Made by a program: the position numbers and the translations under genes. From positions 1 to 64,000 of the forward strand of contig CANJRX010000009.1 in the NCBI GenBank assembly GCA_947476895.1: 64,000 bases of DNA, read 5' to 3'. Positions 1-64,000 of the stretch are shown here, piece by piece (the stretch's first letter is position 1; the number at the start of each line of letters is the position of its first letter). Source of the DNA: Fidelibacterota bacterium. GTDB lineage: Bacteria > Pseudomonadota > Alphaproteobacteria > Rhodospirillales > Rhodospirillaceae. Under the pieces are notes generated by a model. That model made no database searches, was not told the DNA's origin, and saw only the letters and a program-made list of their open reading frames with translations.

Positions 1-148
1 AGCACTACAACACCAAGCGGCCCCATTCATCGCTCGGCTATAGGCCGCCGGCGCCGGTGACCTATAGCCCGATACCAGTACCACTCGAACAGAGCCAAAA
101 CATGCAGTAGACTAACATCACGACTGGTAAAGAAAATCGGTCAGGTCA
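1..148 (+). mobile_element. right end of an IS3-type insertion sequence (partial)
   Basis: The first 148 bases look like the right end of an insertion sequence whose remainder lies outside the window. They hold the last codons of a transposase (stop at 108-110), a short non-coding tail, and a terminal sequence that read inward on the minus strand starts TGACCTGACC. IS3-family elements usually begin with TGA or TGT and have such imperfect ends. The boundary is put at 148 because a wecB-like reading frame starts immediately beyond it. The left end and any target-site duplication cannot be seen, so the element is not named to a specific IS. Confidence 0.7.
3..110 (+). CDS. IS3-family transposase, C-terminal end (partial)
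   Basis: In frame from base 3 the sequence reads HYNTKRPHSSLGYRPPAP and continues to a TAG stop at 108-110. The core N-x-x-RPHSSLGY-x-PP is the hallmark C-terminal end of the DDE integrase-core (rve) domain in IS3 and related families, just past the catalytic glutamate. Only 35 codons are present because the window begins inside the gene. The enzyme would cut and rejoin the ends of its own element. Whether the complete transposase is intact cannot be judged here. Confidence 0.75.
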   Translation, partial: HYNTKRPHSSLGYRPPAPVTYSPIPVPLEQSQNMQ

Positions 149-398
149 TGAGCATAGACCCCAGGATCTGCGTCAGGTCCTGGCCGTGCGTCATCAGGTT
201 CAGGTCGTACGTGGGTGTAATGCCGAACACGTCAAAAACCTGCTGCAGCATTTCCTGATGCTGCCCGGTGGAGCAGACCGCATGCGTAATGCGGTCATCC
301 TGGTCTAATCGATGAATCAGCGACGCAAACTTGATAGCCTCCGGCCGCGTCCCTAGGACGGTGAGAATGCGGCGGCCGGTGTCTGCTGCGGATGTCAT
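141..398 (-). pseudogene. wecB: UDP-N-acetylglucosamine 2-epimerase, 5' fragment cut by an IS
   Basis: Read from an ATG at 398, the product begins like WecB/MnaA: RRILTVLGTRPEAIKFASLI near residues 9-28 is the typical first strand and GTRPEAIK motif, and STGQHQEML near 43-51 is the second family signature. The family is about 370-390 residues and makes UDP-ManNAc for surface polysaccharides. Here the frame stops after 85 codons. Homology runs to about GQDLTQILGSML, after which the frame enters the insertion-sequence end (141-148), which supplies the stop codon. I see no continuation on the other side within the window. This is a disrupted gene, very unlikely to encode an active epimerase. Confidence 0.8.
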
Positions 399-566
399 GA
401 ATACTCGTGTTTGGTGAGTTGTTATGTCTTTGATGCTCTGTGCAGGTGTAACGTCAAAAAACTGACAATGTTCTCAGTGCATTAAGGCAGATGCCGAAGT
501 GTAAATTGGGCATGTTTAGACACGCGTTGCGGAACGCGGTCTCACCTTACAACTTGAGGAAGATCT

Positions 567-1253
567 CTAGCTTGTCGGCGTCAGAACGCCGTGTTCCAGC
601 TTGATTGTGCGATCCATGCGGCTCGCCAAGGCCGGATTGTGTGTGGCGATGATGGCCGCGAGACCATGATCCCTCGCCAGCCGCACCAGCTGCGCAAACA
701 CCACTTCAGCGGTGTCGGGATCAAGATTGCCGGTGGGTTCGTCGGCCAGCAAAACCGTCGGATTATTCGCCAGCGCTCGGGCGATGGCCACGCGCTGCTG
801 CTCGCCGCCGGAAAGCTTGCCGGGACGGTGATCGGCACGGGCGGCAAGGCCCATGTCGTTCAACAAAGACATGGCGCGTTCTTTGGCAACAGCCTTGTCC
901 ACGCCCGCGATCATCTGCGGAACGATGATGTTCTCCACCGCCGAGAATTCCGGCAGCAGGTGATGGAACTGATAAACGAAACCAAGGCGGCTGCGGCGCA
1001 GTTCAGTGCGCTTTTCGTCGTCGAAGTTGCCGCAGTCCTGGCCGTTGAAGCGGACTTCGCCGGAATCGGGGCGCTCCAAAAGTCCTGCGATATGCAGCAG
1101 CGTCGATTTGCCCGCGCCAGACGGTCCAACCAGCGCCACGACTTCGCCGCGCGCGATGGTCATTTCGGCGCCTTTCAGCACATGCAAACCACCGCCACCC
1201 TGCTGGTAAGTGCGATGCACGGCCTGAAGCTGAAGGGCGGGCACGTTATTCAT
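567..1253 (-). CDS. lolD: lipoprotein-releasing ABC transporter ATPase LolD
   Basis: This is the ATP-hydrolysing subunit of the inner-membrane complex that extracts mature lipoproteins and hands them to LolA. The 228-residue protein has a Walker [10 protein letters not shown] at 43-51, a Q-loop at [10 protein letters not shown] near 94-103, the ABC signature LSGGEQQ near 147, a Walker [13 protein letters not shown] near 168-179 and a switch histidine in THN. Length and the [11 protein letters not shown] stretch fit LolD rather than MacB or FtsE. Its start overlaps the end of the permease gene by 8 bases, so the two are very likely co-translated. A short GC hairpin (523-538) follows the stop but has no U-tract. 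Confidence 0.93.
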
Positions 1254-2493
1254 AGCGCAGCGCTTCCACCGGATCGGTCTTCGCCGCGCGCCAGGACGGA
1301 TAGAGCGTCGCCGCCAAAGACAGCACCAGCGCCATCACCACGACAGATGTGGTTTCCTGCCATTCCATCTTGGCGGGCATCTGGGTGAGGAAATAAATCT
1401 CAGCCGAGAACAGCTCGGTGCCCAGCACACGCTCGATAAACCGCCGGATATTTTCAATATTGTCGCAAAACACTACGCCGATCGCGAAGCCGACCGCGGT
1501 GCCGATGATGCCGACGCTGGCCCCGGCGATGAAGAAGATCCGCATGATCATGCCGCGCGTCGCACCCATGGTGCGCAGGATGGCGATATCGCGGCCCTTA
1601 TCCTTCACCAGCATGATCATGCCCGAGATGATGTTCATGGCCGCGACCAGGATGATCAAGGACAGGATCAGGAACATGACGTTGCGTTCGACCTGAAGCA
1701 CGTTGACGAAGGGACCGTTGGTCTCTTCCCACGACAGCACGCGTACGTCGGAGCCCAGCACGCCAGCCACTTGCAGGGCAATCGCCCGGGCGCTATCGGC
1801 GTTGGTGACCTTGATCTCCATGTTGGTCACGGAGCCGGGAAACATGAAGTAGGTCTGGGCCATAGGCAGCGGCATGAAGATGATGCCGCCGTCGTAATCG
1901 GTCATGCCCATATTGAAGACGCCGGAAACGATGAAGGCATGAGCGCGGGGCGCGGAACCGAAAGCGGTGACATTGCCCTTGGGCGAAATCAGGGTCAGTT
2001 CCTGCCCGGCCCGCACGCCAAAGCGATCCGCCATGCGCGCGCCGATCAGGATGCCCTCGCCCTTTTCGTATAAATCCAGCGAGCCGTCGATTATGTGATC
2101 AGCCAGCCAGGGCAGCCGCTGCACGTCTTCGTGCTTCAAGCCGCGGACCACAGCGCCGGCGCTGTTGGTGTTAGATGTCACCAACACCTGACCTTCGACG
2201 GTCGGCACAACGCTGATCACGCCGGGAACCGACAGCAGTTCCTTGGCCTTGGCATCATAGTCGACAATGGATTGGCTCACGCCGTAGGCGTTGATGTGGC
2301 CGTTGACGCCCAGAATCCGGTCCATGATGTCGACCCGAAAGCCGTTCATCACCGCCATAACGATGATAAGTGTGGCCACCCCAAGCGCGATGCCCACGAG
2401 CGAAAAACCGGCGATAACGGAGACAAAGCCTTCTTTGCGCCGCGCCCTTAAATAGCGCACCGCCACCATCCGCTCGAAGGGGCCGAAAATCAT
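1246..2493 (-). CDS. lolC: lipoprotein-releasing system permease (LolC/LolE family)
   Basis: This is the membrane subunit partner of LolD. The 415 residues show the four-helix MacB/LolC plan: one helix at about 22-48 preceded by the family motif [16 protein letters not shown], a large periplasmic domain (about 50-265), and three C-terminal helices at about 269-294, 319-343 and 379-403. The end [18 protein letters not shown] is the typical LolC/E tail. Only one permease gene is present next to lolD, so the complex may be a homodimer, as in other bacteria with a single LolC/E-type protein. I infer that from context and cannot exclude a second permease elsewhere. It starts 15 bases after proS. 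Confidence 0.92.
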
Positions 2494-2508
2494 GCTTTAG
2501 ATCACCCG

Positions 2509-3822
2509 TTAGATCAGCGTCAATTTCGCGACCGCCGCCTCAAAGCTCAGTTCTTCCTTAACGCCGGTCGCACGGCGCTTCAGCTCAACCACGCCCTTGG
2601 CGACACCCTTGGGACCCACCACGACCTGCCAAGGCAGGCCGATCAGGTCCATATCCGCGAACTTCACCCCGGCGCGATCATCTCGGTCGTCATAAAGCAC
2701 GTCGCGGCCTTTAAGTTTCAAGGCGTTGTAAATTTGTTTGCACGCGGCGTCACAGGCTTCATCGCCGACCTTGAGGTTGATCAAACCCACATCGAACGGG
2801 GCCACAGAGTCGGGCCATACGATGCCGTGTTCGTCGTGGCTGGCTTCGATGATCGCGCCCACAAGGCGCGATACGCCGATACCGTAGGAGCCCATGAACA
2901 CGTTGGACGCATTGCCATCCGAGCCGATGACCGCGGCCTTCATGGGGTCCGAGTACTTGGTGCCGAAATGGAAGATGTGACCCACTTCAATCCCGCGCGC
3001 GCTGACCAGATTGTCGCCCAGCTTACCGGCAACAACCGGATCGTGCTTTTCGTCGGTGGCGGCGTAAAGGCTGGTCCACTCGTCGATGATCGGCTGCAGG
3101 TCGCTTTCGTAGTCGACGTTCTGGGGGGCTGGCTTTTCGAGCAGGCCCTTGTCGCAGAACACAGCGCTTTCGCCGGTGTCGGCAAGCACGATGAATTCGT
3201 GACTCAAGTCGCCGCCGATGGGGCCTGAGTCGGCCTTCATCGGGATTGCCTTCAAGCCCAGGCGGGCGAAGGTGCGTAAGTAGGCGACGAACATCTGGTT
3301 ATAGGCGTGCTTTGAACGCGGATAGTCGGTGTCGAAGGAGTAAGCATCCTTCATCAAAAACTCGCGTCCGCGCATCACGCCAAAACGGGGCCGCACCTCG
3401 TCGCGGAACTTCCAATGGATCTGGTACAGGTTCTTAGGAAGGTCGCGGTAGCTTTTGATATTGTTCCGGAAAATATCCGTCACCACTTCTTCATGCGTGG
3501 GGCCGTAGAGCATGTCGCGCTCGTGACGGTCTTTGATGCGCAGCATCTCAGGACCGTAATCGTCATAGCGCCCGCTTTCCTTCCAGAGGTCGCCGGACTG
3601 GATGGTGGGCATAATGATTTCCTGGGCGCCCGCCGCGTTCTGTTCTTCGCGCACCACCTGGATGATGTTCTGCAAAACCCGCGTGCCGAGCGGCAGCCAG
3701 TTATAAATCCCGGCCGTGTGCTGGCGGACCATCCCGGCCCGCAGCATCAGGCGGTGCGAGACGATCTGCGCCTCGGTGGGGTTTTCCTTCAGGGTGGGCA
3801 GGAAAAAGCGCGATAGACGCAT
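2509..3822 (-). CDS. proS: prolyl-tRNA synthetase, short form lacking the editing insertion
   Basis: A class II aminoacyl-tRNA synthetase that charges tRNA-Pro. At 437 residues it is the short alphaproteobacterial type: the roughly 180-residue INS editing domain of E. coli ProS (572 residues) is absent. The N-terminal [16 protein letters not shown] stretch, the YGPTHEEVV motif near 107, motif 2 around [10 protein letters not shown] and [10 protein letters not shown] (near 140-170), and motif 3 [14 protein letters not shown] near 312-326 are all visible, followed by a C-terminal anticodon-binding domain (about 335-437). Mischarged Ala-tRNA-Pro would need a free-standing editing protein, which I do not see here. 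ATG start at 3822. lolC follows 15 bases downstream. Confidence 0.96.
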
Positions 3823-3900
3823 GGGAGTCCTTGGATAAACGCTGCGTTCAATGATGCGGGGACCATAGGCGAAGCCCCCTCATTAGGCAATAAAGCGGCC

Positions 3901-3972
3901 GAACGACCCCCTCCTGACCTCCCCCTTTCAGGGGGAGGAATTAAAGCTTTATTCCCTCCCCTGTAAGGGGAG
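3901..3972. repeat. GC-rich palindromic intergenic repeat, copy 1 (one arm lost)
   Basis: Between the exported hypothetical gene and proS lies a block with two adjacent hairpins: CCTCCCCC-tttca-GGGGGAGG (about 3918-3938) and CTCCCCT-gta-AGGGGAG (about 3956-3972). The same layout, nearly base for base, occurs at 52882-52972. In this copy the outer left arm (gaacgacccc) is present, but the matching right arm is replaced by a run-on into another hairpin (3977-3995, stem GGCGCGC). It is a dispersed intergenic repeat. It may act as a transcript-stabilising or terminating structure, but no function is shown. Confidence 0.75.
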
Positions 3973-3997
3973 TGCCGGCGCGCGGAAGGCGCGCCTC

Positions 3998-4534
3998 TTA
4001 TTGATTGGCCGGCCCCTGGCCGGACGGAGGGGTCGGTTTCTTCGTGGGCAGTGTAACGCCGGCAGCGGTTAGTCCTTTGGCGCAAGCCGCCGCCAGAAGC
4101 ACTTCGTCCTGCGGGGCAATCCGCTCGCCATTCCAATAGGCGTCATTGCCCTTGATCGTGAGCGTGCCAATGGCGGCTTTGCCCTCATAGGGCAGAACTT
4201 TGCGCACCGGGTCCGACGGTGTGGGCTGGCCGGGAAGTCCCGGCGTCGTGGGCTGAATCCGGCGGGCGTCGCGCAAGGCCAGCCGGTCGGCCAGGTCGAT
4301 GCCGATCTGAATGTTGATTTCGTCTGGAATGGTGATGCTTGAACCGCCGCCAAGATCGGCGGGCACCACGGGCTTACCGCGCACATCTACCCCCGGCTTG
4401 TAAGCGGCATCGGCGGGGACGTGCTGCACGAGTTTGCTGCAGTCACCCGTGGATAGTTTTACCGTTTCAGCGCTTAAGGCAGCACTTGAAGTAGAGAGCG
4501 TTACTATACTGATAAGACTCATAAAACGAATCAT
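3998..4534 (-). CDS. exported protein of unknown function
   Basis: I do not recognise this family. The 178-residue product starts with a likely Sec signal peptide (hydrophobic MSLISIVTLSTSSAALSA, cleavage near residue 22), followed by a short region with one Cys (about residue 32), a low-complexity Pro/Gly linker around 95-107 (TTPGLPGQPTPSDP), a compact segment VLPYEGKAAIGTLTIKGN near 113-130 that could be a beta-sandwich, and a Pro-rich tail. A periplasmic or surface location is predicted. It lies 26 bases downstream of rnj on the same strand and could be the last gene of the birA-coaX-rnj unit. A GC hairpin (3977-3995) follows the stop immediately. Confidence 0.65.
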   Translation of the reverse strand: MIRFMSLISIVTLSTSSAALSAETVKLSTGDCSKLVQHVPADAAYKPGVDVRGKPVVPADLGGGSSITIPDEINIQIGIDLADRLALRDARRIQPTTPGLPGQPTPSDPVRKVLPYEGKAAIGTLTIKGNDAYWNGERIAPQDEVLLAAACAKGLTAAGVTLPTKKPTPPSGQGPANQ

Positions 4535-4560
4535 GAGCAGACACCTTCAATCGTCAGAGC

Positions 4561-6237
4561 TTACACCCTGACGACGTGCACTTTCACTACCGGTTTTCGC
4601 TTGGGGGCGAAGGCCTTACGGACGGCCGAGCGGACCGCCTCTTCCACCACAACGTCATCGCGGCGGGCTTTTTTGGGCAGGCGGTTGACGGCCCTATCCA
4701 GCACTTCGTCCCAGTCTTCTTCGCCGACCGGATCGTTCATCCCGAGCACCGAGACGGCCGGGTCACCGACCATTTCGCCGTCGTCATCCAGCACCACAGT
4801 CGCCACAACCGCGCCGTCATAGAACATGCGCTTGCGGTCGCGCAGCATGGCGCTGGCAAAAGGCACCACCTCGCCGTCTTCGAAGGCCAGGCGGCCGCTC
4901 CAGACCGTGCCCATGACCTTGCCCCGACCGTTCTCGAACTTCACGGCCGTGCCGTTTTCCACCAGCACCGCCTGGGGCACCTGACATTCCTCGGCCAGTT
5001 TGGCGTGGGCGCGCATATGCATGGCTTCGCCGTGGACCGGGATGGCGATCTTGGGACGGATCATCTGGTACATGTGGCGAAGCTCGTCCCGGGCCGGGTG
5101 CCCGGAGACGTGAATGAAGTGATCGCGGGTGGTCACGATCTCGACGCCCAGCTTGGCCAGATGGTTCTGGACCTTGGCGATGGCCTTCTCGTTACCGGGA
5201 ATGACCCGCGACGAGAAGATGACCACGTCGCCCTCGTCCAACGAAACGTCCTGATGATTGCCGGAGGCGATGCGCATCAGCGCTGCCCTGGCCTCGCCCT
5301 GGCTCCCGGTGCAGATATAAAGCACCTTGTCGCGCGGCAGGTGTGCGGCGTCAGTGGCCTCGTAGAACCTAAGATCATCGGCCAGATAGCCGGTCCGACG
5401 CGCGGTTTCGGCAATGCGCCACAGGGACTGCCCGACCAGGCAGACATGACGGCCATTCGCTTCCGCCGCCCGGCAGATGGATTCCAGCCGCGCTAGATTC
5501 GAGGCAAAACATCCCACCGCGATCCGCGCCGTGTAGCGGGAAAAAAGCTCGATCAAACTTTCGCGCACGTCGCCCTCAGAACCGGCTTCGCCTTCCGAGA
5601 ACACATTGGTGGAATCTCCCACCAGGGCCAGCACGCCTTCATCGCCAATCTTCGTGAGGGCGGCAAAGTCGGTGGGCGCGCCGATCATGGGATTGGGATC
5701 GAACTTCCAGTCGCCGGTATGAAAGATCGTGCCATAACGGGTGCGGATGGCGAGCGCGTTGGGTTCCGGGATGGAATGGGTCAGCGTGATGAAATCGATC
5801 TTGAAGGGGCCGATCTCGACCTGCCCGCCCAAGGGCACGACCGTCACCGGCACTTGGCCATCCAAGCCCGCTTCCTTGAGTTTGTACTCCAGGAACGCAG
5901 CGCAGAAGGGTGTGGTGTAGACCGGGCACTTCAGCTGCGGCCAAAGGTGGGCCACGGCGCCGACGTGATCTTCGTGAGCATGGGTGACAATCATCCCCGC
6001 CAGCTTCTCGCGCCGCTCGACGATGAAACTCGGGTCGGCCATCACGACGTCGATACCGGGAATGCTCTCGTCCCCGAACGTGACGCCGCAATCAACCATC
6101 AGCCATTTGCCGTCACAGCCATAGAGATTGAGGTTCATCCCAATCTCGCCGGACCCTCCGAGCGGGATAAACCAGAGGCCTTGATCCAAGCCTTTCGGAA
6201 AATTGCTTTTAACGTCGGAGGGTGCGGAGCGGTTCAT
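4561..6237 (-). CDS. rnj: ribonuclease J
   Basis: A metallo-beta-lactamase/beta-CASP ribonuclease with 5'-to-3' exonuclease and endonuclease activity, used in RNA maturation and decay. The 558-residue protein carries the metal motif HAHEDH at 86-91, the HTGDWKFDP motif near 175, the beta-CASP region (about 220-370) with CTGSQGE, and the late motifs GHPARDEL and IPVHGE near 380-405. The C-terminal domain is shorter and Arg/Lys/Val-rich. Its start is 3 bases from the coaX stop, suggesting one transcript birA-coaX-rnj, an arrangement common in alphaproteobacteria. Confidence 0.95.
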   Translation of the reverse strand: MNRSAPSDVKSNFPKGLDQGLWFIPLGGSGEIGMNLNLYGCDGKWLMVDCGVTFGDESIPGIDVVMADPSFIVERREKLAGMIVTHAHEDHVGAVAHLWPQLKCPVYTTPFCAAFLEYKLKEAGLDGQVPVTVVPLGGQVEIGPFKIDFITLTHSIPEPNALAIRTRYGTIFHTGDWKFDPNPMIGAPTDFAALTKIGDEGVLALVGDSTNVFSEGEAGSEGDVRESLIELFSRYTARIAVGCFASNLARLESICRAAEANGRHVCLVGQSLWRIAETARRTGYLADDLRFYEATDAAHLPRDKVLYICTGSQGEARAALMRIASGNHQDVSLDEGDVVIFSSRVIPGNEKAIAKVQNHLAKLGVEIVTTRDHFIHVSGHPARDELRHMYQMIRPKIAIPVHGEAMHMRAHAKLAEECQVPQAVLVENGTAVKFENGRGKVMGTVWSGRLAFEDGEVVPFASAMLRDRKRMFYDGAVVATVVLDDDGEMVGDPAVSVLGMNDPVGEEDWDEVLDRAVNRLPKKARRDDVVVEEAVRSAVRKAFAPKRKPVVKVHVVRV

Positions 6238-6240
6238 ACC

Positions 6241-7017
6241 TTATTTGCTATTCCGCTTATGGACCTGCTGCAACCCGCGCATGGTGAGGTCGGGGTCGAT
6301 GTGTTCGATAACTGCGGTGGATTCCGCGAAAAGCGGGGCAAGTCCGCCGGTCGCAACGACAACCATTTTCTCACCGCGCTCGGCTTTGATGCGGGCCACC
6401 AAGCCTTCGATCAGCCCGATGTAACCCCAGAACACGCCCGAGGTCATAGCGGCAACAGTTGAGGTGCCAATAACCGGCGCTTGGCCAGGGTTGACCACTT
6501 GCAGGCGCGGCAATTGTGCAGTCGCCATGTGCAGGGCTTCCATGGAGAGGTTGATCCCGGGCGCAATACAGCCGCCGCAATAGGCGCCGGTTTTGTCCAC
6601 GACGTCGAAAGTGGTGGCGGTACCGAAGTCGATGACAATCAAGGGGCCGCCATACGTCGCGTGGGCTGCGATGGCGTTGATGACGCGGTCAGCACCAACT
6701 TCCTTGGGATTATCGACGCGCACGGCAGCGCCCAGACCGACGTCTGCATCGCCGATGAAACGCGGTTTGCAGTTGAAGTATTTTTCGCACAAACGTTTGA
6801 GATCGAAATTCTTGCCCGGCACGACCGACGCAACGATCGCCTCGGTGATGGCAGAAACTTTCACGCCATCGCGCTCGACAAGCTGCGTCAGCCAGATTCC
6901 ATATTCGTCAGAGGTGCGGTCGGTTTTGGTGGCGGCGCGCCATTGGCCGAGCTGCGTGTCGCCGTCATAGACCGCGAACACGACGTTGGTATTGCCGCAA
7001 TCAATCGCCAGTAACAT
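6241..7017 (-). CDS. coaX: type III pantothenate kinase
   Basis: This enzyme phosphorylates pantothenate in the first step of coenzyme A synthesis. CoaX is a member of the acetate kinase/Hsp70/actin-like ATPase fold. The N-terminal phosphate-binding loop DCGNTN is at 6-11, GADR-x-INAIAAHA near 100, the second nucleotide motif DFGTATTFD near 124 and the adenosine motif ATGGLAPLF near 230. I place the start at the ATG at 7017 (product MLLAIDCGNTN, 258 residues), because homologues begin exactly there. A GTG 15 bases upstream would add five residues. The start lies 17 bases inside birA, so translation is probably coupled. Confidence 0.95.
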   Translation of the reverse strand: MLLAIDCGNTNVVFAVYDGDTQLGQWRAATKTDRTSDEYGIWLTQLVERDGVKVSAITEAIVASVVPGKNFDLKRLCEKYFNCKPRFIGDADVGLGAAVRVDNPKEVGADRVINAIAAHATYGGPLIVIDFGTATTFDVVDKTGAYCGGCIAPGINLSMEALHMATAQLPRLQVVNPGQAPVIGTSTVAAMTSGVFWGYIGLIEGLVARIKAERGEKMVVVATGGLAPLFAESTAVIEHIDPDLTMRGLQQVHKRNSK

Positions 7018-7819
7018 GAGCGCCGTCCCCAAACAGCACGTCCCCGGCGACGATCCGCCGGTGGCCTTTGCGCGTATCCAATAGCAGTGCGCCGTCGTCG
7101 TCCAATCCTAAGAAAGCGCCCGACACCGCACCTTCCGGCAATCCCACCGCGACATTGGCGCCGATATCCGGGCCGCAGGTCATCCAGTGTTTGCGGATGA
7201 CATCGAAGCCGCTGGTGCGCCAACGATGCAACCATTTGTGTAACGAACGTGTCAGCACTGTCAGAACATGCGGCGGAGCGGTATCGATACCGTGCAACGA
7301 AAGTGCGGTCGGCGGATAAGCCGAAGGATCCAGCACCACAGCCTGCAGATTGATGCCGAAGCCGAGCACGATCCACGTCCGGCCGCTGTCATCACTGACC
7401 ATTTCCGGCAGGATGCCCGCAACCTTCTCGCCCTCGATCAGCACATCGTTAGGCCATTTGCAGGAGATCTTTGGTTCGCCGGCGTTATGACGCGGTAGCT
7501 CAACAATGGTTTCACGCAAAGCAACCGCTGCCACGAAGCCAAGTTCGGGCGCATGCGAAACAACTTCAGGTGCTGCCACCAAAATCGAGACATAGACGTT
7601 GCCGCGGGGGCTTTGCCACACCCGCCCTGCCCGGCCCTTGCCGGCGGTTTGCGTGGCGGCCCAAACCATCAGGCCTTCGTGCACATCACCTTCTTGTTCG
7701 ACGATGCGCTTCAAGGCCGCATTGGTGCTGTCTAGAGAGTCAAAAGCCATGACTCGCCAGTCCGGCGGCAGATGCGGCTCCGGCGGCGCGTGGGCTGCTG
7801 TGAACCAGGCCTGAGTCAA
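7001..7819 (-). CDS. birA: biotin--[acetyl-CoA-carboxylase] ligase
   Basis: This ligase attaches biotin to the carrier protein of acetyl-CoA carboxylase via biotinyl-AMP. The 272-residue product is a class I ligase: it has the catalytic domain with STNAALKR near 30, the biotinyl-AMP loop GKGRAGRVW near 61-69, SCKWPNDVLIEGEKVAGI near 118-135 and a C-terminal SH3-like domain (about 220-272), but no N-terminal helix-turn-helix. It therefore cannot act as a repressor as in E. coli. It starts 53 bases after nuoN, may still be read from the nuo transcript, and overlaps coaX by 17 bases. Confidence 0.95.
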   Translation of the reverse strand: MTQAWFTAAHAPPEPHLPPDWRVMAFDSLDSTNAALKRIVEQEGDVHEGLMVWAATQTAGKGRAGRVWQSPRGNVYVSILVAAPEVVSHAPELGFVAAVALRETIVELPRHNAGEPKISCKWPNDVLIEGEKVAGILPEMVSDDSGRTWIVLGFGINLQAVVLDPSAYPPTALSLHGIDTAPPHVLTVLTRSLHKWLHRWRTSGFDVIRKHWMTCGPDIGANVAVGLPEGAVSGAFLGLDDDGALLLDTRKGHRRIVAGDVLFGDGAHVTGD

Positions 7820-7872
7820 ACCTGCCTCGACTTCACTGAAAGCGTTAAGAAAAGCGGCGCTTAGCCCCCGGA

Positions 7873-9312
7873 TTAACCGAGGAAGAGAGCTTTCGCCGCG
7901 GCTTCTGCACCATTCACCAGCGGCGCCGGTACGATGAAGATAACCAGCATTAGAACGCCCGACACGCCCATGATGATCCCTGTGGTCAGGCTCGGCGGAT
8001 CGAAAGCGGCGGCCGGTTCGTCGAAATACATGATTTTGATCAGGCGCAGGTAATAGTAAGCCCCGACCACGCTGGCCAAAAGGCCAAGCACGGCCAACGT
8101 CACAAAGCCGGCATTTACGGCGGCGACAAAGATGAAGTACTTGCCCAGGAAGCCCGCCATGGGGGGGATGCCGGCCATGGAAAACATCAGTACGCCCAAG
8201 GCCATAGCAATGCCCTTGTTGGTGCGGCCAATGCCGGAAAGATCGCTGATCTGCTCGACGTATCGGCCTTTGACGCGCATCGACAGGATGACCGCGAAGG
8301 TGCCCACGTTCATGAACAGGTAGACCAGCATATAGAACAGCAGGCCGCGTGCGCCTTCTTCGTTACCCACGACCAAACCGATCAAGGCATAGCCGACGTG
8401 GCCGATGGAACTGTAGGCCATCAGGCGCTTAATACTCTTCTGCGCGATGGCGGCCACCGACCCCCAGACCATAGAGAGCACCGAGATCAGGATGATCACC
8501 TGCTGCCATTGCTCGATCATGGCGGCGAAGGGTCCGACCAGCACGCGCAGGAACAGGCACAGGCCCGCGATCTTGGGGGCGATAGAGAAGAAGGCCGTGA
8601 TGGGTGTAGGCGCACCTTCGTAAACGTCTGGCGTCCACATGTGGAACGGTACAGCCGACACTTTGAAAGCCAGGCCCGCGATCACGAACACCACACCGAC
8701 GATCACGCCAATGGCGTTCGGACCGGTCTTCATGGCCCCAGCCAAGCCTTCGAAATTGGTCGTGCCGGCGAAGCCGTAGACTAGGGACGAGCCGTACAGC
8801 AGCAGGCCGGACGCAAGCGCGCCCAGCACGAAATATTTTACGCCAGCTTCCGTCGCGCGTTGGCTGTCGCGGTGATAGGCCGCGAGCACATAAAGCGACA
8901 AGCTTTGCAGTTCCAAACCGACATAGAGCGAGATGAGATCGTTGGCCGAGATCATCATCATCATGCCGATGGTGGCAAACAGGATCAGCAGCGGTAACTC
9001 AAAGCGCGCGACCTTCTCATCGTGCGCCCAGGTGTTGATCAAGAACAACGTCAAGGCCGCGCCCATAAGCGTCAGCACCTTGGCGAAAACCGTGAAGCCG
9101 TTGATTACAAACAGGCGGCCGAAGGTGGTGGTGGCTTCCGGACCCTGGATTGAAAGGCCCGCCGCCACCGCCATCACGATCACCACGAGAACGGTAATGA
9201 GGTTGGTTGAGTCCTTTTTGAGGAACACGCCCAGCAGCAACAGCACCAAGGCCGAAATCGCCATAAAGATTTCGGGGAAAGCCGGAGCGAACAGAGGCAT
9301 TTCGGTCAGCAT
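7873..9312 (-). CDS. nuoN: NADH-quinone oxidoreductase subunit N
   Basis: One of the three antiporter-like proton-pumping subunits of complex I. The 479-residue protein is hydrophobic throughout (about 14 helices) and contains the family core with MMMISANDLISLYVGLELQS around 115-135 (TM5 glutamate in VGLELQS), FKVSAVPFHMWTPDVYEGAP around 215-235 (TM7 lysine region) and the lysine-bearing AQKSIKRLMAYSSIGHVG near 290. It is the last gene of the nuo operon, 12 bases after nuoM. Length and order match other alphaproteobacterial NuoN. Confidence 0.96.
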   Translation of the reverse strand: MLTEMPLFAPAFPEIFMAISALVLLLLGVFLKKDSTNLITVLVVIVMAVAAGLSIQGPEATTTFGRLFVINGFTVFAKVLTLMGAALTLFLINTWAHDEKVARFELPLLILFATIGMMMMISANDLISLYVGLELQSLSLYVLAAYHRDSQRATEAGVKYFVLGALASGLLLYGSSLVYGFAGTTNFEGLAGAMKTGPNAIGVIVGVVFVIAGLAFKVSAVPFHMWTPDVYEGAPTPITAFFSIAPKIAGLCLFLRVLVGPFAAMIEQWQQVIILISVLSMVWGSVAAIAQKSIKRLMAYSSIGHVGYALIGLVVGNEEGARGLLFYMLVYLFMNVGTFAVILSMRVKGRYVEQISDLSGIGRTNKGIAMALGVLMFSMAGIPPMAGFLGKYFIFVAAVNAGFVTLAVLGLLASVVGAYYYLRLIKIMYFDEPAAAFDPPSLTTGIIMGVSGVLMLVIFIVPAPLVNGAEAAAKALFLG

Positions 9313-9324
9313 GAGTTCGTTCCT

Positions 9325-10884
9325 TTACCGCAGCCAGGCGAACAGTTGGCCGCCCAGCGGCGTGATGTCCGCGGCGCGCGTGGCAAGCGCGTCGTGATAG
9401 TGCTTCAAAAGGTTCGTGACCGACGCATCCATGACATCGAGGAACGACATCGGATAAATGCCCATCCACATCACCACGATGATGAGCGGCGCGAGGATCG
9501 CGATTTCACGCGGATCGAGGTCGAGCATTTCTTTGACATCAGCCTTGGTCAGCTCGCCGTACACGACGCGGCGATACAGATAGAGCATGTAAGCTGCGCC
9601 CAGGATCACGCCCGTGGCCGCGAGCAACGCGACCCAGCTTGAGACCGGGAACGTGCCGGTGAGAATCAGGAATTCGCCGACGAAGCCCGCCGTACCCGGC
9701 AGACCCACCGAGGCCAGCATGAACACCATGAAGGCGAAGGCATACTTCGGCATGTTGTTGACGAGACCGCCGTAACGGTCGATGTCGCGGGTGTGCAGGC
9801 GGTCATAGACCACGCCGACGCAAAGGAAGAGCGCGGCCGAACCGACACCGTGCGAGAGCATCTGGAAGATCGCGCCCTGTACGCCTTGTTGCGTGGCGGC
9901 GAACACGCCAATCGTCACAAAGCCCATGTGCGCGACGGACGAATAAGCGATCAGCTTTTTCATATCGGTCTGAACAAGTGCGACAAGCGACGTGTAGATC
10001 ACTGCGATCACCGACAGGCCAAACACCAGCGGCGCGAAGTAGAGGCTGGCTTCAGGCAGCATCGGTAGCGAGAAGCGCAAGAAACCGTATCCGCCCATTT
10101 TCAACAGCACGCCGGCCAGGATCACCGATCCCGCCGTGGGCGCGTCAACGTGGGCATCCGGCAGCCAGGTGTGCACGGGCCACATCGGCATCTTGACCGC
10201 GAAGGACGCGAACATGCCGAGCCACAGCCACATCTGCATCTCGCGGCTGAACTTGAATTCCATCAAGGCCGGGATGTCGGTGGTGCCGACCTGGAAGTAC
10301 ATGGCCAGTAAGGCCACCAGCAACAACACCGATCCGGTCAACGTGTAGAGGAAGAACTTGAAAGCCGAGTAGACGCGGCGTCCACCGCCCCATACGCCGA
10401 TGATCAGGAACATCGGGATCAAGACACCTTCGAAGAAGACATAGAACAGCACCATATCCATGGCGCAGAACATGCCGACCATCATGGTTTCCAGAACCAG
10501 GAAGGCGATCATGAATTCCTTGACCTGTTTCTCGATGGATTCCCACGACGCGAGAATACAAATCGGAGTCAGGAAGGTGGACAGGATGACGAACAGCATC
10601 GAAATGCCGTCCACACCCATGTGGTAAGAAATACGGTACTGCGGCAACCAGTCGAATTTCTCTTCAAGCTGGAAGGCCGCCGTGCCGTTCTCGAACTGAT
10701 ACCAAATCGCCAGCGACAGGATGAAGGTGAGCAGCGTGGTCCACAAGGCGACGTAGCGCGATTGGCGGGCGACGGTTTCGCTATCGCCCCTCAGCATCAG
10801 GATGAACAACGCGCCCACGATCGGCAGGAACGTGACGGCCGAAAGGATCGGCAGGTGTGTAATGAAATTGGACAAAGCGGTCAT
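9325..10884 (-). CDS. nuoM: NADH-quinone oxidoreductase subunit M
   Basis: The second antiporter-like membrane subunit of complex I, with 519 residues and about 14 helices. Typical landmarks are [19 protein letters not shown] (about 83-101), the glutamate-bearing [17 protein letters not shown] near 150, the broken-helix segment [26 protein letters not shown] near 230-255, and the lysine motif [17 protein letters not shown] near 310. It sits 6 bases after nuoL and 12 before nuoN in the operon. There are no gaps or frameshifts in the conserved channel residues that can be checked by eye. Confidence 0.97.
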
Positions 10885-10890
10885 TGGCCC

Positions 10891-12828
10891 TTACCCCGCC
10901 CGTCCAAGAACGAACCACGAGACAATGGCGGCGATGCCGATGATCATGGCGAAGGCGTAGTGATAGAGATAACCCGTCTGCACGGTGCCCAAGCGGCGCG
11001 CGGCGGCGACGGTGCCCGCGGCCAGACCATCCGGACCGAAGCGGTCGATGATGCCGGTGTCGCCCTTCTTCCAGAAGAAGCGGCCCAGGCGGAAAGCGTT
11101 CTTCACGAACAGCCAATCGTACAGCTCGTCGAAGTACCACTTGTTCAGCAGGAACTGGTAGACGCCGGGGAACGCGGCGGCCAAGCGGCCAGGCATATCC
11201 GGACGGCGGATATAGAATAAGTAGGCCCAGCCCAGACCCAGCAAACTGACGATCAGCGGCAGCCAATGAATCAGGAACGGCACATGCTCGGTATGGGCGC
11301 GGTGGATGCTGTCGTTATGCTCCAGCACGCGGATCGCCTCACGCCAGAAGTGCTCGCGGCCCTCGCCGATGAAATGGTCGGCAAAAGCACCGCCGATGAA
11401 CACAGCGCCTACGGACAACGCCACGAGTGGTCCGAGCATGATCCACGGGCTTTCGTGGATGTGCTCCATGGTGTGATGGTCAGCGCGCGGCTTGCCGAGG
11501 AACGTGAGGAAGATCAAACGCCACGAATAGAACGAGGTCAGCAGTGCCACCACGATCGTCATGAAGTAGGCGTAGTTGCCCACACCCGTATGCGCGGCGT
11601 GCGCGGATTCAATGATCATGTCCTTCGAGAAGTAGCCCGAGAACGGCGGGATGCCGGTGATGGCGATGGTGCCGATGGTCATCACGGCGAAGGTGATCGG
11701 GATCAGGCGGTAGACGCCGCCCATTTTACGAATGTCCTGCTCTTCGGACATGGCATGGATCACCGAGCCCGCGCTCAAGAACAGCAGAGCCTTGAACCAC
11801 GCATGGGTCATAAGGTGGAAGATGCCGCCCTGATAGGCCGACACGCCGCAGGCCACGAACATGTAGCCCAGCTGCGAACAGGTGGAATAAGCGATGATGC
11901 GTTTGATGTCGTTCTGCACGCAGCCGACCGTGGCGGCGAAGAACGCCGTGGTCGCGCCGACGACGGTGACAACCGCCAAGGCGTTCGGAGCGTACTCAAA
12001 CAGCGGCGACATACGCGCCACCAGGAACACGCCCGCGGTCACCATGGTCGCGGCATGAATAAGTGCCGAGACCGGTGTCGGGCCTTCCATGGCGTCCGGC
12101 AGCCAGGTGTGCAGGAATAACTGCGCCGACTTACCCATCGCGCCGACAAACAGCAGCAAGCAGGTGATGGTCAGCGCGTGCGCGTGGATGCTGAAGAAGG
12201 TGACTTCCGCCGTCGCTTTGCTTTCGGCCGCGCCGAAGATCACGTCGAAGGAGACGGCATCGAACAGTACATAGACCGCGAAGATGCCAAGCAGGAAGCC
12301 GAAGTCGCCAACGCGGTTGACGATAAAGGCCTTCATGGCGGCGGCGTTGGCCGAGGGTTTCTTGAACCAGAACCCGATCAGGAGGTAGGACACAAGGCCC
12401 ACCCCTTCCCAGCCGAAGAACAACTGCACCAGGTTGTCAGCCGTCACCAGCATGAGCATGGCGAAGGTAAACAGCGACAGGTAAGCCATAAAGCGCGGCT
12501 GGCTATCGTCGTGCGACATATAGCCGCAAGCGTAGACGTGGATCAGCGTCGAGACTGTCGTGACGGTCATAACCATGACAGCCGACAGGGTGTCGAAACG
12601 CAAAGCCCATTGGGCTTCAAAGGTGCCCGACGAGAGGAACGTCATCAGGTTGACGACTTGATCGTGTTCGCCGATGGCGACAGTGAAGAAGTCATAAATG
12701 CCGCAGCACGCGGCCAAGCCGACGCCGAGGCAAGTGACGATCTGCGAACCGCGGTCGCCAATGATGCGGCCAAAGAAGCCGGCGATGAAGGCGCCCAGAA
12801 GCGGAAGGAATACGGCAGCGATAAGCAC
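10891..12828 (-). CDS. nuoL: NADH-quinone oxidoreductase subunit L
   Basis: The distal antiporter-like subunit of complex I with the long lateral helix that runs along the membrane arm. The 645 residues include LFFGWEGVGLVSYLLIGFW near 136-154 (TM5 glutamate), AQLFLHTWLPDAMEGPTPVSALIHAATMV near 235-263, and QNDIKRIIAYSTCSQLGYMF near 306. The C-terminal third (about 480-645) contains the lateral helix and the final anchoring helix. The start codon is GTG, with MLIAAVFLPLLGA as the expected N-terminus, 7 bases after nuoK. nuoM follows 6 bases downstream. Confidence 0.97.
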   Translation of the reverse strand: MLIAAVFLPLLGAFIAGFFGRIIGDRGSQIVTCLGVGLAACCGIYDFFTVAIGEHDQVVNLMTFLSSGTFEAQWALRFDTLSAVMVMTVTTVSTLIHVYACGYMSHDDSQPRFMAYLSLFTFAMLMLVTADNLVQLFFGWEGVGLVSYLLIGFWFKKPSANAAAMKAFIVNRVGDFGFLLGIFAVYVLFDAVSFDVIFGAAESKATAEVTFFSIHAHALTITCLLLFVGAMGKSAQLFLHTWLPDAMEGPTPVSALIHAATMVTAGVFLVARMSPLFEYAPNALAVVTVVGATTAFFAATVGCVQNDIKRIIAYSTCSQLGYMFVACGVSAYQGGIFHLMTHAWFKALLFLSAGSVIHAMSEEQDIRKMGGVYRLIPITFAVMTIGTIAITGIPPFSGYFSKDMIIESAHAAHTGVGNYAYFMTIVVALLTSFYSWRLIFLTFLGKPRADHHTMEHIHESPWIMLGPLVALSVGAVFIGGAFADHFIGEGREHFWREAIRVLEHNDSIHRAHTEHVPFLIHWLPLIVSLLGLGWAYLFYIRRPDMPGRLAAAFPGVYQFLLNKWYFDELYDWLFVKNAFRLGRFFWKKGDTGIIDRFGPDGLAAGTVAAARRLGTVQTGYLYHYAFAMIIGIAAIVSWFVLGRAG

Positions 12829-12835
12829 GGGTGCC

Positions 12836-13174
12836 CTAGCCTTTCATCTGATTGATGTCTTCGACTTCGATCGAGCGGCGGCTGCGGTAGAACACGACAA
12901 CGATGGCAAGCCCGATGGCCGCCTCCGCCGCCGCCACCGTCAGCACCAGCATCGTGAACACTTGGCCCACGAGATCGCCGAGGAAGCTTGAGAACGCAAC
13001 GAAGTTGATGTTCACCGCGAGCAGCATCAGCTCGATGGACATCATGATGACGATCAGGTTCTTCCGGTTCAGGAAGATCCCGAAGATGCCCAGCGTGAAC
13101 AAAATCGCGCTCACGGTCAGGTAATGGCTGAGACCGATGGTCAGGAAGCCGCCGGTGGTTGCTGCTTCGCTCAT
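12836..13174 (-). CDS. nuoK: NADH-quinone oxidoreductase subunit K
   Basis: A small three-helix subunit in the central membrane part of complex I. The protein (112 residues) has the family motif [19 protein letters not shown] near 14-32 and the two buried glutamates in the helices [12 protein letters not shown] (about 45-56) and [15 protein letters not shown] (about 79-93), both needed for proton transfer. The start (ATG at 13174) overlaps the nuoJ stop by 4 bases. The leading [11 protein letters not shown] makes it some ten residues longer than the usual 101-102, but no better start with a ribosome-binding site is obvious. Confidence 0.96.
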
Positions 13175-13788
13175 GACAGCCCCTTCCCGCTTTGCACTTG
13201 GACCATGACCACCGTTTCTTTGGCGTCACGACCGACCTGCTCAGAGATCTTCTGTTTGCGGACGCCCGTGCGTGTGCGCATCGTCAGCACAATCGCGCCG
13301 ATCATGGCGACCAGCAGCACCAGGCCCGAAGCCTCGAACAGATAGGCGTACTTCGTGTAAAGCACTTGGCCCAGAGCTTGGGTATTGGCGACGTCGCTCG
13401 GGTTCGGCGTGGGCACGAGGCGCAAGCTCTCAGCATCAGGCGCCATGGTCCAACCGCCGAAGACGATGGCGAGTTCGACCAGCAGAATGACGCCGACCAG
13501 CGCGCCGGCCGGCAGATATTTCAGGAATCCTTCGCGCAAGACCACGACGTTGATGTCGAGCATCATGACGACAAAGAGGAATAGAACGGCCACGGCCCCG
13601 ACGTAGACCACCACCAAGATCATGGCGACGAACTCGGCGCCCAGCAGCACGAACAAAGCGGCCGCGTTAAAGAACGTGAAGATCAACCACAACACCGAAT
13701 GCACCGGGTTGCGTTGGAAAATCACGTTCAAAGCGCCGACAATGGCCATGAACGAGAACAGGTAAAATGCGAGCGATGCAATAATCAT
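13171..13788 (-). CDS. nuoJ: NADH-quinone oxidoreductase subunit J
   Basis: A five-helix membrane subunit of complex I (205 residues), homologous to mitochondrial ND6. The conserved block [30 protein letters not shown] (about 27-56) and the following [18 protein letters not shown] (about 62-79), which includes the pi-bulge helix, are clear. The C-terminal tail after the last helix (about 165-205) is hydrophilic. It lies 64 bases after nuoI, the largest gap inside the nuo operon, and overlaps nuoK by 4 bases. I see no promoter or terminator in that 64-base gap. Confidence 0.96.
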
Positions 13789-13852
13789 GCGCCCCTCCCC
13801 TGTCTCACTTTAAGTAACCCCATCATCCCAGTCGTCTTTCAGTTTTAGCGGC

Positions 13853-14341
13853 TTACCGGTACGGCGCGTTCATTTCCAAACGCTTCGCCAGTTCACTCTC
13901 CCAGCGGTCGCCGTTGGCCAGCAGTTTTGACTTGTTGTAGAGCAATTCATCATGCGTCTCGGTGGCGAACTCGAAGTTCGGCCCTTCGACGATGGCGTCC
14001 ACCGGGCAGGCTTCTTCGCAGAAACCGCAGTAGATGCACTTGGTCATGTCGATGTCGTAGCGCGTGGTGCGGCGGCTGCCGTCGGCGCGGGGTTCCGCTT
14101 CGATGGTGATGGCCTGGGCCGGGCAAATGGCTTCGCACAGTTTGCAGGCGATGCAACGCTCTTCACCGTTGGGATAACGGCGCAGCGCATGTTCGCCGCG
14201 GAAGCGCGGGCTGAGCGGACCTTTTTCGAAGGGATAGTTGATCGTCACCTTCGGCTTGAACATGTACTTCAACGTCAGCCACATGCCCGAGGCGATTTCG
14301 CCCAGAAGCACCGTGCGCGCTGATCTATCAAGAAATCCCAT
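13853..14341 (-). CDS. nuoI: NADH-quinone oxidoreductase subunit I (two 4Fe-4S clusters)
   Basis: A ferredoxin-like subunit that passes electrons through clusters N6a and N6b towards NuoB. The 162-residue protein shows two classical 4Fe-4S motifs: Cys63, 66, 69 and 73 ([12 protein letters not shown]) and Cys102, 105, 108 and 112 ([12 protein letters not shown]). The N-terminal amphipathic segment (about 1-30) rests on the membrane arm. Length matches the alphaproteobacterial and mitochondrial (TYKY) form. It begins 24 bases after nuoH. Confidence 0.97.
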
Positions 14342-14365
14342 GTGAACCTTCCTTCCCCACTACGC

Positions 14366-15400
14366 TCAATGCGCCAGCTTGCCGGTGTAAACCAGGAAGC
14401 CCGCGGTGAGGATCAGCCACGCCAGAGACAACGGCAGGAACACTTTCCAGCCGAGACGCATCAATTGGTCGTAACGGAAGCGCGGCAGCGTGGCGCGCAC
14501 CCAGATGAATATGAACAGACAGAACGCGACCTTGGCCGCGAACCAGATGATGCCTGGCACCCAGCCGAGCACGACTTCTAAGAAGCCGAGGCCCGGCAGC
14601 ATATCCTGCGGACCAAGCCAGCCGCCCAGGAACAGCGTCGTGACCATGGCCGACATGGCGATCATGTTGATGTATTCGCCCAGGAAGAACAGTGCGAAAG
14701 ACATCGACGAATATTCGGTCATGAAACCAGCGACCAGTTCCGATTCAGCTTCGGGCAAGTCGAAGGGGTGACGATTGGTTTCCGCCAGCACCGAGATGAA
14801 GAACACGATGAACATCGGGAAGTGCGGCAGGAAGTACCACATACCGCGCTGGGATTCGACCAGCTCCGAAAGGTTCAGCGTGCCAGCTGTTAGCAGCACC
14901 GCGATCATCACAAAGCCGATGGAGACTTCGTAAGACACCATCTGCGCCGCCGAACGCATCGCGCCCAAGAACGCGTAACGGCTGTTGGATGCCCAGCCGG
15001 CCATGACGATGCCGTAGACACCCAGCGACGAAATGGCGAACAGGTAGAGCACGCCGACGTTGAGGTTCGAAATGTACCAACCGGCGCTGACCGGAATCAC
15101 CGCCCAGCCTAAAAGGGCCAGCGAGAAGGTCACCATGGGAGCGAGGAAGAAGACGACCGTGCTGGCGCCCGTGGGCACGACGGTTTCCTTGAACAGCAGC
15201 TTCACCGCGTCGGCGAAGGGCTGCAGCAAGCCGAACGGACCAATGACGTTCGGGCCGATGCGCAGCTGCATGGCGCCGATGATCCGCCGCTCAGCAAGTG
15301 TCAGGAACGCCATGGTCAGCGCGACAGGCACCACGAACAGCAGAATCTTGCCGGCGATCCAGAGAAACGGCGCGAGATATTCAGTCCAAAACTCAGCCAT
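14366..15400 (-). CDS. nuoH: NADH-quinone oxidoreductase subunit H
   Basis: The membrane subunit (344 residues, about 8 helices) at the junction of the two arms of complex I, forming much of the quinone chamber. It has the signature [34 protein letters not shown] (about 36-70) and the acidic loop [26 protein letters not shown] near 208-233, whose glutamates line the proton path. The start overlaps the nuoG stop by 8 bases. No truncation is apparent relative to ND1-type proteins. Confidence 0.97.
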
Positions 15401-17459
15401 GGGTGCCCGTCACTTGCTTGGAGCCGCCCAGCACAAACTCTTCCGTGCATTGCGCCATGGTGCGCGACGCGCGGCTGATGGGATCGGTCATGTAATAATT
15501 CTGCACCGGATAGACGAAGCCGCCGGCAGCAATCGCGCCTGAAACGCCAAAAGCTTTCCACTCGGCGGGCATGACTTTGTCGACGCCGGCAAAGGTCGGG
15601 TTCACATAAGCCAGACGTGCGCGCACTTGCGCGATGTTGTCGTAGGGCAAGGTCTTGCCGAATTTCTCGGACAGGGCACGGATGATGGTCCAGTCTTCAC
15701 GCGCGTCACCCGGCGCGAACACCGCACGCAAGCCCCGCTGCACGCGGCCTTCGGTGTTGACATAGGTGCCGTCTTTTTCGGTATAGGCCGCGCCCGGCAG
15801 AACCACATCGGCGCGATGCGCGCCGCGGTCGCCGTGGTGGCCCTGATAGATCACAAAGGCTTTGCCCAGCTTGGCGGTGTCGATTTCGTCGGCGCCCAAG
15901 AGATAGACCACTTCGATTTCGCCGCTGGTGGCACCGGCGAGAATACCGCGCACGTCTTTGCCGCCTGCCCCCGGCACGAAGCCGAGATCGAGGCCGCCGA
16001 CGCGGGCCGCCGCGGTGTGCAGAACGTTGAAACCGTTCCAGCCGTCTTTTACCACGCCGCAATTGTCAGCAACCGACTTGGCCGCAGCCAAAATCGCCGC
16101 GCCATCGGTACGGGTCAGTGCCGCCATACCGACGATGATCATCGGCTTTTTGGCGGCTTTCAGTGTCGCAGCGAACGGATGTGATCCGTCGGCGATCTTC
16201 GCCAAGATCGACGCATCAGCGCCGAGGTTTTCGAGTTTGTAGGTCAGGTCCTGCGCGTCGCCGATCACGGCAACCTGCAAACCGCCGCGCAGGTAGCGCT
16301 TGCGGATACGGGCGTTCAGCACCGGCGCTTCTTTGCGCGGGTTCGCGCCGACGATCAGGATCGCATCGGCCTGTTCGATGCCAGCGATGGTGGAGTTGAA
16401 CAGATAAGACGCACGCACGGAGGCATCGAGCGCAGCGCCGTCCTGGCGGCAATCGAGATTGCTTGAGCCCAGCGCCGTCATCAAATCTTTCAGCGCAATC
16501 ATGGCTTCGGCATCGACCGTATCGCCAGCGATGGCCGCGATCTTCGCGCCGTTCATGCCTTTGACTTTGGCGATGATGGCGGCGAAAGCTTCGTCCCAGC
16601 TCGCTGCCGTGAGTTTGCCGTTCTTGCGGATATAAGGCTTGTCGAGGCGTTGATAGCGCAAGCCGTCGATGGCGTGACGGCTCTTGTCGGCCAACCACTC
16701 TTCGTTCACGTCTTCGTTGACGCGCGGCAGTACGCGCATGACCTGGCGGCCGCGGGCATCGAGGCGCACGTTGGTGCCGACAGCATCCATCACGTCGACA
16801 GATTCAGTTTTGCGCAGTTCCCACGGACGCGCATTGAACGCGTAAGGCTTGCTGGTGAGCGCACCTACCGGGCACAGATCAACCACGTTGCCCGAAAGTT
16901 CAGACGCGAGCGCACCTTCCAGATACGTGGTGATTTCCATGTCTTCGCCGCGGCCTGTTGCGCCCAGTTGCGGAACGCCCGCCACTTCGGTCGCGAAACG
17001 CACACAGCGGGTGCAGTGAATGCAGCGGGTCATGACGGTCTCGACGACCGGACCCATATATTTGTCGCGCACCGCGCGCTTGTTCTCGTGGAAGCTGCCG
17101 CGATCGAAACCGTAAGCCATGGCTTGATCTTGCAGATCGCACTCGCCGGCCTGATCGCAGATCGGGCAATCGAGCGGATGGTTGATCAGCAGAAATTCCA
17201 TGACGCCGCCGCGCGCTTTGTTGGCGCGCTCGGACTTGGTGTGAACAACCATGCCCTCGCCCACCGGCATGGCGCAGGAAGCTACGGGCTTCGGCGACTT
17301 CTCGACGTCCACCAAACACATGCGGCAGTTGCCGGCGATGGACAGGCGGTCGTGATAACAAAAGCGCGGAATTTCCACGCCAACCGATTCCGCCGCCTGG
17401 AGGATGGTGGTGTTGGGCGGAACTTCAACCGCGATGCCGTCGATGGTTAGCTTAGGCAT
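15393..17459 (-). CDS. nuoG: NADH-quinone oxidoreductase subunit G
   Basis: The large iron-sulfur subunit of the peripheral arm (688 residues). The N-terminal 2Fe-2S site uses Cys34, 45, 48 and 62. The next clusters come from [13 protein letters not shown] near 98-110 and a [10 protein letters not shown] stretch near 147-156, with [11 protein letters not shown] near 195-205. The C-terminal part is a molybdopterin-oxidoreductase-like fold that no longer binds the cofactor. The extra N7 cluster motif of E. coli-type NuoG is not evident, so this resembles the shorter mitochondrial-like 75-kDa form. It is 23 bases after nuoF and overlaps nuoH. Confidence 0.96.
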
Positions 17460-17482
17460 ATTATCCCCTTACCCCCGACCGC

Positions 17483-18778
17483 TTACGCTGCAGCTTTGTC
17501 GCGGGTCTTGGCGTCGCGATAGTCGCGAATGCGGCGCTCAAGTTCCGGACGGAAGTGACGAATGAGACCTTGCACAGGCCACGCCGCAGCATCGCCCAGC
17601 GCGCAGATGGTGTGACCTTCGATTTGATATGTGACCTGCTCGAGCATATCGATTTCGCTGAGCGTGGCTTCACCTTTGACCATGCGTTTCATGACCCGCG
17701 CGAGCCAGCCGGTGCCTTCACGGCACGGCGTGCACTGACCACAGCTTTCATGTTTATAGAAGGCCGAAAGACGCGCAATCGCAGCAACAATGTCCACGGA
17801 CTTGTCCATGACCATGACGGCCGCGGTGCCCAGGCCCGACTTCACGTCGCGCAAGGCATCGAAATCCATGAGAACAGTGTCGCAGATCGACTTGGGCAGT
17901 ACAGGCACAGACGCGCCACCCGGAATGATGGCTTGCAGATTGTCCCAGCCGCCGCGCACGCCGCCGCAATGCTTTTCGATCAGCTCTTTGAGCGGAATGC
18001 TCATAGCGTCTTCGACGTTGCAAGGCTTGTTGACGTTGCCTGAGATGCAGAAAACTTTTGTGCCGGCGTTGTTCGGGCGGCCGAAGCTCGAGAACCACGA
18101 CGCACCACGGCGCAGAATGGTCGGCGCAACCGCGATGCTCTCGACGTTGTTCACGGTCGTCGGGCAACCATAGAGGCCCACACCGGCCGGGAACGGCGGC
18201 TTCAAACGCGGCTGGCCTTTTTTGCCTTCGAGGCTTTCGATCAATGCGGTTTCTTCGCCGCAGATATAAGCGCCCGCGCCGCGATGCAGATAGAGGTCGA
18301 ACTTCCAACCTGAACCACAAGCATTATTGCCGATCAAACCCGCCGCATAGGCTTCGTCGATGGCGACCTGAAGGTTCGAGGCTTCATTATAAAACTCGCC
18401 ACGGATGTAGATGTAGCAAGCGTGCGCCTTCATGGCGAAGCTGGCGATCAAACAGCCTTCGACCAGCTTGTGCGGATCGAAGCGCAGCATGTCGCGGTCT
18501 TTACATGTGCCGGGCTCGCCTTCGTCGGCGTTGACGACGAGGTAATGCGGACGATCACTTTCGGTCTTCGGCATGAAGGACCACTTCAAGCCCGTCGGGA
18601 AACCAGCGCCGCCGCGGCCACGCAGGCCTGAGCGCTTCATCTCATCGATGATCCAATCCGCGCCCATATCGAGAATTTCTTTGGTGCCGTCCCAGTCGCC
18701 GCGCGCACGTGCGCCGGCCAGGCGCCAATCGTGGCGGCCGTAGAGATTGGTGAAAATGCGATCCTTGTCGGCGAGCAT
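17483..18778 (-). CDS. nuoF: NADH-quinone oxidoreductase subunit F (NADH/FMN site)
   Basis: The entry point for electrons: it binds NADH, FMN and cluster N3. In the 431-residue product [13 protein letters not shown] (about 54-66) forms the FMN/NADH loop, [13 protein letters not shown] (about 94-106) a second conserved loop, [19 protein letters not shown] (about 180-198) the NADH-binding segment, and [12 protein letters not shown] near 350 plus a later Cys (TICALGDAA, near 395) ligate the 4Fe-4S cluster. It lies 11 bases after nuoE and 23 before nuoG. Confidence 0.97.
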
Positions 18779-18789
18779 TTACGGTCCCT

Positions 18790-19482
18790 CTATGCCTTCG
18801 GAGCTGCGGCTTTAGCCGCCGCTTCGGCTTTAGCTTTTTCGAACGCCGCTTTGGCTGCGGTGAAATCTTGTTTTTGCGGCGGTGTCGGATTTTCGCCGAG
18901 CGTGATGACGTCGCCCGCGGGCGCAGAGCCGTCGCGGCCCGTGACGGAGCCAGCCTTCACGCTTTCCCCGCGCTTCAGCGCGTCGAGAAGTTTGCTGGTG
19001 CTGGCGTAGTCGACGTCTTCGATATAGTCATCGCCGATCTGGAGAACTGGAGCATTGACGCAAGCGCCCGAGCATTCCAGTTCGGCCAGCGAGAACTTAC
19101 CGTCGGCGCTCACCTCGCCCATGCCGATGCCGAGCTTTTCTTTGCAAGCCTTCACAACGTCGTTGGAGCCACGCAGCCAGCACGACAAGCTTGTGCAAAC
19201 CTGCACATGCGTTTTGCCGACCGGCGACAAATTGAACATGGTGTAGAACGTCGCGACTTCCAGCACGCGGATCGGCGCCATGCCGAGAATCTTGGCGATC
19301 TCTTCGACGGCGGGCTTGGTCACCCAGCCTTCCTGACGCTGCGCAAGATCGAGTGCGGGGATCACCGCGCTGGCCTGACGGCCCGCCGGATACTTCGCAA
19401 TGATGCGATTCAACTGCGCCGTATAGTCGGCGTTGAACGCAAAGCTCGCAGGTTGTTCCTTCGCGAGGGCGCGCGTGCTCAT
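18790..19482 (-). CDS. nuoE: NADH-quinone oxidoreductase subunit E, with Ala/Lys-rich tail
   Basis: A thioredoxin-like 2Fe-2S subunit holding cluster N1a beside NuoF. The ligands are Cys96, Cys101, Cys137 and Cys141 ([11 protein letters not shown] and [10 protein letters not shown]). At 230 residues the protein is longer than the core of about 165. From about residue 185 the tail becomes low-complexity ([20 protein letters not shown]), rich in Ala and Lys. Comparable tails occur in some alphaproteobacterial NuoE, and the role is unknown. The gene overlaps the nuoD stop by 4 bases (ATGA-type) and precedes nuoF by 11. Confidence 0.95.
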
Positions 19483-20681
19483 CGGTCAACCTCGCCGAAC
19501 ACAATGTCAATTGATCCCAGCACCGCGGGAACGTCGGCCAGCATGTGTCCGCGCAGCATGGCATCCATGCCGGCGAGATGAATGAAGCCCGGCGCCTTGA
19601 TGCGGCAGCGGTATGGTTTGTTGGTGCCGTCGGACACCAGGTACACGGCGAATTCGCCCTTGGGCGCTTCGGTGACGACGTAGCACTCGCCAGCCGGAAC
19701 CTTGAAGCCCTCGGTGTAAAGTTTGAAGTGATGGATCAACGCTTCCATCGAGGTTTTCATTTCGCCCCGCGGCGGCGCTTGAATCTTGCGGTCGTTCACG
19801 CGCACGGGGCCGGACGGCATCTTTTCAAGACATTGCTTGATCAGCTTCACGGACTCACGCATTTCGAGAATGCGGACCAGATAGCGGTCATAGCAGTCGC
19901 CGTGCTTGCCGATGGGAACATCGAACTCAAGCTGGTCGTAGCAGTCATAAGGCTGAGACTTGCGCAAATCCCACGGCACTCCTGAGGCGCGCAAGTTCGG
20001 ACCCGTGAAGCCCCAGGCAATAGCTTCGGCTTCGGACACGATGCCGATGTCGACGGTGCGCTGCTTGAAGATACGGTTGTCGGTCAGCAAAGCCTCAAGA
20101 TCGTCGATCATCTTGGGATATTTGTCGGCCCAATCGCCAATGCGTTCTTTCAAGCCGGCAGGCATATCCATCGACACGCCGCCCGGACGAATGTAGTTCG
20201 CGTGCATACGCGCGCCGCAAACGTCGTCGTAAAAGCCCATCAGCTTTTCGCGTTCTTCGAAGGTCCACAAGAACGGCGTCATGGCGCCCACGTCCATCGC
20301 GTAAGACGCAATGTTCATGATGTGGTTCAGGATGCGCGTCAGTTCCGCGAACAGCACGCGGATGTATTGCGCGCGCGGCGGAGGCTGAATGCCCAAAAGT
20401 TTTTCCACAGCCAGAGCAAACGCCTGCTCCTGGTTCATGGGCGAGACGTAATCGAGGCGGTCGAAATACGGGATCGCCTGCAGATAGGTTTTGTATTCGA
20501 TCAGCTTTTCGGTGCCGCGATGAAGCAGGCCGATGTGCGGATCAACACGCTCGATAACTTCGCCGTCCATTTCCAGCACAAGGCGCAGCACGCCGTGCGC
20601 AGCCGGATGCTGCGGGCCGAAGTTCAGCGTGTAGTTCTCGATTTCGATTTCAGATGTGGGACGCGTTGTGTCGGGGCTCAT
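19479..20681 (-). CDS. nuoD: NADH-quinone oxidoreductase subunit D
   Basis: The 49-kDa subunit that shapes the quinone-binding pocket. The protein (400 residues) shows [22 protein letters not shown] (about 19-40) with the quinone-contacting histidine, [18 protein letters not shown] (about 49-66), [11 protein letters not shown] near 78-88, and the [10 protein letters not shown] loop near 147. The C-terminal end [12 protein letters not shown] is the usual terminus. It is a separate gene, not fused to nuoC, and sits 2 bases after it. Confidence 0.97.
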
Positions 20682-20683
20682 AA

Positions 20684-21337
20684 TTACGCACCTCCCTGCT
20701 TAGGAGGTGTCGCGGGCGCAACCGTTGCTTTCTCATCGCCGGGCAGCAGCTTTTGAATGCCTTCCCAGGGCGACAGGAAGTCGAAGGTGCGGAAATCCTG
20801 AACCAGTTTCACAGGTTCATAGATGACGCGCTTCTGGTCTTCGTCGTAACGCATCTCGACATAACCCGTGAGCGGGAAGTCTTTGCGCTGCGGGTGACCA
20901 TCGAAACCATAGTCAGTGAGGATGCGGCGCAGATCTGGGTGACCTGAGAAATAAACGCCGTACATGTCCCAGACTTCGCGCTCGAACCAATCGGCGCAAG
21001 GGAAAACGCCCGTGAGGCTCGCGACCGGCGTATCTTCGCTGGCCGGCACCTTCAAACGCACGCGTGTGTTCTTCTTCATGCTGAGCAGGTGATAGACCAC
21101 CTCGAAACGCTCGGCGCGTTCGGGGTAATCGACGCCGCAAATATCGATCAGCTGCGTGAACTGACAGATCACGTTGTCGCGCAAGTACGTCGCGACCTTC
21201 ACGATGGAAGCGCGCGCGACCTGCACAATCAATTCGCCGCGCACGATGTCAGCCGACATCACGTCGCCCGGCAGGGCCTCTACGATATGCGCAGCCGCCG
21301 CGCGAAGTTCGTCAGTGATGGTTAAAGTCTGGGTCAT
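20684..21337 (-). CDS. nuoC: NADH-quinone oxidoreductase subunit C
   Basis: The 30-kDa peripheral-arm subunit (217 residues). Family landmarks are [27 protein letters not shown] (about 56-82) and [52 protein letters not shown] (about 116-166). The C-terminal 25 residues are Ala/Pro/Lys-rich and probably unstructured. It follows nuoB by 3 bases. It has no metal centre itself and stabilises the NuoB/NuoD interface. Confidence 0.96.
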
Positions 21338-21340
21338 GAT

Positions 21341-21910
21341 TTACCGGTCTATGGAGCCGACGCGGCGGATTTTCTTGTGAAGCTGCAAAATGCCGTAGAG
21401 CAGTGCTTCAGCGGTCGGCGGGCAACCCGGCACGTAGATGTCTACGGGCACGATACGGTCGCAGCCACGCACGACAGAGTACGAGTAGTGATAGTAGCCG
21501 CCGCCATTGGCGCAGGAGCCCATCGAGATTACGTAACGCGGCTCCGGCATCTGGTCGTAAACCTTGCGCAGCGCCGGGGCCATTTTGTTGGTCAGCGTGC
21601 CGGCGACGATCATCAGGTCCGACTGACGCGGGCTGGGACGGAACACCATGCCGAAGCGGTCGAAGTCGTAACGCGCCATGGCGACGTGCATCATCTCGAC
21701 GGCGCAGCAGGCCAGACCAAAGGTCATGGGCCAGACTGAACCCGCGCGGCCCCAGTTGGTCAGCGCATCGAGCGACGTCAGCAGGAAGCCTTTGTCCTGC
21801 AGCTCGTCGGCGACACGGGCCATCAGCTGTCCGTCTTCCGGCGAGGTCGCGCGGATCGGATCTGTGGCGGCCACAGCAGGCACGGTGTGAGCCGGAACGG
21901 TTATTCCCAT
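21341..21910 (-). CDS. nuoB: NADH-quinone oxidoreductase subunit B (cluster N2)
   Basis: This subunit carries the terminal 4Fe-4S cluster N2 that reduces quinone. Using the ATG at 21910 the product is 189 residues. Ligands are the adjacent pair Cys68-Cys69 ([11 protein letters not shown]), Cys133 (GSCANGG) and Cys163 (VPGCPP). I prefer this start over an upstream one at 21982, since the longer version would add an Arg/His-rich leader from the nuoA frame that the family lacks. The chosen start overlaps the nuoA stop by 10 bases. Confidence 0.95.
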
Positions 21911-22266
21911 TCCAATGCCCCTTTCTTCCATTCGTAGATGAAACCGACGGTGAGGATGCCGAGGAACACCATCATCGACCAAAAGCCGAACATGCCGATC
22001 TTCCCAAGGCTCACCGCCCAGGGGAACAGGAAGGCCACTTCAAGATCGAAGATGATGAAAAGGATCGCCACCAGGTAAAAGCGCACGTCGAACTTCGACC
22101 GGGCGTCGTCGAAGGCTTCGAAACCGCATTCGTAGGCTGAACTTTTTTCCGGGTCGGGACGGCTGGGACCGGCGATCAGGGAGGCCAAGACAAAGACCAA
22201 GGCCAGGCCAAAAGCGATGCCGAGAAAAATCAGGATCGGCAGATATTCAACCAGCATACTTTGCAT
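21901..22266 (-). CDS. nuoA: NADH-quinone oxidoreductase subunit A
   Basis: A three-helix membrane subunit (121 residues, ND3 homologue) and the first gene of the operon. It has the conserved loop [43 protein letters not shown] (about 41-83). The cysteine in YECGF is the active/deactive switch residue in mitochondria. Two in-frame ATGs lie 9 bases apart (22266 and 22257), and neither has a strong ribosome-binding site, so the start may be three codons later. The long upstream gap (22267-22602) probably holds the operon promoter. Confidence 0.95.
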
Positions 22267-22419
22267 TGAAACCGCGCCTTGCCCCAGCAGCGTTCGTGGA
22301 TCGCGCCAGGCAATCCTTCAAACGAATTTTCTTATTAATTACAAGCCTTTACGGCCCAACTCGGGGATTATTCTTATGGCTGACCAGGACCCCCACCCTT
22401 GCCCGCTCAAGTATGGCTG

Positions 22420-22448
22420 ATCTAAACGGCGCGAGGTCTAGGAGTCAA
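22420..22448 (-). promoter_or_regulatory. candidate housekeeping promoter for the nuo operon
   Basis: On the minus strand TTGACT (RC of 22443-22448) is followed after 17 bases by TTAGAT (22420-22425). The -35 box matches the sigma-70 consensus in 5 of 6 positions, but the -10 box is weak. It lies about 155 bases upstream of nuoA in the only sizeable gap before the operon. Position supports it more than sequence does. Confidence 0.35.
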
Positions 22449-22542
22449 GCCGCGTGATGGCTGCAAAAACATTGACATAGCGAGATTTTTTGCCTCAGCG
22501 GGGCCTGCGAGGGTGGGCGATTTTGGCCTCAGCCGCCCAAGC

Positions 22543-22575
22543 AAAACCCCCGGGCCTGTTACAGACCCGGGGGTT
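22543..22575 (-). terminator. intrinsic terminator after the PRC-barrel gene
   Basis: The stem AACCCCCGGG pairs with CCCGGGGGTT across an 11-base loop, about 28 bases past the stop of the PRC-barrel gene. On the minus strand it is followed by TTTTGC, a short U-tract. The perfect 10-bp GC stem makes a terminator likely. It separates this gene from the nuo operon. Confidence 0.75.
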
Positions 22576-22602
22576 CAAATACGCACAGCTATTGGATGTA
22601 GG

Positions 22603-22971
22603 CTACATCCACATCGACGTGGTGCCGTAATAGCGGTCCACGCCGCGGCCGTAATCGGGCGTCCAGGTGAACTCCGCGTCGCTGTCGTAGGACGGAGCGT
22701 CCTTCAAAAGGTCCTTGTCCAGGTTGATGACGTAACCACCCTTTTGCGTGTCGTACTTCAACACCGACCACGGCAGCGGGTAGTGCTTGTGGCCCATACC
22801 CAGGAATCCGCCAAAGGACAAAACAGCGTAAGCGACCTGGCCGCTAATCTTGTCGAGCATGATGTCCTCGACTTCGCCAAGCTTGTCGCCTTCGAAATTG
22901 TAAACATCAGTGCCGTTGACCTTGTCAGCTGCGATGAGCGAGCCGTCCGTCAATTTCGTTGCGTCTGTCAT
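22603..22971 (-). CDS. PRC-barrel domain protein
   Basis: The PRC-barrel is a small beta-barrel first seen in the H subunit of the photosynthetic reaction centre and in RimM. The 122-residue product contains one such domain: SLIAADKVNGTDVYNFEGDKLGEVEDIMLDK (about 10-40) followed by GQVAYAVLSFGGFLGMG-x-KHYPLPWSVLKY (about 43-73). Free-standing proteins of this kind are common in alphaproteobacteria and often stress-related, but their function is not established. The start is set at the ATG at 22971, with GGAG 8 bases upstream. It is monocistronic, ending at a strong terminator. Confidence 0.85.
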   Translation of the reverse strand: MTDATKLTDGSLIAADKVNGTDVYNFEGDKLGEVEDIMLDKISGQVAYAVLSFGGFLGMGHKHYPLPWSVLKYDTQKGGYVINLDKDLLKDAPSYDSDAEFTWTPDYGRGVDRYYGTTSMWM

Positions 22972-23165
22972 GATGTGTGCTCCAAGCAATTGTGACTGTC
23001 CCACTGGGATAAGTGGGAGGCCCGGATACAACGGCGTGTTGCTGAACTAGTTTCCCAACGCCCGTGATTGTTTTGGAGATGTAATGATTTGGGGATGTAA
23101 GGCTTGCCGAGCCGAAGCTCGCGGCAGGATAGGCCCGCCTTCGCCCTGACGGGCTTCAGCGTGGC

Positions 23166-23193
23166 AGCCTCCGCTCGCTGCGCGAGCGTAGGC
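23166..23193 (-). other. hairpin directly downstream of tRNA-Val
   Basis: AGCCT-C-CGCTCG pairs with CGAGCG-T-AGGCT around the 5-base loop CTGCG. The outer stem runs up to the encoded CCA of tRNA-Val. On the minus strand this sits immediately 3' of the tRNA and may be a processing or termination structure. There is no U-tract. Confidence 0.4.
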
Positions 23194-23269
23194 TGGTAGG
23201 CGATGACGGACTCGAACCGCCGACATCTTCCGTGTAAAGGAAGCGCTCTACCAACTGAGCTAATCGCCC
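23194..23269 (-). tRNA. tRNA-Val(UAC)
   Basis: Read on the minus strand the gene starts GGGCGATTAGCTCAGTTGGT, has the anticodon arm CTTCC-TTTACAC-GGAAG with anticodon TAC, and a T-arm with GGTTCGAGTCC. Acceptor halves GGGCGAT and ATCGCCT pair (G-U at the first position), followed by A and an encoded CCA. The length is 76 bases including CCA. It lies between hup and the PRC-barrel gene, a usual place in this gene neighbourhood. Confidence 0.97.
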
Positions 23270-23320
23270 TCACCCGCCAAGTAAGCCGTGAGAAGCCGGC
23301 AACCTAATGCCGGAACGCAG

Positions 23321-23358
23321 AAAAGAAAAGCGCCGGCCGCTTTTATACGGCCGGCGCT
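23321..23358 (-). terminator. intrinsic terminator of hup
   Basis: A perfect 11-bp stem AGCGCCGGCCG / CGGCCGGCGCT with an 8-base loop starts about 18 bases after the HU stop codon. On the minus strand it is followed by the U-rich run CTTTTCTTTT. This is the clearest Rho-independent terminator in the region. Confidence 0.88.
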
Positions 23359-23375
23359 GCCTCAAAACTTAGAAA

Positions 23376-23651
23376 TTAGCGGTTTACAGCGTCCTTCAGG
23401 GCCTTACCGGCCGAGAACTTCGGGCGCTTGGAAGCCGGAATGTTGATCTTTTCGCCGGTGCGGGGGTTACGGCCCTCGCTGGCGGCGCGTTTGGCGACGG
23501 CAAAGGTTCCGAAACCCACCAGGCGGACTTCGTCGCCTTTGCGCAGCGAGCCCGTGATGACGTCGAGCACGCTGTCGACCGCTTTCGCGGCGTCGGCCTT
23601 CGAGAGTCCTGCCGTTTCCGAAACTTCGGCAACCAAATCGTTTTTATTCAT
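23376..23651 (-). CDS. hup: DNA-binding protein HU
   Basis: A small histone-like protein that bends and compacts DNA as a dimer. It has 91 residues with the HU/IHF fold: helices at the N-terminus (MNKNDLVAEVSETAGLSKADAAKAVDSVL), the core GFGTFAVAKRAASEGRNPRTGEKINIPASK (about 47-76) including the proline-tipped DNA-binding arm (RNP), and the final helix. The RNPRTGEKI-x-IPASK form and the position beside lon fit the HU-beta type found downstream of lon in many proteobacteria. It has its own candidate promoter 150 bases upstream and a strong terminator. Confidence 0.95.
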   Translation of the reverse strand: MNKNDLVAEVSETAGLSKADAAKAVDSVLDVITGSLRKGDEVRLVGFGTFAVAKRAASEGRNPRTGEKINIPASKRPKFSAGKALKDAVNR

Positions 23652-23798
23652 ATGCGACCCCTTGATGATCTTAGAGAGCGATTGTTGATTGAACTTGATG
23701 ACTGGAATTGAGGGACATCCGGCAACCCCTGACCGGTCAGCGTGTCATTTGCCCGCTGCACCGTCATACTTTCCGCCTTACGCCGGTTGTACGCGCGA

Positions 23799-23828
23799 AG
23801 TGTAAGCCGCGATTTTAGCATGCGTCAA
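23799..23828 (-). promoter_or_regulatory. candidate housekeeping promoter for hup
   Basis: TTGACG (RC of 23823-23828) and TACACT (RC of 23799-23804) are separated by 18 bases on the minus strand. They match the sigma-70 boxes in 5 of 6 and 4 of 6 positions. This leaves a 5' leader of roughly 140 bases before the HU start. It is plausible but unproven. Confidence 0.45.
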
Positions 23829-23907
23829 TGCGCTAAACGGCGATTTTTGGCGGTTTTTGGGGAATAAATGCCCAAATCAGGCCCCCTCACCGCTTTATGA
23901 CACGCCT

Positions 23908-23956
23908 AAAAAAGAAGCGGCGGACCTCCCCGTGCTGTCACGAGAATGTCCGCCGC
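23908..23956 (-). terminator. intrinsic terminator of lon
   Basis: The 9-bp stem GCGGCGGAC / GTCCGCCGC encloses a 22-base loop and begins about 20 bases past the lon stop. On the minus strand it is followed by TTCTTTTTTAGG, a good U-tract. This separates lon from hup transcription. Confidence 0.8.
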
Positions 23957-23978
23957 GTTGTCTTAAAGCGCTAGCGCG

Positions 23979-26390
23979 TTAGTGAGTCAGAAGCGGTTCG
24001 TCTTCGGCTTCCGGCAGAGGAGCCGGTTTCGGCGCCACCACTTCGTCTTCAAGATCATCCTTCAAGATCGGCACCAGCGGATTGACCAGCGCCAGCGAGA
24101 GCACTTCATCAACCGTCGTGACCGGAACGATCTTCAAATCGCGCTTCACGTTCTCTGGAATTTCTTCCAGATCTTTTTCGTTTTCCTTCGGGATCAGCAC
24201 GGTGGTCAGACCGCCGCGCAGAGCCGCCAGCAGCTTTTCCTTGAGACCGCCAATGGGCAGAACACGGCCGCGCAGGCTGATTTCGCCGGTCATGGCGACA
24301 TCTTTGCGGACGGGATTGCCGGTCAGGGCCGAAACGATGCTTGTGCACATCGCCACGCCGGCCGAAGGACCGTCTTTCGGGGTCGCACCTTCCGGAACGT
24401 GCAAGTGGATGTCGTGCTTTTCAAAGAATTTCGACCGGATGCCGAACACCCGCGCCCGGCTGCGCACATAAGAGCGCGCGGCCTGGATGGATTCCTTCAT
24501 CACATCGCCCAGTTTGCCGGTCAGCGTGACCCCGCCCTTGCCGGGCATGATCACCGCTTCGATGGACAGCAACTCGCCGCCCACTTCCGTCCAAGCCAGA
24601 CCCGTGGTGACACCGACCAAGTCTTCGCGCTCGGCCTGGCCGAAGCGATACTTCTGGATGCCGGCAAACTTCTTCAGGTTCCGCTGTGTCACGGCGACCT
24701 TCTTCAGTTTGCGCAGGATGATTTCCTTGGTCGCTTTACGGGCGAGGTTCGCCAGTTCGCGCTCAAGACTACGCACGCCAGCTTCCCGCGTGTAGTAACG
24801 GCACAGATCACGGACGGCGTCGTCTGAAACGCTCCACTCGGTCTTCTTCAACCCGTGTGCGCCGAACTGCTTCGGAATCAGGTGGCATTTGGCGATGGCG
24901 ACCTTCTCGTCTTCGGTGTAACCCGAGACGCGGATGATCTCCATGCGGTCCAGCAACGGCTGCGGCATGCGCAACGTGTTCGCCGTCGTGATGAACAACA
25001 CGTCGGACAGGTCGTAATCGACTTCCAGATAGTGATCCTGGAAGGTCGAGTTCTGTTCCGGGTCCAGCACTTCGAGCAAGGCAGAAGACGGATCGCCGCG
25101 CCAATCGGCGCCGAGTTTGTCGATCTCGTCGAGCAAGAACAGCGGATTGGACGTCTTGGCCTTCTTCATGCCCTGAATGATTTTGCCGGGCATGGAGCCG
25201 ATGTAGGTACGGCGGTGGCCGCGAATTTCGGCTTCGTCACGCACGCCGCCTAAGGACACGCGCACGAAGGCGCGTCCCGTCGAGCTCGCGATCGAACGAC
25301 CCAGCGAAGTCTTGCCGACACCCGGCGGTCCAACCAAGCACAGGATCGGGCCTTTGACTTTCTTCGTGCGGCTCTGCACGGCCAAGTATTCAACGATGCG
25401 CTCTTTGACCTTCTCGAGACCATGGTGATCCTTATCGAGCTGCGCCTTGGCGGCCTTCAGATCGATCAGAACGCGGCTGCGCTTCTTCCACGGAATAGCG
25501 GTCAGCCAATCGAGATAATTGCGCACGACGGTGGCTTCCGCCGACATCGGGCTCATGGACTTGAGCTTCTTCAGCTCGGCCATAGCCTTGTCGCGCGCTT
25601 CCTTGGACATTTTGATCTTCTTGATCTTGTCCTCGTACTCCGTCGCTTCGTCGCGGCCTTCGTCGTTTTCGCCCAGCTCGCGCTGAATGGCCTTCATCTG
25701 CTCATTCAAGTAGTACTCGCGCTGGGTCTTCTCCATCTGACGCTTCACCCGGTTACGGATGCGGCGCTCGACTTGGAGCACGCTGATTTCGGATTCCATG
25801 AAGCCATAGATCCGCTCCAAGCGCTCAGAGACGGTTTTGACTTCCAGCAGTTCCTGCTTCTCAGCGATCTTCAACGTCAGATGCGAGGCAACCGTATCGG
25901 CCAGTTTCGAGGCATTCTCGATCTGGTTCACCGACACTAAAACTTCCGGCGGGATTTTCTTGTTGAGCTTGATGTACTGCTCGAACTGCGAAACGACCGA
26001 ACGCGAGAGCGCTTCCAGTTCCTTGTCTTCTTCCTTCGGCTCATCGAGGAATTCAGCCGACGCTTCGAAGAAGGAATCGTTTTTCTTGTAGCCGGTGATG
26101 CGCGCACGCTGGCCGCCTTCGACCAACACCTTCACGGTGCCGTCAGGCAACTTCAGCAGTTGCAGCACGGTGGAGACCGTGCCGACCTCATAAATATCCT
26201 TCGAGGACGGATCGTCCTGAGAGGCGTCTTTCTGAGCAACGAGCAGGATCTGCTTATCGTCCGCCATCACGTCTTCGAGGGCGCGCACAGACTTTTCGCG
26301 GCCGACGAACAGCGGCACGATCATGTGCGGAAATACAACGATATCCCGTAAGGGCAGAACTGGGAAAAACGGACCTTTAGCAGTATCCAC
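23979..26390 (-). CDS. lon: ATP-dependent protease La (Lon)
   Basis: A cytosolic AAA+ serine protease that degrades damaged and regulatory proteins. The 803-residue LonA-type protein has an N-terminal substrate-binding domain (about 8-200, starting [23 protein letters not shown]), Walker A GPPGVGKT near 353-360, Walker B FLLDEIDK near 416-423, and the protease domain with the Ser676-Lys719 dyad (DGPSAG and GGLKEK). The start codon is GTG at 26390, preceded by AAAGAGG. A heat-shock-type promoter motif and an inverted repeat lie upstream, and a terminator lies downstream, so it appears monocistronic. Confidence 0.97.
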
Positions 26391-26438
26391 CGAACACCTC
26401 TTTCAGGCGGCCCAGAGGAGTATCGGGCCGCACCATCA

Positions 26439-26460
26439 CTAACGAACGAGCGCTCGTTAG
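26439..26460. promoter_or_regulatory. palindrome in the lon leader, candidate operator
   Basis: A perfect 14-bp palindrome AACGAGCGCTCGTT lies at 26445-26458, about 55-70 bases upstream of the lon start codon. It is nested with a wider repeat CTAACGA-N8-TCGTTAG (26439-26460). The size and symmetry resemble TetR-family operators. It sits downstream of the heat-shock-like -10 box, where a repressor could block transcription. No regulator gene is adjacent, so this is inference. Confidence 0.4.
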
Positions 26461-26513
26461 AGTTGCCGGAACCGGAACGCCCGATTCCTCAACCAGTTTA
26501 ACTTATGCAGGGA

Positions 26514-26541
26514 AGATAGGATACGCGGGCGCAGGATCAAG
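26514..26541 (-). promoter_or_regulatory. candidate RpoH (sigma-32) promoter of lon
   Basis: On the minus strand CTTG (RC of 26538-26541) is followed after 17 bases by CCTATCT (RC of 26514-26520). The alphaproteobacterial heat-shock consensus is CTTG, 17-18 bases, CYTATNTNNG. All positions match except the final G. It is about 125 bases upstream of lon, just past the clpX stop. Confidence 0.6.
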
Positions 26542-26564
26542 ACCTTGACAAGCAAGGCGCTTTT

Positions 26565-27830
26565 TTACGCCGGGGTGCCCACGTCTCCGCGTCGGTCTGC
26601 ATAAATATACAAGGGCTTAGCCCGCCCTTCAGCAACCTCGCCGTTCACCACCACCTCTTCCACGCCTTCAAGGCCCGGGAGGTCGAACATGGTATCGAGC
26701 AGGATGCCTTCCATGATGGAGCGCAAGCCGCGTGCGCCGGTTTTGCGCGCAATGGCCTTGCGAGAGACCACTTTCAGCGCATCATCGGTGAACGTGAGGT
26801 GCACGTTCTCCATATCGAACAGGCGCTGATACTGTTTCGCCAGGGCGTTCTTGGGACGCGTCAGGATGTCCATCAGAGCGCTCTCGTCGAGGTCTTCCAA
26901 GGTGGCAAGGATCGGCAAGCGGCCGACAAATTCCGGGATCAAGCCGTACTTCAGCAAGTCTTCCGGCTCGACTTCGCGCAAGATCGCGCCGGTCTGGCGT
27001 TCGTCCGACGACTTCACATCGGCGCCGAAGCCGATAGAGGTGCCGCGGCCGCGCTGACCGATGATCTTTTCGAGGCCGGCGAAAGCGCCGCCGCAGATGA
27101 AAAGGATGTTGGTGGTGTCGACCTGCAAAAATTCCTGCTGCGGATGCTTGCGCCCGCCCTGCGGCGGCACGGAGGCAACGGTGCCTTCCATGATCTTCAA
27201 CAAGGCCTGCTGCACGCCTTCACCCGAAACGTCACGGGTGATCGACGGATTATCCGACTTACGGCTAATTTTATCGATTTCATCGATATAAACGATGCCG
27301 CGCTGCGCCCGCTCGACGTTGTAATCAGCAGCCTGGAGCAGCTTCAAAATGATGTTTTCGACGTCTTCACCGACATAACCGGCTTCGGTCAACGTCGTGG
27401 CGTCAGCCATGGTGAACGGCACATCGAGAATGCGGGCCAGCGTCTGCGCGAGCAACGTCTTGCCGCAACCCGTCGGGCCGATCAGCAGAATATTGGACTT
27501 CGAGATTTCCACTTCGGCGTTCTTGGTCGAAGCCGACAGGCGCTTGTAGTGGTTATGCACCGCCACCGACAACACGCGCTTGGCGTGAGGCTGGCCGATT
27601 ACATAATCGTCGAGCACCTTCAGGATATCGCGCGGCGTCGGAACGCCTTCGCGCGATTTCACCAAGTTGGTCTTGTTCTCTTCGCGGATGATATCCATGC
27701 ACAATTCGACGCATTCATCGCAGATGAATACGGTCGGTCCGGCAATCAGTTTGCGGACCTCGTGCTGGCTCTTTCCGCAGAACGAGCAGTAGAGGGTGTT
27801 CTTAGAATCGCCGTTGGACGACTTTGTCAT
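26565..27830 (-). CDS. clpX: ATP-dependent Clp protease ATP-binding subunit ClpX
   Basis: An AAA+ unfoldase that feeds substrates to ClpP. The 421 residues start with a C4 zinc domain (Cys15, Cys18, Cys37, Cys40), then Walker A GPTGCGKT at 118-125, the pore loop GYVGEDV near 151-157, Walker [10 protein letters not shown] near 181-189 and sensor 2 around TGARGLR near 365. It lies 241 bases downstream of clpP, so it may be read through or have its own promoter. I find no convincing one in that gap. Confidence 0.97.
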
Positions 27831-28071
27831 TACCTAACTCCACCGGAGGCCAAAGCATTGGGTTTGGTTCACCGGCTCAAATACTACATGTCGTATGTTA
27901 ACCGAGCCTTTCCACCCCGCACAACCTCCAACCCGCCACTATTCCCAACGTTACCGCTATGCGTTGTATGCAACGCGAGGAATGGGGGCAAATTCTCGTG
28001 GTTATGCAGGGGCTTCCAGACTTTTGGGGTGGTTATCAGCGCAGCGCTAAACCTCGGGTTGACGAACGACC

Positions 28072-28758
28072 TTAAACAGCCGCCACCGGACCAGGACCTG
28101 ACGGCGCGAGCGGACCCGGACCACCGTCTTTATCGGCCGGACGCGGACGCTCTTTCACCACGGTGTCGATCAAGCCAAAGGTCTTTGCTTCCTCGGCGCT
28201 CATGAAGTTGTCGCGGTCCATGGCCTTCTCGATCGCTTTGAGAGTCTGGCCTGTGTGATCGACATAAATCTGGTTGAGGCGCGAACGCAGCGAAAGAATT
28301 TCGCGGGCCTGGATTTCGATGTCAGCGGCCTGACCTTGGAACCCACCCGAGGGCTGGTGAATCATGATACGTGCGTTCGGCAACGCATAGCGCTTGCCCT
28401 TAACGCCGGCGGCCATCAGCAGCGAACCCATCGATGCAGCCTGGCCCGTGCAAACCGTCGACACATCGCAGCGGATGTACTGCATGGTGTCGTAAATCGC
28501 CAAGCCGGCGGTGACAACGCCGCCCGGCGAGTTGATGTAGAAACTGATGTCTTTGCCGGGGTTCTCAGCTTCCAGGAACAACAGCTGCGCGCAAATCAGC
28601 GACGCGACACCGTCATGCACCTGGCCGGTCAGGAAGATAATGCGCTCTTTCAGCAGGCGCGAATAAATGTCGTAGGAGCGTTCACCACGGTTGGTCTGCT
28701 CGACCACCATCGGCACCAAGTTGTTGCTGTACCACTCGACGGGATCGCGATCTCTCAT
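28072..28758 (-). CDS. clpP: ATP-dependent Clp protease proteolytic subunit ClpP
   Basis: A tetradecameric serine peptidase partnered with ClpX. The catalytic triad is Ser109 (GQAASMG), His134 (MIHQPSGG) and Asp183 (MDRDNF). The 228-residue length includes a Pro/Gly-rich C-terminal tail (about 208-228) beyond the usual end. The start codon is ATG with [22 protein letters not shown], so there is a short propeptide of the usual kind. A near-perfect heat-shock promoter motif precedes it. Confidence 0.97.
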
Positions 28759-28842
28759 GTTTCACCTGATATGGCCTGCGAAGGGTTGACCTCGAACGCG
28801 ACGGACCGCGTCCAGGACTGCAGGCAGCCCCTCAATAAGTCT

Positions 28843-28873
28843 CTAACATAAGGGATAAATACGTCCCCGCAAG
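28843..28873 (-). promoter_or_regulatory. candidate RpoH (sigma-32) promoter of clpP
   Basis: CTTG (RC of 28870-28873), 17 bases, then CTTATGTTAG (RC of 28843-28852) on the minus strand. The second box fits the alphaproteobacterial heat-shock consensus CYTATNTNNG at every position. It lies about 85 bases upstream of clpP, in the gap after tig. It is the best of the three heat-shock motifs found in the window. Confidence 0.72.
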
Positions 28874-28959
28874 CGTGAGACGCACGCCGTAATGTTACGG
28901 CATCCCGGATTGTTAAGAAGCTGGTTAAGAACCGCGTTAACGAAGCACGTTAAGAAGGC

Positions 28960-30357
28960 CTACTCGGCGTCTTTCGCCTTTTTGGCCTTTGCCTTCTTCT
29001 TCGGCTTAGCGTCAGCCTTCTCGGCTGTTTCGCCTTCATCATCGGGGTCACGCATCAACTCGTCCAAGCTGACTTCGTTGTCGGTGACTTTGACTTTGCC
29101 GAAGATGAAATCCACGACCTTCTCTTCGAAGATCGGGGCGCGCAGCGATTCCAGCGCTTGGGGGTTCTTTTGGTAATACTCGAACACCATCTGTTCCTGG
29201 CCCGGGTAGCGCATGGCTTCCTGGGTCAAGGCGCGGGTCAGGTCGTCTTGCGACACCTGGACACCGTTTTTCTGCCCGACATCCGACAGTAACAGCCCCA
29301 AACGCACGCGGCGCTCGGCGATACCACGGTATTCGGCTTTCAATTCATCTTCGCTCTTGTTGGCATCTTCGGCGTCCAGCTGGCCGGACTTCAAGACTTG
29401 GTCCATCTGACGCCAGATAGCTTCAAACTCGATGTCCACCATGCCTTGCGGCACGTCAAAAGTGTTGCCGTCGGACAGCTTGTCCAACAGTTCACGCTTC
29501 ATACGCAGGCGGGAGGCATTGTCATGGCTCTGCTGCAAGAAGCCGCGCATGCGGGTTTTGAAAGCTTCGACGTCCTTATCGCCCATCTGGGTGGCGATTT
29601 CGTCGGTCAGTTCGGGCGTCTTGAAGGACTTGAGTTCCTTCACGTCGACCTTGAATTCAGCCTTTTGACCGGCCAGATCTTTGGCGTGGTATTCTTCCGG
29701 GAACGTGACCTTCAGGTTCACGGTGTCGCCGACTTTGGCGCCGATCAGCTGTTCTTCGAAGCCCGGGATGAAACCGCCCGCGCCCAGTTCAATGGTCGCA
29801 CCCTTGGCGCTGCCGCCCTGGAATTCAACGCCGTCTTTGGTGCCGACAAAATCGACAACCAGCGCGTCGCCGTCTTTGGCGCCGCGCGCTTCGGTGACGG
29901 TTTCAGCCGAGCGGCGGCTTTTCAGGAAGTCGCCGATGGCCTTGTCCATTTCCTCGTCGCTCACAGGCGCGGTCGGACGGGTCACTTCGATGTTCGAAAG
30001 TTCGGCGCCGGCGATCTCGGGCAGCACTTCCAGCTTCACCGAGAATTCCAGGTCTTTGCCTTCTTCGAAGCTCACCAGTTCGACCTTGGGCTGCAAAGCG
30101 GGCTTCAGCGACTTTTCAGTCAGCGCCGCCTGGGTCGACTCATTGATGGTGCTCTCGAGAATTTCGCCGCGCACGGAATCGCCGAAGCGCGACTTCAAAA
30201 GTTTCATGGGCACCTTGCCCGGGCGGAAGCCCGGCATGCGCACCTGCTGACCGACTTCGGTCAGGCGCGAATTGATGCGCTGTTCGATGGATGTCGCCGG
30301 GACTACGACATTGAATTCGCGGGTGAGACCCTCGGTGTTCTTATCGATGACTTGCAT
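28960..30357 (-). CDS. tig: trigger factor (ribosome-associated chaperone)
   Basis: A prolyl isomerase/chaperone that meets nascent chains at the ribosome exit. The 465-residue product has the ribosome-binding N-domain with the signature MPGFRPGKVPMKLLKSRFG (about 39-57, including the family GFRPGKVP), the FKBP-like domain (about 160-245, EEYHAKDLAGQKAEFKV), and a helical C-domain. The last 30 residues form a Lys/Asp/Ala-rich tail (KPKKKAKAKKAKD). It is transcribed in the same direction as clpP, with tRNA-Leu just upstream. Confidence 0.96.
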   Translation of the reverse strand: MQVIDKNTEGLTREFNVVVPATSIEQRINSRLTEVGQQVRMPGFRPGKVPMKLLKSRFGDSVRGEILESTINESTQAALTEKSLKPALQPKVELVSFEEGKDLEFSVKLEVLPEIAGAELSNIEVTRPTAPVSDEEMDKAIGDFLKSRRSAETVTEARGAKDGDALVVDFVGTKDGVEFQGGSAKGATIELGAGGFIPGFEEQLIGAKVGDTVNLKVTFPEEYHAKDLAGQKAEFKVDVKELKSFKTPELTDEIATQMGDKDVEAFKTRMRGFLQQSHDNASRLRMKRELLDKLSDGNTFDVPQGMVDIEFEAIWRQMDQVLKSGQLDAEDANKSEDELKAEYRGIAERRVRLGLLLSDVGQKNGVQVSQDDLTRALTQEAMRYPGQEQMVFEYYQKNPQALESLRAPIFEEKVVDFIFGKVKVTDNEVSLDELMRDPDDEGETAEKADAKPKKKAKAKKAKDAE

Positions 30358-30419
30358 GAAAAACTCGTGATCCCGTGTTGATCGTTAAAACTGTCTCGTC
30401 CTCAGCCACGTCGTGGTCT

Positions 30420-30506
<87 letters not shown>

Positions 30507-30643
30507 CGAAGATGCGGGCGCGATACCGTCCCAGCCTTTTAGGAAGTCGCGCCATTAAAGGATGCGGGTTGATAGCCAATAAGTACTGCCCGGATCAAGC
30601 CCTGTCGGCCCTATCCTGGCGGTATCTTTGGGGTTTCGGGGAT

Positions 30644-32134
30644 TTATAGGGATTCCAGGACCTTGGGCAGGGCTTCCGGCAGGTCTTCGGCGATCAATCC
30701 GCGGCCAAAACGCGCCCCGCAGGCACCGTGCAGCCATACCGCAGCGCACGCAGCCTCCCAGCCCGGCATCCCCTGCACAAGCAGGCCCAAAGCAAAGCCG
30801 GCCAAAACATCTCCCGAACCGGCTGTGGCCAGCCAGGGTGGAGCGTTGTCGGCGATCGCTGCGCGGCCGTCGGGGGCAGCCACCACGGTGTCGGGCCCCT
30901 TCAGAATGACGACCGCGCCGCTTAACGCCGCCGCCGCGCGCGCCTGGGTGAGCTTGTCGCCGGTTTTAGGAATGCTCTTGAACAGGCGCGCGAACTCGCC
31001 GCCGTGGGGCGTCATGATGACGGGCGCTTTTTGTCGCCGGATTGCTTTGAACAATTGATCGGGATCGTCTTCGAAACTGGTCAGCGCATCAGCATCCAGA
31101 ACCACCGCGCGTTCGGCATGAAGAATTTTCACGACGCGCACGGCCGTCTCGGGACCAACGCCCGCACCCGGCCCGATCAACACGCCGTTACGGCGACGAT
31201 CCGCGAGTAAGGCGTCAAGCGATTCAACACTGTCGGCGGCAGTGACAAACACGCCCGCCGCATCGGCCGCATAAATCGGCACAACGCTCGCGGGTACGGC
31301 CATTGTGATAACGCCCGCCCCTGCCCGCCTTGCGCCCCGCGCGGCCAGCCGTGCTGCGCCAGTGGTGGCAGCACTACCGATAATAACGCCGTGACCGCGC
31401 GAGTATTTATGATCCTGCCAGCCCGGCTGCGGCAGCGCCCAAAGGCCGGGCGTGTTATGGAATGTTGTCGGCGCGATTTTGTCGAACACCGTTTCCGGAA
31501 TGCCGATGTCCGCGACGACAACATCACCGCACAACGCACGGCCCGGATACAAAAAGTGCGCCGGCTTGCGGCGGAAGAACGTCACAGTCGCCACGCACTG
31601 AGGCGCCACACCGGGTTCGGTGTCGGTGGGAAGCACAAGGCCCGTATCGCCCGCGACACCGCTCGGCACATCGACCGCGACGCAGGTGAGTTTGTCAGCG
31701 TTGATGCGTTCCACCACCGCCCGCACTGCGCCGCTTAATCCGCGCGTAAGACCCGCACCGAAAATCGCATCAACCACCAGCGTGCGGCCTTCTAGAACGT
31801 CAGGCGCGAGCGGTAGAATTGCACCGCGCCATTTTTTGGCATTGAGGGCGGCGTCTCCGCGCAGCTCAGTCACAGGTCCCAGAAGCGCCAGACGAACGTC
31901 GCAACCCGCTTCGGCCAATAGCCGCGCGATCACAAAGCCGTCGCCGCCGTTGTTGCCCGGACCACACAGGACAGCTACAGGCTGCCGCTCCCAGCGTTCC
32001 TTGATCAGGCGTGCCACCGCCGCACCCGCCGCTTCCATCAAATCCCAGCTGGCGACGCCGCGCGCTTCGGCAGCCTTATCGGCCGCATACATCTCGGCAA
32101 CACTCAGCACAACATTTGAAAAGGGCGCGGTCAT
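30644..32134 (-). CDS. nnr: bifunctional NAD(P)H-hydrate repair enzyme
   Basis: This enzyme repairs hydrated NADH/NADPH. The N-terminal YjeF domain (about 1-215) is the epimerase, with CGPGNNGGDGFVIAR near 57-71. The C-terminal ribokinase-like domain (about 225-496) is the ADP/ATP-dependent dehydratase, with HGVIIGSAATTGAARLAARGA near 250, TPHGGEFARLF near 375 and the nucleotide motif TAGSGDVLAG near 446. The 496-residue fused form matches E. coli Nnr. It is divergent from dadA, with about 95 bases between the starts. Confidence 0.95.
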   Translation of the reverse strand: MTAPFSNVVLSVAEMYAADKAAEARGVASWDLMEAAGAAVARLIKERWERQPVAVLCGPGNNGGDGFVIARLLAEAGCDVRLALLGPVTELRGDAALNAKKWRGAILPLAPDVLEGRTLVVDAIFGAGLTRGLSGAVRAVVERINADKLTCVAVDVPSGVAGDTGLVLPTDTEPGVAPQCVATVTFFRRKPAHFLYPGRALCGDVVVADIGIPETVFDKIAPTTFHNTPGLWALPQPGWQDHKYSRGHGVIIGSAATTGAARLAARGARRAGAGVITMAVPASVVPIYAADAAGVFVTAADSVESLDALLADRRRNGVLIGPGAGVGPETAVRVVKILHAERAVVLDADALTSFEDDPDQLFKAIRRQKAPVIMTPHGGEFARLFKSIPKTGDKLTQARAAAALSGAVVILKGPDTVVAAPDGRAAIADNAPPWLATAGSGDVLAGFALGLLVQGMPGWEAACAAVWLHGACGARFGRGLIAEDLPEALPKVLESL

Positions 32135-32229
32135 ATTTCTCGCAAGCAGCTTCTAGCGGATGGGGTTGATCGACTATACCTTGGCCCCATGATCCTTGAG
32201 CAACCAAATCATAACGCGGACCCACACCT

Positions 32230-33489
32230 GTGAAGATCGTCGTTCTCGGTGCGGGCGTCGTCGGCACGGCCACGGCTTATTTTTTGGCCGAGGACGGCCA
32301 TCAGGTCACGGTCCTCGACCGCCAGCCTGCGCCCGGTTTGGAAACCAGCTTTGCGAACGGTGCGCAGATTTCCGCCTGTCACGCTAAACCCTGGGCCGCG
32401 CCACATGTGCCGGGCCAGGCGTTCTTGTGGATGTTCAAGCCCGACGCGCCGTTGTTGTTCCGGCCCTGGCGCTGGGATCCGTCGCTATGGAGCTGGGGCC
32501 TCAAGTTCCTGCGCAACTGCACGAGCGACCGCCTGCGCACAAACATGGAGCGCACGCTGCGCGTTGCCCTTTACAGCCGCGCCGTGCTGAAGGCGCTGCG
32601 TCAGAAAACCAACATTCAGTATGACCAGATCACGCAAGGCATCTTGCACATCTACCGCACGCCGGCCGAATTCGCCGAGGGCCGCCACACCGCCGCGCAA
32701 CTGGCGGCCATGGGATTGCCGCAAGATGTTTTGACGCCCGCGGAGTGCGCGAAAGTGGAACCCGCCCTCGCCCATGCGGCCAGAACCGATCTTGAAGGCG
32801 GCTTGCTCAGTCCCGAAGACGAAAGCGGCGACGCGCAGAAGTTCACGACGGAACTCGCGAAGCTCGCAGCGGCGCGCGGTGTGATCTTCAAGGGCGGCGT
32901 GACGATCCGCCGCATCGAAGCGTCTAAAGGACAAATCTCGCGCGTGATCACTGATCAGGGCGACGAGACCGGCGACGCTTATGTTTTGGCTATGGGCAGC
33001 TACAGCCCCCACTTCGCGCGCGATCTAGATCTCGCGCTGCCGATCTATCCTGCGAAGGGTTATTCCATCACCGTCGATATCGACAATCCGGCCGCCGCGC
33101 CCAGCGTCAGCATCACCGATGAGACCAGCTTCATGGTGTTCTCGCGCCTCGGCAACAAACTGCGCGTCGCGGGCACGGCGGAGTTGGCGGGCTGGAACAC
33201 CGATCTCGATCCGCGCCGCGTCGAACCTTTAGTGCGCAACGCGAGAAGCCTATTCCCCGAGGCATCGAACTATAAAGACCTCCACGCCTGGAGCGGCCTG
33301 CGCCCAACGACCCCGGACTCCGTTCCCATTCTTGGCGCGACCCCCTACGCGAATTTATTCCTAAACACCGGTCACGGCACGCTGGGTTGGACGATGGCCT
33401 GCGGCTCGGGACGCGTCATTGCTGATTTGATTGCGGGCCGTAAGCCGGAGATTGATCTCGAAGGTCTCGGCCTAGATCGCTTTGCGTAA
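32230..33489 (+). CDS. dadA: D-amino acid dehydrogenase, small-subunit type
   Basis: An FAD enzyme of the inner membrane face that oxidises D-amino acids (typically D-alanine) to keto acids and feeds electrons to the respiratory chain. The 419 residues open with the dinucleotide fold VVLGAGVVGTATAYFLAEDG (about 4-23), then the DadA-typical SFANGAQISACHAKPWAAPHVP (about 43-64), and end with the FAD-binding stretch GLRPTTPDSVPILG and NTGHGTLGWTMACGSG (about 355-400). The start codon is GTG with no obvious ribosome-binding site. No alanine racemase (dadX) is adjacent. It converges on the peroxiredoxin gene with an 18-base overlap. Confidence 0.9.
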   Translation: MKIVVLGAGVVGTATAYFLAEDGHQVTVLDRQPAPGLETSFANGAQISACHAKPWAAPHVPGQAFLWMFKPDAPLLFRPWRWDPSLWSWGLKFLRNCTSDRLRTNMERTLRVALYSRAVLKALRQKTNIQYDQITQGILHIYRTPAEFAEGRHTAAQLAAMGLPQDVLTPAECAKVEPALAHAARTDLEGGLLSPEDESGDAQKFTTELAKLAAARGVIFKGGVTIRRIEASKGQISRVITDQGDETGDAYVLAMGSYSPHFARDLDLALPIYPAKGYSITVDIDNPAAAPSVSITDETSFMVFSRLGNKLRVAGTAELAGWNTDLDPRRVEPLVRNARSLFPEASNYKDLHAWSGLRPTTPDSVPILGATPYANLFLNTGHGTLGWTMACGSGRVIADLIAGRKPEIDLEGLGLDRFA

Positions 33490-34032
33490 CCACGCCATAA
33501 CGTCATCTGCGTTACGATCCGGCGGAAATACCGGATAGAACACATGTTCAATCACGCCGTCTTTGATGATTAGCGTGAAGCGTTTGAGCAACGTCAGGCC
33601 TGACGTCTCGAACGTCGGCAGTTTCAGCGCACGCGTCAGCGCCATATTGTCATCCGACAAAATCGCGAACGGTAAATGCAAACGCTCGGCGGCTTCGCGC
33701 TGATAGTCGTTGCTTTGCGTAGAAAGACCGAAGACCTCCAAAACCCCCAGCGCTTTAAGTTCTGCATAATGATCACGGAAGGCGCAGCTTTGCGGCGTAC
33801 AACCGCGAGCGCCGGGGATCATGTCCCAGCCGTCGAGCAATGCGATGCCGGGTTTGCCAGTCCTTGGATAAGCGTAGACCACGATACGGCTAGGAAGGCT
33901 CGCAAGGTCCACCGTACGGCCATCGGTGGCGGGTAAATTCACTGCGGGCATTTTCATGCCGGGTAAATGCGCCGTCGCCCCGTCATCAACGGGCGCTGGA
34001 ATTGTCGACCAGTCTGGCGCCTCGGCCGGCAT
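33472..34032 (-). CDS. peroxiredoxin (PrxQ/BCP-like)
   Basis: A thiol peroxidase of the AhpC/TSA superfamily. The 186-residue product has VVYAYPRTGKPG near 51-62 and the redox site GCTPQSCAFRDH with Cys78 and Cys83 four residues apart, the spacing of PrxQ/BCP proteins in which peroxidatic and resolving cysteines form an intramolecular disulfide. The downstream segment with FETSG, TLLKRFTLIIKDGVIEHVFYPVFPP matches the fold. Its ATG shares a base with the stop of an upstream 65-codon Cys-rich gene (TAATG), so the two are co-translated. Peroxide specificity and reductant are not visible. Confidence 0.88.
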   Translation of the reverse strand: MPAEAPDWSTIPAPVDDGATAHLPGMKMPAVNLPATDGRTVDLASLPSRIVVYAYPRTGKPGIALLDGWDMIPGARGCTPQSCAFRDHYAELKALGVLEVFGLSTQSNDYQREAAERLHLPFAILSDDNMALTRALKLPTFETSGLTLLKRFTLIIKDGVIEHVFYPVFPPDRNADDVMAWLRKAI

Positions 34033-34229
34033 TAGAAGTTCAGTGGCGGCGGAACGTTACCGTAACCGCAATCGCATTCGTCGGAAGGTTTTGAGACCCG
34101 CGCCACCAAGGGCGAGCCCTTCACGCGCGGATCACTCGGTTCCCAGCGGAACTCTGCGTCGCATTTACCACAGACCTGCACCGGCGGCAGTTGCGGCGAA
34201 TTACGGCCATCGGTCGGTTTAGGCGGCAT
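34032..34229 (-). CDS. small Cys-rich (zinc-ribbon-like) protein
   Basis: A 65-residue protein of unknown function. It carries CGKC at residues 20-23 and CDCG at 52-55, so four cysteines in two pairs that could bind zinc or iron, with Pro-rich ends and no membrane segment. Its stop overlaps the peroxiredoxin start (TAATG), which argues for a real, co-translated gene. A redox-linked or metal-binding role beside the peroxiredoxin is inference only. The neighbouring gene on the other side (GNAT) is divergent. Confidence 0.65.
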   Translation of the reverse strand: MPPKPTDGRNSPQLPPVQVCGKCDAEFRWEPSDPRVKGSPLVARVSKPSDECDCGYGNVPPPLNF

Positions 34230-34319
34230 CGTTGAACCCTCTTATTGCAACGGACGTCTTGAATATACGCGAACTCGCCCCAAATTGCGTGGGGTTGAAT
34301 GCAAGGGTACTGTCCAGCC

Positions 34320-34778
34320 ATGGACATTACGCTGCGCCCCGCCCAAGAAACCGACTTCGCCTTTTGCTGGGGCATTTACGCCGCGGAAAGTGCCGGACTG
34401 CTTCATGCCCTCAACGTCGATAAAGCCTCCCAGGGGGAATACTTTCGAAAACGCTGGAGCGCCCGTGAAGCCAGGATCATCGCATTGGATGGCGCAGACA
34501 TCGGCTGGCTGCAAACCCGACTTCAGGACGGCGCACTGTTTCTCGCGCAGTTCTTTATCGACCCGGCTTTTCAGAACCGTGGCATCGGAACTGTTGTGAT
34601 GAAGCGCCTGTTGCAAGAGAACGCCAGCCAAGCCATGACGCTCGAAGTGGTGCGGATCAATCCCGCGCAAAGGCTTTATAAACGGCTGGGATTTTACGTC
34701 ACCCGCGAAGACGAGGCTAACGCCTATATGCGCCGCGAACCGGGCATCACCGCCCCTATCGCCAACCTGAGAGGCTAA
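34320..34778 (+). CDS. GNAT-family N-acetyltransferase
   Basis: A small acetyl-CoA-dependent acyltransferase with unknown acceptor. The protein (152 residues from the ATG at 34320) begins MDITLRPAQETDFAFCW, a typical GNAT first strand, and has motif A FFIDPAFQNRGIGTVVMKRLL (about 83-103) with the pyrophosphate loop Q-x-x-G-I-G, then VVRINPAQRLYKRLGFYVT (about 113-131). I prefer this start to one 21 bases upstream, because the latter adds residues outside the domain. The next gene starts 2 bases after the stop. Confidence 0.87.
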   Translation: MDITLRPAQETDFAFCWGIYAAESAGLLHALNVDKASQGEYFRKRWSAREARIIALDGADIGWLQTRLQDGALFLAQFFIDPAFQNRGIGTVVMKRLLQENASQAMTLEVVRINPAQRLYKRLGFYVTREDEANAYMRREPGITAPIANLRG

Positions 34779-34780
34779 CG

Positions 34781-35203
34781 ATGTTTAGTTTTTTCGACAT
34801 CTTCGGTGGCAGCAAGCGGCGCTCGGCGCTGCAGGTCTTCGACCGCACCCTTGGGCAACTTGAGGTCAATCCAGCTTACGTCGACGACGGTATGCGCTTT
34901 GCGGTCTACAAATGGGCCAATCTACTGTCCGCAGAGAACGGCGCGGCGCACGACTATCTGATGCGTGAAGCGGCTGCCCTCATTTCGTTCTGCGTGCTCG
35001 GCCCCGCGGAGACGGAAGTCCTTTGGGGACCCGAGGTGCGCGCGGAACGTGAAGCGCGTTTCGACGGCGTGATCGCACGCGGCGAGGAAGAAACCTTCGA
35101 CGCCCTCGTGATTAAACTCACGCTCGCAAAGAATATCGCCGCGCCCGACATTCGCGCGCGCGTGGCCTTGGAAACTGAAGAAGAGAAAACGCCCACGCCT
35201 TAG
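34781..35203 (+). CDS. hypothetical protein, co-transcribed with a GNAT enzyme
   Basis: I do not recognise this 140-residue protein. It has no signal peptide or membrane helix, is predicted mostly helical and acidic (VLWGPEVRAEREARFDGVIARGEEETFDALVIKL around 81-114), and ends in a Glu/Pro-rich tail. It starts 2 bases after the GNAT gene, preceded by GAGAGG, so both are almost certainly on one transcript. The 3' end overlaps the convergent gene by 4 bases. Confidence 0.65.
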   Translation: MFSFFDIFGGSKRRSALQVFDRTLGQLEVNPAYVDDGMRFAVYKWANLLSAENGAAHDYLMREAAALISFCVLGPAETEVLWGPEVRAEREARFDGVIARGEEETFDALVIKLTLAKNIAAPDIRARVALETEEEKTPTP

Positions 35204-35862
35204 TGGGTCTTGCGTTCCACCAGATTGCCGCGCTCGCCGAAGCCGAGCGCCATGCATTCCACGCCCATCTCGCCGTTCTTGCCGGGCTTGGGAATTCCCA
35301 TCACCACTGAGGGTGTCTCGGCATAGAGGCGGTAGACAATCTGCGGCAACCAGATGTCCTGAGTTGGCACGCTTGAGCCAACCTTCTCGTAAGCCTCGCG
35401 GCTCGCGAAGAATTGCGCGGCGCCACCGCCGACCGAAGCTTTGCCTACAATTACCGCTAACGGATAACCGGGATGTTCAAGATATTCTTGAGCGTCGCGA
35501 ATAACGATGCCGCCACCGTCGCCGCTTTTCCGCGTGATCAGAATAACGCGCGGCATTTTTCCGGCGGCCGCTTCGTTCGCGAACTTCTCGCGCACGGCTG
35601 CAGCGGCAATCCAGCGCACATTATCGCGGAAGTAGCCTTTGGCATTGGGCTTGCTGAAATAGCGCCAGAGAAAATCGTAAGCCAGCTCGCGGCGCGCTTC
35701 GGCGTCACTCATATCGGCTTCGGCGAATTTCAACGCCGGCAGCATGAAATGATCGGCGGCGTAGTCGAAGTCTTCGGGCGAGAGGTACGTGAAGCCAAAG
35801 CCCTCGTCTTCAACCACGTTGAGAAGGATCAGATCGGGATGGCGGCGGGTGCTTTTAGACAC
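35200..35862 (-). CDS. hypothetical protein, 220 residues
   Basis: I do not recognise this gene. A TTG at 35925 is a possible start, but the GTG at 35862 is better: AAAGGA lies 4 bases upstream, and the protein then begins MSKSTRRHPDLILLNVVEDEG. The body is soluble, with alternating strands and helices: AYDFLWRYFSKPNAKGYFRDNVRWIAAAAVREKFA (about 58-92), PRVILITRKSGDGGGIVIRDAQEYL (about 102-126), GYPLAVIVGKASVGGGAAQFF. The strand-Gly-rich pattern could be a nucleotide- or nucleoside-handling fold, but I see no diagnostic motif. It is a lone minus-strand gene between plus-strand genes. Confidence 0.6.
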   Translation of the reverse strand: MSKSTRRHPDLILLNVVEDEGFGFTYLSPEDFDYAADHFMLPALKFAEADMSDAEARRELAYDFLWRYFSKPNAKGYFRDNVRWIAAAAVREKFANEAAAGKMPRVILITRKSGDGGGIVIRDAQEYLEHPGYPLAVIVGKASVGGGAAQFFASREAYEKVGSSVPTQDIWLPQIVYRLYAETPSVVMGIPKPGKNGEMGVECMALGFGERGNLVERKTH

Positions 35863-36051
35863 GCTGTCCTTTGCCGGCTTTGGGCCGCAGTGCTGTTGAA
35901 GACCGCAAAAATCTATACCGATCAAATACTTGGGTCAAATTGTGGCGAGAAAATGGCGGAAAGCCTGGGGTTTTTGGCGGAAGCCCCACGCAACCAGAAT
36001 CCGCATCGTGCGTTCGTACTGTAGGAAAACATACAACATCTGGTAGCACTT

Positions 36052-36726
36052 ATGGCACATGCCGCCTTTTCGCCGAAACCGATCATCGAACCGAAAGTCG
36101 CGATCAGCGCCTTTTTGAAAGACATGACGAAGGCCGCGAAGCGGACTTTCCCAGCTTGGGAAAAGACCCTGGTCGCCGGCTTGGAAGATTGCACGCTGAG
36201 CTACGACCAACGCCGCGCGATTCTGGAAATTCATCCGCTCGACGATTATTACCTCGCCGGCGTCATCGCCCTCGAAGCAGCAAACATCCGCGCGCTGTTC
36301 GCGCCCGACGAAGCCAGTGAGCTGATGAGCGTGCTGGCCGAACACGTTGACGCCGCCGCCGAGCGCACCGACCGCGTGGTTTCGGACATGGTCTTCCTCA
36401 TCGTCAATAAAATCGAACTGGTGCGCGGTATCGACAAGACAAAGCTGCCTTACGACCAAGTGGTGAAAGCCATCCTGCAGCGCCTGGGCGTCGATAAGGT
36501 TGAGGCTACCTGCCATCTGCTGACAGAACCCGCTTATCGCCACTCGCTGGGCGAACCCTTGGCGCTGGGCGTGCCGGATTGGTGGAAGACGTTCCAAAGC
36601 AAATACAAGATCACCGGCGACATCGAAAACGCGCCTCGTGAAATTCGGGTCGAGACGCTTAAGGTTGCGCCGACGCCGCACGTCGAAGCTCCCAAAAAGC
36701 CGCGCCGCGCCGTTGCTTTCGTTTAG
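36052..36726 (+). CDS. hypothetical protein, 224 residues
   Basis: No family recognised. The protein is soluble and largely helical (AFLKDMTKAAKRTFPAWEKTLVAGLEDC, RRAILEIHPLDDYYLAGVIALEAANIRALF, EASELMSVLAEHVDAAAERTDRVVSDMVFLIVNKIELV), with a basic Pro-rich C-terminus (APKKPRRAVAFV). Only one cysteine pair is seen (about residues 47 and 157). It overlaps the convergent aminotransferase gene by 4 bases, and its ribosome-binding site is weak. It could be a regulator or scaffold protein, but nothing in the sequence proves it. Confidence 0.6.
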   Translation: MAHAAFSPKPIIEPKVAISAFLKDMTKAAKRTFPAWEKTLVAGLEDCTLSYDQRRAILEIHPLDDYYLAGVIALEAANIRALFAPDEASELMSVLAEHVDAAAERTDRVVSDMVFLIVNKIELVRGIDKTKLPYDQVVKAILQRLGVDKVEATCHLLTEPAYRHSLGEPLALGVPDWWKTFQSKYKITGDIENAPREIRVETLKVAPTPHVEAPKKPRRAVAFV

Positions 36727-37817
36727 GCTTTTTTGAAAAAGTCGCGGGTGGCGGCGGCGAAAGCTTCCATGTGCTCCATGCGTCCCATGCTCACCCGCAC
36801 CCAGGTGCTTAAGGGATCGAGCTGCGGATTCACCAGGATGAATTTCCCGCGCAAGTGAGACGCGAACTCCACGCTTGAACGTCCCGCATCGAACAGCACG
36901 AAGTTCGTCTGCGTCGGTATGTACTTCAGTTTCATCGAGTCAAGGAACTGACAGGTGAAGGACACACAGCTGCGCACCATTGAGCGGCTGTAGTCCAAAA
37001 ACTCAATGTCCTGATAGCTCGCCAGGGCGGCGCGCAAGCCCATGCGGTTCGGCACCGACATGCGCAGGTCTTCCAGGCGTTTGATGATATCAGCCCGCGC
37101 CAGGCCATAGCCCACGCGCAAACCCGCCATGCCGTGGATTTTCGAGAAGGTTTGGGCAATCAGCACATTCCGCCCCAACTTCACCTGATCGATCATCGTC
37201 ATGTGTTCAGGATCGTCGGCTAGATCGATATAGGCTTCGTCCACTAGCACCAGCGCGCGTTTCGAAACGCTTTCAATGAACTTACGCAGCCGGCCCGCAT
37301 CGACGGCCGTGCCGGTGGGATTGTTAGGGTTGCAGATATAAACCGCGCCGGTCTTGTCCGTGACCTTTGCTTCCATAGCGTTCAGGTCGAGGCGCATGTC
37401 GCTATCGAGATTGACCCACTCCACCTCACCGCCATTACGCGTCGCGTACTGCATCATGGCAAGGAACGTCGGCAGGCCCGCCACGATGTTTTTGCCTCGG
37501 GCGAAAGCAAGACCCGCGATGCGTAAAAGCTCGGTCGAACCTTCGGTGATGATGACATTCTCAGGCTTCAAACCTTCTTTCGCCGCGATCATGCGACGCA
37601 GCGCGAAGACGTCCTCATTGTCATAGGCCCAGCCATCGCTCATCGCCGCCTGCATGGCTTGCTTGGCGTGATCGGAGGGACCATGAGGGTTCTCGTTTAG
37701 ATGCAAGCGGATCGGTGCTTGCGCCGTGGGTGTTGCCGCCTGACCCGGCGCTGCAGCCAGCAGCGCGAACGCACCAGAGCCTTGCATCGCTGTACGGCGT
37801 GAAATGGGCGCGCGCAT
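36723..37817 (-). CDS. HisC-like aminotransferase with a twin-arginine-like leader
   Basis: A fold-type I PLP aminotransferase of the histidinol-phosphate group, 364 residues. Seen: LHLNENPHGPSDHA (about 38-51), NPNNPTGT (163-170), DEAYIDLADD (193-202) and the PLP lysine in QTFSKIHGMAGLRVGYG (Lys226). Unusual is the N-terminus ISRRTAMQGSGAFALLAAAPGQAA, which looks like a Tat signal (RR followed by a hydrophobic stretch and A-x-A-like sites near 28), predicting export already folded with PLP. True HisC is cytosolic, so this is probably not the histidine-pathway enzyme. Its start overlaps the JAMM gene stop (TGATG). Confidence 0.82.
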   Translation of the reverse strand: MRAPISRRTAMQGSGAFALLAAAPGQAATPTAQAPIRLHLNENPHGPSDHAKQAMQAAMSDGWAYDNEDVFALRRMIAAKEGLKPENVIITEGSTELLRIAGLAFARGKNIVAGLPTFLAMMQYATRNGGEVEWVNLDSDMRLDLNAMEAKVTDKTGAVYICNPNNPTGTAVDAGRLRKFIESVSKRALVLVDEAYIDLADDPEHMTMIDQVKLGRNVLIAQTFSKIHGMAGLRVGYGLARADIIKRLEDLRMSVPNRMGLRAALASYQDIEFLDYSRSMVRSCVSFTCQFLDSMKLKYIPTQTNFVLFDAGRSSVEFASHLRGKFILVNPQLDPLSTWVRVSMGRMEHMEAFAAATRDFFKKA

Positions 37818-38257
37818 CAGGACACCACCGGAACTTCCACAAAATCCGTGGACCCCGCGGGGTGATGGAAAGCGCGTGGTGCAGAGGCCATGCCGCCCTC
37901 AACCGCAACCACGACCCAGATCGCTTCCGGATCATAGGCCTTGTCCAAGTCACGCGGCGATGGCACAGCGCTGCCATCGGGATGGGAATGGTAATGGCCA
38001 ATGACCCGCTTTTCACTGCCGCGCGTGGCCCGCAACAGATCGAACTGTGCCTGCGGGTCGATGGCGAAGGTCTCGCGCGGGTTTTCGGCGATGTTGGCCG
38101 TGGGCACCACGTCACTCACCGTGATATGCATCTCGCCCGCGCCGGCCAGCAATCCGCAGCACTCTTGCGGATAGGCCTGGGCGGCGACGCGCCGGAGGGC
38201 TTCAGCCAGGGGCGCGGATAAATGCAGTGCTAAAGGCGAATGCTCAGTCATAGCCAT
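37817..38257 (-). CDS. JAMM/MPN-domain metalloprotease (Mov34 family)
   Basis: A small zinc-dependent isopeptidase-like protein of 146 residues. The complete JAMM motif is present: Glu32 (QECCGLL), His90 and His92 (GHYHSHP), Ser100 and Asp103. Bacterial members process C-termini of ubiquitin-like sulfur carriers (CysO, ThiS, QbsE types), usually beside a MoeB-like activating enzyme, cysteine synthase or sulfur carrier. None of these is next to it here. It is translationally coupled to the aminotransferase gene. An alternative start two codons downstream (MTEHSP) is possible. Confidence 0.86.
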   Translation of the reverse strand: MAMTEHSPLALHLSAPLAEALRRVAAQAYPQECCGLLAGAGEMHITVSDVVPTANIAENPRETFAIDPQAQFDLLRATRGSEKRVIGHYHSHPDGSAVPSPRDLDKAYDPEAIWVVVAVEGGMASAPRAFHHPAGSTDFVEVPVVS

Positions 38258-38327
38258 ATCTTACGACACCCCGCGCTTTCGCGGAACCTATGGTGTCTCA
38301 CATTGAAGTGATATTGTCGGCGCATCC

Positions 38328-39362
38328 ATGAACATTCCTGTCACCTCCGCCGCAAAAAAGCCCGATATCAAACGCGCTGTCCTGGTGCCCGATGAGGCCG
38401 CCGGCGCGCGTTTGGATAAATGGTTGGCCGACGTCATCCCCAATGTATCGCGGTCGCGCCTCAAGACCCTCATTGAAGAGAGCGCGGTCACAATCGCCGG
38501 CAAAGTGGAAACTGACCCAGCCTGTCGGCTGAAGCCGGGTCAGAAAGTTCAGCTGACCCTGCCCGCCGCCGTCGACGCCACGCCCACACCACAGGGCATG
38601 AATCTGGATATCGTTTATGAGGACGAACATCTCCTCGTGCTCAACAAGCCGGTGGGGTTGGTCGTGCACCCTGCACCCGGCAATCTCGACAAAACTTTGG
38701 TCAACGCCCTGCTCGCCCATTGCGGCGACAGCCTCGCCGGAATCGGCGGCGTCAAACGGCCGGGCATTGTTCACCGCATCGACAAGGACACCAGCGGGCT
38801 TCTTGTCGTCGCGAAGACCGACGTGGCCCATGCCGGATTGTCGGCGCAGTTCGCCGCTCACACCATCGAACGCACCTATGATGCGATTGTGTGGGGCGTG
38901 CCGAATTCGCATATGGGACAGATTGCCGGCCAGATTGGCCGCAGCCGTTTCAACCGTAAAAAAATGGCGGTGCTCCAACGCGGCGGAAAATTCGCTGAAA
39001 CCGGATACCGCACCGCCACAACCTACGGCGAACTCGCGGCCCATGTGCGCTGCCGCTTGAAGACGGGGCGTACCCACCAAATCCGCGTGCATATGGCGAG
39101 CATCGGCCATCCGTTGATTGGGGATGCGACCTACGGCAGCAACCGCCGCCGGTCCATGAAAGGGCTGCCGCCGGAATTGGTCGAATTGCTAAAGAACTTC
39201 CCGCGCCAGGCGTTAAACGCCACGACCCTCGGCTTCATTCATCCGGTCACGGAAAAGAAACTACGTTTCGACTCTGAGCTGCCCGAGGACATCACGCAAT
39301 TGATGGAAGCTCTGTCGGAAATTGAACTCGTCGAAGACCTGGATAACAACTACGAAGACTAG
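38328..39362 (+). CDS. rluD: ribosomal large subunit pseudouridine synthase (RluD type)
   Basis: This enzyme converts uridines of 23S rRNA (helix 69 in E. coli RluD) to pseudouridine. The 344-residue protein has an N-terminal S4 RNA-binding domain (about 23-80, with GARLDKWLAD) and the RluA-type catalytic domain with Asp152 in VHRIDKDTSGLLVVAKTD, plus KTGRTHQIRVHMASIGHPLIGDATYG near 245-270. Domain order and length fit RluD better than RluA or RluC, but these are hard to separate by eye. Start ATG at 38328, about 70 bases from the divergent JAMM gene. Confidence 0.9.
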   Translation: MNIPVTSAAKKPDIKRAVLVPDEAAGARLDKWLADVIPNVSRSRLKTLIEESAVTIAGKVETDPACRLKPGQKVQLTLPAAVDATPTPQGMNLDIVYEDEHLLVLNKPVGLVVHPAPGNLDKTLVNALLAHCGDSLAGIGGVKRPGIVHRIDKDTSGLLVVAKTDVAHAGLSAQFAAHTIERTYDAIVWGVPNSHMGQIAGQIGRSRFNRKKMAVLQRGGKFAETGYRTATTYGELAAHVRCRLKTGRTHQIRVHMASIGHPLIGDATYGSNRRRSMKGLPPELVELLKNFPRQALNATTLGFIHPVTEKKLRFDSELPEDITQLMEALSEIELVEDLDNNYED

Positions 39363-39871
39363 CGTTTCGGCGCCATGGGTTCGGCTGTGGCGTGTTCCTG
39401 TGCAGCCGCAGCAGCCGCCGCCGCCGCACCGGGCGGCTCATAGACCGATTCAACATCCGGTCCCCACTTCATCACCAGTTCTTTTTGCTGCGCCCGCATG
39501 CCGGTAATGCGTTGGCCGGCGGTCATGGTCATAAAGGCGCTGACCGCCGCCGGTGTGGTGGAATAAATCGCCCAGCCAAACAATGCCGCGCCGTAGAACA
39601 TCATCCACGCGAAGACGTTGGTGATGATGCCAAGGGCGACGGCGACGGTGTGGCCTTGAGTCCACAGATCCGCGAGATAGGGCGACGCGCCCGCCAGGTT
39701 CATGGCCCCAACAGTAAGGCCGCCGTAATAGCCTTTGCCACGCTCCATAATGAAGGCGACGCCGGTCGGCACCATGGCCACGGCGAGCACAATGACAGTC
39801 GGAATCATCATCAGGCCGATGGGAATGGCCAGCATGACGTAGAGGAAAAGTGTGCTGCGCTTTTTCATCAC
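39359..39871 (-). CDS. membrane protein of unknown function, partner of the kinase-like gene
   Basis: A 170-residue protein with three likely helices: about 8-42 (LFLYVMLAIPIGLMMIPTVIVLAVAMVPTGVAFI, possibly a hairpin) and 76-105 (VAVALGIITNVFAWMMFYGAALFGWAIYS). A cytosolic C-terminal part follows, ending in a poly-Ala run (AAAAAAAAA) and a short Glu/Ala/Pro tail. It overlaps the stop of the kinase-like gene by 4 bases (ATGA), so the two are co-translated. It also overlaps the convergent rluD stop by 4 bases. No family assigned. Confidence 0.68.
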   Translation of the reverse strand: MMKKRSTLFLYVMLAIPIGLMMIPTVIVLAVAMVPTGVAFIMERGKGYYGGLTVGAMNLAGASPYLADLWTQGHTVAVALGIITNVFAWMMFYGAALFGWAIYSTTPAAVSAFMTMTAGQRITGMRAQQKELVMKWGPDVESVYEPPGAAAAAAAAAQEHATAEPMAPKR

Positions 39872-42045
39872 AGCAACTTACCCATGAGGACGACGACAAA
39901 AGTCACAAACATGATCAAGGTCGCGGCCACGGCGCCGGTCTGGCGGCCAAGCTTGATGGCCGATTCCTGACGGTCCATCTGGCCGTGCTCGAAATCATAA
40001 ATCATTTTCTCGGCGGCCGCATATTCAGCCTTGGACCAGGCAAAACCCTCGGCATCCTTCTGACGCTCTTCAGGGTTATCGAGGTAATTATAAAGTTCGG
40101 CCAGGTTCCCTTTGCGCACCAGCTTGGGGATTTCTTTCTCAAGATCCTTACGCTTGTTGCGGTTCTGATAGCTGTTGATGACGGGCCCCATGAGCGCGCC
40201 AACCCAACCTGCCAAGCCGTAAAGCGCTTCAGGACCCAAGCGCCACTGCACAATGGCGAGCACGCTCAGCATGCCGATGGTGGCGCGGTCGGGACGCGGG
40301 TCGTTCATGGAATCGATCTGCGAACCGGTGCCCTTGGCATAGCGCGCACGCAAGAAGGCTGCCACATGGCGATCCACCGGCCACAACTTCGTATTGGCAT
40401 TTTTAGCTGAAGCATCCAGGGCCGGCAGCACGCCCTTCACTTCCATGACGTACTGATTTTCGATCAGCGGACTCATACAAGGCTGCCATTCGTTCAATTC
40501 GTATACGCAGCGTTCAATGCCCGCACCCGAGTTCGGGTCCTTGAGGTAATTCTTCAGATCGCGGAAGACGGTTTCATACTGCTGATTATCGGCGGCGATT
40601 TTGCCGGCTTGCGCACCCAACCAATGCCGCCAAAGTTCGCGATTGATGAAATCCGAGAACGGCTGAAGCTTTTGTTTGCGCAGCATCGCGATGGCCAACG
40701 CCTGACCGAAACCTTCGATGAAGCAGCGGAAATCGCGGAAACGGATCGGCGCTTTGGGGTCCATCAGCATCAGCACGCGTGCGACAATCACATCATCGGT
40801 GTCGCCCTTGTTGCCGCCCATCATTGACATGGCGCCGGTGCTTTTGATGGCTGAATCGATGCCGTCGGCCAGTTCGTTGATCTCGTGGCCGCGCCTGATC
40901 CAGATTTCCAGCGTGCCGTCCGAGATGATACTGATCGCCTTTTCCCAGTTCTGGTACATGGCGTAGGACAACGGACGGATCGAATGGAATTCCTGATCAG
41001 CGAAACGGATCGGACGTTGCGCCGCCGATTCAGCTTTAGCTTGGATCGGCGTTAGACGCTTACCATTGAGCCAAAGGTCGATGTTGGTCGCCGCCCAACG
41101 CTGTTCGGTGTCGTCCGTCAGCAGTCCGCGCAAACATTCGATCTGCGCCACCGGCATGCGTTCGTCGCCCACCAGCGCAGCGTAAGACCCCGTTTGGATT
41201 TTGCGCCGAATAATTTCCGCGTCGGGCACGCCCTGCAAAGGATTGCGGCCGATGGCGAGCATCAGCACTGTCGCACCGAAGGCATACATGTCGTCGGCAT
41301 GGGTGCCGCCGCCGCGACCGGACGGATTGGCCATGCCGGATTCAATGGTCTCCAGCACAACCGGCTGATCGTGAGCTGCCACCGAAGTCACGCAATCGCC
41401 CAGCACGATCTTGGTGCGCTGCTCGTCCATGTAATAAAGATTGTCGGGACGGATGGCGCGGTGCGCGATGCCCTTTAACCCCAGCTCTACCAATCCATCG
41501 GCGATGGGCTTGATGATAGCGCGCGCGAACTGGTGATCGGGAACACGCTTGAAGGTCGACGCCATCGTGTCCATCACGCGGCCACCAAGCGGCCGATGAT
41601 AAATGACGATCACGCACTTACGATCGGCAAGCGGCCATTCGGCCACGCCCCAATCGACCATGTGCAACACGGCGGGAATTTCCAAACCCTTCAAGATGCG
41701 CATCACGCTCACGCGCGTCGGCATCTCGGGTTTGCAGACTAGGGCATACAGCGGCCGGCCCTCTTGCTTGCGGTCTACGACCTCGTAGGCCAAAGCATTC
41801 GGCATATCGAGCGCGGGGATTGGCCGGTCGCAATACAGCGTGAAGCGATCGCGCACGACAATGAAGCTGCCGCTCGCGGACGACTGCGGTGTGGGTGGCG
41901 GCGTTGGTGTTGGAGCGGGTGCAGTAGCTGACGATGACGCTACGGGTGCGGCCGCTGGAGCAGCCGCAACTGAAACGAGCGTCGGGGCCGCGGCAGCACG
42001 AGGTTGTGCTGGCGGCTGTCTGAGGTCCGTAGCCGCTTCGGCCAT
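39868..42045 (-). CDS. protein-kinase-like membrane protein with a degenerate catalytic loop
   Basis: A 725-residue protein. Residues 1-60 are Ala/Pro-rich. About 80-330 is a eukaryote-type kinase fold: Lys105 in ALVCK (VAIK position), HRAIRPDN at 195-202 (the HRD aspartate is alanine), Asp217 in GDC at the DFG position, ADDMYAFG at 250-257 and the Arg316 region. No glycine-rich loop is evident. The missing catalytic Asp suggests a pseudokinase. The middle (about 345-590) is unassigned and soluble. A hydrophobic stretch (about 610-640) and a C-terminal helix (AATLIMFVTFVVVLMG) anchor it. It is coupled to the downstream membrane-protein gene. Confidence 0.75.
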   Translation of the reverse strand: MAEAATDLRQPPAQPRAAAAPTLVSVAAAPAAAPVASSSATAPAPTPTPPPTPQSSASGSFIVVRDRFTLYCDRPIPALDMPNALAYEVVDRKQEGRPLYALVCKPEMPTRVSVMRILKGLEIPAVLHMVDWGVAEWPLADRKCVIVIYHRPLGGRVMDTMASTFKRVPDHQFARAIIKPIADGLVELGLKGIAHRAIRPDNLYYMDEQRTKIVLGDCVTSVAAHDQPVVLETIESGMANPSGRGGGTHADDMYAFGATVLMLAIGRNPLQGVPDAEIIRRKIQTGSYAALVGDERMPVAQIECLRGLLTDDTEQRWAATNIDLWLNGKRLTPIQAKAESAAQRPIRFADQEFHSIRPLSYAMYQNWEKAISIISDGTLEIWIRRGHEINELADGIDSAIKSTGAMSMMGGNKGDTDDVIVARVLMLMDPKAPIRFRDFRCFIEGFGQALAIAMLRKQKLQPFSDFINRELWRHWLGAQAGKIAADNQQYETVFRDLKNYLKDPNSGAGIERCVYELNEWQPCMSPLIENQYVMEVKGVLPALDASAKNANTKLWPVDRHVAAFLRARYAKGTGSQIDSMNDPRPDRATIGMLSVLAIVQWRLGPEALYGLAGWVGALMGPVINSYQNRNKRKDLEKEIPKLVRKGNLAELYNYLDNPEERQKDAEGFAWSKAEYAAAEKMIYDFEHGQMDRQESAIKLGRQTGAVAATLIMFVTFVVVLMGKLL

Positions 42046-42214
42046 GGCGCAACAGTCCTAAAAAATCGAGACAGGCTTCTGCCGGTCCTGGGGCGCATTG
42101 TACGGGACCCAAAAGGCCAGCACAACGCTGATAACTCAGCCGATTTGGCCGATTTTTAACATTTGGGGCCCCCGAAGGTTAATAAAACGGCCGTCAGGGT
42201 CGCTAAACCCATCC

Positions 42215-43504
42215 CTAATCCAGGAACGGGTCCCGGACCAAAATGGTGTCATCGCGCTCGGGGCTGGTCGACAAAAGCGCCACCGGTGCTTCGATCAGTT
42301 CTTCGATTCTGCGGATGTACTTGATGGCTTCCGCCGGCAATTGCGCCCAGCTGCGCGCACCCTGCGTCGAGCAATTCCAGCCGGTCATGGTTTCATAAAC
42401 CGGTGTCACTGCCGCCTGCTCCGCCATCGCCGACGGGAAGCGATTGATGAGCGTGCCGTTCAAGTCATAGCCCACGCAGACTTTAATTTCGGTCAACGTG
42501 TCGAGCACATCAAGCTTGGTGAGCGCGATCCCGGTAATGCCGCCGACCTTAATGGCCTGGCGCACCATGACCGAATCAAACCAACCGCAACGACGCTTGC
42601 GCCCCGTAACGGTGCCGAACTCGTGACCGCGTTCACCCAGCAACTGACCGACATTGTCGGTGAGTTCCGTCGGGAACGGACCGGAGCCTACGCGCGTGGT
42701 GTAAGCTTTGGTGATGCCGAGCACATAACCGACAGCGCCCGGACCAATACCCGAACCCGCCGCAGCCTGACCTGACACAGTGTTGGACGACGTGACGTAC
42801 GGATAGGTGCCGTGATCGACGTCGAGCATCGCACCTTGCGCGCCTTCGAACAGGATGCGCTTACGGTCACGGCGTGCGTCGGCCATGATTTCCCACACCG
42901 GCACGGCGTAAGGCAAAATCTTCGGCGCGATTTCTTTGATTTGCGCGATCAGTTCCGCGCCATCCACCTCCGGCTGACCGATGCCGCGATAGAGCGCATT
43001 GTGATGCACCAGCATGCGCTCGACCTTGTAGGCAATGGTCGCGTCGTCGGTCAGATCGCACACGCGCAACGCACGGCGCGCGACTTTGTCTTCGTAAGCA
43101 GGACCGATGCCGCGACCGGTCGTGCCGATCTGGCCAGCGCCGGCAGCGGTTTCGCGCGATTGGTCGAGGCGTTTGTGCAGCGGCAGGATCAGCGCAGCGT
43201 TGTCGGCCAATTTCAAAATCTCTGGCGTGATCTTTACGCCCAGATCGCCGACGCGCTTGATTTCATCGAGCAGCGCCCAAGGATCGACAACTACGCCGTT
43301 ACCTATGATCGATGGCTTACCGCGCACTACGCCCGAAGGCAGCAGCGAGAGTTTGTAAGTCTTGCCGTCGATGACCAGCGTGTGGCCGGCGTTATGGCCG
43401 CCCTGGAAACGCACCACCATATCGGCGCGCTCAGAAAGCCAATCAACGATCTTGCCTTTACCCTCGTCACCCCATTGGGAGCCGACGACCGCTACGTTAC
43501 CCAT
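42215..43504 (-). CDS. purA: adenylosuccinate synthetase
   Basis: This enzyme joins IMP and aspartate using GTP in the first committed step of AMP synthesis. The 429-residue protein has the GTP/catalytic loop [17 protein letters not shown] (9-25, catalytic Asp13), GGHNAGHT near 35-42 with the second catalytic His41, [17 protein letters not shown] near 127-143 and the guanine-specificity motif TKLDVLD. It is read from an ATG at 43504, 16 bases after hisZ. The pair hisZ-purA on one strand is common in alphaproteobacteria. Confidence 0.97.
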
Positions 43505-43520
43505 GACCTACGTTGTCCTT

Positions 43521-44657
43521 TTAAGCTTTAATTTCTTGTACTGCGTCGCCCGCAAGCACGTGCGTACAGCCCAAACGTTTTGCTTCCATTGCGTCGTCGG
43601 TGGCCTTTGCGAGACCTGCAACGACACTCCATCCTTTTGCCTGCCATGCGGCAACAACACTACGCGGCGTGCCAAGCGGCGCGAATAACGCGCGGGCCGC
43701 CGCCGGACGCGGCACAACGGACAACAAGGCGTCGACAAAGAACGTGGCCCCCGTCGCCGGTTCAGCGCTGCCTAATGCATAACGCCCGCCGCGACCCAGC
43801 TCGCGCTGCGAGCCGCGCGCGAAGATCGAGAACGTCACGCCGGTGTGATACTCAAAGCCACGATTTTCCACGGCGTCCACAGTCAGCGCGAGATTGGGCG
43901 CAGCTTTGCGCACCGCTTCGGCCACATTTACCAGGCCCTGCCATTCGGCCTTGGCCGCCGCAGGGAGCGTAACTTTGCTCAGGCGCGCTTGCGCTGCTTC
44001 AAACGGTCCTGATGCCTCGACAAGCGCCGTAAGCAGCGCCCCTGCACTTCCGCCGGCGGCTTTGATCTCAGCAACGTCTTTGTGATCGAGGGCCGCGCGC
44101 AAACGCTCGGCGTCGTCGGCTTTATGTGCAGCCAGGATTGCGGGCACCAACGTCGGAAGGCCCAGGTCGATGCTGACACCTTCAACACCCAAAGCCTGCA
44201 AGGCTTCGGCGACGACGAGAATGGCTTCGGCATCGGCCGCACCGGCTTCGGCGCCGATCAACTCAAATCCAGCCTGTGAGAATTGGCGTTCGGGTTCCAG
44301 CTGGCTGCCCTTCACGCGCAGCACTTGGCCCGCGTACATCAGGCGTAAGGGACGCGGCGCGCCGGCCAGGCGTGTGGCGGCGATGCGGGCGATCTGGGTG
44401 GTGATGTCGGTGCGCACGCCCAGCATCCGGTGAGACACCGGATCGAGCATGCGGAAAATGCGCGCCCCCATGGCCTTGCCCACACCGGACAGCAGCGTTT
44501 CTTCAAACTCCACCAGCGGCGGCTTCACCAGCGTATAGCCGTTGGCGGCGAAGCTGTTCTTGAGCCGATTGATAACCTCGGACTCAAAGCCAGCATCCGG
44601 GGCCAACACATCGCGCAGGCCTTCGGGCAGCAGTGTTCTAGAGGTGGTATCGCTCAT
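43521..44657 (-). CDS. hisZ: ATP phosphoribosyltransferase regulatory subunit
   Basis: HisZ is a histidyl-tRNA-synthetase paralogue without charging activity. It complexes with the short HisG and makes it active and histidine-sensitive. The 378 residues show the class II fold: LLPEGLRDVLAPDAGFE (8-24), motif 2-like DITTQIARIAATRL and LRLMYAGQVLR (about 97-122), and the C-terminal motif GRGGRYALG near 284. Catalytic histidine-binding residues of HisRS are not conserved in the late motif. hisG is not in the window, so it must be encoded elsewhere. Confidence 0.93.
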   Translation of the reverse strand: MSDTTSRTLLPEGLRDVLAPDAGFESEVINRLKNSFAANGYTLVKPPLVEFEETLLSGVGKAMGARIFRMLDPVSHRMLGVRTDITTQIARIAATRLAGAPRPLRLMYAGQVLRVKGSQLEPERQFSQAGFELIGAEAGAADAEAILVVAEALQALGVEGVSIDLGLPTLVPAILAAHKADDAERLRAALDHKDVAEIKAAGGSAGALLTALVEASGPFEAAQARLSKVTLPAAAKAEWQGLVNVAEAVRKAAPNLALTVDAVENRGFEYHTGVTFSIFARGSQRELGRGGRYALGSAEPATGATFFVDALLSVVPRPAAARALFAPLGTPRSVVAAWQAKGWSVVAGLAKATDDAMEAKRLGCTHVLAGDAVQEIKA

Positions 44658-44794
44658 GACGGCGTGGCCTGGGGTGGAAATGGGTCACAACTTGGGGGCA
44701 GATCGCAAACGCGCGGTTATACGCCCCCCGCTGCCACTCAACAAGAGTAAGCAGGCGGCAATAAACAGTGGTTAATCAATGTGTTCGCCAGAAT

Positions 44795-45082
44795 TCAGCG
44801 CCCGGTTTTGCGGCTGGGTACGTGAAGGCGGCTCGAATCATAAACTTCCTGGGCGCGTTTCTTGTCGCGGGCGGCAAATGCGAAAACCGCCAGAACGCCA
44901 AAGGCGGCGATCCCAAGCAACGGCGCCACCGCCTGGAGGAGCGGCTGCCCCTCATAGTTAACCTGAAATATCCCGACAATCACAACGCCGGCCACAATGC
45001 CAAGGCGCGTGCGTACGGCCACGCGGATTTTGAGAAGGTCCGCGTTGTAGTTGCTTTCGGCCCGCTTGAGTTCAAGCACCAT
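44795..45082 (-). CDS. small membrane protein of unknown function
   Basis: A 95-residue protein with a basic/acidic N-terminus (MVLELKRAESNYNADLLKIRVAVR), two likely transmembrane helices at about 28-44 (IVAGVVIVGIFQ) and 49-69 (LLQAVAPLLGIAAFGVLAVFAFAA), and a basic tail (RDKKRAQEVYDSSR). The codon pattern and ATG start look like a real gene, but there is no recognisable domain. It lies alone, 57 bases past serA's stop on the same strand and upstream of it in transcription. Confidence 0.55.
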   Translation of the reverse strand: MVLELKRAESNYNADLLKIRVAVRTRLGIVAGVVIVGIFQVNYEGQPLLQAVAPLLGIAAFGVLAVFAFAARDKKRAQEVYDSSRLHVPSRKTGR

Positions 45083-45139
45083 GACCCAAGATTAGCGCGA
45101 GACACCGGCGATTTCCATCGCCGGTGTGGGGTCAGCTTC

Positions 45140-46723
45140 TTAGAAAGCCAGGCTTTGCGCCTGCTTCACATGCGGCAAGGCCTTGACCTTACCCAGCAGT
45201 TCGTCGCTCACAGCTTGGTCGAGCTGCAACAGCGCAATGGCGTCGCCGCCGCTCTTGGACCGGCCCAGGTGGAACGAGGCGATGTTCACACCCGCCTGCC
45301 CCAAGGTCGTACCCAACGCACCGATGAAGCCCGGCTTGTCGGTGTTGGTGACGTAAAGCATATGCGGGCCGACTTCGGCTTCGATATGGATGGAATCGAT
45401 ATCCACCAGGCGCGGTGCATTGCCGCCGAACAAGGTACCAGACACGCTGGCGACACCCTTATCGGAGGTGACGGTCAGCGTCACAAGGGTTTGGTAGAAA
45501 TCGTTCTGGTCGCGTTTGACTTCGGTGACCTTGATGTTGCGTTCACGGGCGATGGTCGGCGCATTGACCATGTTGACGCTTTCCATCAGCGGGCTAAGCA
45601 GGCCTTTGATCAAGATCGAGGTCAGCGGACGCGTGTTCAACGTCGCCACATGGCCGGAGTATTCGACGGTCACGGCTTTCAAGCCGTCTTGCACCAACTG
45701 GCCGGCAAAGCTGCCGAGTTCCTCGGCGAGTTTCATATAGGGGCGCAGCCTCGGCGCGTCTTCCGCCGACACCGACGCCATGTTGAGCGCGTTGGTGACA
45801 GCGCCCGACAACAGGTAATCGGAAATCTGTTCAGCGATTTGCAGCGCTACATTTTCTTGCGCTTCATTGGTCGAGGCGCCCAAGTGCGGCGTGCAGACCA
45901 CCTTCTCCATGCCGAACAACGGATTGGCCTTGGCAGGTTCCTCTTCGAACACGTCGAGCGCAGCACCAGCCACTTGACCGCTTTCAATGGCGACTTTCAG
46001 ATCGGCTTCGTTGACCAGACCACCGCGCGCGCAGTTGATGATGCGCACGCCCTTTTTCATTTTCGCAAAGGACTTCGCGCTGATAATGCCGCGCGTGTTG
46101 TCGGTGAGTGGTGTGTGCAACGTGATGAAATCGGACCGAGTGAAGATGGTATCCAGCTCCGCCTTCTCGACACCCAGATCTTTCGCGCGTTCTTCCGAAA
46201 GGTACGGATCGTAAGCCAGCACTTTCATCTTCAGGCCGAGCGCGCGGTCGGCGACGATGGAGCCGATGTTGCCGCAGCCGATGACGCCGAGGGTCTTGCC
46301 GTAAAGCTCGACGCCCATGAACTTGTTCTTCTCCCATTTACCGGCGTGGGTCGACGCACTCGCCGTCGGAATGTCGCGGGCCAGCGCCATCATCATGGAG
46401 ATGGCGTGCTCAGCAGTCGTGATGGCATTGCCGAAGGGCGTGTTCATGACCACGACGCCGCGCGACGTGGCGGCTTCGATGTCGACGTTGTCCACGCCGA
46501 TACCCGCGCGGCCGACGACTTTCAAATTCGGCGCAGCGGCCAGAACGGCAGCGGTGACCTTGGTGTTCGAACGGATCGCGAGGCCGTCATAGTCCTTAAT
46601 GATGGCCAGCAGTTCTTCCGTCTTGAGGCTGGTTTTGACATCGACCTCGATACCGCGATTTTTGAAAATCTCGACGGCGGCGGCGCTCAGCTTGTCGCTG
46701 ATCAGGACTTTAGGTTTGGACAC
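45140..46723 (-). CDS. serA: D-3-phosphoglycerate dehydrogenase (long form with ACT domain)
   Basis: First step of serine synthesis: 3-phosphoglycerate to phosphohydroxypyruvate with NAD. The 527-residue form has a split substrate domain (about 1-98 and 285-315), a Rossmann domain with GVIGCGNIGSIVADRALGLKM near 142-162 and the catalytic-histidine motif VCTPHLGASTNEAQENV near 273-289. An allosteric-substrate-binding domain (about 320-450) and a C-terminal ACT domain (about 455-527, NTDKPGFIGALGTTLGQAGVNIASFHLGR) follow. The start codon is GTG. serC lies two genes upstream, with rarD in between. Confidence 0.96.
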   Translation of the reverse strand: MSKPKVLISDKLSAAAVEIFKNRGIEVDVKTSLKTEELLAIIKDYDGLAIRSNTKVTAAVLAAAPNLKVVGRAGIGVDNVDIEAATSRGVVVMNTPFGNAITTAEHAISMMMALARDIPTASASTHAGKWEKNKFMGVELYGKTLGVIGCGNIGSIVADRALGLKMKVLAYDPYLSEERAKDLGVEKAELDTIFTRSDFITLHTPLTDNTRGIISAKSFAKMKKGVRIINCARGGLVNEADLKVAIESGQVAGAALDVFEEEPAKANPLFGMEKVVCTPHLGASTNEAQENVALQIAEQISDYLLSGAVTNALNMASVSAEDAPRLRPYMKLAEELGSFAGQLVQDGLKAVTVEYSGHVATLNTRPLTSILIKGLLSPLMESVNMVNAPTIARERNIKVTEVKRDQNDFYQTLVTLTVTSDKGVASVSGTLFGGNAPRLVDIDSIHIEAEVGPHMLYVTNTDKPGFIGALGTTLGQAGVNIASFHLGRSKSGGDAIALLQLDQAVSDELLGKVKALPHVKQAQSLAF

Positions 46724-46779
46724 GGTGAAGACCCCTTCTATTGGCGGACTTTTCTATATAGCCGCCGCATCTATTTCAA

Positions 46780-46833
46780 GCCGTTCTAGCCTTAGAAAAT
46801 CGCCGTTCTAGCCTTAGAAAATCGCCCTTCTAG
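46780..46833. repeat. 22-bp tandem repeat at the 3' end of rarD
   Basis: Two exact copies of a 22-base unit (46780-46801 and 46802-46823) are followed by a partial third copy with one mismatch (46824-46833). The unit is not a multiple of three, so it shifts frame through the end of rarD. The rarD stop codon lies inside the array, and the repeat continues into the serA upstream region. Confidence 0.9.
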
Positions 46834-47694
46834 GCCCACAATCACGAGAGCGGTCCAAATGAAACCGAAGGCAATCAGGTCGATTTGCGTAAAGGCTTCA
46901 TGGAAGCCGAAGACCGCCATCAGCAAGGTGATGGTGGGAGCTAAATATTGCAGGAAACCCAGGGTGGTCATGCTGACGCGCCGGGCCCCGGCCGCGAACA
47001 TGGCCAGCGGAATGGCGGTGGTCGGCCCTGCCCCAATCAGCAGCAGGTCTTTCAGGGGGGTATCCAGCGAGAACGCACCCACACCCTGCGCCTGCCACCA
47101 CAGGACAAAGCCCAAGGCGAACGGAAACAGCAGCAGCGTTTCAACCAACAGGCCGTCGAGGGCCGCCACAGGGGCGCGCTTGCGCAGGTAGCCGTAGATG
47201 CCAAAACTTATCGCCAAAGCCGGCGCGATCCACGGGAAATGCCCCAAGGACCAGAGCTGCAAAATCAAGGCGACGCTCGCGAGGCCGATACAGAAGAGCC
47301 GCAGCTTTGAAATGTGCTCGCGGAAGAACACAAAGCCCAAAGCGAACGACACCAACGGCGTCATGTAGTAGCCGAGGCTGGACTCAACCAACTGGTTGGT
47401 CTCGACGCAATAGATGTAGATCGCCCAGTTGCCGCTGATGAGCATGCTGGTGATCGCAAGCGTACCCAACGTGCTGGGCGTGCGCATGATCGCGAGCACA
47501 CGGCCCAGGTTTCCGCGGAATGCTGTGACGGCGGCCACGAACACCGCCGACCACACCACGCGCTGCACGGTGATTTGGAACGACGGCACGTCGCCCAAAA
47601 GCCGCCAGTAAATCGGCATGATTCCCCAGATCGTATACGCAGCCGCGGAATAGATTATGCCCGCGCGCGATTCGTCTTGGGGCGCTTCGCTCAC
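46792..47694 (-). CDS. rarD: EamA-family transporter RarD
   Basis: A ten-helix drug/metabolite-type exporter of the RarD branch. The 300-residue protein has the RarD N-terminus [27 protein letters not shown] (about 12-38), [27 protein letters not shown] (about 87-113, typical NW-x-x-YI/ESSLGYYI motif) and a second EamA repeat from about 155. The substrate is unknown. The extreme C-terminus ([11 protein letters not shown]) is encoded by a short tandem repeat that sets the stop codon. It overlaps the serC stop by 4 bases and sits between serC and serA. Confidence 0.9.
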
Positions 47695-48842
47695 GCTGCC
47701 GTTTGCGCCTCAGCGTAAGCCCAGGAGAGCCAGGGCATCAGCTTTTCAAGGTCGGAGGTGTCAACCGTGGCACCACCCCAAATGCGCAAGCCCGGAGGCG
47801 CATCGCGGTAAGCACCGATATCAACCGCAACGCCTTCGGCTTCGAGCAGGCTCGCCATTTTCTTGGCGACTTCGGTCTGCTTTTCCGTGCTGCCGGCTTT
47901 CGGCAGTGTCACGCAGATCGAAGTGCACGAACGGATGTCGGCTTTCTCGGCGAGGAAGGCGATCCAATCGTTCTTGGCAACGAAATCACTGAGGACTTTC
48001 AGGTTGGCTTCCGAGCGCGCGATGAGGCCCTTCAAGCCGCCGACGCTTTCAGCCCAATTGAGGCCGTCCACCGCGTCTTCCACGCAAAGCATGGAGACGG
48101 TGTTGATGGTGTCGCCTTCGAAGATGCCTTCGCTCAATTTGCCTTTGGACGTCAGGCGGAAAATCTTCGGCATGGGCCACGGCGGTGTGTAGCTTTCCAG
48201 GCGCTCAACGGCGCGCGGGCTAATGATCAGCATGCCATGCTGCGCTTCGCCGCCCAGCACTTTCTGCCAGGAGTAGGTGACGACATCAAGCTTATCCCAG
48301 GGCATGTCCATGGCGAACACGGCCGAAGTGGCGTCGCAAATCGTCAAGCCTTTGCGGTCCGACGGAATCCAATTGCCGTTGGGTACGCGCACGCCGGATG
48401 TCGTGCCGTTCCAGGTGAAGACCACATCGTGATCGAAATTCACTTGGGTAAGATCGGGCAGCTTGCCGTAATCGGATTTAATATTGCGGGCGTCTTTCAG
48501 CTTCAGCTGCTTCACGACGTCGGTGACCCAACCTTCGCCGAAGCTTTCCCACGACAGCATATCCACCGGACGCGCACCCAGCGTATGCCACAGCATCATT
48601 TCAACAGCGCCGGTATCGGACGCCGGAACGATCGCGATCCGGTAGTCAGCCGGCACGCCCAAGATGGCGCGGGTTTTGTCGATCACCTGCTTGATGCGGG
48701 CTTTCGCCGGCTTCGCGCGGTGAGAACGGCCCACCAGGGCGCCCTTCAAAGCATCGAGAGTCCAGCCGGGACGCTTGGCGCAAGGACCGGAAGAAAACTG
48801 GTTACGCGCCGGTTTGACCGACGGCTTGGCATTCGCTGACAT
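47691..48842 (-). CDS. serC: phosphoserine aminotransferase
   Basis: PLP enzyme for the second step of serine synthesis. The 383-residue product begins [27 protein letters not shown], the alphaproteobacterial/Rhizobium-type SerC form that is longer than E. coli SerC and differs in its N-terminus. The PLP lysine lies in [23 protein letters not shown] near 190-212, and [16 protein letters not shown] is near 143-158. The family also acts on 4-phosphohydroxythreonine in vitamin B6 synthesis. It heads a serC-rarD-serA group on the minus strand. Confidence 0.93.
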
Positions 48843-48946
48843 GGGGAGCTTGATCCTGTGGAGGGCCTGAAAGGGGGCGGAGTTTAGGAACCGTTCCCAT
48901 GCCCGTCAATGCGCCTGAAACCCGCAGGATTCTGCGGTTTTTTGGC

Positions 48947-49756
48947 TTATTTGGCGGGGCTGAAAGGCCCGACCGTATGGCCGTGGTTCAGGGGTCCGTG
49001 CCCCTGCCCCAAACCCGGTGCGGTTTGCATGGCTTTGCGCACATAGGCCCGCGCGCGGGCGACCGCATCAGGCAAGGACATTTTGTCGGCCAGGCCCGCC
49101 GCGATGGCCGAAGCCAACGTGCAGCCAGTGCCGTGGGTGGCAGCGGTCTCCAGGCGGCTGTCTTCGAAACGCATGATGTCGGTGGCGGTGATCAGAAGAT
49201 CAACGACGCGTGGCCCTTCCAGATGACCACCCTTTAGAAGAACTGCGTGCGCGCCAAGTTTGCGCAGCGCCGGTATTGCCGCATCCATATCATCAACGGT
49301 CTTGATGCGGCGCCCCGTAAGCGCTTCAGCTTCCGGCAGGTTGGGCGTGATGAGCGCAGCACCGCGCACGAGATGTTCGATCAAGGCTGTCGCTGCATCT
49401 TCGTGCAACAACGCATGGCCACCTTTGGCGCGCATCACCGGATCGACGACGCGGGGAATGTTTGGCCCCGACTTTTTCAAAGCTTCACTCACCGCTGCGA
49501 TGATCGGTACCGACGCCAACATGCCGGTCTTGATGACATCCGCGCCGATGTCTTCCAGCACAGCAGCGATTTGTGCGGCCACCGCATCCGTCGGCACTTC
49601 ATGAACGCCGCGCACACCCAGCGTATTTTGAACGGTGATGGCGGTAACGGCCGTCATGGCATAGCCGCCCAGCGCCGTAACGGTTTTGATGTCGGCTTGA
49701 ATCCCCGCGCCACCGCCGGAGTCAGAACCCGCAATGATGAGAACGCGACCTATCAT
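48947..49756 (-). CDS. thiD: hydroxymethylpyrimidine/phosphomethylpyrimidine kinase
   Basis: Two-step kinase making HMP-pyrophosphate for thiamine synthesis and salvage. The 269-residue ribokinase-fold protein has IAGSDSGGGAGIQADIKTVTALGGYAMTA (about 8-36), TPNLPEAEALTG near 138-149, and the anion-hole motif THGTGCTLASAIAAGLA near 209-225. Single-domain form, no ThiE fusion. No TPP riboswitch was recognised upstream. It ends at 48947 and starts one base from the stop of the DUF gene upstream. Confidence 0.94.
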   Translation of the reverse strand: MIGRVLIIAGSDSGGGAGIQADIKTVTALGGYAMTAVTAITVQNTLGVRGVHEVPTDAVAAQIAAVLEDIGADVIKTGMLASVPIIAAVSEALKKSGPNIPRVVDPVMRAKGGHALLHEDAATALIEHLVRGAALITPNLPEAEALTGRRIKTVDDMDAAIPALRKLGAHAVLLKGGHLEGPRVVDLLITATDIMRFEDSRLETAATHGTGCTLASAIAAGLADKMSLPDAVARARAYVRKAMQTAPGLGQGHGPLNHGHTVGPFSPAK

Positions 49757-50332
49757 CTATGCCGCCGCCGCCTCGGTCGGGGCCAGAACATCCATTCCTT
49801 CCGGCGGATCGGGAAGGAACGTCGCCCAGATTCCGAAACCGAGCAGGAGGGCACCAACCGCTATCCACGCCATATTCGCCTTAGTGAAATGGGCATTGCG
49901 GTCGAAATTCAGATTCTGAGATTCATTTGCGCGATTGGCCGCTATCTGCGCCGGAATCAGAAATGCAAACGTAAAGAGGGACACGAGAAAATAAGGATCC
50001 GGCAGGTGATTAAAATACAAAGAGCCTATGATGTAACCCGCCGTCGACCAACCCGGGTAACTCCGCGCTCCAGTTGGGCCGGCTATTTTTTGAATTCTGG
50101 AAAACAGACTGTAGCAGAAAATAAATACAAATATCGTGCGCGCAGTAGGATTGATGTCGAGGTTTTCCCGCCACCTCAATGCCTGCCAGTGCTTGAAAAA
50201 CCAATAGAGCTGATAGAGCCCAAACGTAAAGAACGACATAACTGCGAGTTTGAAAACCGATATCGAAAAAAGCGGCTCAATCTCGGTATTGTTCTCGACC
50301 GCCAAAACTGCGTCCGGCGGCGACTCAGTCAT
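49757..50332 (-). CDS. membrane protein, possibly DUF4234-like
   Basis: A 191-residue protein with about four helices. The segment LFSISVFKLAVMSFFTFGLYQLYWFFKHWQALR (about 19-51), with its F-x-TFGLY-x-x-YWF pattern, resembles DUF4234 proteins of unknown role. Further helices lie at about 65-80 (IFVFIFCYSLFSRI), 97-130 and 155-172. The nucleotide sequence is visibly AT-richer (around 50060-50140) than the neighbouring thiD and glmM, suggesting a later insertion between them. Its ATG overlaps the glmM stop (TAATG), and it lies adjacent to thiD. Confidence 0.7.
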   Translation of the reverse strand: MTESPPDAVLAVENNTEIEPLFSISVFKLAVMSFFTFGLYQLYWFFKHWQALRWRENLDINPTARTIFVFIFCYSLFSRIQKIAGPTGARSYPGWSTAGYIIGSLYFNHLPDPYFLVSLFTFAFLIPAQIAANRANESQNLNFDRNAHFTKANMAWIAVGALLLGFGIWATFLPDPPEGMDVLAPTEAAAA

Positions 50333-51693
50333 TACGCCGCCGCCTTCGTGATTACCGCCGACAATTCCGCCACAACCGTATCGACTTCCTTGGCGTCGTC
50401 ACCTTCGGCCATGATGCGGATCAAAGGTTCGGTGCCTGACTTGCGGATCACCAATCTGCCACGGCCGCTTAGGCGTTTTTCAACAGCTGCGATGGCGGAC
50501 TGCACGGCTTCCAGCTTCAAAACCGCATCAGCGTTTGCGCCGCTCCCGAGTTTTACGTTGCGCAACAGCTGTGGCACGGGTTTGAACAAACGTAGGGTTT
50601 CGCTGGCGGGTTTGCCGTTTTCAACAAGCGCCGCCAAAACCTGCAGCGCTGCGATGACGCCGTCGCCGGTGGTGGCGTGCTGGCCCATGATGATGTGGCC
50701 CGACTGCTCGCCGCCGAGGTTGTAGCCGCCTTCGCGCATCTGCTCGACCACATAGCGGTCGCCGACTTTGGTGCGCAGAAGTTTGATGTCCTGTGCCTGC
50801 AGGTAACGTTCCAGGCCCAAGTTGCTCATGACCGTCGAGACCACCGCGCCGCCTTCAAGCTGCTTGCTGCGCTGGAGGTGCTGCGCGATCAAGGCCAGCA
50901 CCTGGTCGCCGTCAACCATCTCGCCGCGCTCGTCGCAGAACAGAACACGGTCGGCGTCGCCGTCGAGGGCCAGACCCAAGTGCGCGCGATAAAGCGGCAC
51001 CAGCTCCTGCATGCGCTGCGGATACAGCGAACCGCATTCGCGGTTGATGTTGAAGCCATCGGGTTCAACACCGACTTTGATAACTTCCGCGCCTAGTTCC
51101 CAAAATACCGTTGGCGCCACTTTGTAGGCCGCGCCATTGGCGCAATCGACCACGATGCGAAGGCCATCCAAACGCACACCGCGCGGAAATGTGGTCTTGG
51201 CATATTCGATGTAGCGACCGGCGGCGTCTTCCAGGCGTTTGGCGCGGCCCAAGCTAGGTGCTGCGATACGCGCTTCACCCAGATCGCTGCCCATCATAGC
51301 TTCGATCTCGGCTTCAAGGGCGTCGGAGAGTTTGTAGCCGTCGGGACCAAACAACTTGATGCCGTTATCCTCGAACGGATTGTGCGAGGCCGAAATCATC
51401 ACACCCAAATCGCAGCGCATGGAGCGCGTGAGCATGGCAATGGCCGGTGTGGGGATCGGGCCTACGAGAATTACGTCCATGCCGACCGAGACAAACCCCG
51501 CCACCAAGGCCGGTTCCAACATGTAACCCGACAGGCGCGTGTCTTTGCCGATCACCACCGTGTGCCGGTGATTGCCGCGCGTAAAACGCCGCCCCGCCGC
51601 CACGCCAAGGCGCATGATCGTTTCGGCGGTCATGGGTTCAGTATTGGCAAGGCCGCGGACGCCGTCGGTGCCGAACAGTTTGCGACCAGTCAT
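50332..51693 (-). CDS. glmM: phosphoglucosamine mutase
   Basis: This enzyme interconverts glucosamine-6-phosphate and -1-phosphate for UDP-GlcNAc and peptidoglycan. Using the ATG at 51693 the product has 453 residues. The phospho-accepting serine is Ser103 in [13 protein letters not shown], the metal loop is DGDADRV near 240-246, the sugar-binding EQSGH near 325 and the phosphate-binding [15 protein letters not shown] near 415. The start is supported by GGAG 5 bases upstream. A longer frame from 51753 lacks homology. It follows folP in a conserved ftsH-folP-glmM order. Confidence 0.96.
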
Positions 51694-51764
51694 AAGGTCT
51701 CCAGAGGAAGGGGCTTGGCGGGTAGTTTTGAGCTTTCGTACATATGGAATCAAGTGCGGGCTAA

Positions 51765-52853
51765 TTAGTTCCCGTTATTAAAGCGAGCCGCTACCACTAA
51801 GGCCTGACGAGTCTCAGGCACGTCGTGAACTCTCAGGATCTGCGCCCCCTGGGCCACGGCATGCAAAGCTGCTGCCAAGGAACCGGGCAACCGGTCTTGG
51901 GCGAGCTCGCCCTTACTCATGCGGCCGATGAAGCCTTTGCGAGATGCCCCAAAAGCCACGGCGCAGCCAAGACCCCGGAACATGGCGAGGTGATCCATAA
52001 TGGCGGCATTGTGTACGTCGGTTTTGCCGAAGCCGAGGCCCGGGTCGATGGCTATGCGCGACTTGGGAATGCCGGCGGCGACACAGGCTGCAACGCGTTC
52101 GGCCAAGAACCCCGCAATATCCCCCGGCGCCCACACATAGCGTGGATCGTTTTGCATGGTCTGCGGAGTGCCCTGCATATGCATGAGGATCACCGCGACA
52201 TTGCCGCGCGCGGCGATCTCCAACGCCTTTTCGTCTTTGAGAGCCGTGATATCGTTGACGATCGCGGCCCCGGCTGAAATGGCTTCCGTCATCACACCGA
52301 CGTGCCGCGTGTCGATGGACACTTTAATGCCGCGCGCGACCAATGTACTCACGACCGGAATTGTCCGCGCGATTTCTTCCGTCACACTTACGGGTTTAGC
52401 GCCCGGACGTGTGGACTCACCCCCCACGTCGATGATCGCAGCCCCCGCCTCGACCATGGCGAGGCCGTGCGCAATCGCAGCCTCGTGAGGCCAGTGCTGG
52501 CCACAGTCGGAGAAACTATCGGGCGTGACATTCAGCACGCCCATGAGGACGGGCTTCGTGATGTCGAAGCCAGTAAATGCGGGCTGCGCCCCTAACACCG
52601 CCATCTGCGCTTCGATAGACGCCCGGATATGCGACGGGATCGAACGCGCATCTTTGTCATAGGCCGCCCGTACAATCGCACCCAAGCGCGTATAAGTGCC
52701 GTTCTCGAAGGTCGACACTTCCATGGCGCCGTAAGCCATATCCGCACCCAACGGCCACGCCCACTTCGCGGCAACGGCTTCCGTTGCCGCCTTGCCGGAA
52801 AGCAGCGCGCGCGGCGTGATGTAGGCTTGGATCGGTGGTTGCTTTTTGAACAT
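51765..52853 (-). CDS. folP: dihydropteroate synthase with an N-terminal extension
   Basis: This enzyme condenses p-aminobenzoate with hydroxymethyldihydropterin diphosphate in folate synthesis. The TIM-barrel domain starts near residue 103 with [15 protein letters not shown] and contains [11 protein letters not shown] near 140-150, NDITALKDE near 190, DPGLGFGKT near 263 and [11 protein letters not shown] near 300. At 362 residues it is longer than the usual 270-280, because about 100 residues precede the barrel (containing [26 protein letters not shown]). The extension has no motif I know. Start ATG at 52853. Confidence 0.93.
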
Positions 52854-52881
52854 GCCGAAACATACGACGGACGGAGGAATG

Positions 52882-52972
52882 AAACGACCCCCTCCTAACC
52901 TCCCCCTTTCAGGGGGAGGAACTCCTTTTTATTCCCTCCCCTGCAAGGGGAGGGTCAGGGAGGGGTCGTTCC
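52882..52972. repeat. GC-rich palindromic intergenic repeat, copy 2 (complete)
   Basis: This complete copy has outer arms ACGACCCC-x-TCC and GGAGGGGTCGT that pair over about 85 bases, enclosing two inner hairpins CCTCCCCC-tttca-GGGGGAGG and CTCCCCT-gca-AGGGGAG. The two copies in the window share the same modules in the same order and have few differences. It lies between ftsH and folP, immediately next to the ftsH terminator. It could be a non-autonomous (REP- or MITE-like) element. Confidence 0.82.
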
Positions 52973-52980
52973 TTTATCCA

Positions 52981-53012
52981 CAAACAAAAACCCCGCCTTT
53001 TGAGGCGGGGTT
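52981..53012 (-). terminator. intrinsic terminator of ftsH
   Basis: The 10-bp stem AACCCCGCCT / AGGCGGGGTT with a 4-base loop (TTTG) lies about 26 bases past the ftsH stop. On the minus strand it is followed by TTTTTGTTTG. A textbook Rho-independent terminator separating ftsH from folP. Confidence 0.9.
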
Positions 53013-53037
53013 CATGTTAGTTCGCTAAAGCTATTCC

Positions 53038-54963
53038 CTATGCGCCGGGCTGTGGCGCGGGGTCTTGGCCGAAGGGCGGACGTCCGGCTGGCGCGCCTGA
53101 GGGCGGCACTGAGGAACGGCGGCCCGGTTCGCGCGGACGCGGCGGGTTCTTCTCCTTGTCGATCTTCTCGCCGCGTAGCAGCGCTTCGATTTCTTCGCGG
53201 CTCAGGGTTTCGTGCTCGAGCAGGCCCTGCGCGATGATTTCCAGCTGCTCGCGATGATCCTCAAGGATCTTGCGCGCGGTCGCTTCACCGTGCTCGACGA
53301 ACTTACGCACTTCTTCATCGATCAAACCGGCGGTGGCGTCAGACACGTTTTTAGTCTGCGTCACCGAATGGCCCAGGAAGACTTCGCCCTGGTTGTCGGT
53401 GTAACGCAGCGGTCCAAGCTTCTCTGAGAAGCCGTACTCGGTGACCATCTTGCGCGCGATGTCGGTAGCGCGGCGGATGTCGTCCGACGCACCGGTGGTC
53501 ACGCGGTCCATACCAAAGGTCATTTCTTCGGCGACACGGCCGCCGAACAAGCTGGCCAGCTGGGCCTGCAGTTCGATCTTAGACATGCTGTACTTGTCGC
53601 GTTCCGGCAGGAACATCGTCACACCCAGCGCACGGCCGCGCGGAATGATGGTGACCTTGTGCAAAGGCTCATGGCTCGGCACATGCAGCATGACGAGCGC
53701 GTGGCCGCCTTCGTGATACGCGGTCAGCTTCTTCTCGTCTTCGGACATGACCATGGAGCGGCGTTCCGCACCCATCAGCACTTTGTCTTTAGCTTCTTCG
53801 AATTCCTGCATGCCCAAGACGCGCTTGGCTTTACGCGCGGCCAGCAACGCGGCTTCGTTCACCAGGTTCGCGAGATCGGCGCCTGAGAACCCAGGCGTAC
53901 CGCGCGCGATAACTTTCAAGTCGACGTCAGAGCCCAACGGCGTCTTCTTGCTGTGAACCTGCAAGATGCGCTCGCGGCCGACGATGTCGGGGTTCGGCAC
54001 CACGACCTGACGGTCGAAGCGGCCCGGACGCAACAGCGCCGGATCGAGAACGTCGGGACGGTTGGTGGCGGCGATCAGAATAACGCCTTCGTTGGCTTCG
54101 AAGCCATCCATCTCGACCAGCAACTGGTTCAAGGTCTGTTCGCGTTCGTCGTTACCGCCGCCGAGACCAGCGCCGCGATGACGGCCGACCGCATCGATTT
54201 CGTCGATGAAGATAATGCACGGCGCGTTCTTCTTGCCCTGCTCGAACATGTCGCGCACACGAGATGCGCCAACGCCGACGAACATTTCAACGAAGTCAGA
54301 GCCCGAGATGGTGAAGAACGGCACGTTGGCTTCACCGGCGATGGAGCGCGCCAGCAGCGTCTTACCGGTACCCGGAGGACCAACCAGCAGCACGCCCTTG
54401 GGGATTTTGCCGCCCAGGCGCTGGAACTTCTGCGGGTCGCGCAAGAATTCGACGATTTCTTCTAATTCTTGTTTGGCTTCTTCTACGCCCGCCACGTCAT
54501 CAAACGTGACGCGGCCCTGCTTTTCCGTCAGCAGCTTGGCGCGAGACTTGCCAAAGCCCATGGCTTTGCCGCCGCCGCCCTGCATCTGGCGCATGAAGAA
54601 GATCCATACGCCGATCAAAAGCAGCATCGGGAACCAGGACACGATGATGCCCCAGAACGACAGTTCGTTGTCGGTACGCGGAACGGCTTTGATGGTGACG
54701 TTATGCTCGCGCAGGCTCGGGACCAGGGTGGGGTCTTCCGGTGCATAGGTGCGGAAATCGCCGCCCGACTTGAACGAGCCGGAGATATTCGGACCTTGGA
54801 TGGTGACGTCTTGAATGTCGCTGCGCTCGACCGCGGCCATGAAATCGGAGAAATAAATCTCCTTGCTGGCGCCCTGTCGCGCTCCACCCTGGAACAGGTT
54901 GAACAGCGCAACGACGCAGACCAGGATAATGGCCCACAGCATGAGATTACGGCTGATATTCAA
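53038..54963 (-). CDS. ftsH: ATP-dependent zinc metalloprotease FtsH
   Basis: Membrane-anchored AAA+ protease that removes misassembled membrane proteins and labile cytosolic regulators. In 641 residues: helices at about 8-25 and 103-124 flanking a small periplasmic domain, Walker A GPPGTGKT at 195-202, Walker [11 protein letters not shown] near 251-260, arginine-finger region R-x-GRFDRQV near 304-311 and the zinc motif HEGGH near 420 (the usual middle Ala is Gly, metal ligands retained). The C-terminus is Pro/Arg-rich. The likely start codon is TTG at 54963, with AGGGG 6 bases upstream; an ATG seven codons later is less likely. A heat-shock-type promoter lies upstream. Confidence 0.95.
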
Positions 54964-55018
54964 GTCGGTCCCCTAACAAGATGGACGGGTTGAAAAGCAC
55001 AGTTTGGAATGGTTAAGA

Positions 55019-55049
55019 CCTAAATAGTGCGCCAAAGCGCCAAAGCAAG
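55019..55049 (-). promoter_or_regulatory. candidate RpoH (sigma-32) promoter of ftsH
   Basis: CTTG (RC of 55046-55049), 17 bases, then ACTATTTAGG (RC of 55019-55028) on the minus strand. Against CYTATNTNNG only the first base differs. It lies about 56 bases upstream of the ftsH start, in the only sizeable gap between tilS and ftsH. Confidence 0.65.
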
Positions 55050-55091
55050 CAAAGCGTTTATAACCCTAGATAGTTACGACACTTTTCAGTG

Positions 55092-56444
55092 TCACAATTT
55101 GGCATCACCGCTTGTTCTGCAGGCTTTTTCCTCAGAAATGCTAGTCAGTCCAAGGCGAAAGCCCGCCAATTCCGCCACGTCGCCGCGCGTAAAGCCCACA
55201 TGAGGCAGTGCTGCGAGACCATTAGCGTCGAATAACGCGGGTAATGTGACACGCACGCGGGCGGGAATATCGTCCAGCCTCGCCCGCTCGATGTCTGACA
55301 AAGCTGTCAGATCGGCGGTGGCGCCCAACCGCGAAATCGTGAAATCCGGCGCGGCGTTCGAGACGGCCAAGCTCAGTTTAAAGCGGCCATCCCAGATGAC
55401 TGAGGTATTGGCCTCAAGCGTCGTGTCCTCGGTGATTTGGGCCGCCTCGCGGCTGATAACCACATCACCGCCATCGCGGGCAATGAAGCATCCGTGCAAG
55501 GTCGCATCGGCCCAGGGGCCGGAAGTCATGCGGCCGTAGAGGCGCGTGAGGCTTTCAAAGCGCGGGCCATAGGCCTGTCCACCAGCAGCCGTCAGAAGGC
55601 GCGAAAGTGCCCTGAGCGCGATTTCCTCGGGCGCGGCGAGAATGTCAGCGAGCGACAGGCGCGTAACGCCGTAAGCATCCCATGAACCCTTCGCGAGTAG
55701 CGCAGCAACGGCATAATCCAGCGCCGCCCTCGCCCGCTGCAAATGTCCGATTGTGGCTAGGAGGCGGTCGCGGGTCAGACCTTCGCGTTCCAACAGCTCT
55801 TGCGCCTGGCGGAAGCGCACACGCGTGCTGGCAGCGCTTTCATTGGACGGATCTTCGATCCACGGCTGATCCATCTCGCGGCAGGCGTCGAGCAATTGCG
55901 CCTTGGTGAAACCCAACAGCGGACGGGACACGACAATTCCATCTCTCACGACCGTGGGCGCCATAGCCGCAAGGCCGTCGACACCGCTGCCGCGCGAAAG
56001 CCGCAGCAGAAAAGTCTCAACCTGATCGTCGGCATGATGCGCCACAAACAGATGCGAGCAGCCGTTGGCCGAGCACCAGTCGGTCATCAAGCCGTAGCGC
56101 GCTTCGCGTGCAGCACTTTGGGCGCTGCGTGTCAGCGTGCGCGCATGAGGACCGTCGTTCCAGGCGAGAACCGTGTGCGGAATGTCATGAAGATCAAGCC
56201 ACGCACCCACTTGCTGCGCCTCAACAGCGGCAGCATCGCGCAAGCGGTGATCAACCGTCAGGGCCTGCACAAAAACTTTATTGGGAATTGCCCAGGCCGC
56301 CAGCAAACGCGCGAGCGCCATGCTGTCGCCGCCGCCGGAGACGGCTACAGCAACGCGCGCACCGGGCATGAGACGAAAGCCGGCCATGGCCGCAGAAAAC
56401 TGCGCGGCAATATTTACGGGTTGATGTTTTGGGTGCGACTGCAC
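55092..56444 (-). CDS. tilS: tRNA(Ile)-lysidine synthase
   Basis: This enzyme modifies C34 of tRNA-Ile(CAU) to lysidine so that it reads AUA. The PP-loop ATP-binding motif is VAVAVSGGGDS (31-41), and AHHADDQVETFLLRLSRGSGVDGLA is near 135-160, both typical of the TilS N-terminal domain. Residues about 230-450 form the variable C-terminal part. Total length 450 fits the alphaproteobacterial form. The likely start is GTG at 56444, 2 bases past the cpoB stop, and an internal methionine is possible. The gene lies between cpoB and ftsH, the usual place. Confidence 0.9.
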   Translation of the reverse strand: MQSHPKHQPVNIAAQFSAAMAGFRLMPGARVAVAVSGGGDSMALARLLAAWAIPNKVFVQALTVDHRLRDAAAVEAQQVGAWLDLHDIPHTVLAWNDGPHARTLTRSAQSAAREARYGLMTDWCSANGCSHLFVAHHADDQVETFLLRLSRGSGVDGLAAMAPTVVRDGIVVSRPLLGFTKAQLLDACREMDQPWIEDPSNESAASTRVRFRQAQELLEREGLTRDRLLATIGHLQRARAALDYAVAALLAKGSWDAYGVTRLSLADILAAPEEIALRALSRLLTAAGGQAYGPRFESLTRLYGRMTSGPWADATLHGCFIARDGGDVVISREAAQITEDTTLEANTSVIWDGRFKLSLAVSNAAPDFTISRLGATADLTALSDIERARLDDIPARVRVTLPALFDANGLAALPHVGFTRGDVAELAGFRLGLTSISEEKACRTSGDAKL

Positions 56445-56446
56445 CG

Positions 56447-57691
56447 CTACTTACACTTGAGGCGCGTGCGCTCGGTCTTGGCCGACGCAAGCACCGTATC
56501 GGCCGCATCGGGATAATCCTTCGCAATGCGGCTCAAAGCGGTGCAAGCGCCTTGGGTCTGATTGAGCTTGGCCATGGACATGCCCAACTTCAGCAAATTA
56601 TCCGGGCCTTTGTTGGTCTTGGGATAATTCTGGTAGCCGGCCATGAACTCCACCGCCGCCTGCTGGAAATCGCCGCGCACGTAATAGGTTTCGCCGAGCC
56701 AATATTGCGCATTGCCGGCCAGCGGATCTTTCGGGTGGCGTTTCAGGAAATCACGCAGCGTGGTTTCAGCGTGCGGATAATCCTGGCGCTTCAAGAATTC
56801 AAACGCGAAGTCGTACTGCGCTTTCGGTGTGCCTTCGGGCAAGGACACTGCAGCACCGGCGGGCGCTAAGGCCACTTGGCTCGATGTCACGGGACCGGCG
56901 CCAGGCGCTGCTTTCGGCGCCATCTGTTGCGGCGGCGGTTCGGGTGCTGCCGGCGGCGGCGTTTGCGGTCCATTGGGATCAGCCGCCAAAGGTTTTCCGT
57001 TCGCATCGGTGCGGATGACGAAACCGCCACCAGGCGCAACGGCTTCAGCGGAAGCTGCCGCTGCGGGCACTTGTGTTGGTGCTGCTGACGGAGTGGCCGG
57101 CGCAGGTGTAACCGGAGTGGAACGCGGGAGGCGCATCGGCTGCGAAAGCGGATCGTCCGCCGAGCGCACAATAGCGACGTCAGATGTCGTAGGTGCGGAA
57201 GGTGACGGAACCAGCTGGCCTTGCGGTCCGCCCGGGGGACCAGCGATCGGCGACGTTGATGACGGCGCGGGAGCTGTGGACGCAGCCGGCGTTTGCGCGG
57301 GCGGCATGTTGCCCAAACCCAGCGACTGCTCGATGCGGGCGAGACGCAAGGAAAGATCATCTTGCAGAACTTGAATCTGCTTGGCGGAGCGATCAGCGGT
57401 GAATTTGGTTTCTTCGATTTGGCCGGTCAGCTGTTCGACGCTGCGTTCAATAGCGAGGAGCCGCAGCGTGATGTCGCTGGCCCCTTCTTGCGCGGCTGCT
57501 GCCGTAGCGGGATCGCCCGGCTTTGCCGGCGTTTGCTTTTGAAGGCGCTGCAGATCCTGTTCGATCTTGGCGAGGCGGTTGGCAACCTCGCGGTCGCTTT
57601 GGGCATGAGCCGTACCGCTCAGCAAAACCAGGCCGAGTGCGGCCGCCGGAATGAATTTGAAAACCGAATGCATAAGCGCGCGCATCATCAA
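56447..57691 (-). CDS. cpoB: cell division coordinator CpoB (YbgF-like), long linker
   Basis: A periplasmic protein that links Tol-Pal to peptidoglycan synthesis at the division site. It has a signal peptide (about 8-30, ending GTAHA), an N-terminal coiled coil (about 35-125: EVANRLAKIEQDLQRLQKQ and LAIERSVEQLTGQIEE), then an unusually long Ala/Pro/Ser-rich linker (about 128-290), and three TPR repeats at about 290-414 (YDFAFEFLKRQDYPHAETTLRDFL, NAQYWLGETYYVRGDFQQAAVEF, LLKLGMSMAKLNQTQGACTAL). At 414 residues it is longer than E. coli CpoB (about 263), mainly through the linker. Confidence 0.92.
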   Translation of the reverse strand: MMMRALMHSVFKFIPAAALGLVLLSGTAHAQSDREVANRLAKIEQDLQRLQKQTPAKPGDPATAAAAQEGASDITLRLLAIERSVEQLTGQIEETKFTADRSAKQIQVLQDDLSLRLARIEQSLGLGNMPPAQTPAASTAPAPSSTSPIAGPPGGPQGQLVPSPSAPTTSDVAIVRSADDPLSQPMRLPRSTPVTPAPATPSAAPTQVPAAAASAEAVAPGGGFVIRTDANGKPLAADPNGPQTPPPAAPEPPPQQMAPKAAPGAGPVTSSQVALAPAGAAVSLPEGTPKAQYDFAFEFLKRQDYPHAETTLRDFLKRHPKDPLAGNAQYWLGETYYVRGDFQQAAVEFMAGYQNYPKTNKGPDNLLKLGMSMAKLNQTQGACTALSRIAKDYPDAADTVLASAKTERTRLKCK

Positions 57692-57756
57692 TCCTTCAAC
57701 GCTTGCCGTGAGAATCTTGGCGTAATGTTACGCTGAACCATTATCCAGGCAAGAAT

Positions 57757-57805
57757 AAGGCGCATGCAACTGCCAGGCCTTAGCCTCACAGTCGCCATGC
57801 GCCTT
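57757..57805 (-). other. long-loop hairpin between pal and cpoB
   Basis: The perfect 10-bp stem AAGGCGCATG / CATGCGCCTT encloses a 29-base loop. It lies just downstream of the pal terminator and about 65 bases upstream of the cpoB start. It is probably a second, weaker termination or processing structure, or a structured cpoB leader. No U-tract of note follows. Confidence 0.45.
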
Positions 57806-57806
57806 T

Positions 57807-57842
57807 AAAAGCCGACACGGCTCCGGCTTAAAGCCGGAGCCG
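57807..57842 (-). terminator. terminator after pal
   Basis: The stem CGGCTCCGGCTT / AAGCCGGAGCCG with a very tight loop begins about 10 bases past the pal stop. On the minus strand it is followed by a short T-rich stretch (CTTTTAAA). It may partly uncouple cpoB from the upstream tol-pal genes. Confidence 0.7.
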
Positions 57843-57852
57843 GTTGGATATC

Positions 57853-58350
57853 TTACTGAACGCTCGACAGGCCGCGACGATTCTTTGCGTAGCAAGCTTC
57901 GTCAGACGACACGCAGGTGGGGCGCTCTTTGCCGTACGAGATGGTCTTGATGCGGTTGGCGGTGACGCCTTCGGCGATCAGGAACTGGCGCACGGAGTTG
58001 GCACGGCGATCGCCGAGACCAAGGTTGTATTCGCGCGTACCGCGTTCGTCGGTGTGACCTTCAACCGTAAGGGTGCGGGCCGGATACTGCTTCAACCAAT
58101 CAGCCTGGCCTTTGAGTTTGGCCTGCGAAGCGGCGTCCAGGTCGTACTTGTCGTAGCCGAAGTTGACCGTGTTGCCGACAACCGTGTTGAAATATTCGAG
58201 AGATTCACGGGCCGGACCAGACGGCGGCTGCGGAGCCGGCGCCGGTGTGGATGCGGCCGCAGCGGCCTTGGTTTCGACGGGCTTCTTAGCGCAGCCCGAT
58301 ACCATCATCGCAACAGAGACGACGACCAAGCCCAAAAAACGGAGTTTCAT
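57853..58350 (-). CDS. pal: peptidoglycan-associated lipoprotein Pal
   Basis: An outer-membrane lipoprotein that holds peptidoglycan and binds TolB. The lipobox is VSGC with Cys20 as the acylated residue. A short Ala/Pro linker (about 27-47) leads to the OmpA-like domain, with TVEGHTDERGTREYNLGLGDRRANSVRQFL (about 95-124) holding the diaminopimelate-binding residues. Length 165 is normal. A 274-base gap separates it from tolB, so pal may have its own promoter, though I could not identify a convincing one in that gap. Confidence 0.95.
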   Translation of the reverse strand: MKLRFLGLVVVSVAMMVSGCAKKPVETKAAAAASTPAPAPQPPSGPARESLEYFNTVVGNTVNFGYDKYDLDAASQAKLKGQADWLKQYPARTLTVEGHTDERGTREYNLGLGDRRANSVRQFLIAEGVTANRIKTISYGKERPTCVSSDEACYAKNRRGLSSVQ

Positions 58351-58624
58351 TATTATTCCCCTAGTGTTTAGTTACTTATCGATGCGCACTGAATTGGCGA
58401 CCCAGCGATTGAGTCCAGTACAAATTCGCCCCTCTTTTACCAGTTAAATGCCAGGAATCAATAGCCTACCGCACCGCACTCTAACTTTCTGGACGGCAAA
58501 AGAGGCGGTTTTCCGCGCAATTTGGCTGGCTGTTACCCAAAAAACGCAGCAATTCCAAAGCCTAAGACCAGAAATCTCAGGAGCGTTGCTTAAACGCCTC
58601 AGCCCTATGAAGAAAGAGGTGGGC

Positions 58625-59974
58625 TTACGGCGACAGCGGCGACCACGCCGGGTCAGAAGCATCCTGCGGCGTGATAATTTCTCTTTGATTCTCGCCCGTT
58701 AGATCGATTGAGAACAGTTTGCTGGGGCCACGGTTCGGCGATTGGGCGTAGTACATCAGGACGCGCCCATTCGGCGCCCAGGTTGGTGCTTCCACCAAGA
58801 AGCCTTGAGCGAGCAGACGTTCGCCCGAGCCATCAGGCTTCATGACGCCAATATAAAAATTTCCATCTGTAGTGGCATAACGCGTGAATGCGATGAGATC
58901 ACCGCGCGGCGACCAGATGGGTGTGCCGTAGCGTCCCCTGCCCTGGCCGAAGCTGATGCGCTGTTGATTCGAGCCATCGGCATTCATCACATAAATTTGT
59001 TGTGTACCCCCACGGTCCGACGCGAAGGTAATTTGATCGCCCTTCGGCGAATATGACGACGACGTATCGATGGCGGGATTATCCGTAAGGCGCGTCATTT
59101 TGCGCGAACGCAAATCCATCGTGTAGATGTCGGAGTTGCCGTTGAGCGCTGCCGAGAACGTAATTGCATTTCCGTCCGGCGCGAAACGCGGCGCATACGT
59201 CATGCCGGGGAAATCGCCCAGCACTTCTTGGCGACCCGTATCGATGTTGAACATGTACACGCGCGGCACGTTGCGGAAATACGAGAGATACGTGATCTCC
59301 GGTCCCGTCGGCGAAAAGCGCGGTGTCAGCACCAGCGCAGAGCCATCGGTGAGATAGCGGTGATTGGCGCCGTCCTGATCCATGATCGCAAGGCGCTTCA
59401 CGCGGCTGATCGCAGGGCCGCTTTCAGCGATATAAACAATGCGCGTATCGAAATAGCCTGATTCACCAGTGATCGTGGAATAGATCAGGTCGGCAATCAT
59501 GTGCGCGACACGACGCCAGTTGCCCTGGTCAGTGCCGTATCCTTTGCCTTCCATCTGCTGGCCGCCAAACACATCCCACAGACGGAATGCGATACGGATC
59601 TGGCCGTTGGGCTGCATGTCCACGGAACCCTGCACCAACGCCTGCGCAGCCAGTGTGCGCCAATCGGCAAAGCGCGGCTGCACGTCGAGCGACGAGAGTT
59701 CCTGCAGGAAGGCTTTTTGATCGAGGGGACGGAAAAGACCTGAACGCTCAAGGTCCTTGGCGATGACCTCGGCGACGTCTTTGCCCATCTGTTTCAGTTC
59801 GGGCGTATTACCGGGGAACAGCGGGATAGCAATCGGCATCGGCTCGACACGGCCGCGGGTAATGTCGATTTTCACCTGGGCGTAAGCGTGAGGGGCGCTG
59901 ATGACAGCAGCCACAACCAAAGCACCGGCCCAGACAACACGCTTCAAAACAGTCCGCATCACGCCAATATTCAT
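58625..59974 (-). CDS. tolB: Tol-Pal system translocation protein TolB
   Basis: A periplasmic beta-propeller protein that cycles between Pal and TolA. The 449-residue product from the ATG at 59974 has a signal peptide (about 1-32, ending HAYA), an N-terminal domain (about 33-170, DITRGRVEPMPIAIPLFPG) and a six-bladed propeller with repeated FSPTGPEITYLSYF, FAPDGNAITFSAA, YSPKGDQITFASDRGGTQQIYVM and WSPRGDLIAFTRY blades. A TTG one codon upstream is less likely. It is about 115 bases after tolA. Confidence 0.95.
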   Translation of the reverse strand: MNIGVMRTVLKRVVWAGALVVAAVISAPHAYAQVKIDITRGRVEPMPIAIPLFPGNTPELKQMGKDVAEVIAKDLERSGLFRPLDQKAFLQELSSLDVQPRFADWRTLAAQALVQGSVDMQPNGQIRIAFRLWDVFGGQQMEGKGYGTDQGNWRRVAHMIADLIYSTITGESGYFDTRIVYIAESGPAISRVKRLAIMDQDGANHRYLTDGSALVLTPRFSPTGPEITYLSYFRNVPRVYMFNIDTGRQEVLGDFPGMTYAPRFAPDGNAITFSAALNGNSDIYTMDLRSRKMTRLTDNPAIDTSSSYSPKGDQITFASDRGGTQQIYVMNADGSNQQRISFGQGRGRYGTPIWSPRGDLIAFTRYATTDGNFYIGVMKPDGSGERLLAQGFLVEAPTWAPNGRVLMYYAQSPNRGPSKLFSIDLTGENQREIITPQDASDPAWSPLSP

Positions 59975-60094
59975 CAAGATCTATCCGTTTCCCGAGTTAT
60001 AGCCTGCCAGCTTGTACAGCAATTGTGGCGATGGCGTGTCGACGTTGCAAGCCGACCTATTAACGATGTTGGGGTCTTAGTTGATCCGCCCTGC

Positions 60095-60991
60095 TTAATT
60101 GATTCGCCCTTGTGGCGAGAAGTTCATGTCGATTTCTTTAAACTGGTTGTAGCGCTCCGGCGAAATCGGAATGTTACCGCAGCCCAGGACCGCGTTACGG
60201 GCGGAATTGGCGAAGGTACGGAACGAAGAATCCACGAAATAGCGCGTCATATCGACGATCTGCGCCTGTTGCACCGACCCGTCCGGGTTGATGAACACTT
60301 TGATCTCGGCCGACAGGTTCTCGACGCCCTCTTTACCCGGATCGATACGCCAGCAGCCTTCGATATGACGACGGATAGCATCAAGCTCGGTCATGGACGC
60401 CCGGTCCGACACATTGGGTGCGATGTTATTTGTCGGCGGCGCGTCAGAGGGCTTCGCGTTCGGCTGCGGCTTCGGCGCGTTCTTCTGCATGTCCTTCAGC
60501 AGCTTTTGCAGCATGGCCACGTCGTCGGTCTTGCTGGGCGGCTTGGGCTTTGGTTTCGGCGGCGGCGGCTTGGGCTTCGGCGGATCCGGAACCTTTTCCG
60601 GCTCGGGCTTCGGCTCAGGCTTGGGTTCCGGTGGCGGCGGAATGACCTCGGCCGGCGGCGCTTCGGCGGCTGGGATCGGCTTCGGCGGTTCAGGTGCAAC
60701 CGGCTGCGGATCGGGTATCGGATCAGGGGCCGGCGGCGGCGCAGCCGATGTGATGTCTTCGATCGGTACCAAGTCGACGATCAAGGGCGGTATTTCGTGC
60801 GGCAGCTCGCGGTGCAGGAACGGAATGCCGAGCCAGGCCATCGCTAAAATGCCGCCGTGCAATAGCATCGACAGCGCATAGCCCTGCCCGATAAAGCGCC
60901 CGCCCGTGAAGCTGTCTTCAGCTACGGCGCGCTCGACCTTGCCGTCTTTTGGACGGTTCGATTTCATCGGTATATCGTTATCGCGCGACAT
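60095..60991 (-). CDS. tolA: TolA-like protein (Pro-rich periplasmic linker)
   Basis: An inner-membrane protein that energises Tol-Pal through TolQ-TolR. From the ATG at 60991 it has 298 residues: a short cytosolic part, one helix at about 36-53 (YALSMLLHGGILAMAWLGI), and a Pro/Glu/Lys-rich linker (about 75-185, many P-E-P and P-K-P repeats). A globular C-terminal domain (about 195-298, ELDAIRRHIEGCWRIDPG) follows. The usual long Ala-rich helix of E. coli TolA is replaced by proline repeats, as often in alphaproteobacteria. A longer frame from 61102 overlaps tolR and looks spurious. Confidence 0.85.
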   Translation of the reverse strand: MSRDNDIPMKSNRPKDGKVERAVAEDSFTGGRFIGQGYALSMLLHGGILAMAWLGIPFLHRELPHEIPPLIVDLVPIEDITSAAPPPAPDPIPDPQPVAPEPPKPIPAAEAPPAEVIPPPPEPKPEPKPEPEKVPDPPKPKPPPPKPKPKPPSKTDDVAMLQKLLKDMQKNAPKPQPNAKPSDAPPTNNIAPNVSDRASMTELDAIRRHIEGCWRIDPGKEGVENLSAEIKVFINPDGSVQQAQIVDMTRYFVDSSFRTFANSARNAVLGCGNIPISPERYNQFKEIDMNFSPQGRIN

Positions 60992-61016
60992 CACAGCAGT
61001 AACGTGTCCTAAAAAA

Positions 61017-61487
61017 TTAGCGCGGCTTGGCAGCGGCTCGTTTGGGTTCGGTGACGAAGGCGACTTGCGTGATGCCGGCAGCGGTGACGCCCGCCATGAC
61101 ATCCATCATCACGCCGTAAGCGACGTCTTTATCGCCCTTCACATAAACCCGGATCTGCGGATTGGCTTCGCGGACCGCAGAGAGTCGTCCGATCAACGTC
61201 TCAAGATCCAACGTGACCGCATCCTGCTTCACGGCGTTCAGCGTAATCGTGCCGTCTTTCTGAACCGTCAGCGTGAGGGCGGTGTTGTCTTGCGGCAGTG
61301 AACGCGTGCGCGCGGTCTGCGGCAGGTTGACGTTGACGCCTGTGGTCAGCAGCGGCGCGGTGACGATAAAGATCACGAGCAGCACCAACATCACGTCGAC
61401 CATCGGCGTGACGTTGATTTCGGCGACCGGTGCAAACGCTCTGCGGCTGGTCTTGGCGCCTGAAGATGGTTTGATAAAGGATGCCAT
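61017..61487 (-). CDS. tolR: biopolymer transport protein TolR (ExbD family)
   Basis: A component of the proton-driven TolQR motor. The 156-residue protein has a short N-terminal cytosolic part, one helix at about 28-48 ([24 protein letters not shown]) carrying the key aspartate in MVDVMLVLL, and a periplasmic domain with [19 protein letters not shown] near 118-136. Its start overlaps the tolQ stop by 1 base. The gene order ybgC-tolQ-tolR-tolA is conserved. Confidence 0.96.
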
Positions 61488-62209
61488 TATTTTGTGTCCA
61501 GCTGACGCGACAGAATCGCGCCGAATTCACCGGCGAAGTTTTCAAGGCGCAGCGCATAGCGCGCGAGATCGCTCGAAATCTTGTTGTAGAACACTACCGC
61601 CGGAATGGCCGCGATCAGACCCAGCGCCGTTGCGAACAACGCTTCGGCAATGCCGGGCGCGACAGTCGCAAGACTGGTGTCGGCGGCGGCGCCGATAGAG
61701 GTGAAGGTGTTCATGATGCCCCACACGGTGCCGAGCAATCCCAGGAACGGCGAGACCGAGCCGGTGGACGCGAGGAAGATCATGCGGCGGTTCAAGTGAT
61801 CCATTTCGCGCTCAAGGCTGATCTTCATGACGCGGTCCATACGCTCGGCCACGGCAACGACGCCGGTGGCCGGCGGCAAGCCGCCCTTGCCCGAAGATCT
61901 GCGCCACTCTTTCATGGCGGCAACGAAGATCGAGGACATCGGATCTTTGGGGCGTTGGCCAATACGCTCATATAACTCTTCGAGCGAACTGCCGGACCAG
62001 AAGCGTTCTTCGAACTGCTCGGCCTGACGCGTCAGTGAGCGCAGACGGAATATCTTGTCGAAGATGATGCCCCAGCTCCACAGCGAGGCGAACACCAACA
62101 TGGCCATGACGGCTTTGACGACTGGGTCGGCCTGCAAGATCAAGTTGCCCACCGAGAGGTGAATGACACCTGGGGCCGCGAGGGCCGCTGTCGCTACTTC
62201 GTTTTCCAT
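61487..62209 (-). CDS. tolQ: biopolymer transport protein TolQ (ExbB family)
   Basis: The pentameric stator of the TolQR motor, 240 residues with three helices: about 28-50 ([25 protein letters not shown]), 145-168 ([22 protein letters not shown]) and 180-205 ([28 protein letters not shown]). The TolQ/ExbB core [12 protein letters not shown] and [13 protein letters not shown], including proton-path residues, is intact. It lies 24 bases after ybgC. Confidence 0.96.
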
Positions 62210-62233
62210 TCCTAACCTACCCCGTTCAACGTT

Positions 62234-62692
62234 TTATTCTTCACTCACATAAGATTCCAACGCCTGCCGCAACGTCGCGGGCATGCGCATGGGTTTGCCG
62301 TCTAGGCCGGTACATGCCACATGAGCCATGAACCATGCCACCTCTTCCGAGGCATTTTCTTTTGGGCGTTTGATGACCTGGCGCATACGCACCGAGGCCG
62401 CGCCCAGTTCGACCAGCGCGGTTTCAACCATCAGTGCATCGTCAAGGCGCGCCGGGCGGCGGTATTTCACTTCGCCTTCGCGCATCACAAAAACCATGCC
62501 GGCTTCGTCGCGCAGCTTCGTCTGCTCGACACCGATGGTGCGCAGCATTTCAGTGCGCGCGCGCTCGGCGTATTTTAAATAGTTGGCGTAATAAACAATG
62601 CCCGCCGCATCCGTGTCTTCGTAATAGACCCGCACCGGCAGCACATGGAGGCGGCCTTGCAACACACCGGATGTGGGCGTCAAAGCGTTCAT
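62234..62692 (-). CDS. ybgC: acyl-CoA thioesterase YbgC
   Basis: A hot-dog-fold thioesterase associated with Tol-Pal operons. The active-site stretch is [29 protein letters not shown] (about 22-50), with Asp28 at the catalytic position of the YEDTDA motif. Length 152 is slightly over the usual 130-140. The first gene of the tol operon, it overlaps the ruvB stop by 4 bases, so it may be read from the ruv transcript. Its physiological substrate is uncertain. Confidence 0.93.
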
Positions 62693-63732
62693 GGCTTTTC
62701 CGCCGCATCAAGGAGATTGAACTGCGCGGGATCGCGGCGCGGTGCGTTTAATCCCAAATGTTTGTAACCAGCATCAGAGATCATGCGCCCGCGCGGTGTG
62801 CGTTGGATCAAGCCCTGCTGAATCAGAAACGGCTCGATCACGTCTTCAATGGTATCGCGTTCTTCGGCCAGCGCCGCCGCGAGGGTTTCAACACCGACCG
62901 GACCACCGGCATAATTCTGCGCGATGCAGGCGAGATAGCGGCGGTCCATGGCATCGAGACCCACAGCATCCACATCAAGACGCTTGAGCGCTTTATCAGC
63001 CAGGGCCGAATTAATTTCTGAAGCTTTTTCGACCGACGCAAAATCACGCAAGCGCTTCAGCAAGCGCCCCGCCACGCGCGGCGTACCGCGTGAACGTTTA
63101 GCGATTTCCAGCGCGCCGTCGTCGCTGATCTTCACGCCCATGACACGCGCACCGCGCTGCACGATTTCGACCAGTTCCGGCGCGTTGTAAAACTCGAGGC
63201 GCAAAGGAATTCCAAACCGGTCCCTGAGTGGCGTCGTCAGCAGACCTGAACGTGTGGTGGCACCGACGAGTGTAAAGGGTTGGAGTTCGATGCGTACTGA
63301 ACGCGCCGCTGGCCCCTCGCCGATGATGAGGTCCAGTTGATAATCCTCCATTGCCGGATAAAGAACTTCCTCTATGGCAGGATTAAGGCGATGGATTTCA
63401 TCAATAAAAAGCACATCGTTAGCTTCGAGGTTGGTGAGGATCGCAGCGAGGTCGCCGGCCTTTTGAATCATCGGGCCCGAGGTCGCGCGAAAGCCAACGC
63501 CTAATTCACGCGCGACGATTTGCGCCAGCGTGGTTTTGCCCAATCCCGGCGGACCGTGCAGCAACACATGGTCGAGGGACTCTTTGCGCTCTTTGGCGGC
63601 GGCGATGAACACGCTCAAATTCTCGCGTATGGCGCGCTGACCGATGAAGTCGCCCATGCGCTTCGGGCGCAAAGATGCGTCAGCATCTTCGTCCTGGCGT
63701 AATGCGGAGATGGCGCGGGCGTCTTCAGCCAT
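62689..63732 (-). CDS. ruvB: Holliday junction branch migration helicase RuvB
   Basis: AAA+ motor of the RuvAB complex. From the ATG at 63732 the product has 347 residues: Walker A GPPGLGKT (60-67), Walker [11 protein letters not shown] near 105-114, sensor 1 ATTRSG near 152, arginine-finger region near 166-172 ([12 protein letters not shown]) and a C-terminal winged-helix domain ending [19 protein letters not shown] prefer this start over a GTG at 63750 because GGAGG lies 6 bases upstream and it gives an 8-base overlap with ruvA. Confidence 0.97.
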
Positions 63733-64000
63733 CGACGCCTCCAAGCTCACGCAACGAGTTCTTGATCAACGCACCGAGCGGAGCAGTTCCGCCGGCGGCC
63801 TGAGCGGCGCGCGATACCGCGCCGAAAGCATCCATGCGCGGATATCCCAAATTCACGAGGGCCGAGACCGCGTCTTCCATCACGTTACCGCCCGCGGCTT
63901 TCGCAGCCTTGTTGGCGATGGGCGTGATGGTCGGTGTTTTGAAGGCAAATGCGCCGAGTTTGTCTTTGAGTTCTACAACCAGACGCGCGGCCAGCTTCGG
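63725..64000 (-). CDS. ruvA: Holliday junction DNA helicase subunit RuvA, C-terminal part (partial)
   Basis: The frame runs off the window edge. The 91 visible codons end at a TGA at 63725-63727. They include [15 protein letters not shown], the end of the helix-hairpin-helix domain, and the C-terminal domain III with [23 protein letters not shown] (near the end), which contacts RuvB. A linker with [17 protein letters not shown] joins them. The stop overlaps the ruvB start. No disruption is seen in the visible part. Confidence 0.93.

Follow-up and report, generated by a model that had tools for sequence, protein, structure and literature searches.

What does a protein with a kinase fold do when the residues of catalysis are missing throughout its family? 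The question was raised by a gene, here called P1, in a window of 64,000 nucleotides (the whole stretch of DNA that was analysed, positions 1 to 64,000 of contig CANJRX010000009.1). An earlier note had read P1 as a kinase-like protein without its catalytic aspartate, tied to a membrane partner encoded next to it, here called P2. The open reading frame of P1 was confirmed in its coordinates and strand. The features of the locus are collected in Table 1.

Table 1. Features of the P1-P2 locus, in window coordinates
Feature	Position	Strand	Basis
P1, 725-aa pseudokinase, predicted to be membrane-tethered	39868..42045	(-)	ORF and homologues
Disordered Ala/Pro-rich N-terminal tail of P1, residues 1-56	41878..42045	(-)	pLDDT <50 at residues 1-43 and 48-56
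Pseudokinase domain of P1, about residues 57-330	41056..41877	(-)	AlphaFold2 model and PDB alignments
HRA instead of HRD, residues 195-197 of P1	41455..41463	(-)	Sequence
Conserved helical domain of P1, residues 335-660	40066..41043	(-)	Confident structural model of its own
Predicted C-terminal membrane helix of P1, about residues 701-722	39880..39945	(-)	Model and hydropathy
P2, 169-aa small membrane protein, conserved tail with WG	39359..39868	(-)	ORF and hydropathy
Presumed purA, usual upstream neighbour of P1	42215..43504	(-)	ORF; context only
Presumed rluD-like gene, convergent with P2, overlapping the P2 stop codon	38328..39362	(+)	ORF; context only

The fold of P1

The Pfam Pkinase family (PF00069) matched residues 150-322 of P1 with 21.3 bits, below the curated cut-off of 31.7. 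An AlphaFold2 model, with 94 family members as input, had a mean pLDDT of 91.8 and a pTM of 0.85. The best structural match of residues 57-329 was WNK3 (5o21_A), with a Z score of 24.3 and, over 252 residues, an rmsd of 2.5. Each of the 999 PDB chains that were aligned, which were Foldseek's own top matches and hence preselected, gave a Z score of at least 8 against this domain. On the model, the two-lobed kinase fold of residues 57-329 is secure, as the earlier note had supposed.

By Z score the WNK kinases had the closest solved kinase domain, level with several others. The likeness was one of fold only, at 16% identity. WNK kinases are active enzymes. In the tail that precedes the fold, Met1 was the sole conserved residue.

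Loss of the catalytic residues throughout the family

To read the catalytic positions, 196 different P1 family members of full length were aligned, with two intact outgroup kinases (L233 and L234) for reference. The HRA reported for the window protein in place of HRD was present as described. Across the family, HRA (97) and HRS (25) were the commonest triplets at residues 195-197. Position 197 itself was occupied by 12 different residues: A in 111 members, S in 32, N and G in 14 each, Q, E and R in 6 each, C in 3, and K, M, T and Y in one each. Asp was found in none, nor did an HRD or HxD pattern occur near the catalytic loop of any of the 196 members. The absence of Asp from all 196 means that HRA is more than a chance feature of one protein, and the suspected loss of Asp proved to be conserved.

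The beta3 Lys was gone as well. In both outgroups it aligned to Leu102 of P1, a position held by Leu in 155/196 members and by Lys in 0/196. Lys105, which had been taken for the retained catalytic Lys, is thus not that residue. Position 105 varied (D 39, K 38, R 36, T 20 and others, n=196) and was Arg in both outgroups. The HRD Asp and the beta3 Lys, by which an active Ser/Thr kinase is recognized, were both missing from the P1 family and both present in the two outgroups.

Other positions were kept. Those of the metal ligands were Asn202 (188/196) and Asp or Glu at 217 (180/196; 124 + 56), in agreement with the claimed retention of Asp217. His195 (184/196), Arg199 (171/196), Asp252 (196/196) and Arg316 (194/196) were kept too. 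A glycine-rich loop, reported as not evident, was indeed absent from the window protein, in which no GxGxxG occurred anywhere, and the pattern was seen in the region in just 1/196 members. This absence carries little weight, because the intact outgroups did not strictly fit the pattern either.

The losses at 197 and 102 were family-wide and positions 202 and 217 were kept. P1 is therefore a conserved pseudokinase family and not a decayed gene. As read from the aligned residues, its pocket is one that has lost the ATP-holding Lys and the base, and has kept both metal-ligand positions together with structural residues.

The helical domain and the C-terminal helix

Residues 335-660, modelled alone, gave a pLDDT of 96.4. 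Among 94 members Y515 was invariant in this domain, and G507, G509, E511, R512, C523, S525, D558 and H560 were nearly so. Foldseek against the PDB returned nothing at E <=0.001 (best E 2.0), which does not in itself prove a new fold. With VIA-align, Z stayed below 5 for all 646 chains, and no Pfam family matched more than 1/94 members. Profile matches to designed armadillo repeats spanned 23 residues (E 0.0004) and were taken as chance. Internal repeats were weakly supported (hhalign R1-R2 probability 3.6).

The region had been described as unassigned. This held for PDB and Pfam families, but the domain was not wholly unique, since its start was also present behind the kinase domain of the two intact kinases L233 and L234 outside the class.

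In the AlphaFold2 model, residues 658-724 formed one long helix; its end is hydrophobic, with hydropathy windows that began at 701-707. A C-terminal hydropathy peak was present in 184/196 members, and an additional peak elsewhere in 32/196. This helix is predicted to anchor P1 in the membrane.

The partner P2

P2 lies downstream of P1. The P1 stop and the P2 ATG share the junction TGATG, an overlap of one base and not the four-base ATGA overlap given before. A GTG at 39871 may serve as an alternative start. P2 had also been called a three-helix protein; its membrane nature was supported by hydropathy, but the number of helices was uncertain, with three or four hydrophobic segments. N57, G98, W135 and G136 were invariant in 27 members. 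The best Pfam family was found in 2/27 of these (E 0.0021) and the best NCBIfam family in 1/27, and a profile search of the PDB gave no known family.

The two genes stayed close together. The distance from the P1 stop to the P2 start was -20 to +30 bases in 149/165 P2 rows, a figure biased towards short distances by the use of the nearest possible P2 start.

They also occurred together. Among 289 genomes of the class, 99 had both genes, none had P1 alone, two had P2 alone and 188 had neither (Fisher p 2e-76, with shared descent ignored in this test as in the counts). This strongly supported the proposed tie to the membrane partner. The two genomes that raised the P2 total to 101/289 (G072, at a contig end, and G086) contained short matches, which were pieces of P2. 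Among the near relatives, all six without a P1 gene were also without P2 (G002, G010, G017, G022, G035 and G039; 63-100% complete). In another (G018) P2 was not found, and P1 runs off the contig end.

At the level of loci, which partly repeat the same genomes, P2 was found beside 197/213 P1 ORFs. The 16 ORFs without a local P2 comprised four at contig ends (L019, L041, L085 and L185), three extra P1 copies (L112, L114 and L132, in G136, G175 and G276) whose genomes carry P2 beside the other P1 copy, and nine other loci. For all nine, P2 was carried on another contig of the same genome. These extra P1 copies, together with G054 and G187, each of which has three additional copies of P2, show that the two genes are not always matched one for one.

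Divergence of the two proteins was correlated. Over 84 loci the correlation of P1 and P2 distances was 0.727, compared with 0.526 and 0.457 for those with PurA. The partial correlation allowing for PurA was 0.643, a value reached in 0/2000 permutations. As P1 was almost always accompanied by P2, the two were suggested to form a non-enzymatic complex.

Possible functions of the P1-P2 pair

We think it probable that P1 and P2 make up an obligate non-catalytic membrane complex, in which P1 would be an inactive, tethered pseudokinase serving as a scaffold or conformational sensor and not as a phosphotransferase. The C-terminal helix would anchor P1 in the inner membrane. There P1 would bind P2, probably through this helix and the membrane segments or tail of P2. 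The pseudokinase and helical domains would then be available to clients, for which they would serve as a scaffold or a switch. We infer the physical binding, the inactivity of P1 and its scaffold role, together with its orientation and clients, from what the computations gave directly: the fold, the family-wide loss of Asp and beta3 Lys, the conserved helical domain, the predicted anchor, the near-perfect co-occurrence with P2 and the correlated divergence.

A bolder form of this proposal has a low chance of being right. The emptied pocket with its metal ligands might be a ligand-operated switch, acting through the helical domain and P2 on a membrane machine, possibly flagellar export or the motor; the whole would be an obligate complex of an undescribed sort.

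P1 might instead be an atypical enzyme, whose fold still binds a nucleotide or metal but serves a different reaction. Such repurposing has precedents in SidJ (glutamylation) and SelO (AMPylation); pseudokinases repurposed in this way are described in the review PMC12599244. The retention of Asn202, Asp/Glu217, His195 and Arg199 would suit such an enzyme. On the other hand, position 102 was mostly Leu and never Lys, and position 197 took a dozen residues. With Lys102 absent and 197 variable, loss of ATP anchoring fits better than a new active site, and we consider the enzyme unlikely.

A role in flagellar assembly or motility, for instance by assisting the export gate or the motor at the inner membrane, appeared similarly unlikely as an explanation by itself. 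It is suggestive as a possible client of the non-catalytic complex and is not opposed to it. In one genome (G173), two tandem P1-P2 cassettes lay directly upstream of flhA (FHIPEP 853.8 bits). FlhA was present in 88/99 genomes with P1 and in 77/190 others (odds ratio 11.7, descent ignored); the association of a lifestyle control, PhaC, was weaker (77/99 and 104/190, odds ratio 2.9). FlhA had no match in nine near relatives, and in five of these (G017, G035, G039, G022 and G012) P1 was absent, a remnant or interrupted; of the 32 near relatives with a match, two (G002 and G010) lacked P1.

Several observations pointed the other way. FlhA was missing from 11/99 genomes with P1, including the window's own, in which P1 is intact. 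Full-length P1 was present in the FlhA-less relatives G000, G005 and G015, and in G036 P1 was split into two parts, each on a contig of its own. Full-length P1 also occurred in G009, whose FlhA match covered 52 residues only. Three of the five FlhA-less relatives that had lost P1 were 63-85% complete. Finally, flhA was present at 1/234 P1 loci.

An ordinary Ser/Thr kinase with an alternative base residue is very improbable. The fold is intact and the shape of the catalytic loop, HRxIRPxN, is conserved, but both the Asp and the beta3 Lys have gone from the 196 members, and no single residue is fixed at 197 in place of the base. An intact kinase was ruled out by the lack of Asp197 and Lys102 throughout. 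A decaying kinase gene without function can be dismissed almost with certainty, and is refuted for the family, since the interruption of P1 in G012 and the remnant in G022 stand against full-length conservation across the class and invariant residues outside the kinase motifs, which also ruled out a recent pseudogene.

Relation to described pseudokinases

EssB/YukC are membrane pseudokinases of the type VIIb secretion systems of Firmicutes (PMC12599244; PMC9600267). Like P1, they are pseudokinases of the membrane whose catalytic motifs have degenerated; they recruit proteins without catalysis, as P1 may also do. Compared by description, P1 differs in its helical domain of 326 residues, its C-terminal anchor and its dedicated partner P2, and EssB/YukC differ in being part of a Firmicutes secretion system. 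EssB did not occur among the structural matches listed for P1, though a homology may still exist. P1 may work somewhat like EssB/YukC; the likeness claimed is one of working and not of membership.

In the GLW pseudokinases (PMC12599244), GLW substitutes for HRD. GLW was found at residues 195-197 in 0/196 P1 sequences, and P1 thus does not belong to this family. Other pseudokinase families treated in PMC12599244 are ActPs1-3, CP1, DYD and DLHK.

Bacterial pseudokinase families are described as conserved and as having no known function (PMC12599244). The literature searched, as far as its text was accessible, contained no description of the P1 family; an unnamed cluster in the kinase atlas cited by PMC12599244 may correspond to it. 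Within these sources, P1 is a new family with an architecture of its own, of the known kind 'bacterial pseudokinase'.

With only two genes, the P1-P2 pair is a clean system in which to study the role of a kinase fold that no longer catalyses. Its appeal lies in the one partner that is always present, in a domain for which the PDB gave no match, and in host bacteria some of which can be cultured and subjected to gene deletion.

Genomic context

Among 234 P1 loci, which were of unequal lengths and partly repeat the same genomes, homologues of purA were found in 156, rluD in 105, and hisZ and rpoH in 94 each; 53 loci had none of the four. These neighbours are housekeeping genes and point to no pathway. 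Outside the purA locus the neighbours, read by eye and with five proteins passed through Pfam, were mixed and included no third constant partner of P1 and P2. A promoter scan found none, and terminators were no more frequent than in shuffles. Anti-phage defence was tried as a reading and rejected: the PADLOC matches of P1 were confined to the kinase domain (best 30.9 bits) and P2 had none.

Distribution and origin

P1 matches were found in 36/41 near relatives and in 102/289 genomes of the class. Three weak partial matches were dropped from the latter, two being ordinary kinases with HRD (G047 and G104) and one a match of 114 residues (G216, E 7.7e-4). The remaining 99 make up about one third of the genomes sampled. 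The named relatives, which were the best 80 of 291, belonged by title largely to Rhodospirillales, Rhodospirillaceae or unplaced Alphaproteobacteria. In G012 P1 was broken, and in G022, a genome 100% complete, a remnant of 54 aa lay between purA and rluD.

P1 was the only Pkinase match in the window's own genome. Another Pkinase match above the Pfam cut-off was present in 12/36 near relatives matching P1 and absent from 24/36, and some near relatives had matches below the cut-off besides P1. P1 therefore does not generally serve such a partner kinase, and its reading as the regulator of one was rejected as a general role. The lack of another such kinase in these 24 adds to the appeal of the system.

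Five P1 copies were found on Azospirillum plasmids, two of which were listed as 'serine/threonine protein kinase' and three without a name. As a label for P1 the former is probably misleading.

When 398 genomes of the phylum were searched with the P1 profile, 18 matches reached E <=1e-20, 16 within the class and two outside it. The latter were L233 and L234, in which HRDIKPGNLF, DFG and the beta3 Lys were present and which scored 124.7 and 132.4 bits, respectively, with Pfam Pkinase. Their match to the P1 profile covered the kinase domain and extended into the beginning of the helical domain; unlike in P1, the catalytic HRD, DFG and beta3 Lys were intact. The first helical unit matched L234 at four places, each weak to moderate by itself, with a total E of 5.6e-10, and L233 with E 0.0026. 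Judged from these two outgroups, the likeliest course would be that an intact kinase carrying this helical unit became inactive first, and that the family spread through the alphaproteobacteria afterwards.

The neighbours of L233 included FHA, radical-SAM and FGE-sulfatase genes.

Arrangement of the P1 and P2 genes in relatives

The genes for the pseudokinase P1 and its small membrane partner P2 were found in several arrangements among the relatives' genomes (see table). Besides its tandem cassettes, genome G173 carried another P1-P2 pair, behind purA (locus L108). Judged by eye, an open reading frame directly behind P1 in L176 resembles a PAS sensor histidine kinase. Neither G022, with the P1 remnant, nor G012, with the interrupted P1, gave a match to the flagellar protein FlhA.

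P1 loci in relatives (coordinates of each locus)
Feature	Locus (genome)	Position	Strand	Remark
P1	L176	9982-11971	-	P2 on different contig
P1 remnant, 54 residues	L136 (G022)	3004-3165		one relative
P1 interrupted near residue 421	L137 (G012)	3352-5354		one relative
Tandem pair of P1-P2 cassettes	L088 (G173)	295-7693	-	immediately 5' of flhA

Three extra P2 paralogues were present in G054 (L257-L259) and likewise three in G187 (L260-L262); P1 was not found within the surrounding 8-11 kb examined.

The helical unit, the start of the P1 helical domain, was common to two intact outgroup kinases, L233 (G336) and L234 (G560). Beside L233 lie genes of the FHA plus zinc-ribbon, NrdG-like radical-SAM and FGE-sulfatase types, and this group may form a separate signalling island.

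Record titles and the 3' end of P2

Among the best 80 of 291 relatives, the P1 of L141, L142, L144, L146, L147, L149, L151 and L156 was 70-88% identical to that of the window. The record titles of these eight loci name Candidatus Marinimicrobia, and look mislabelled.

In the window, P2 and the rluD-like gene meet tail-to-tail, with a four-base overlap (39359-39362) between the stop of the former and the end of the latter.
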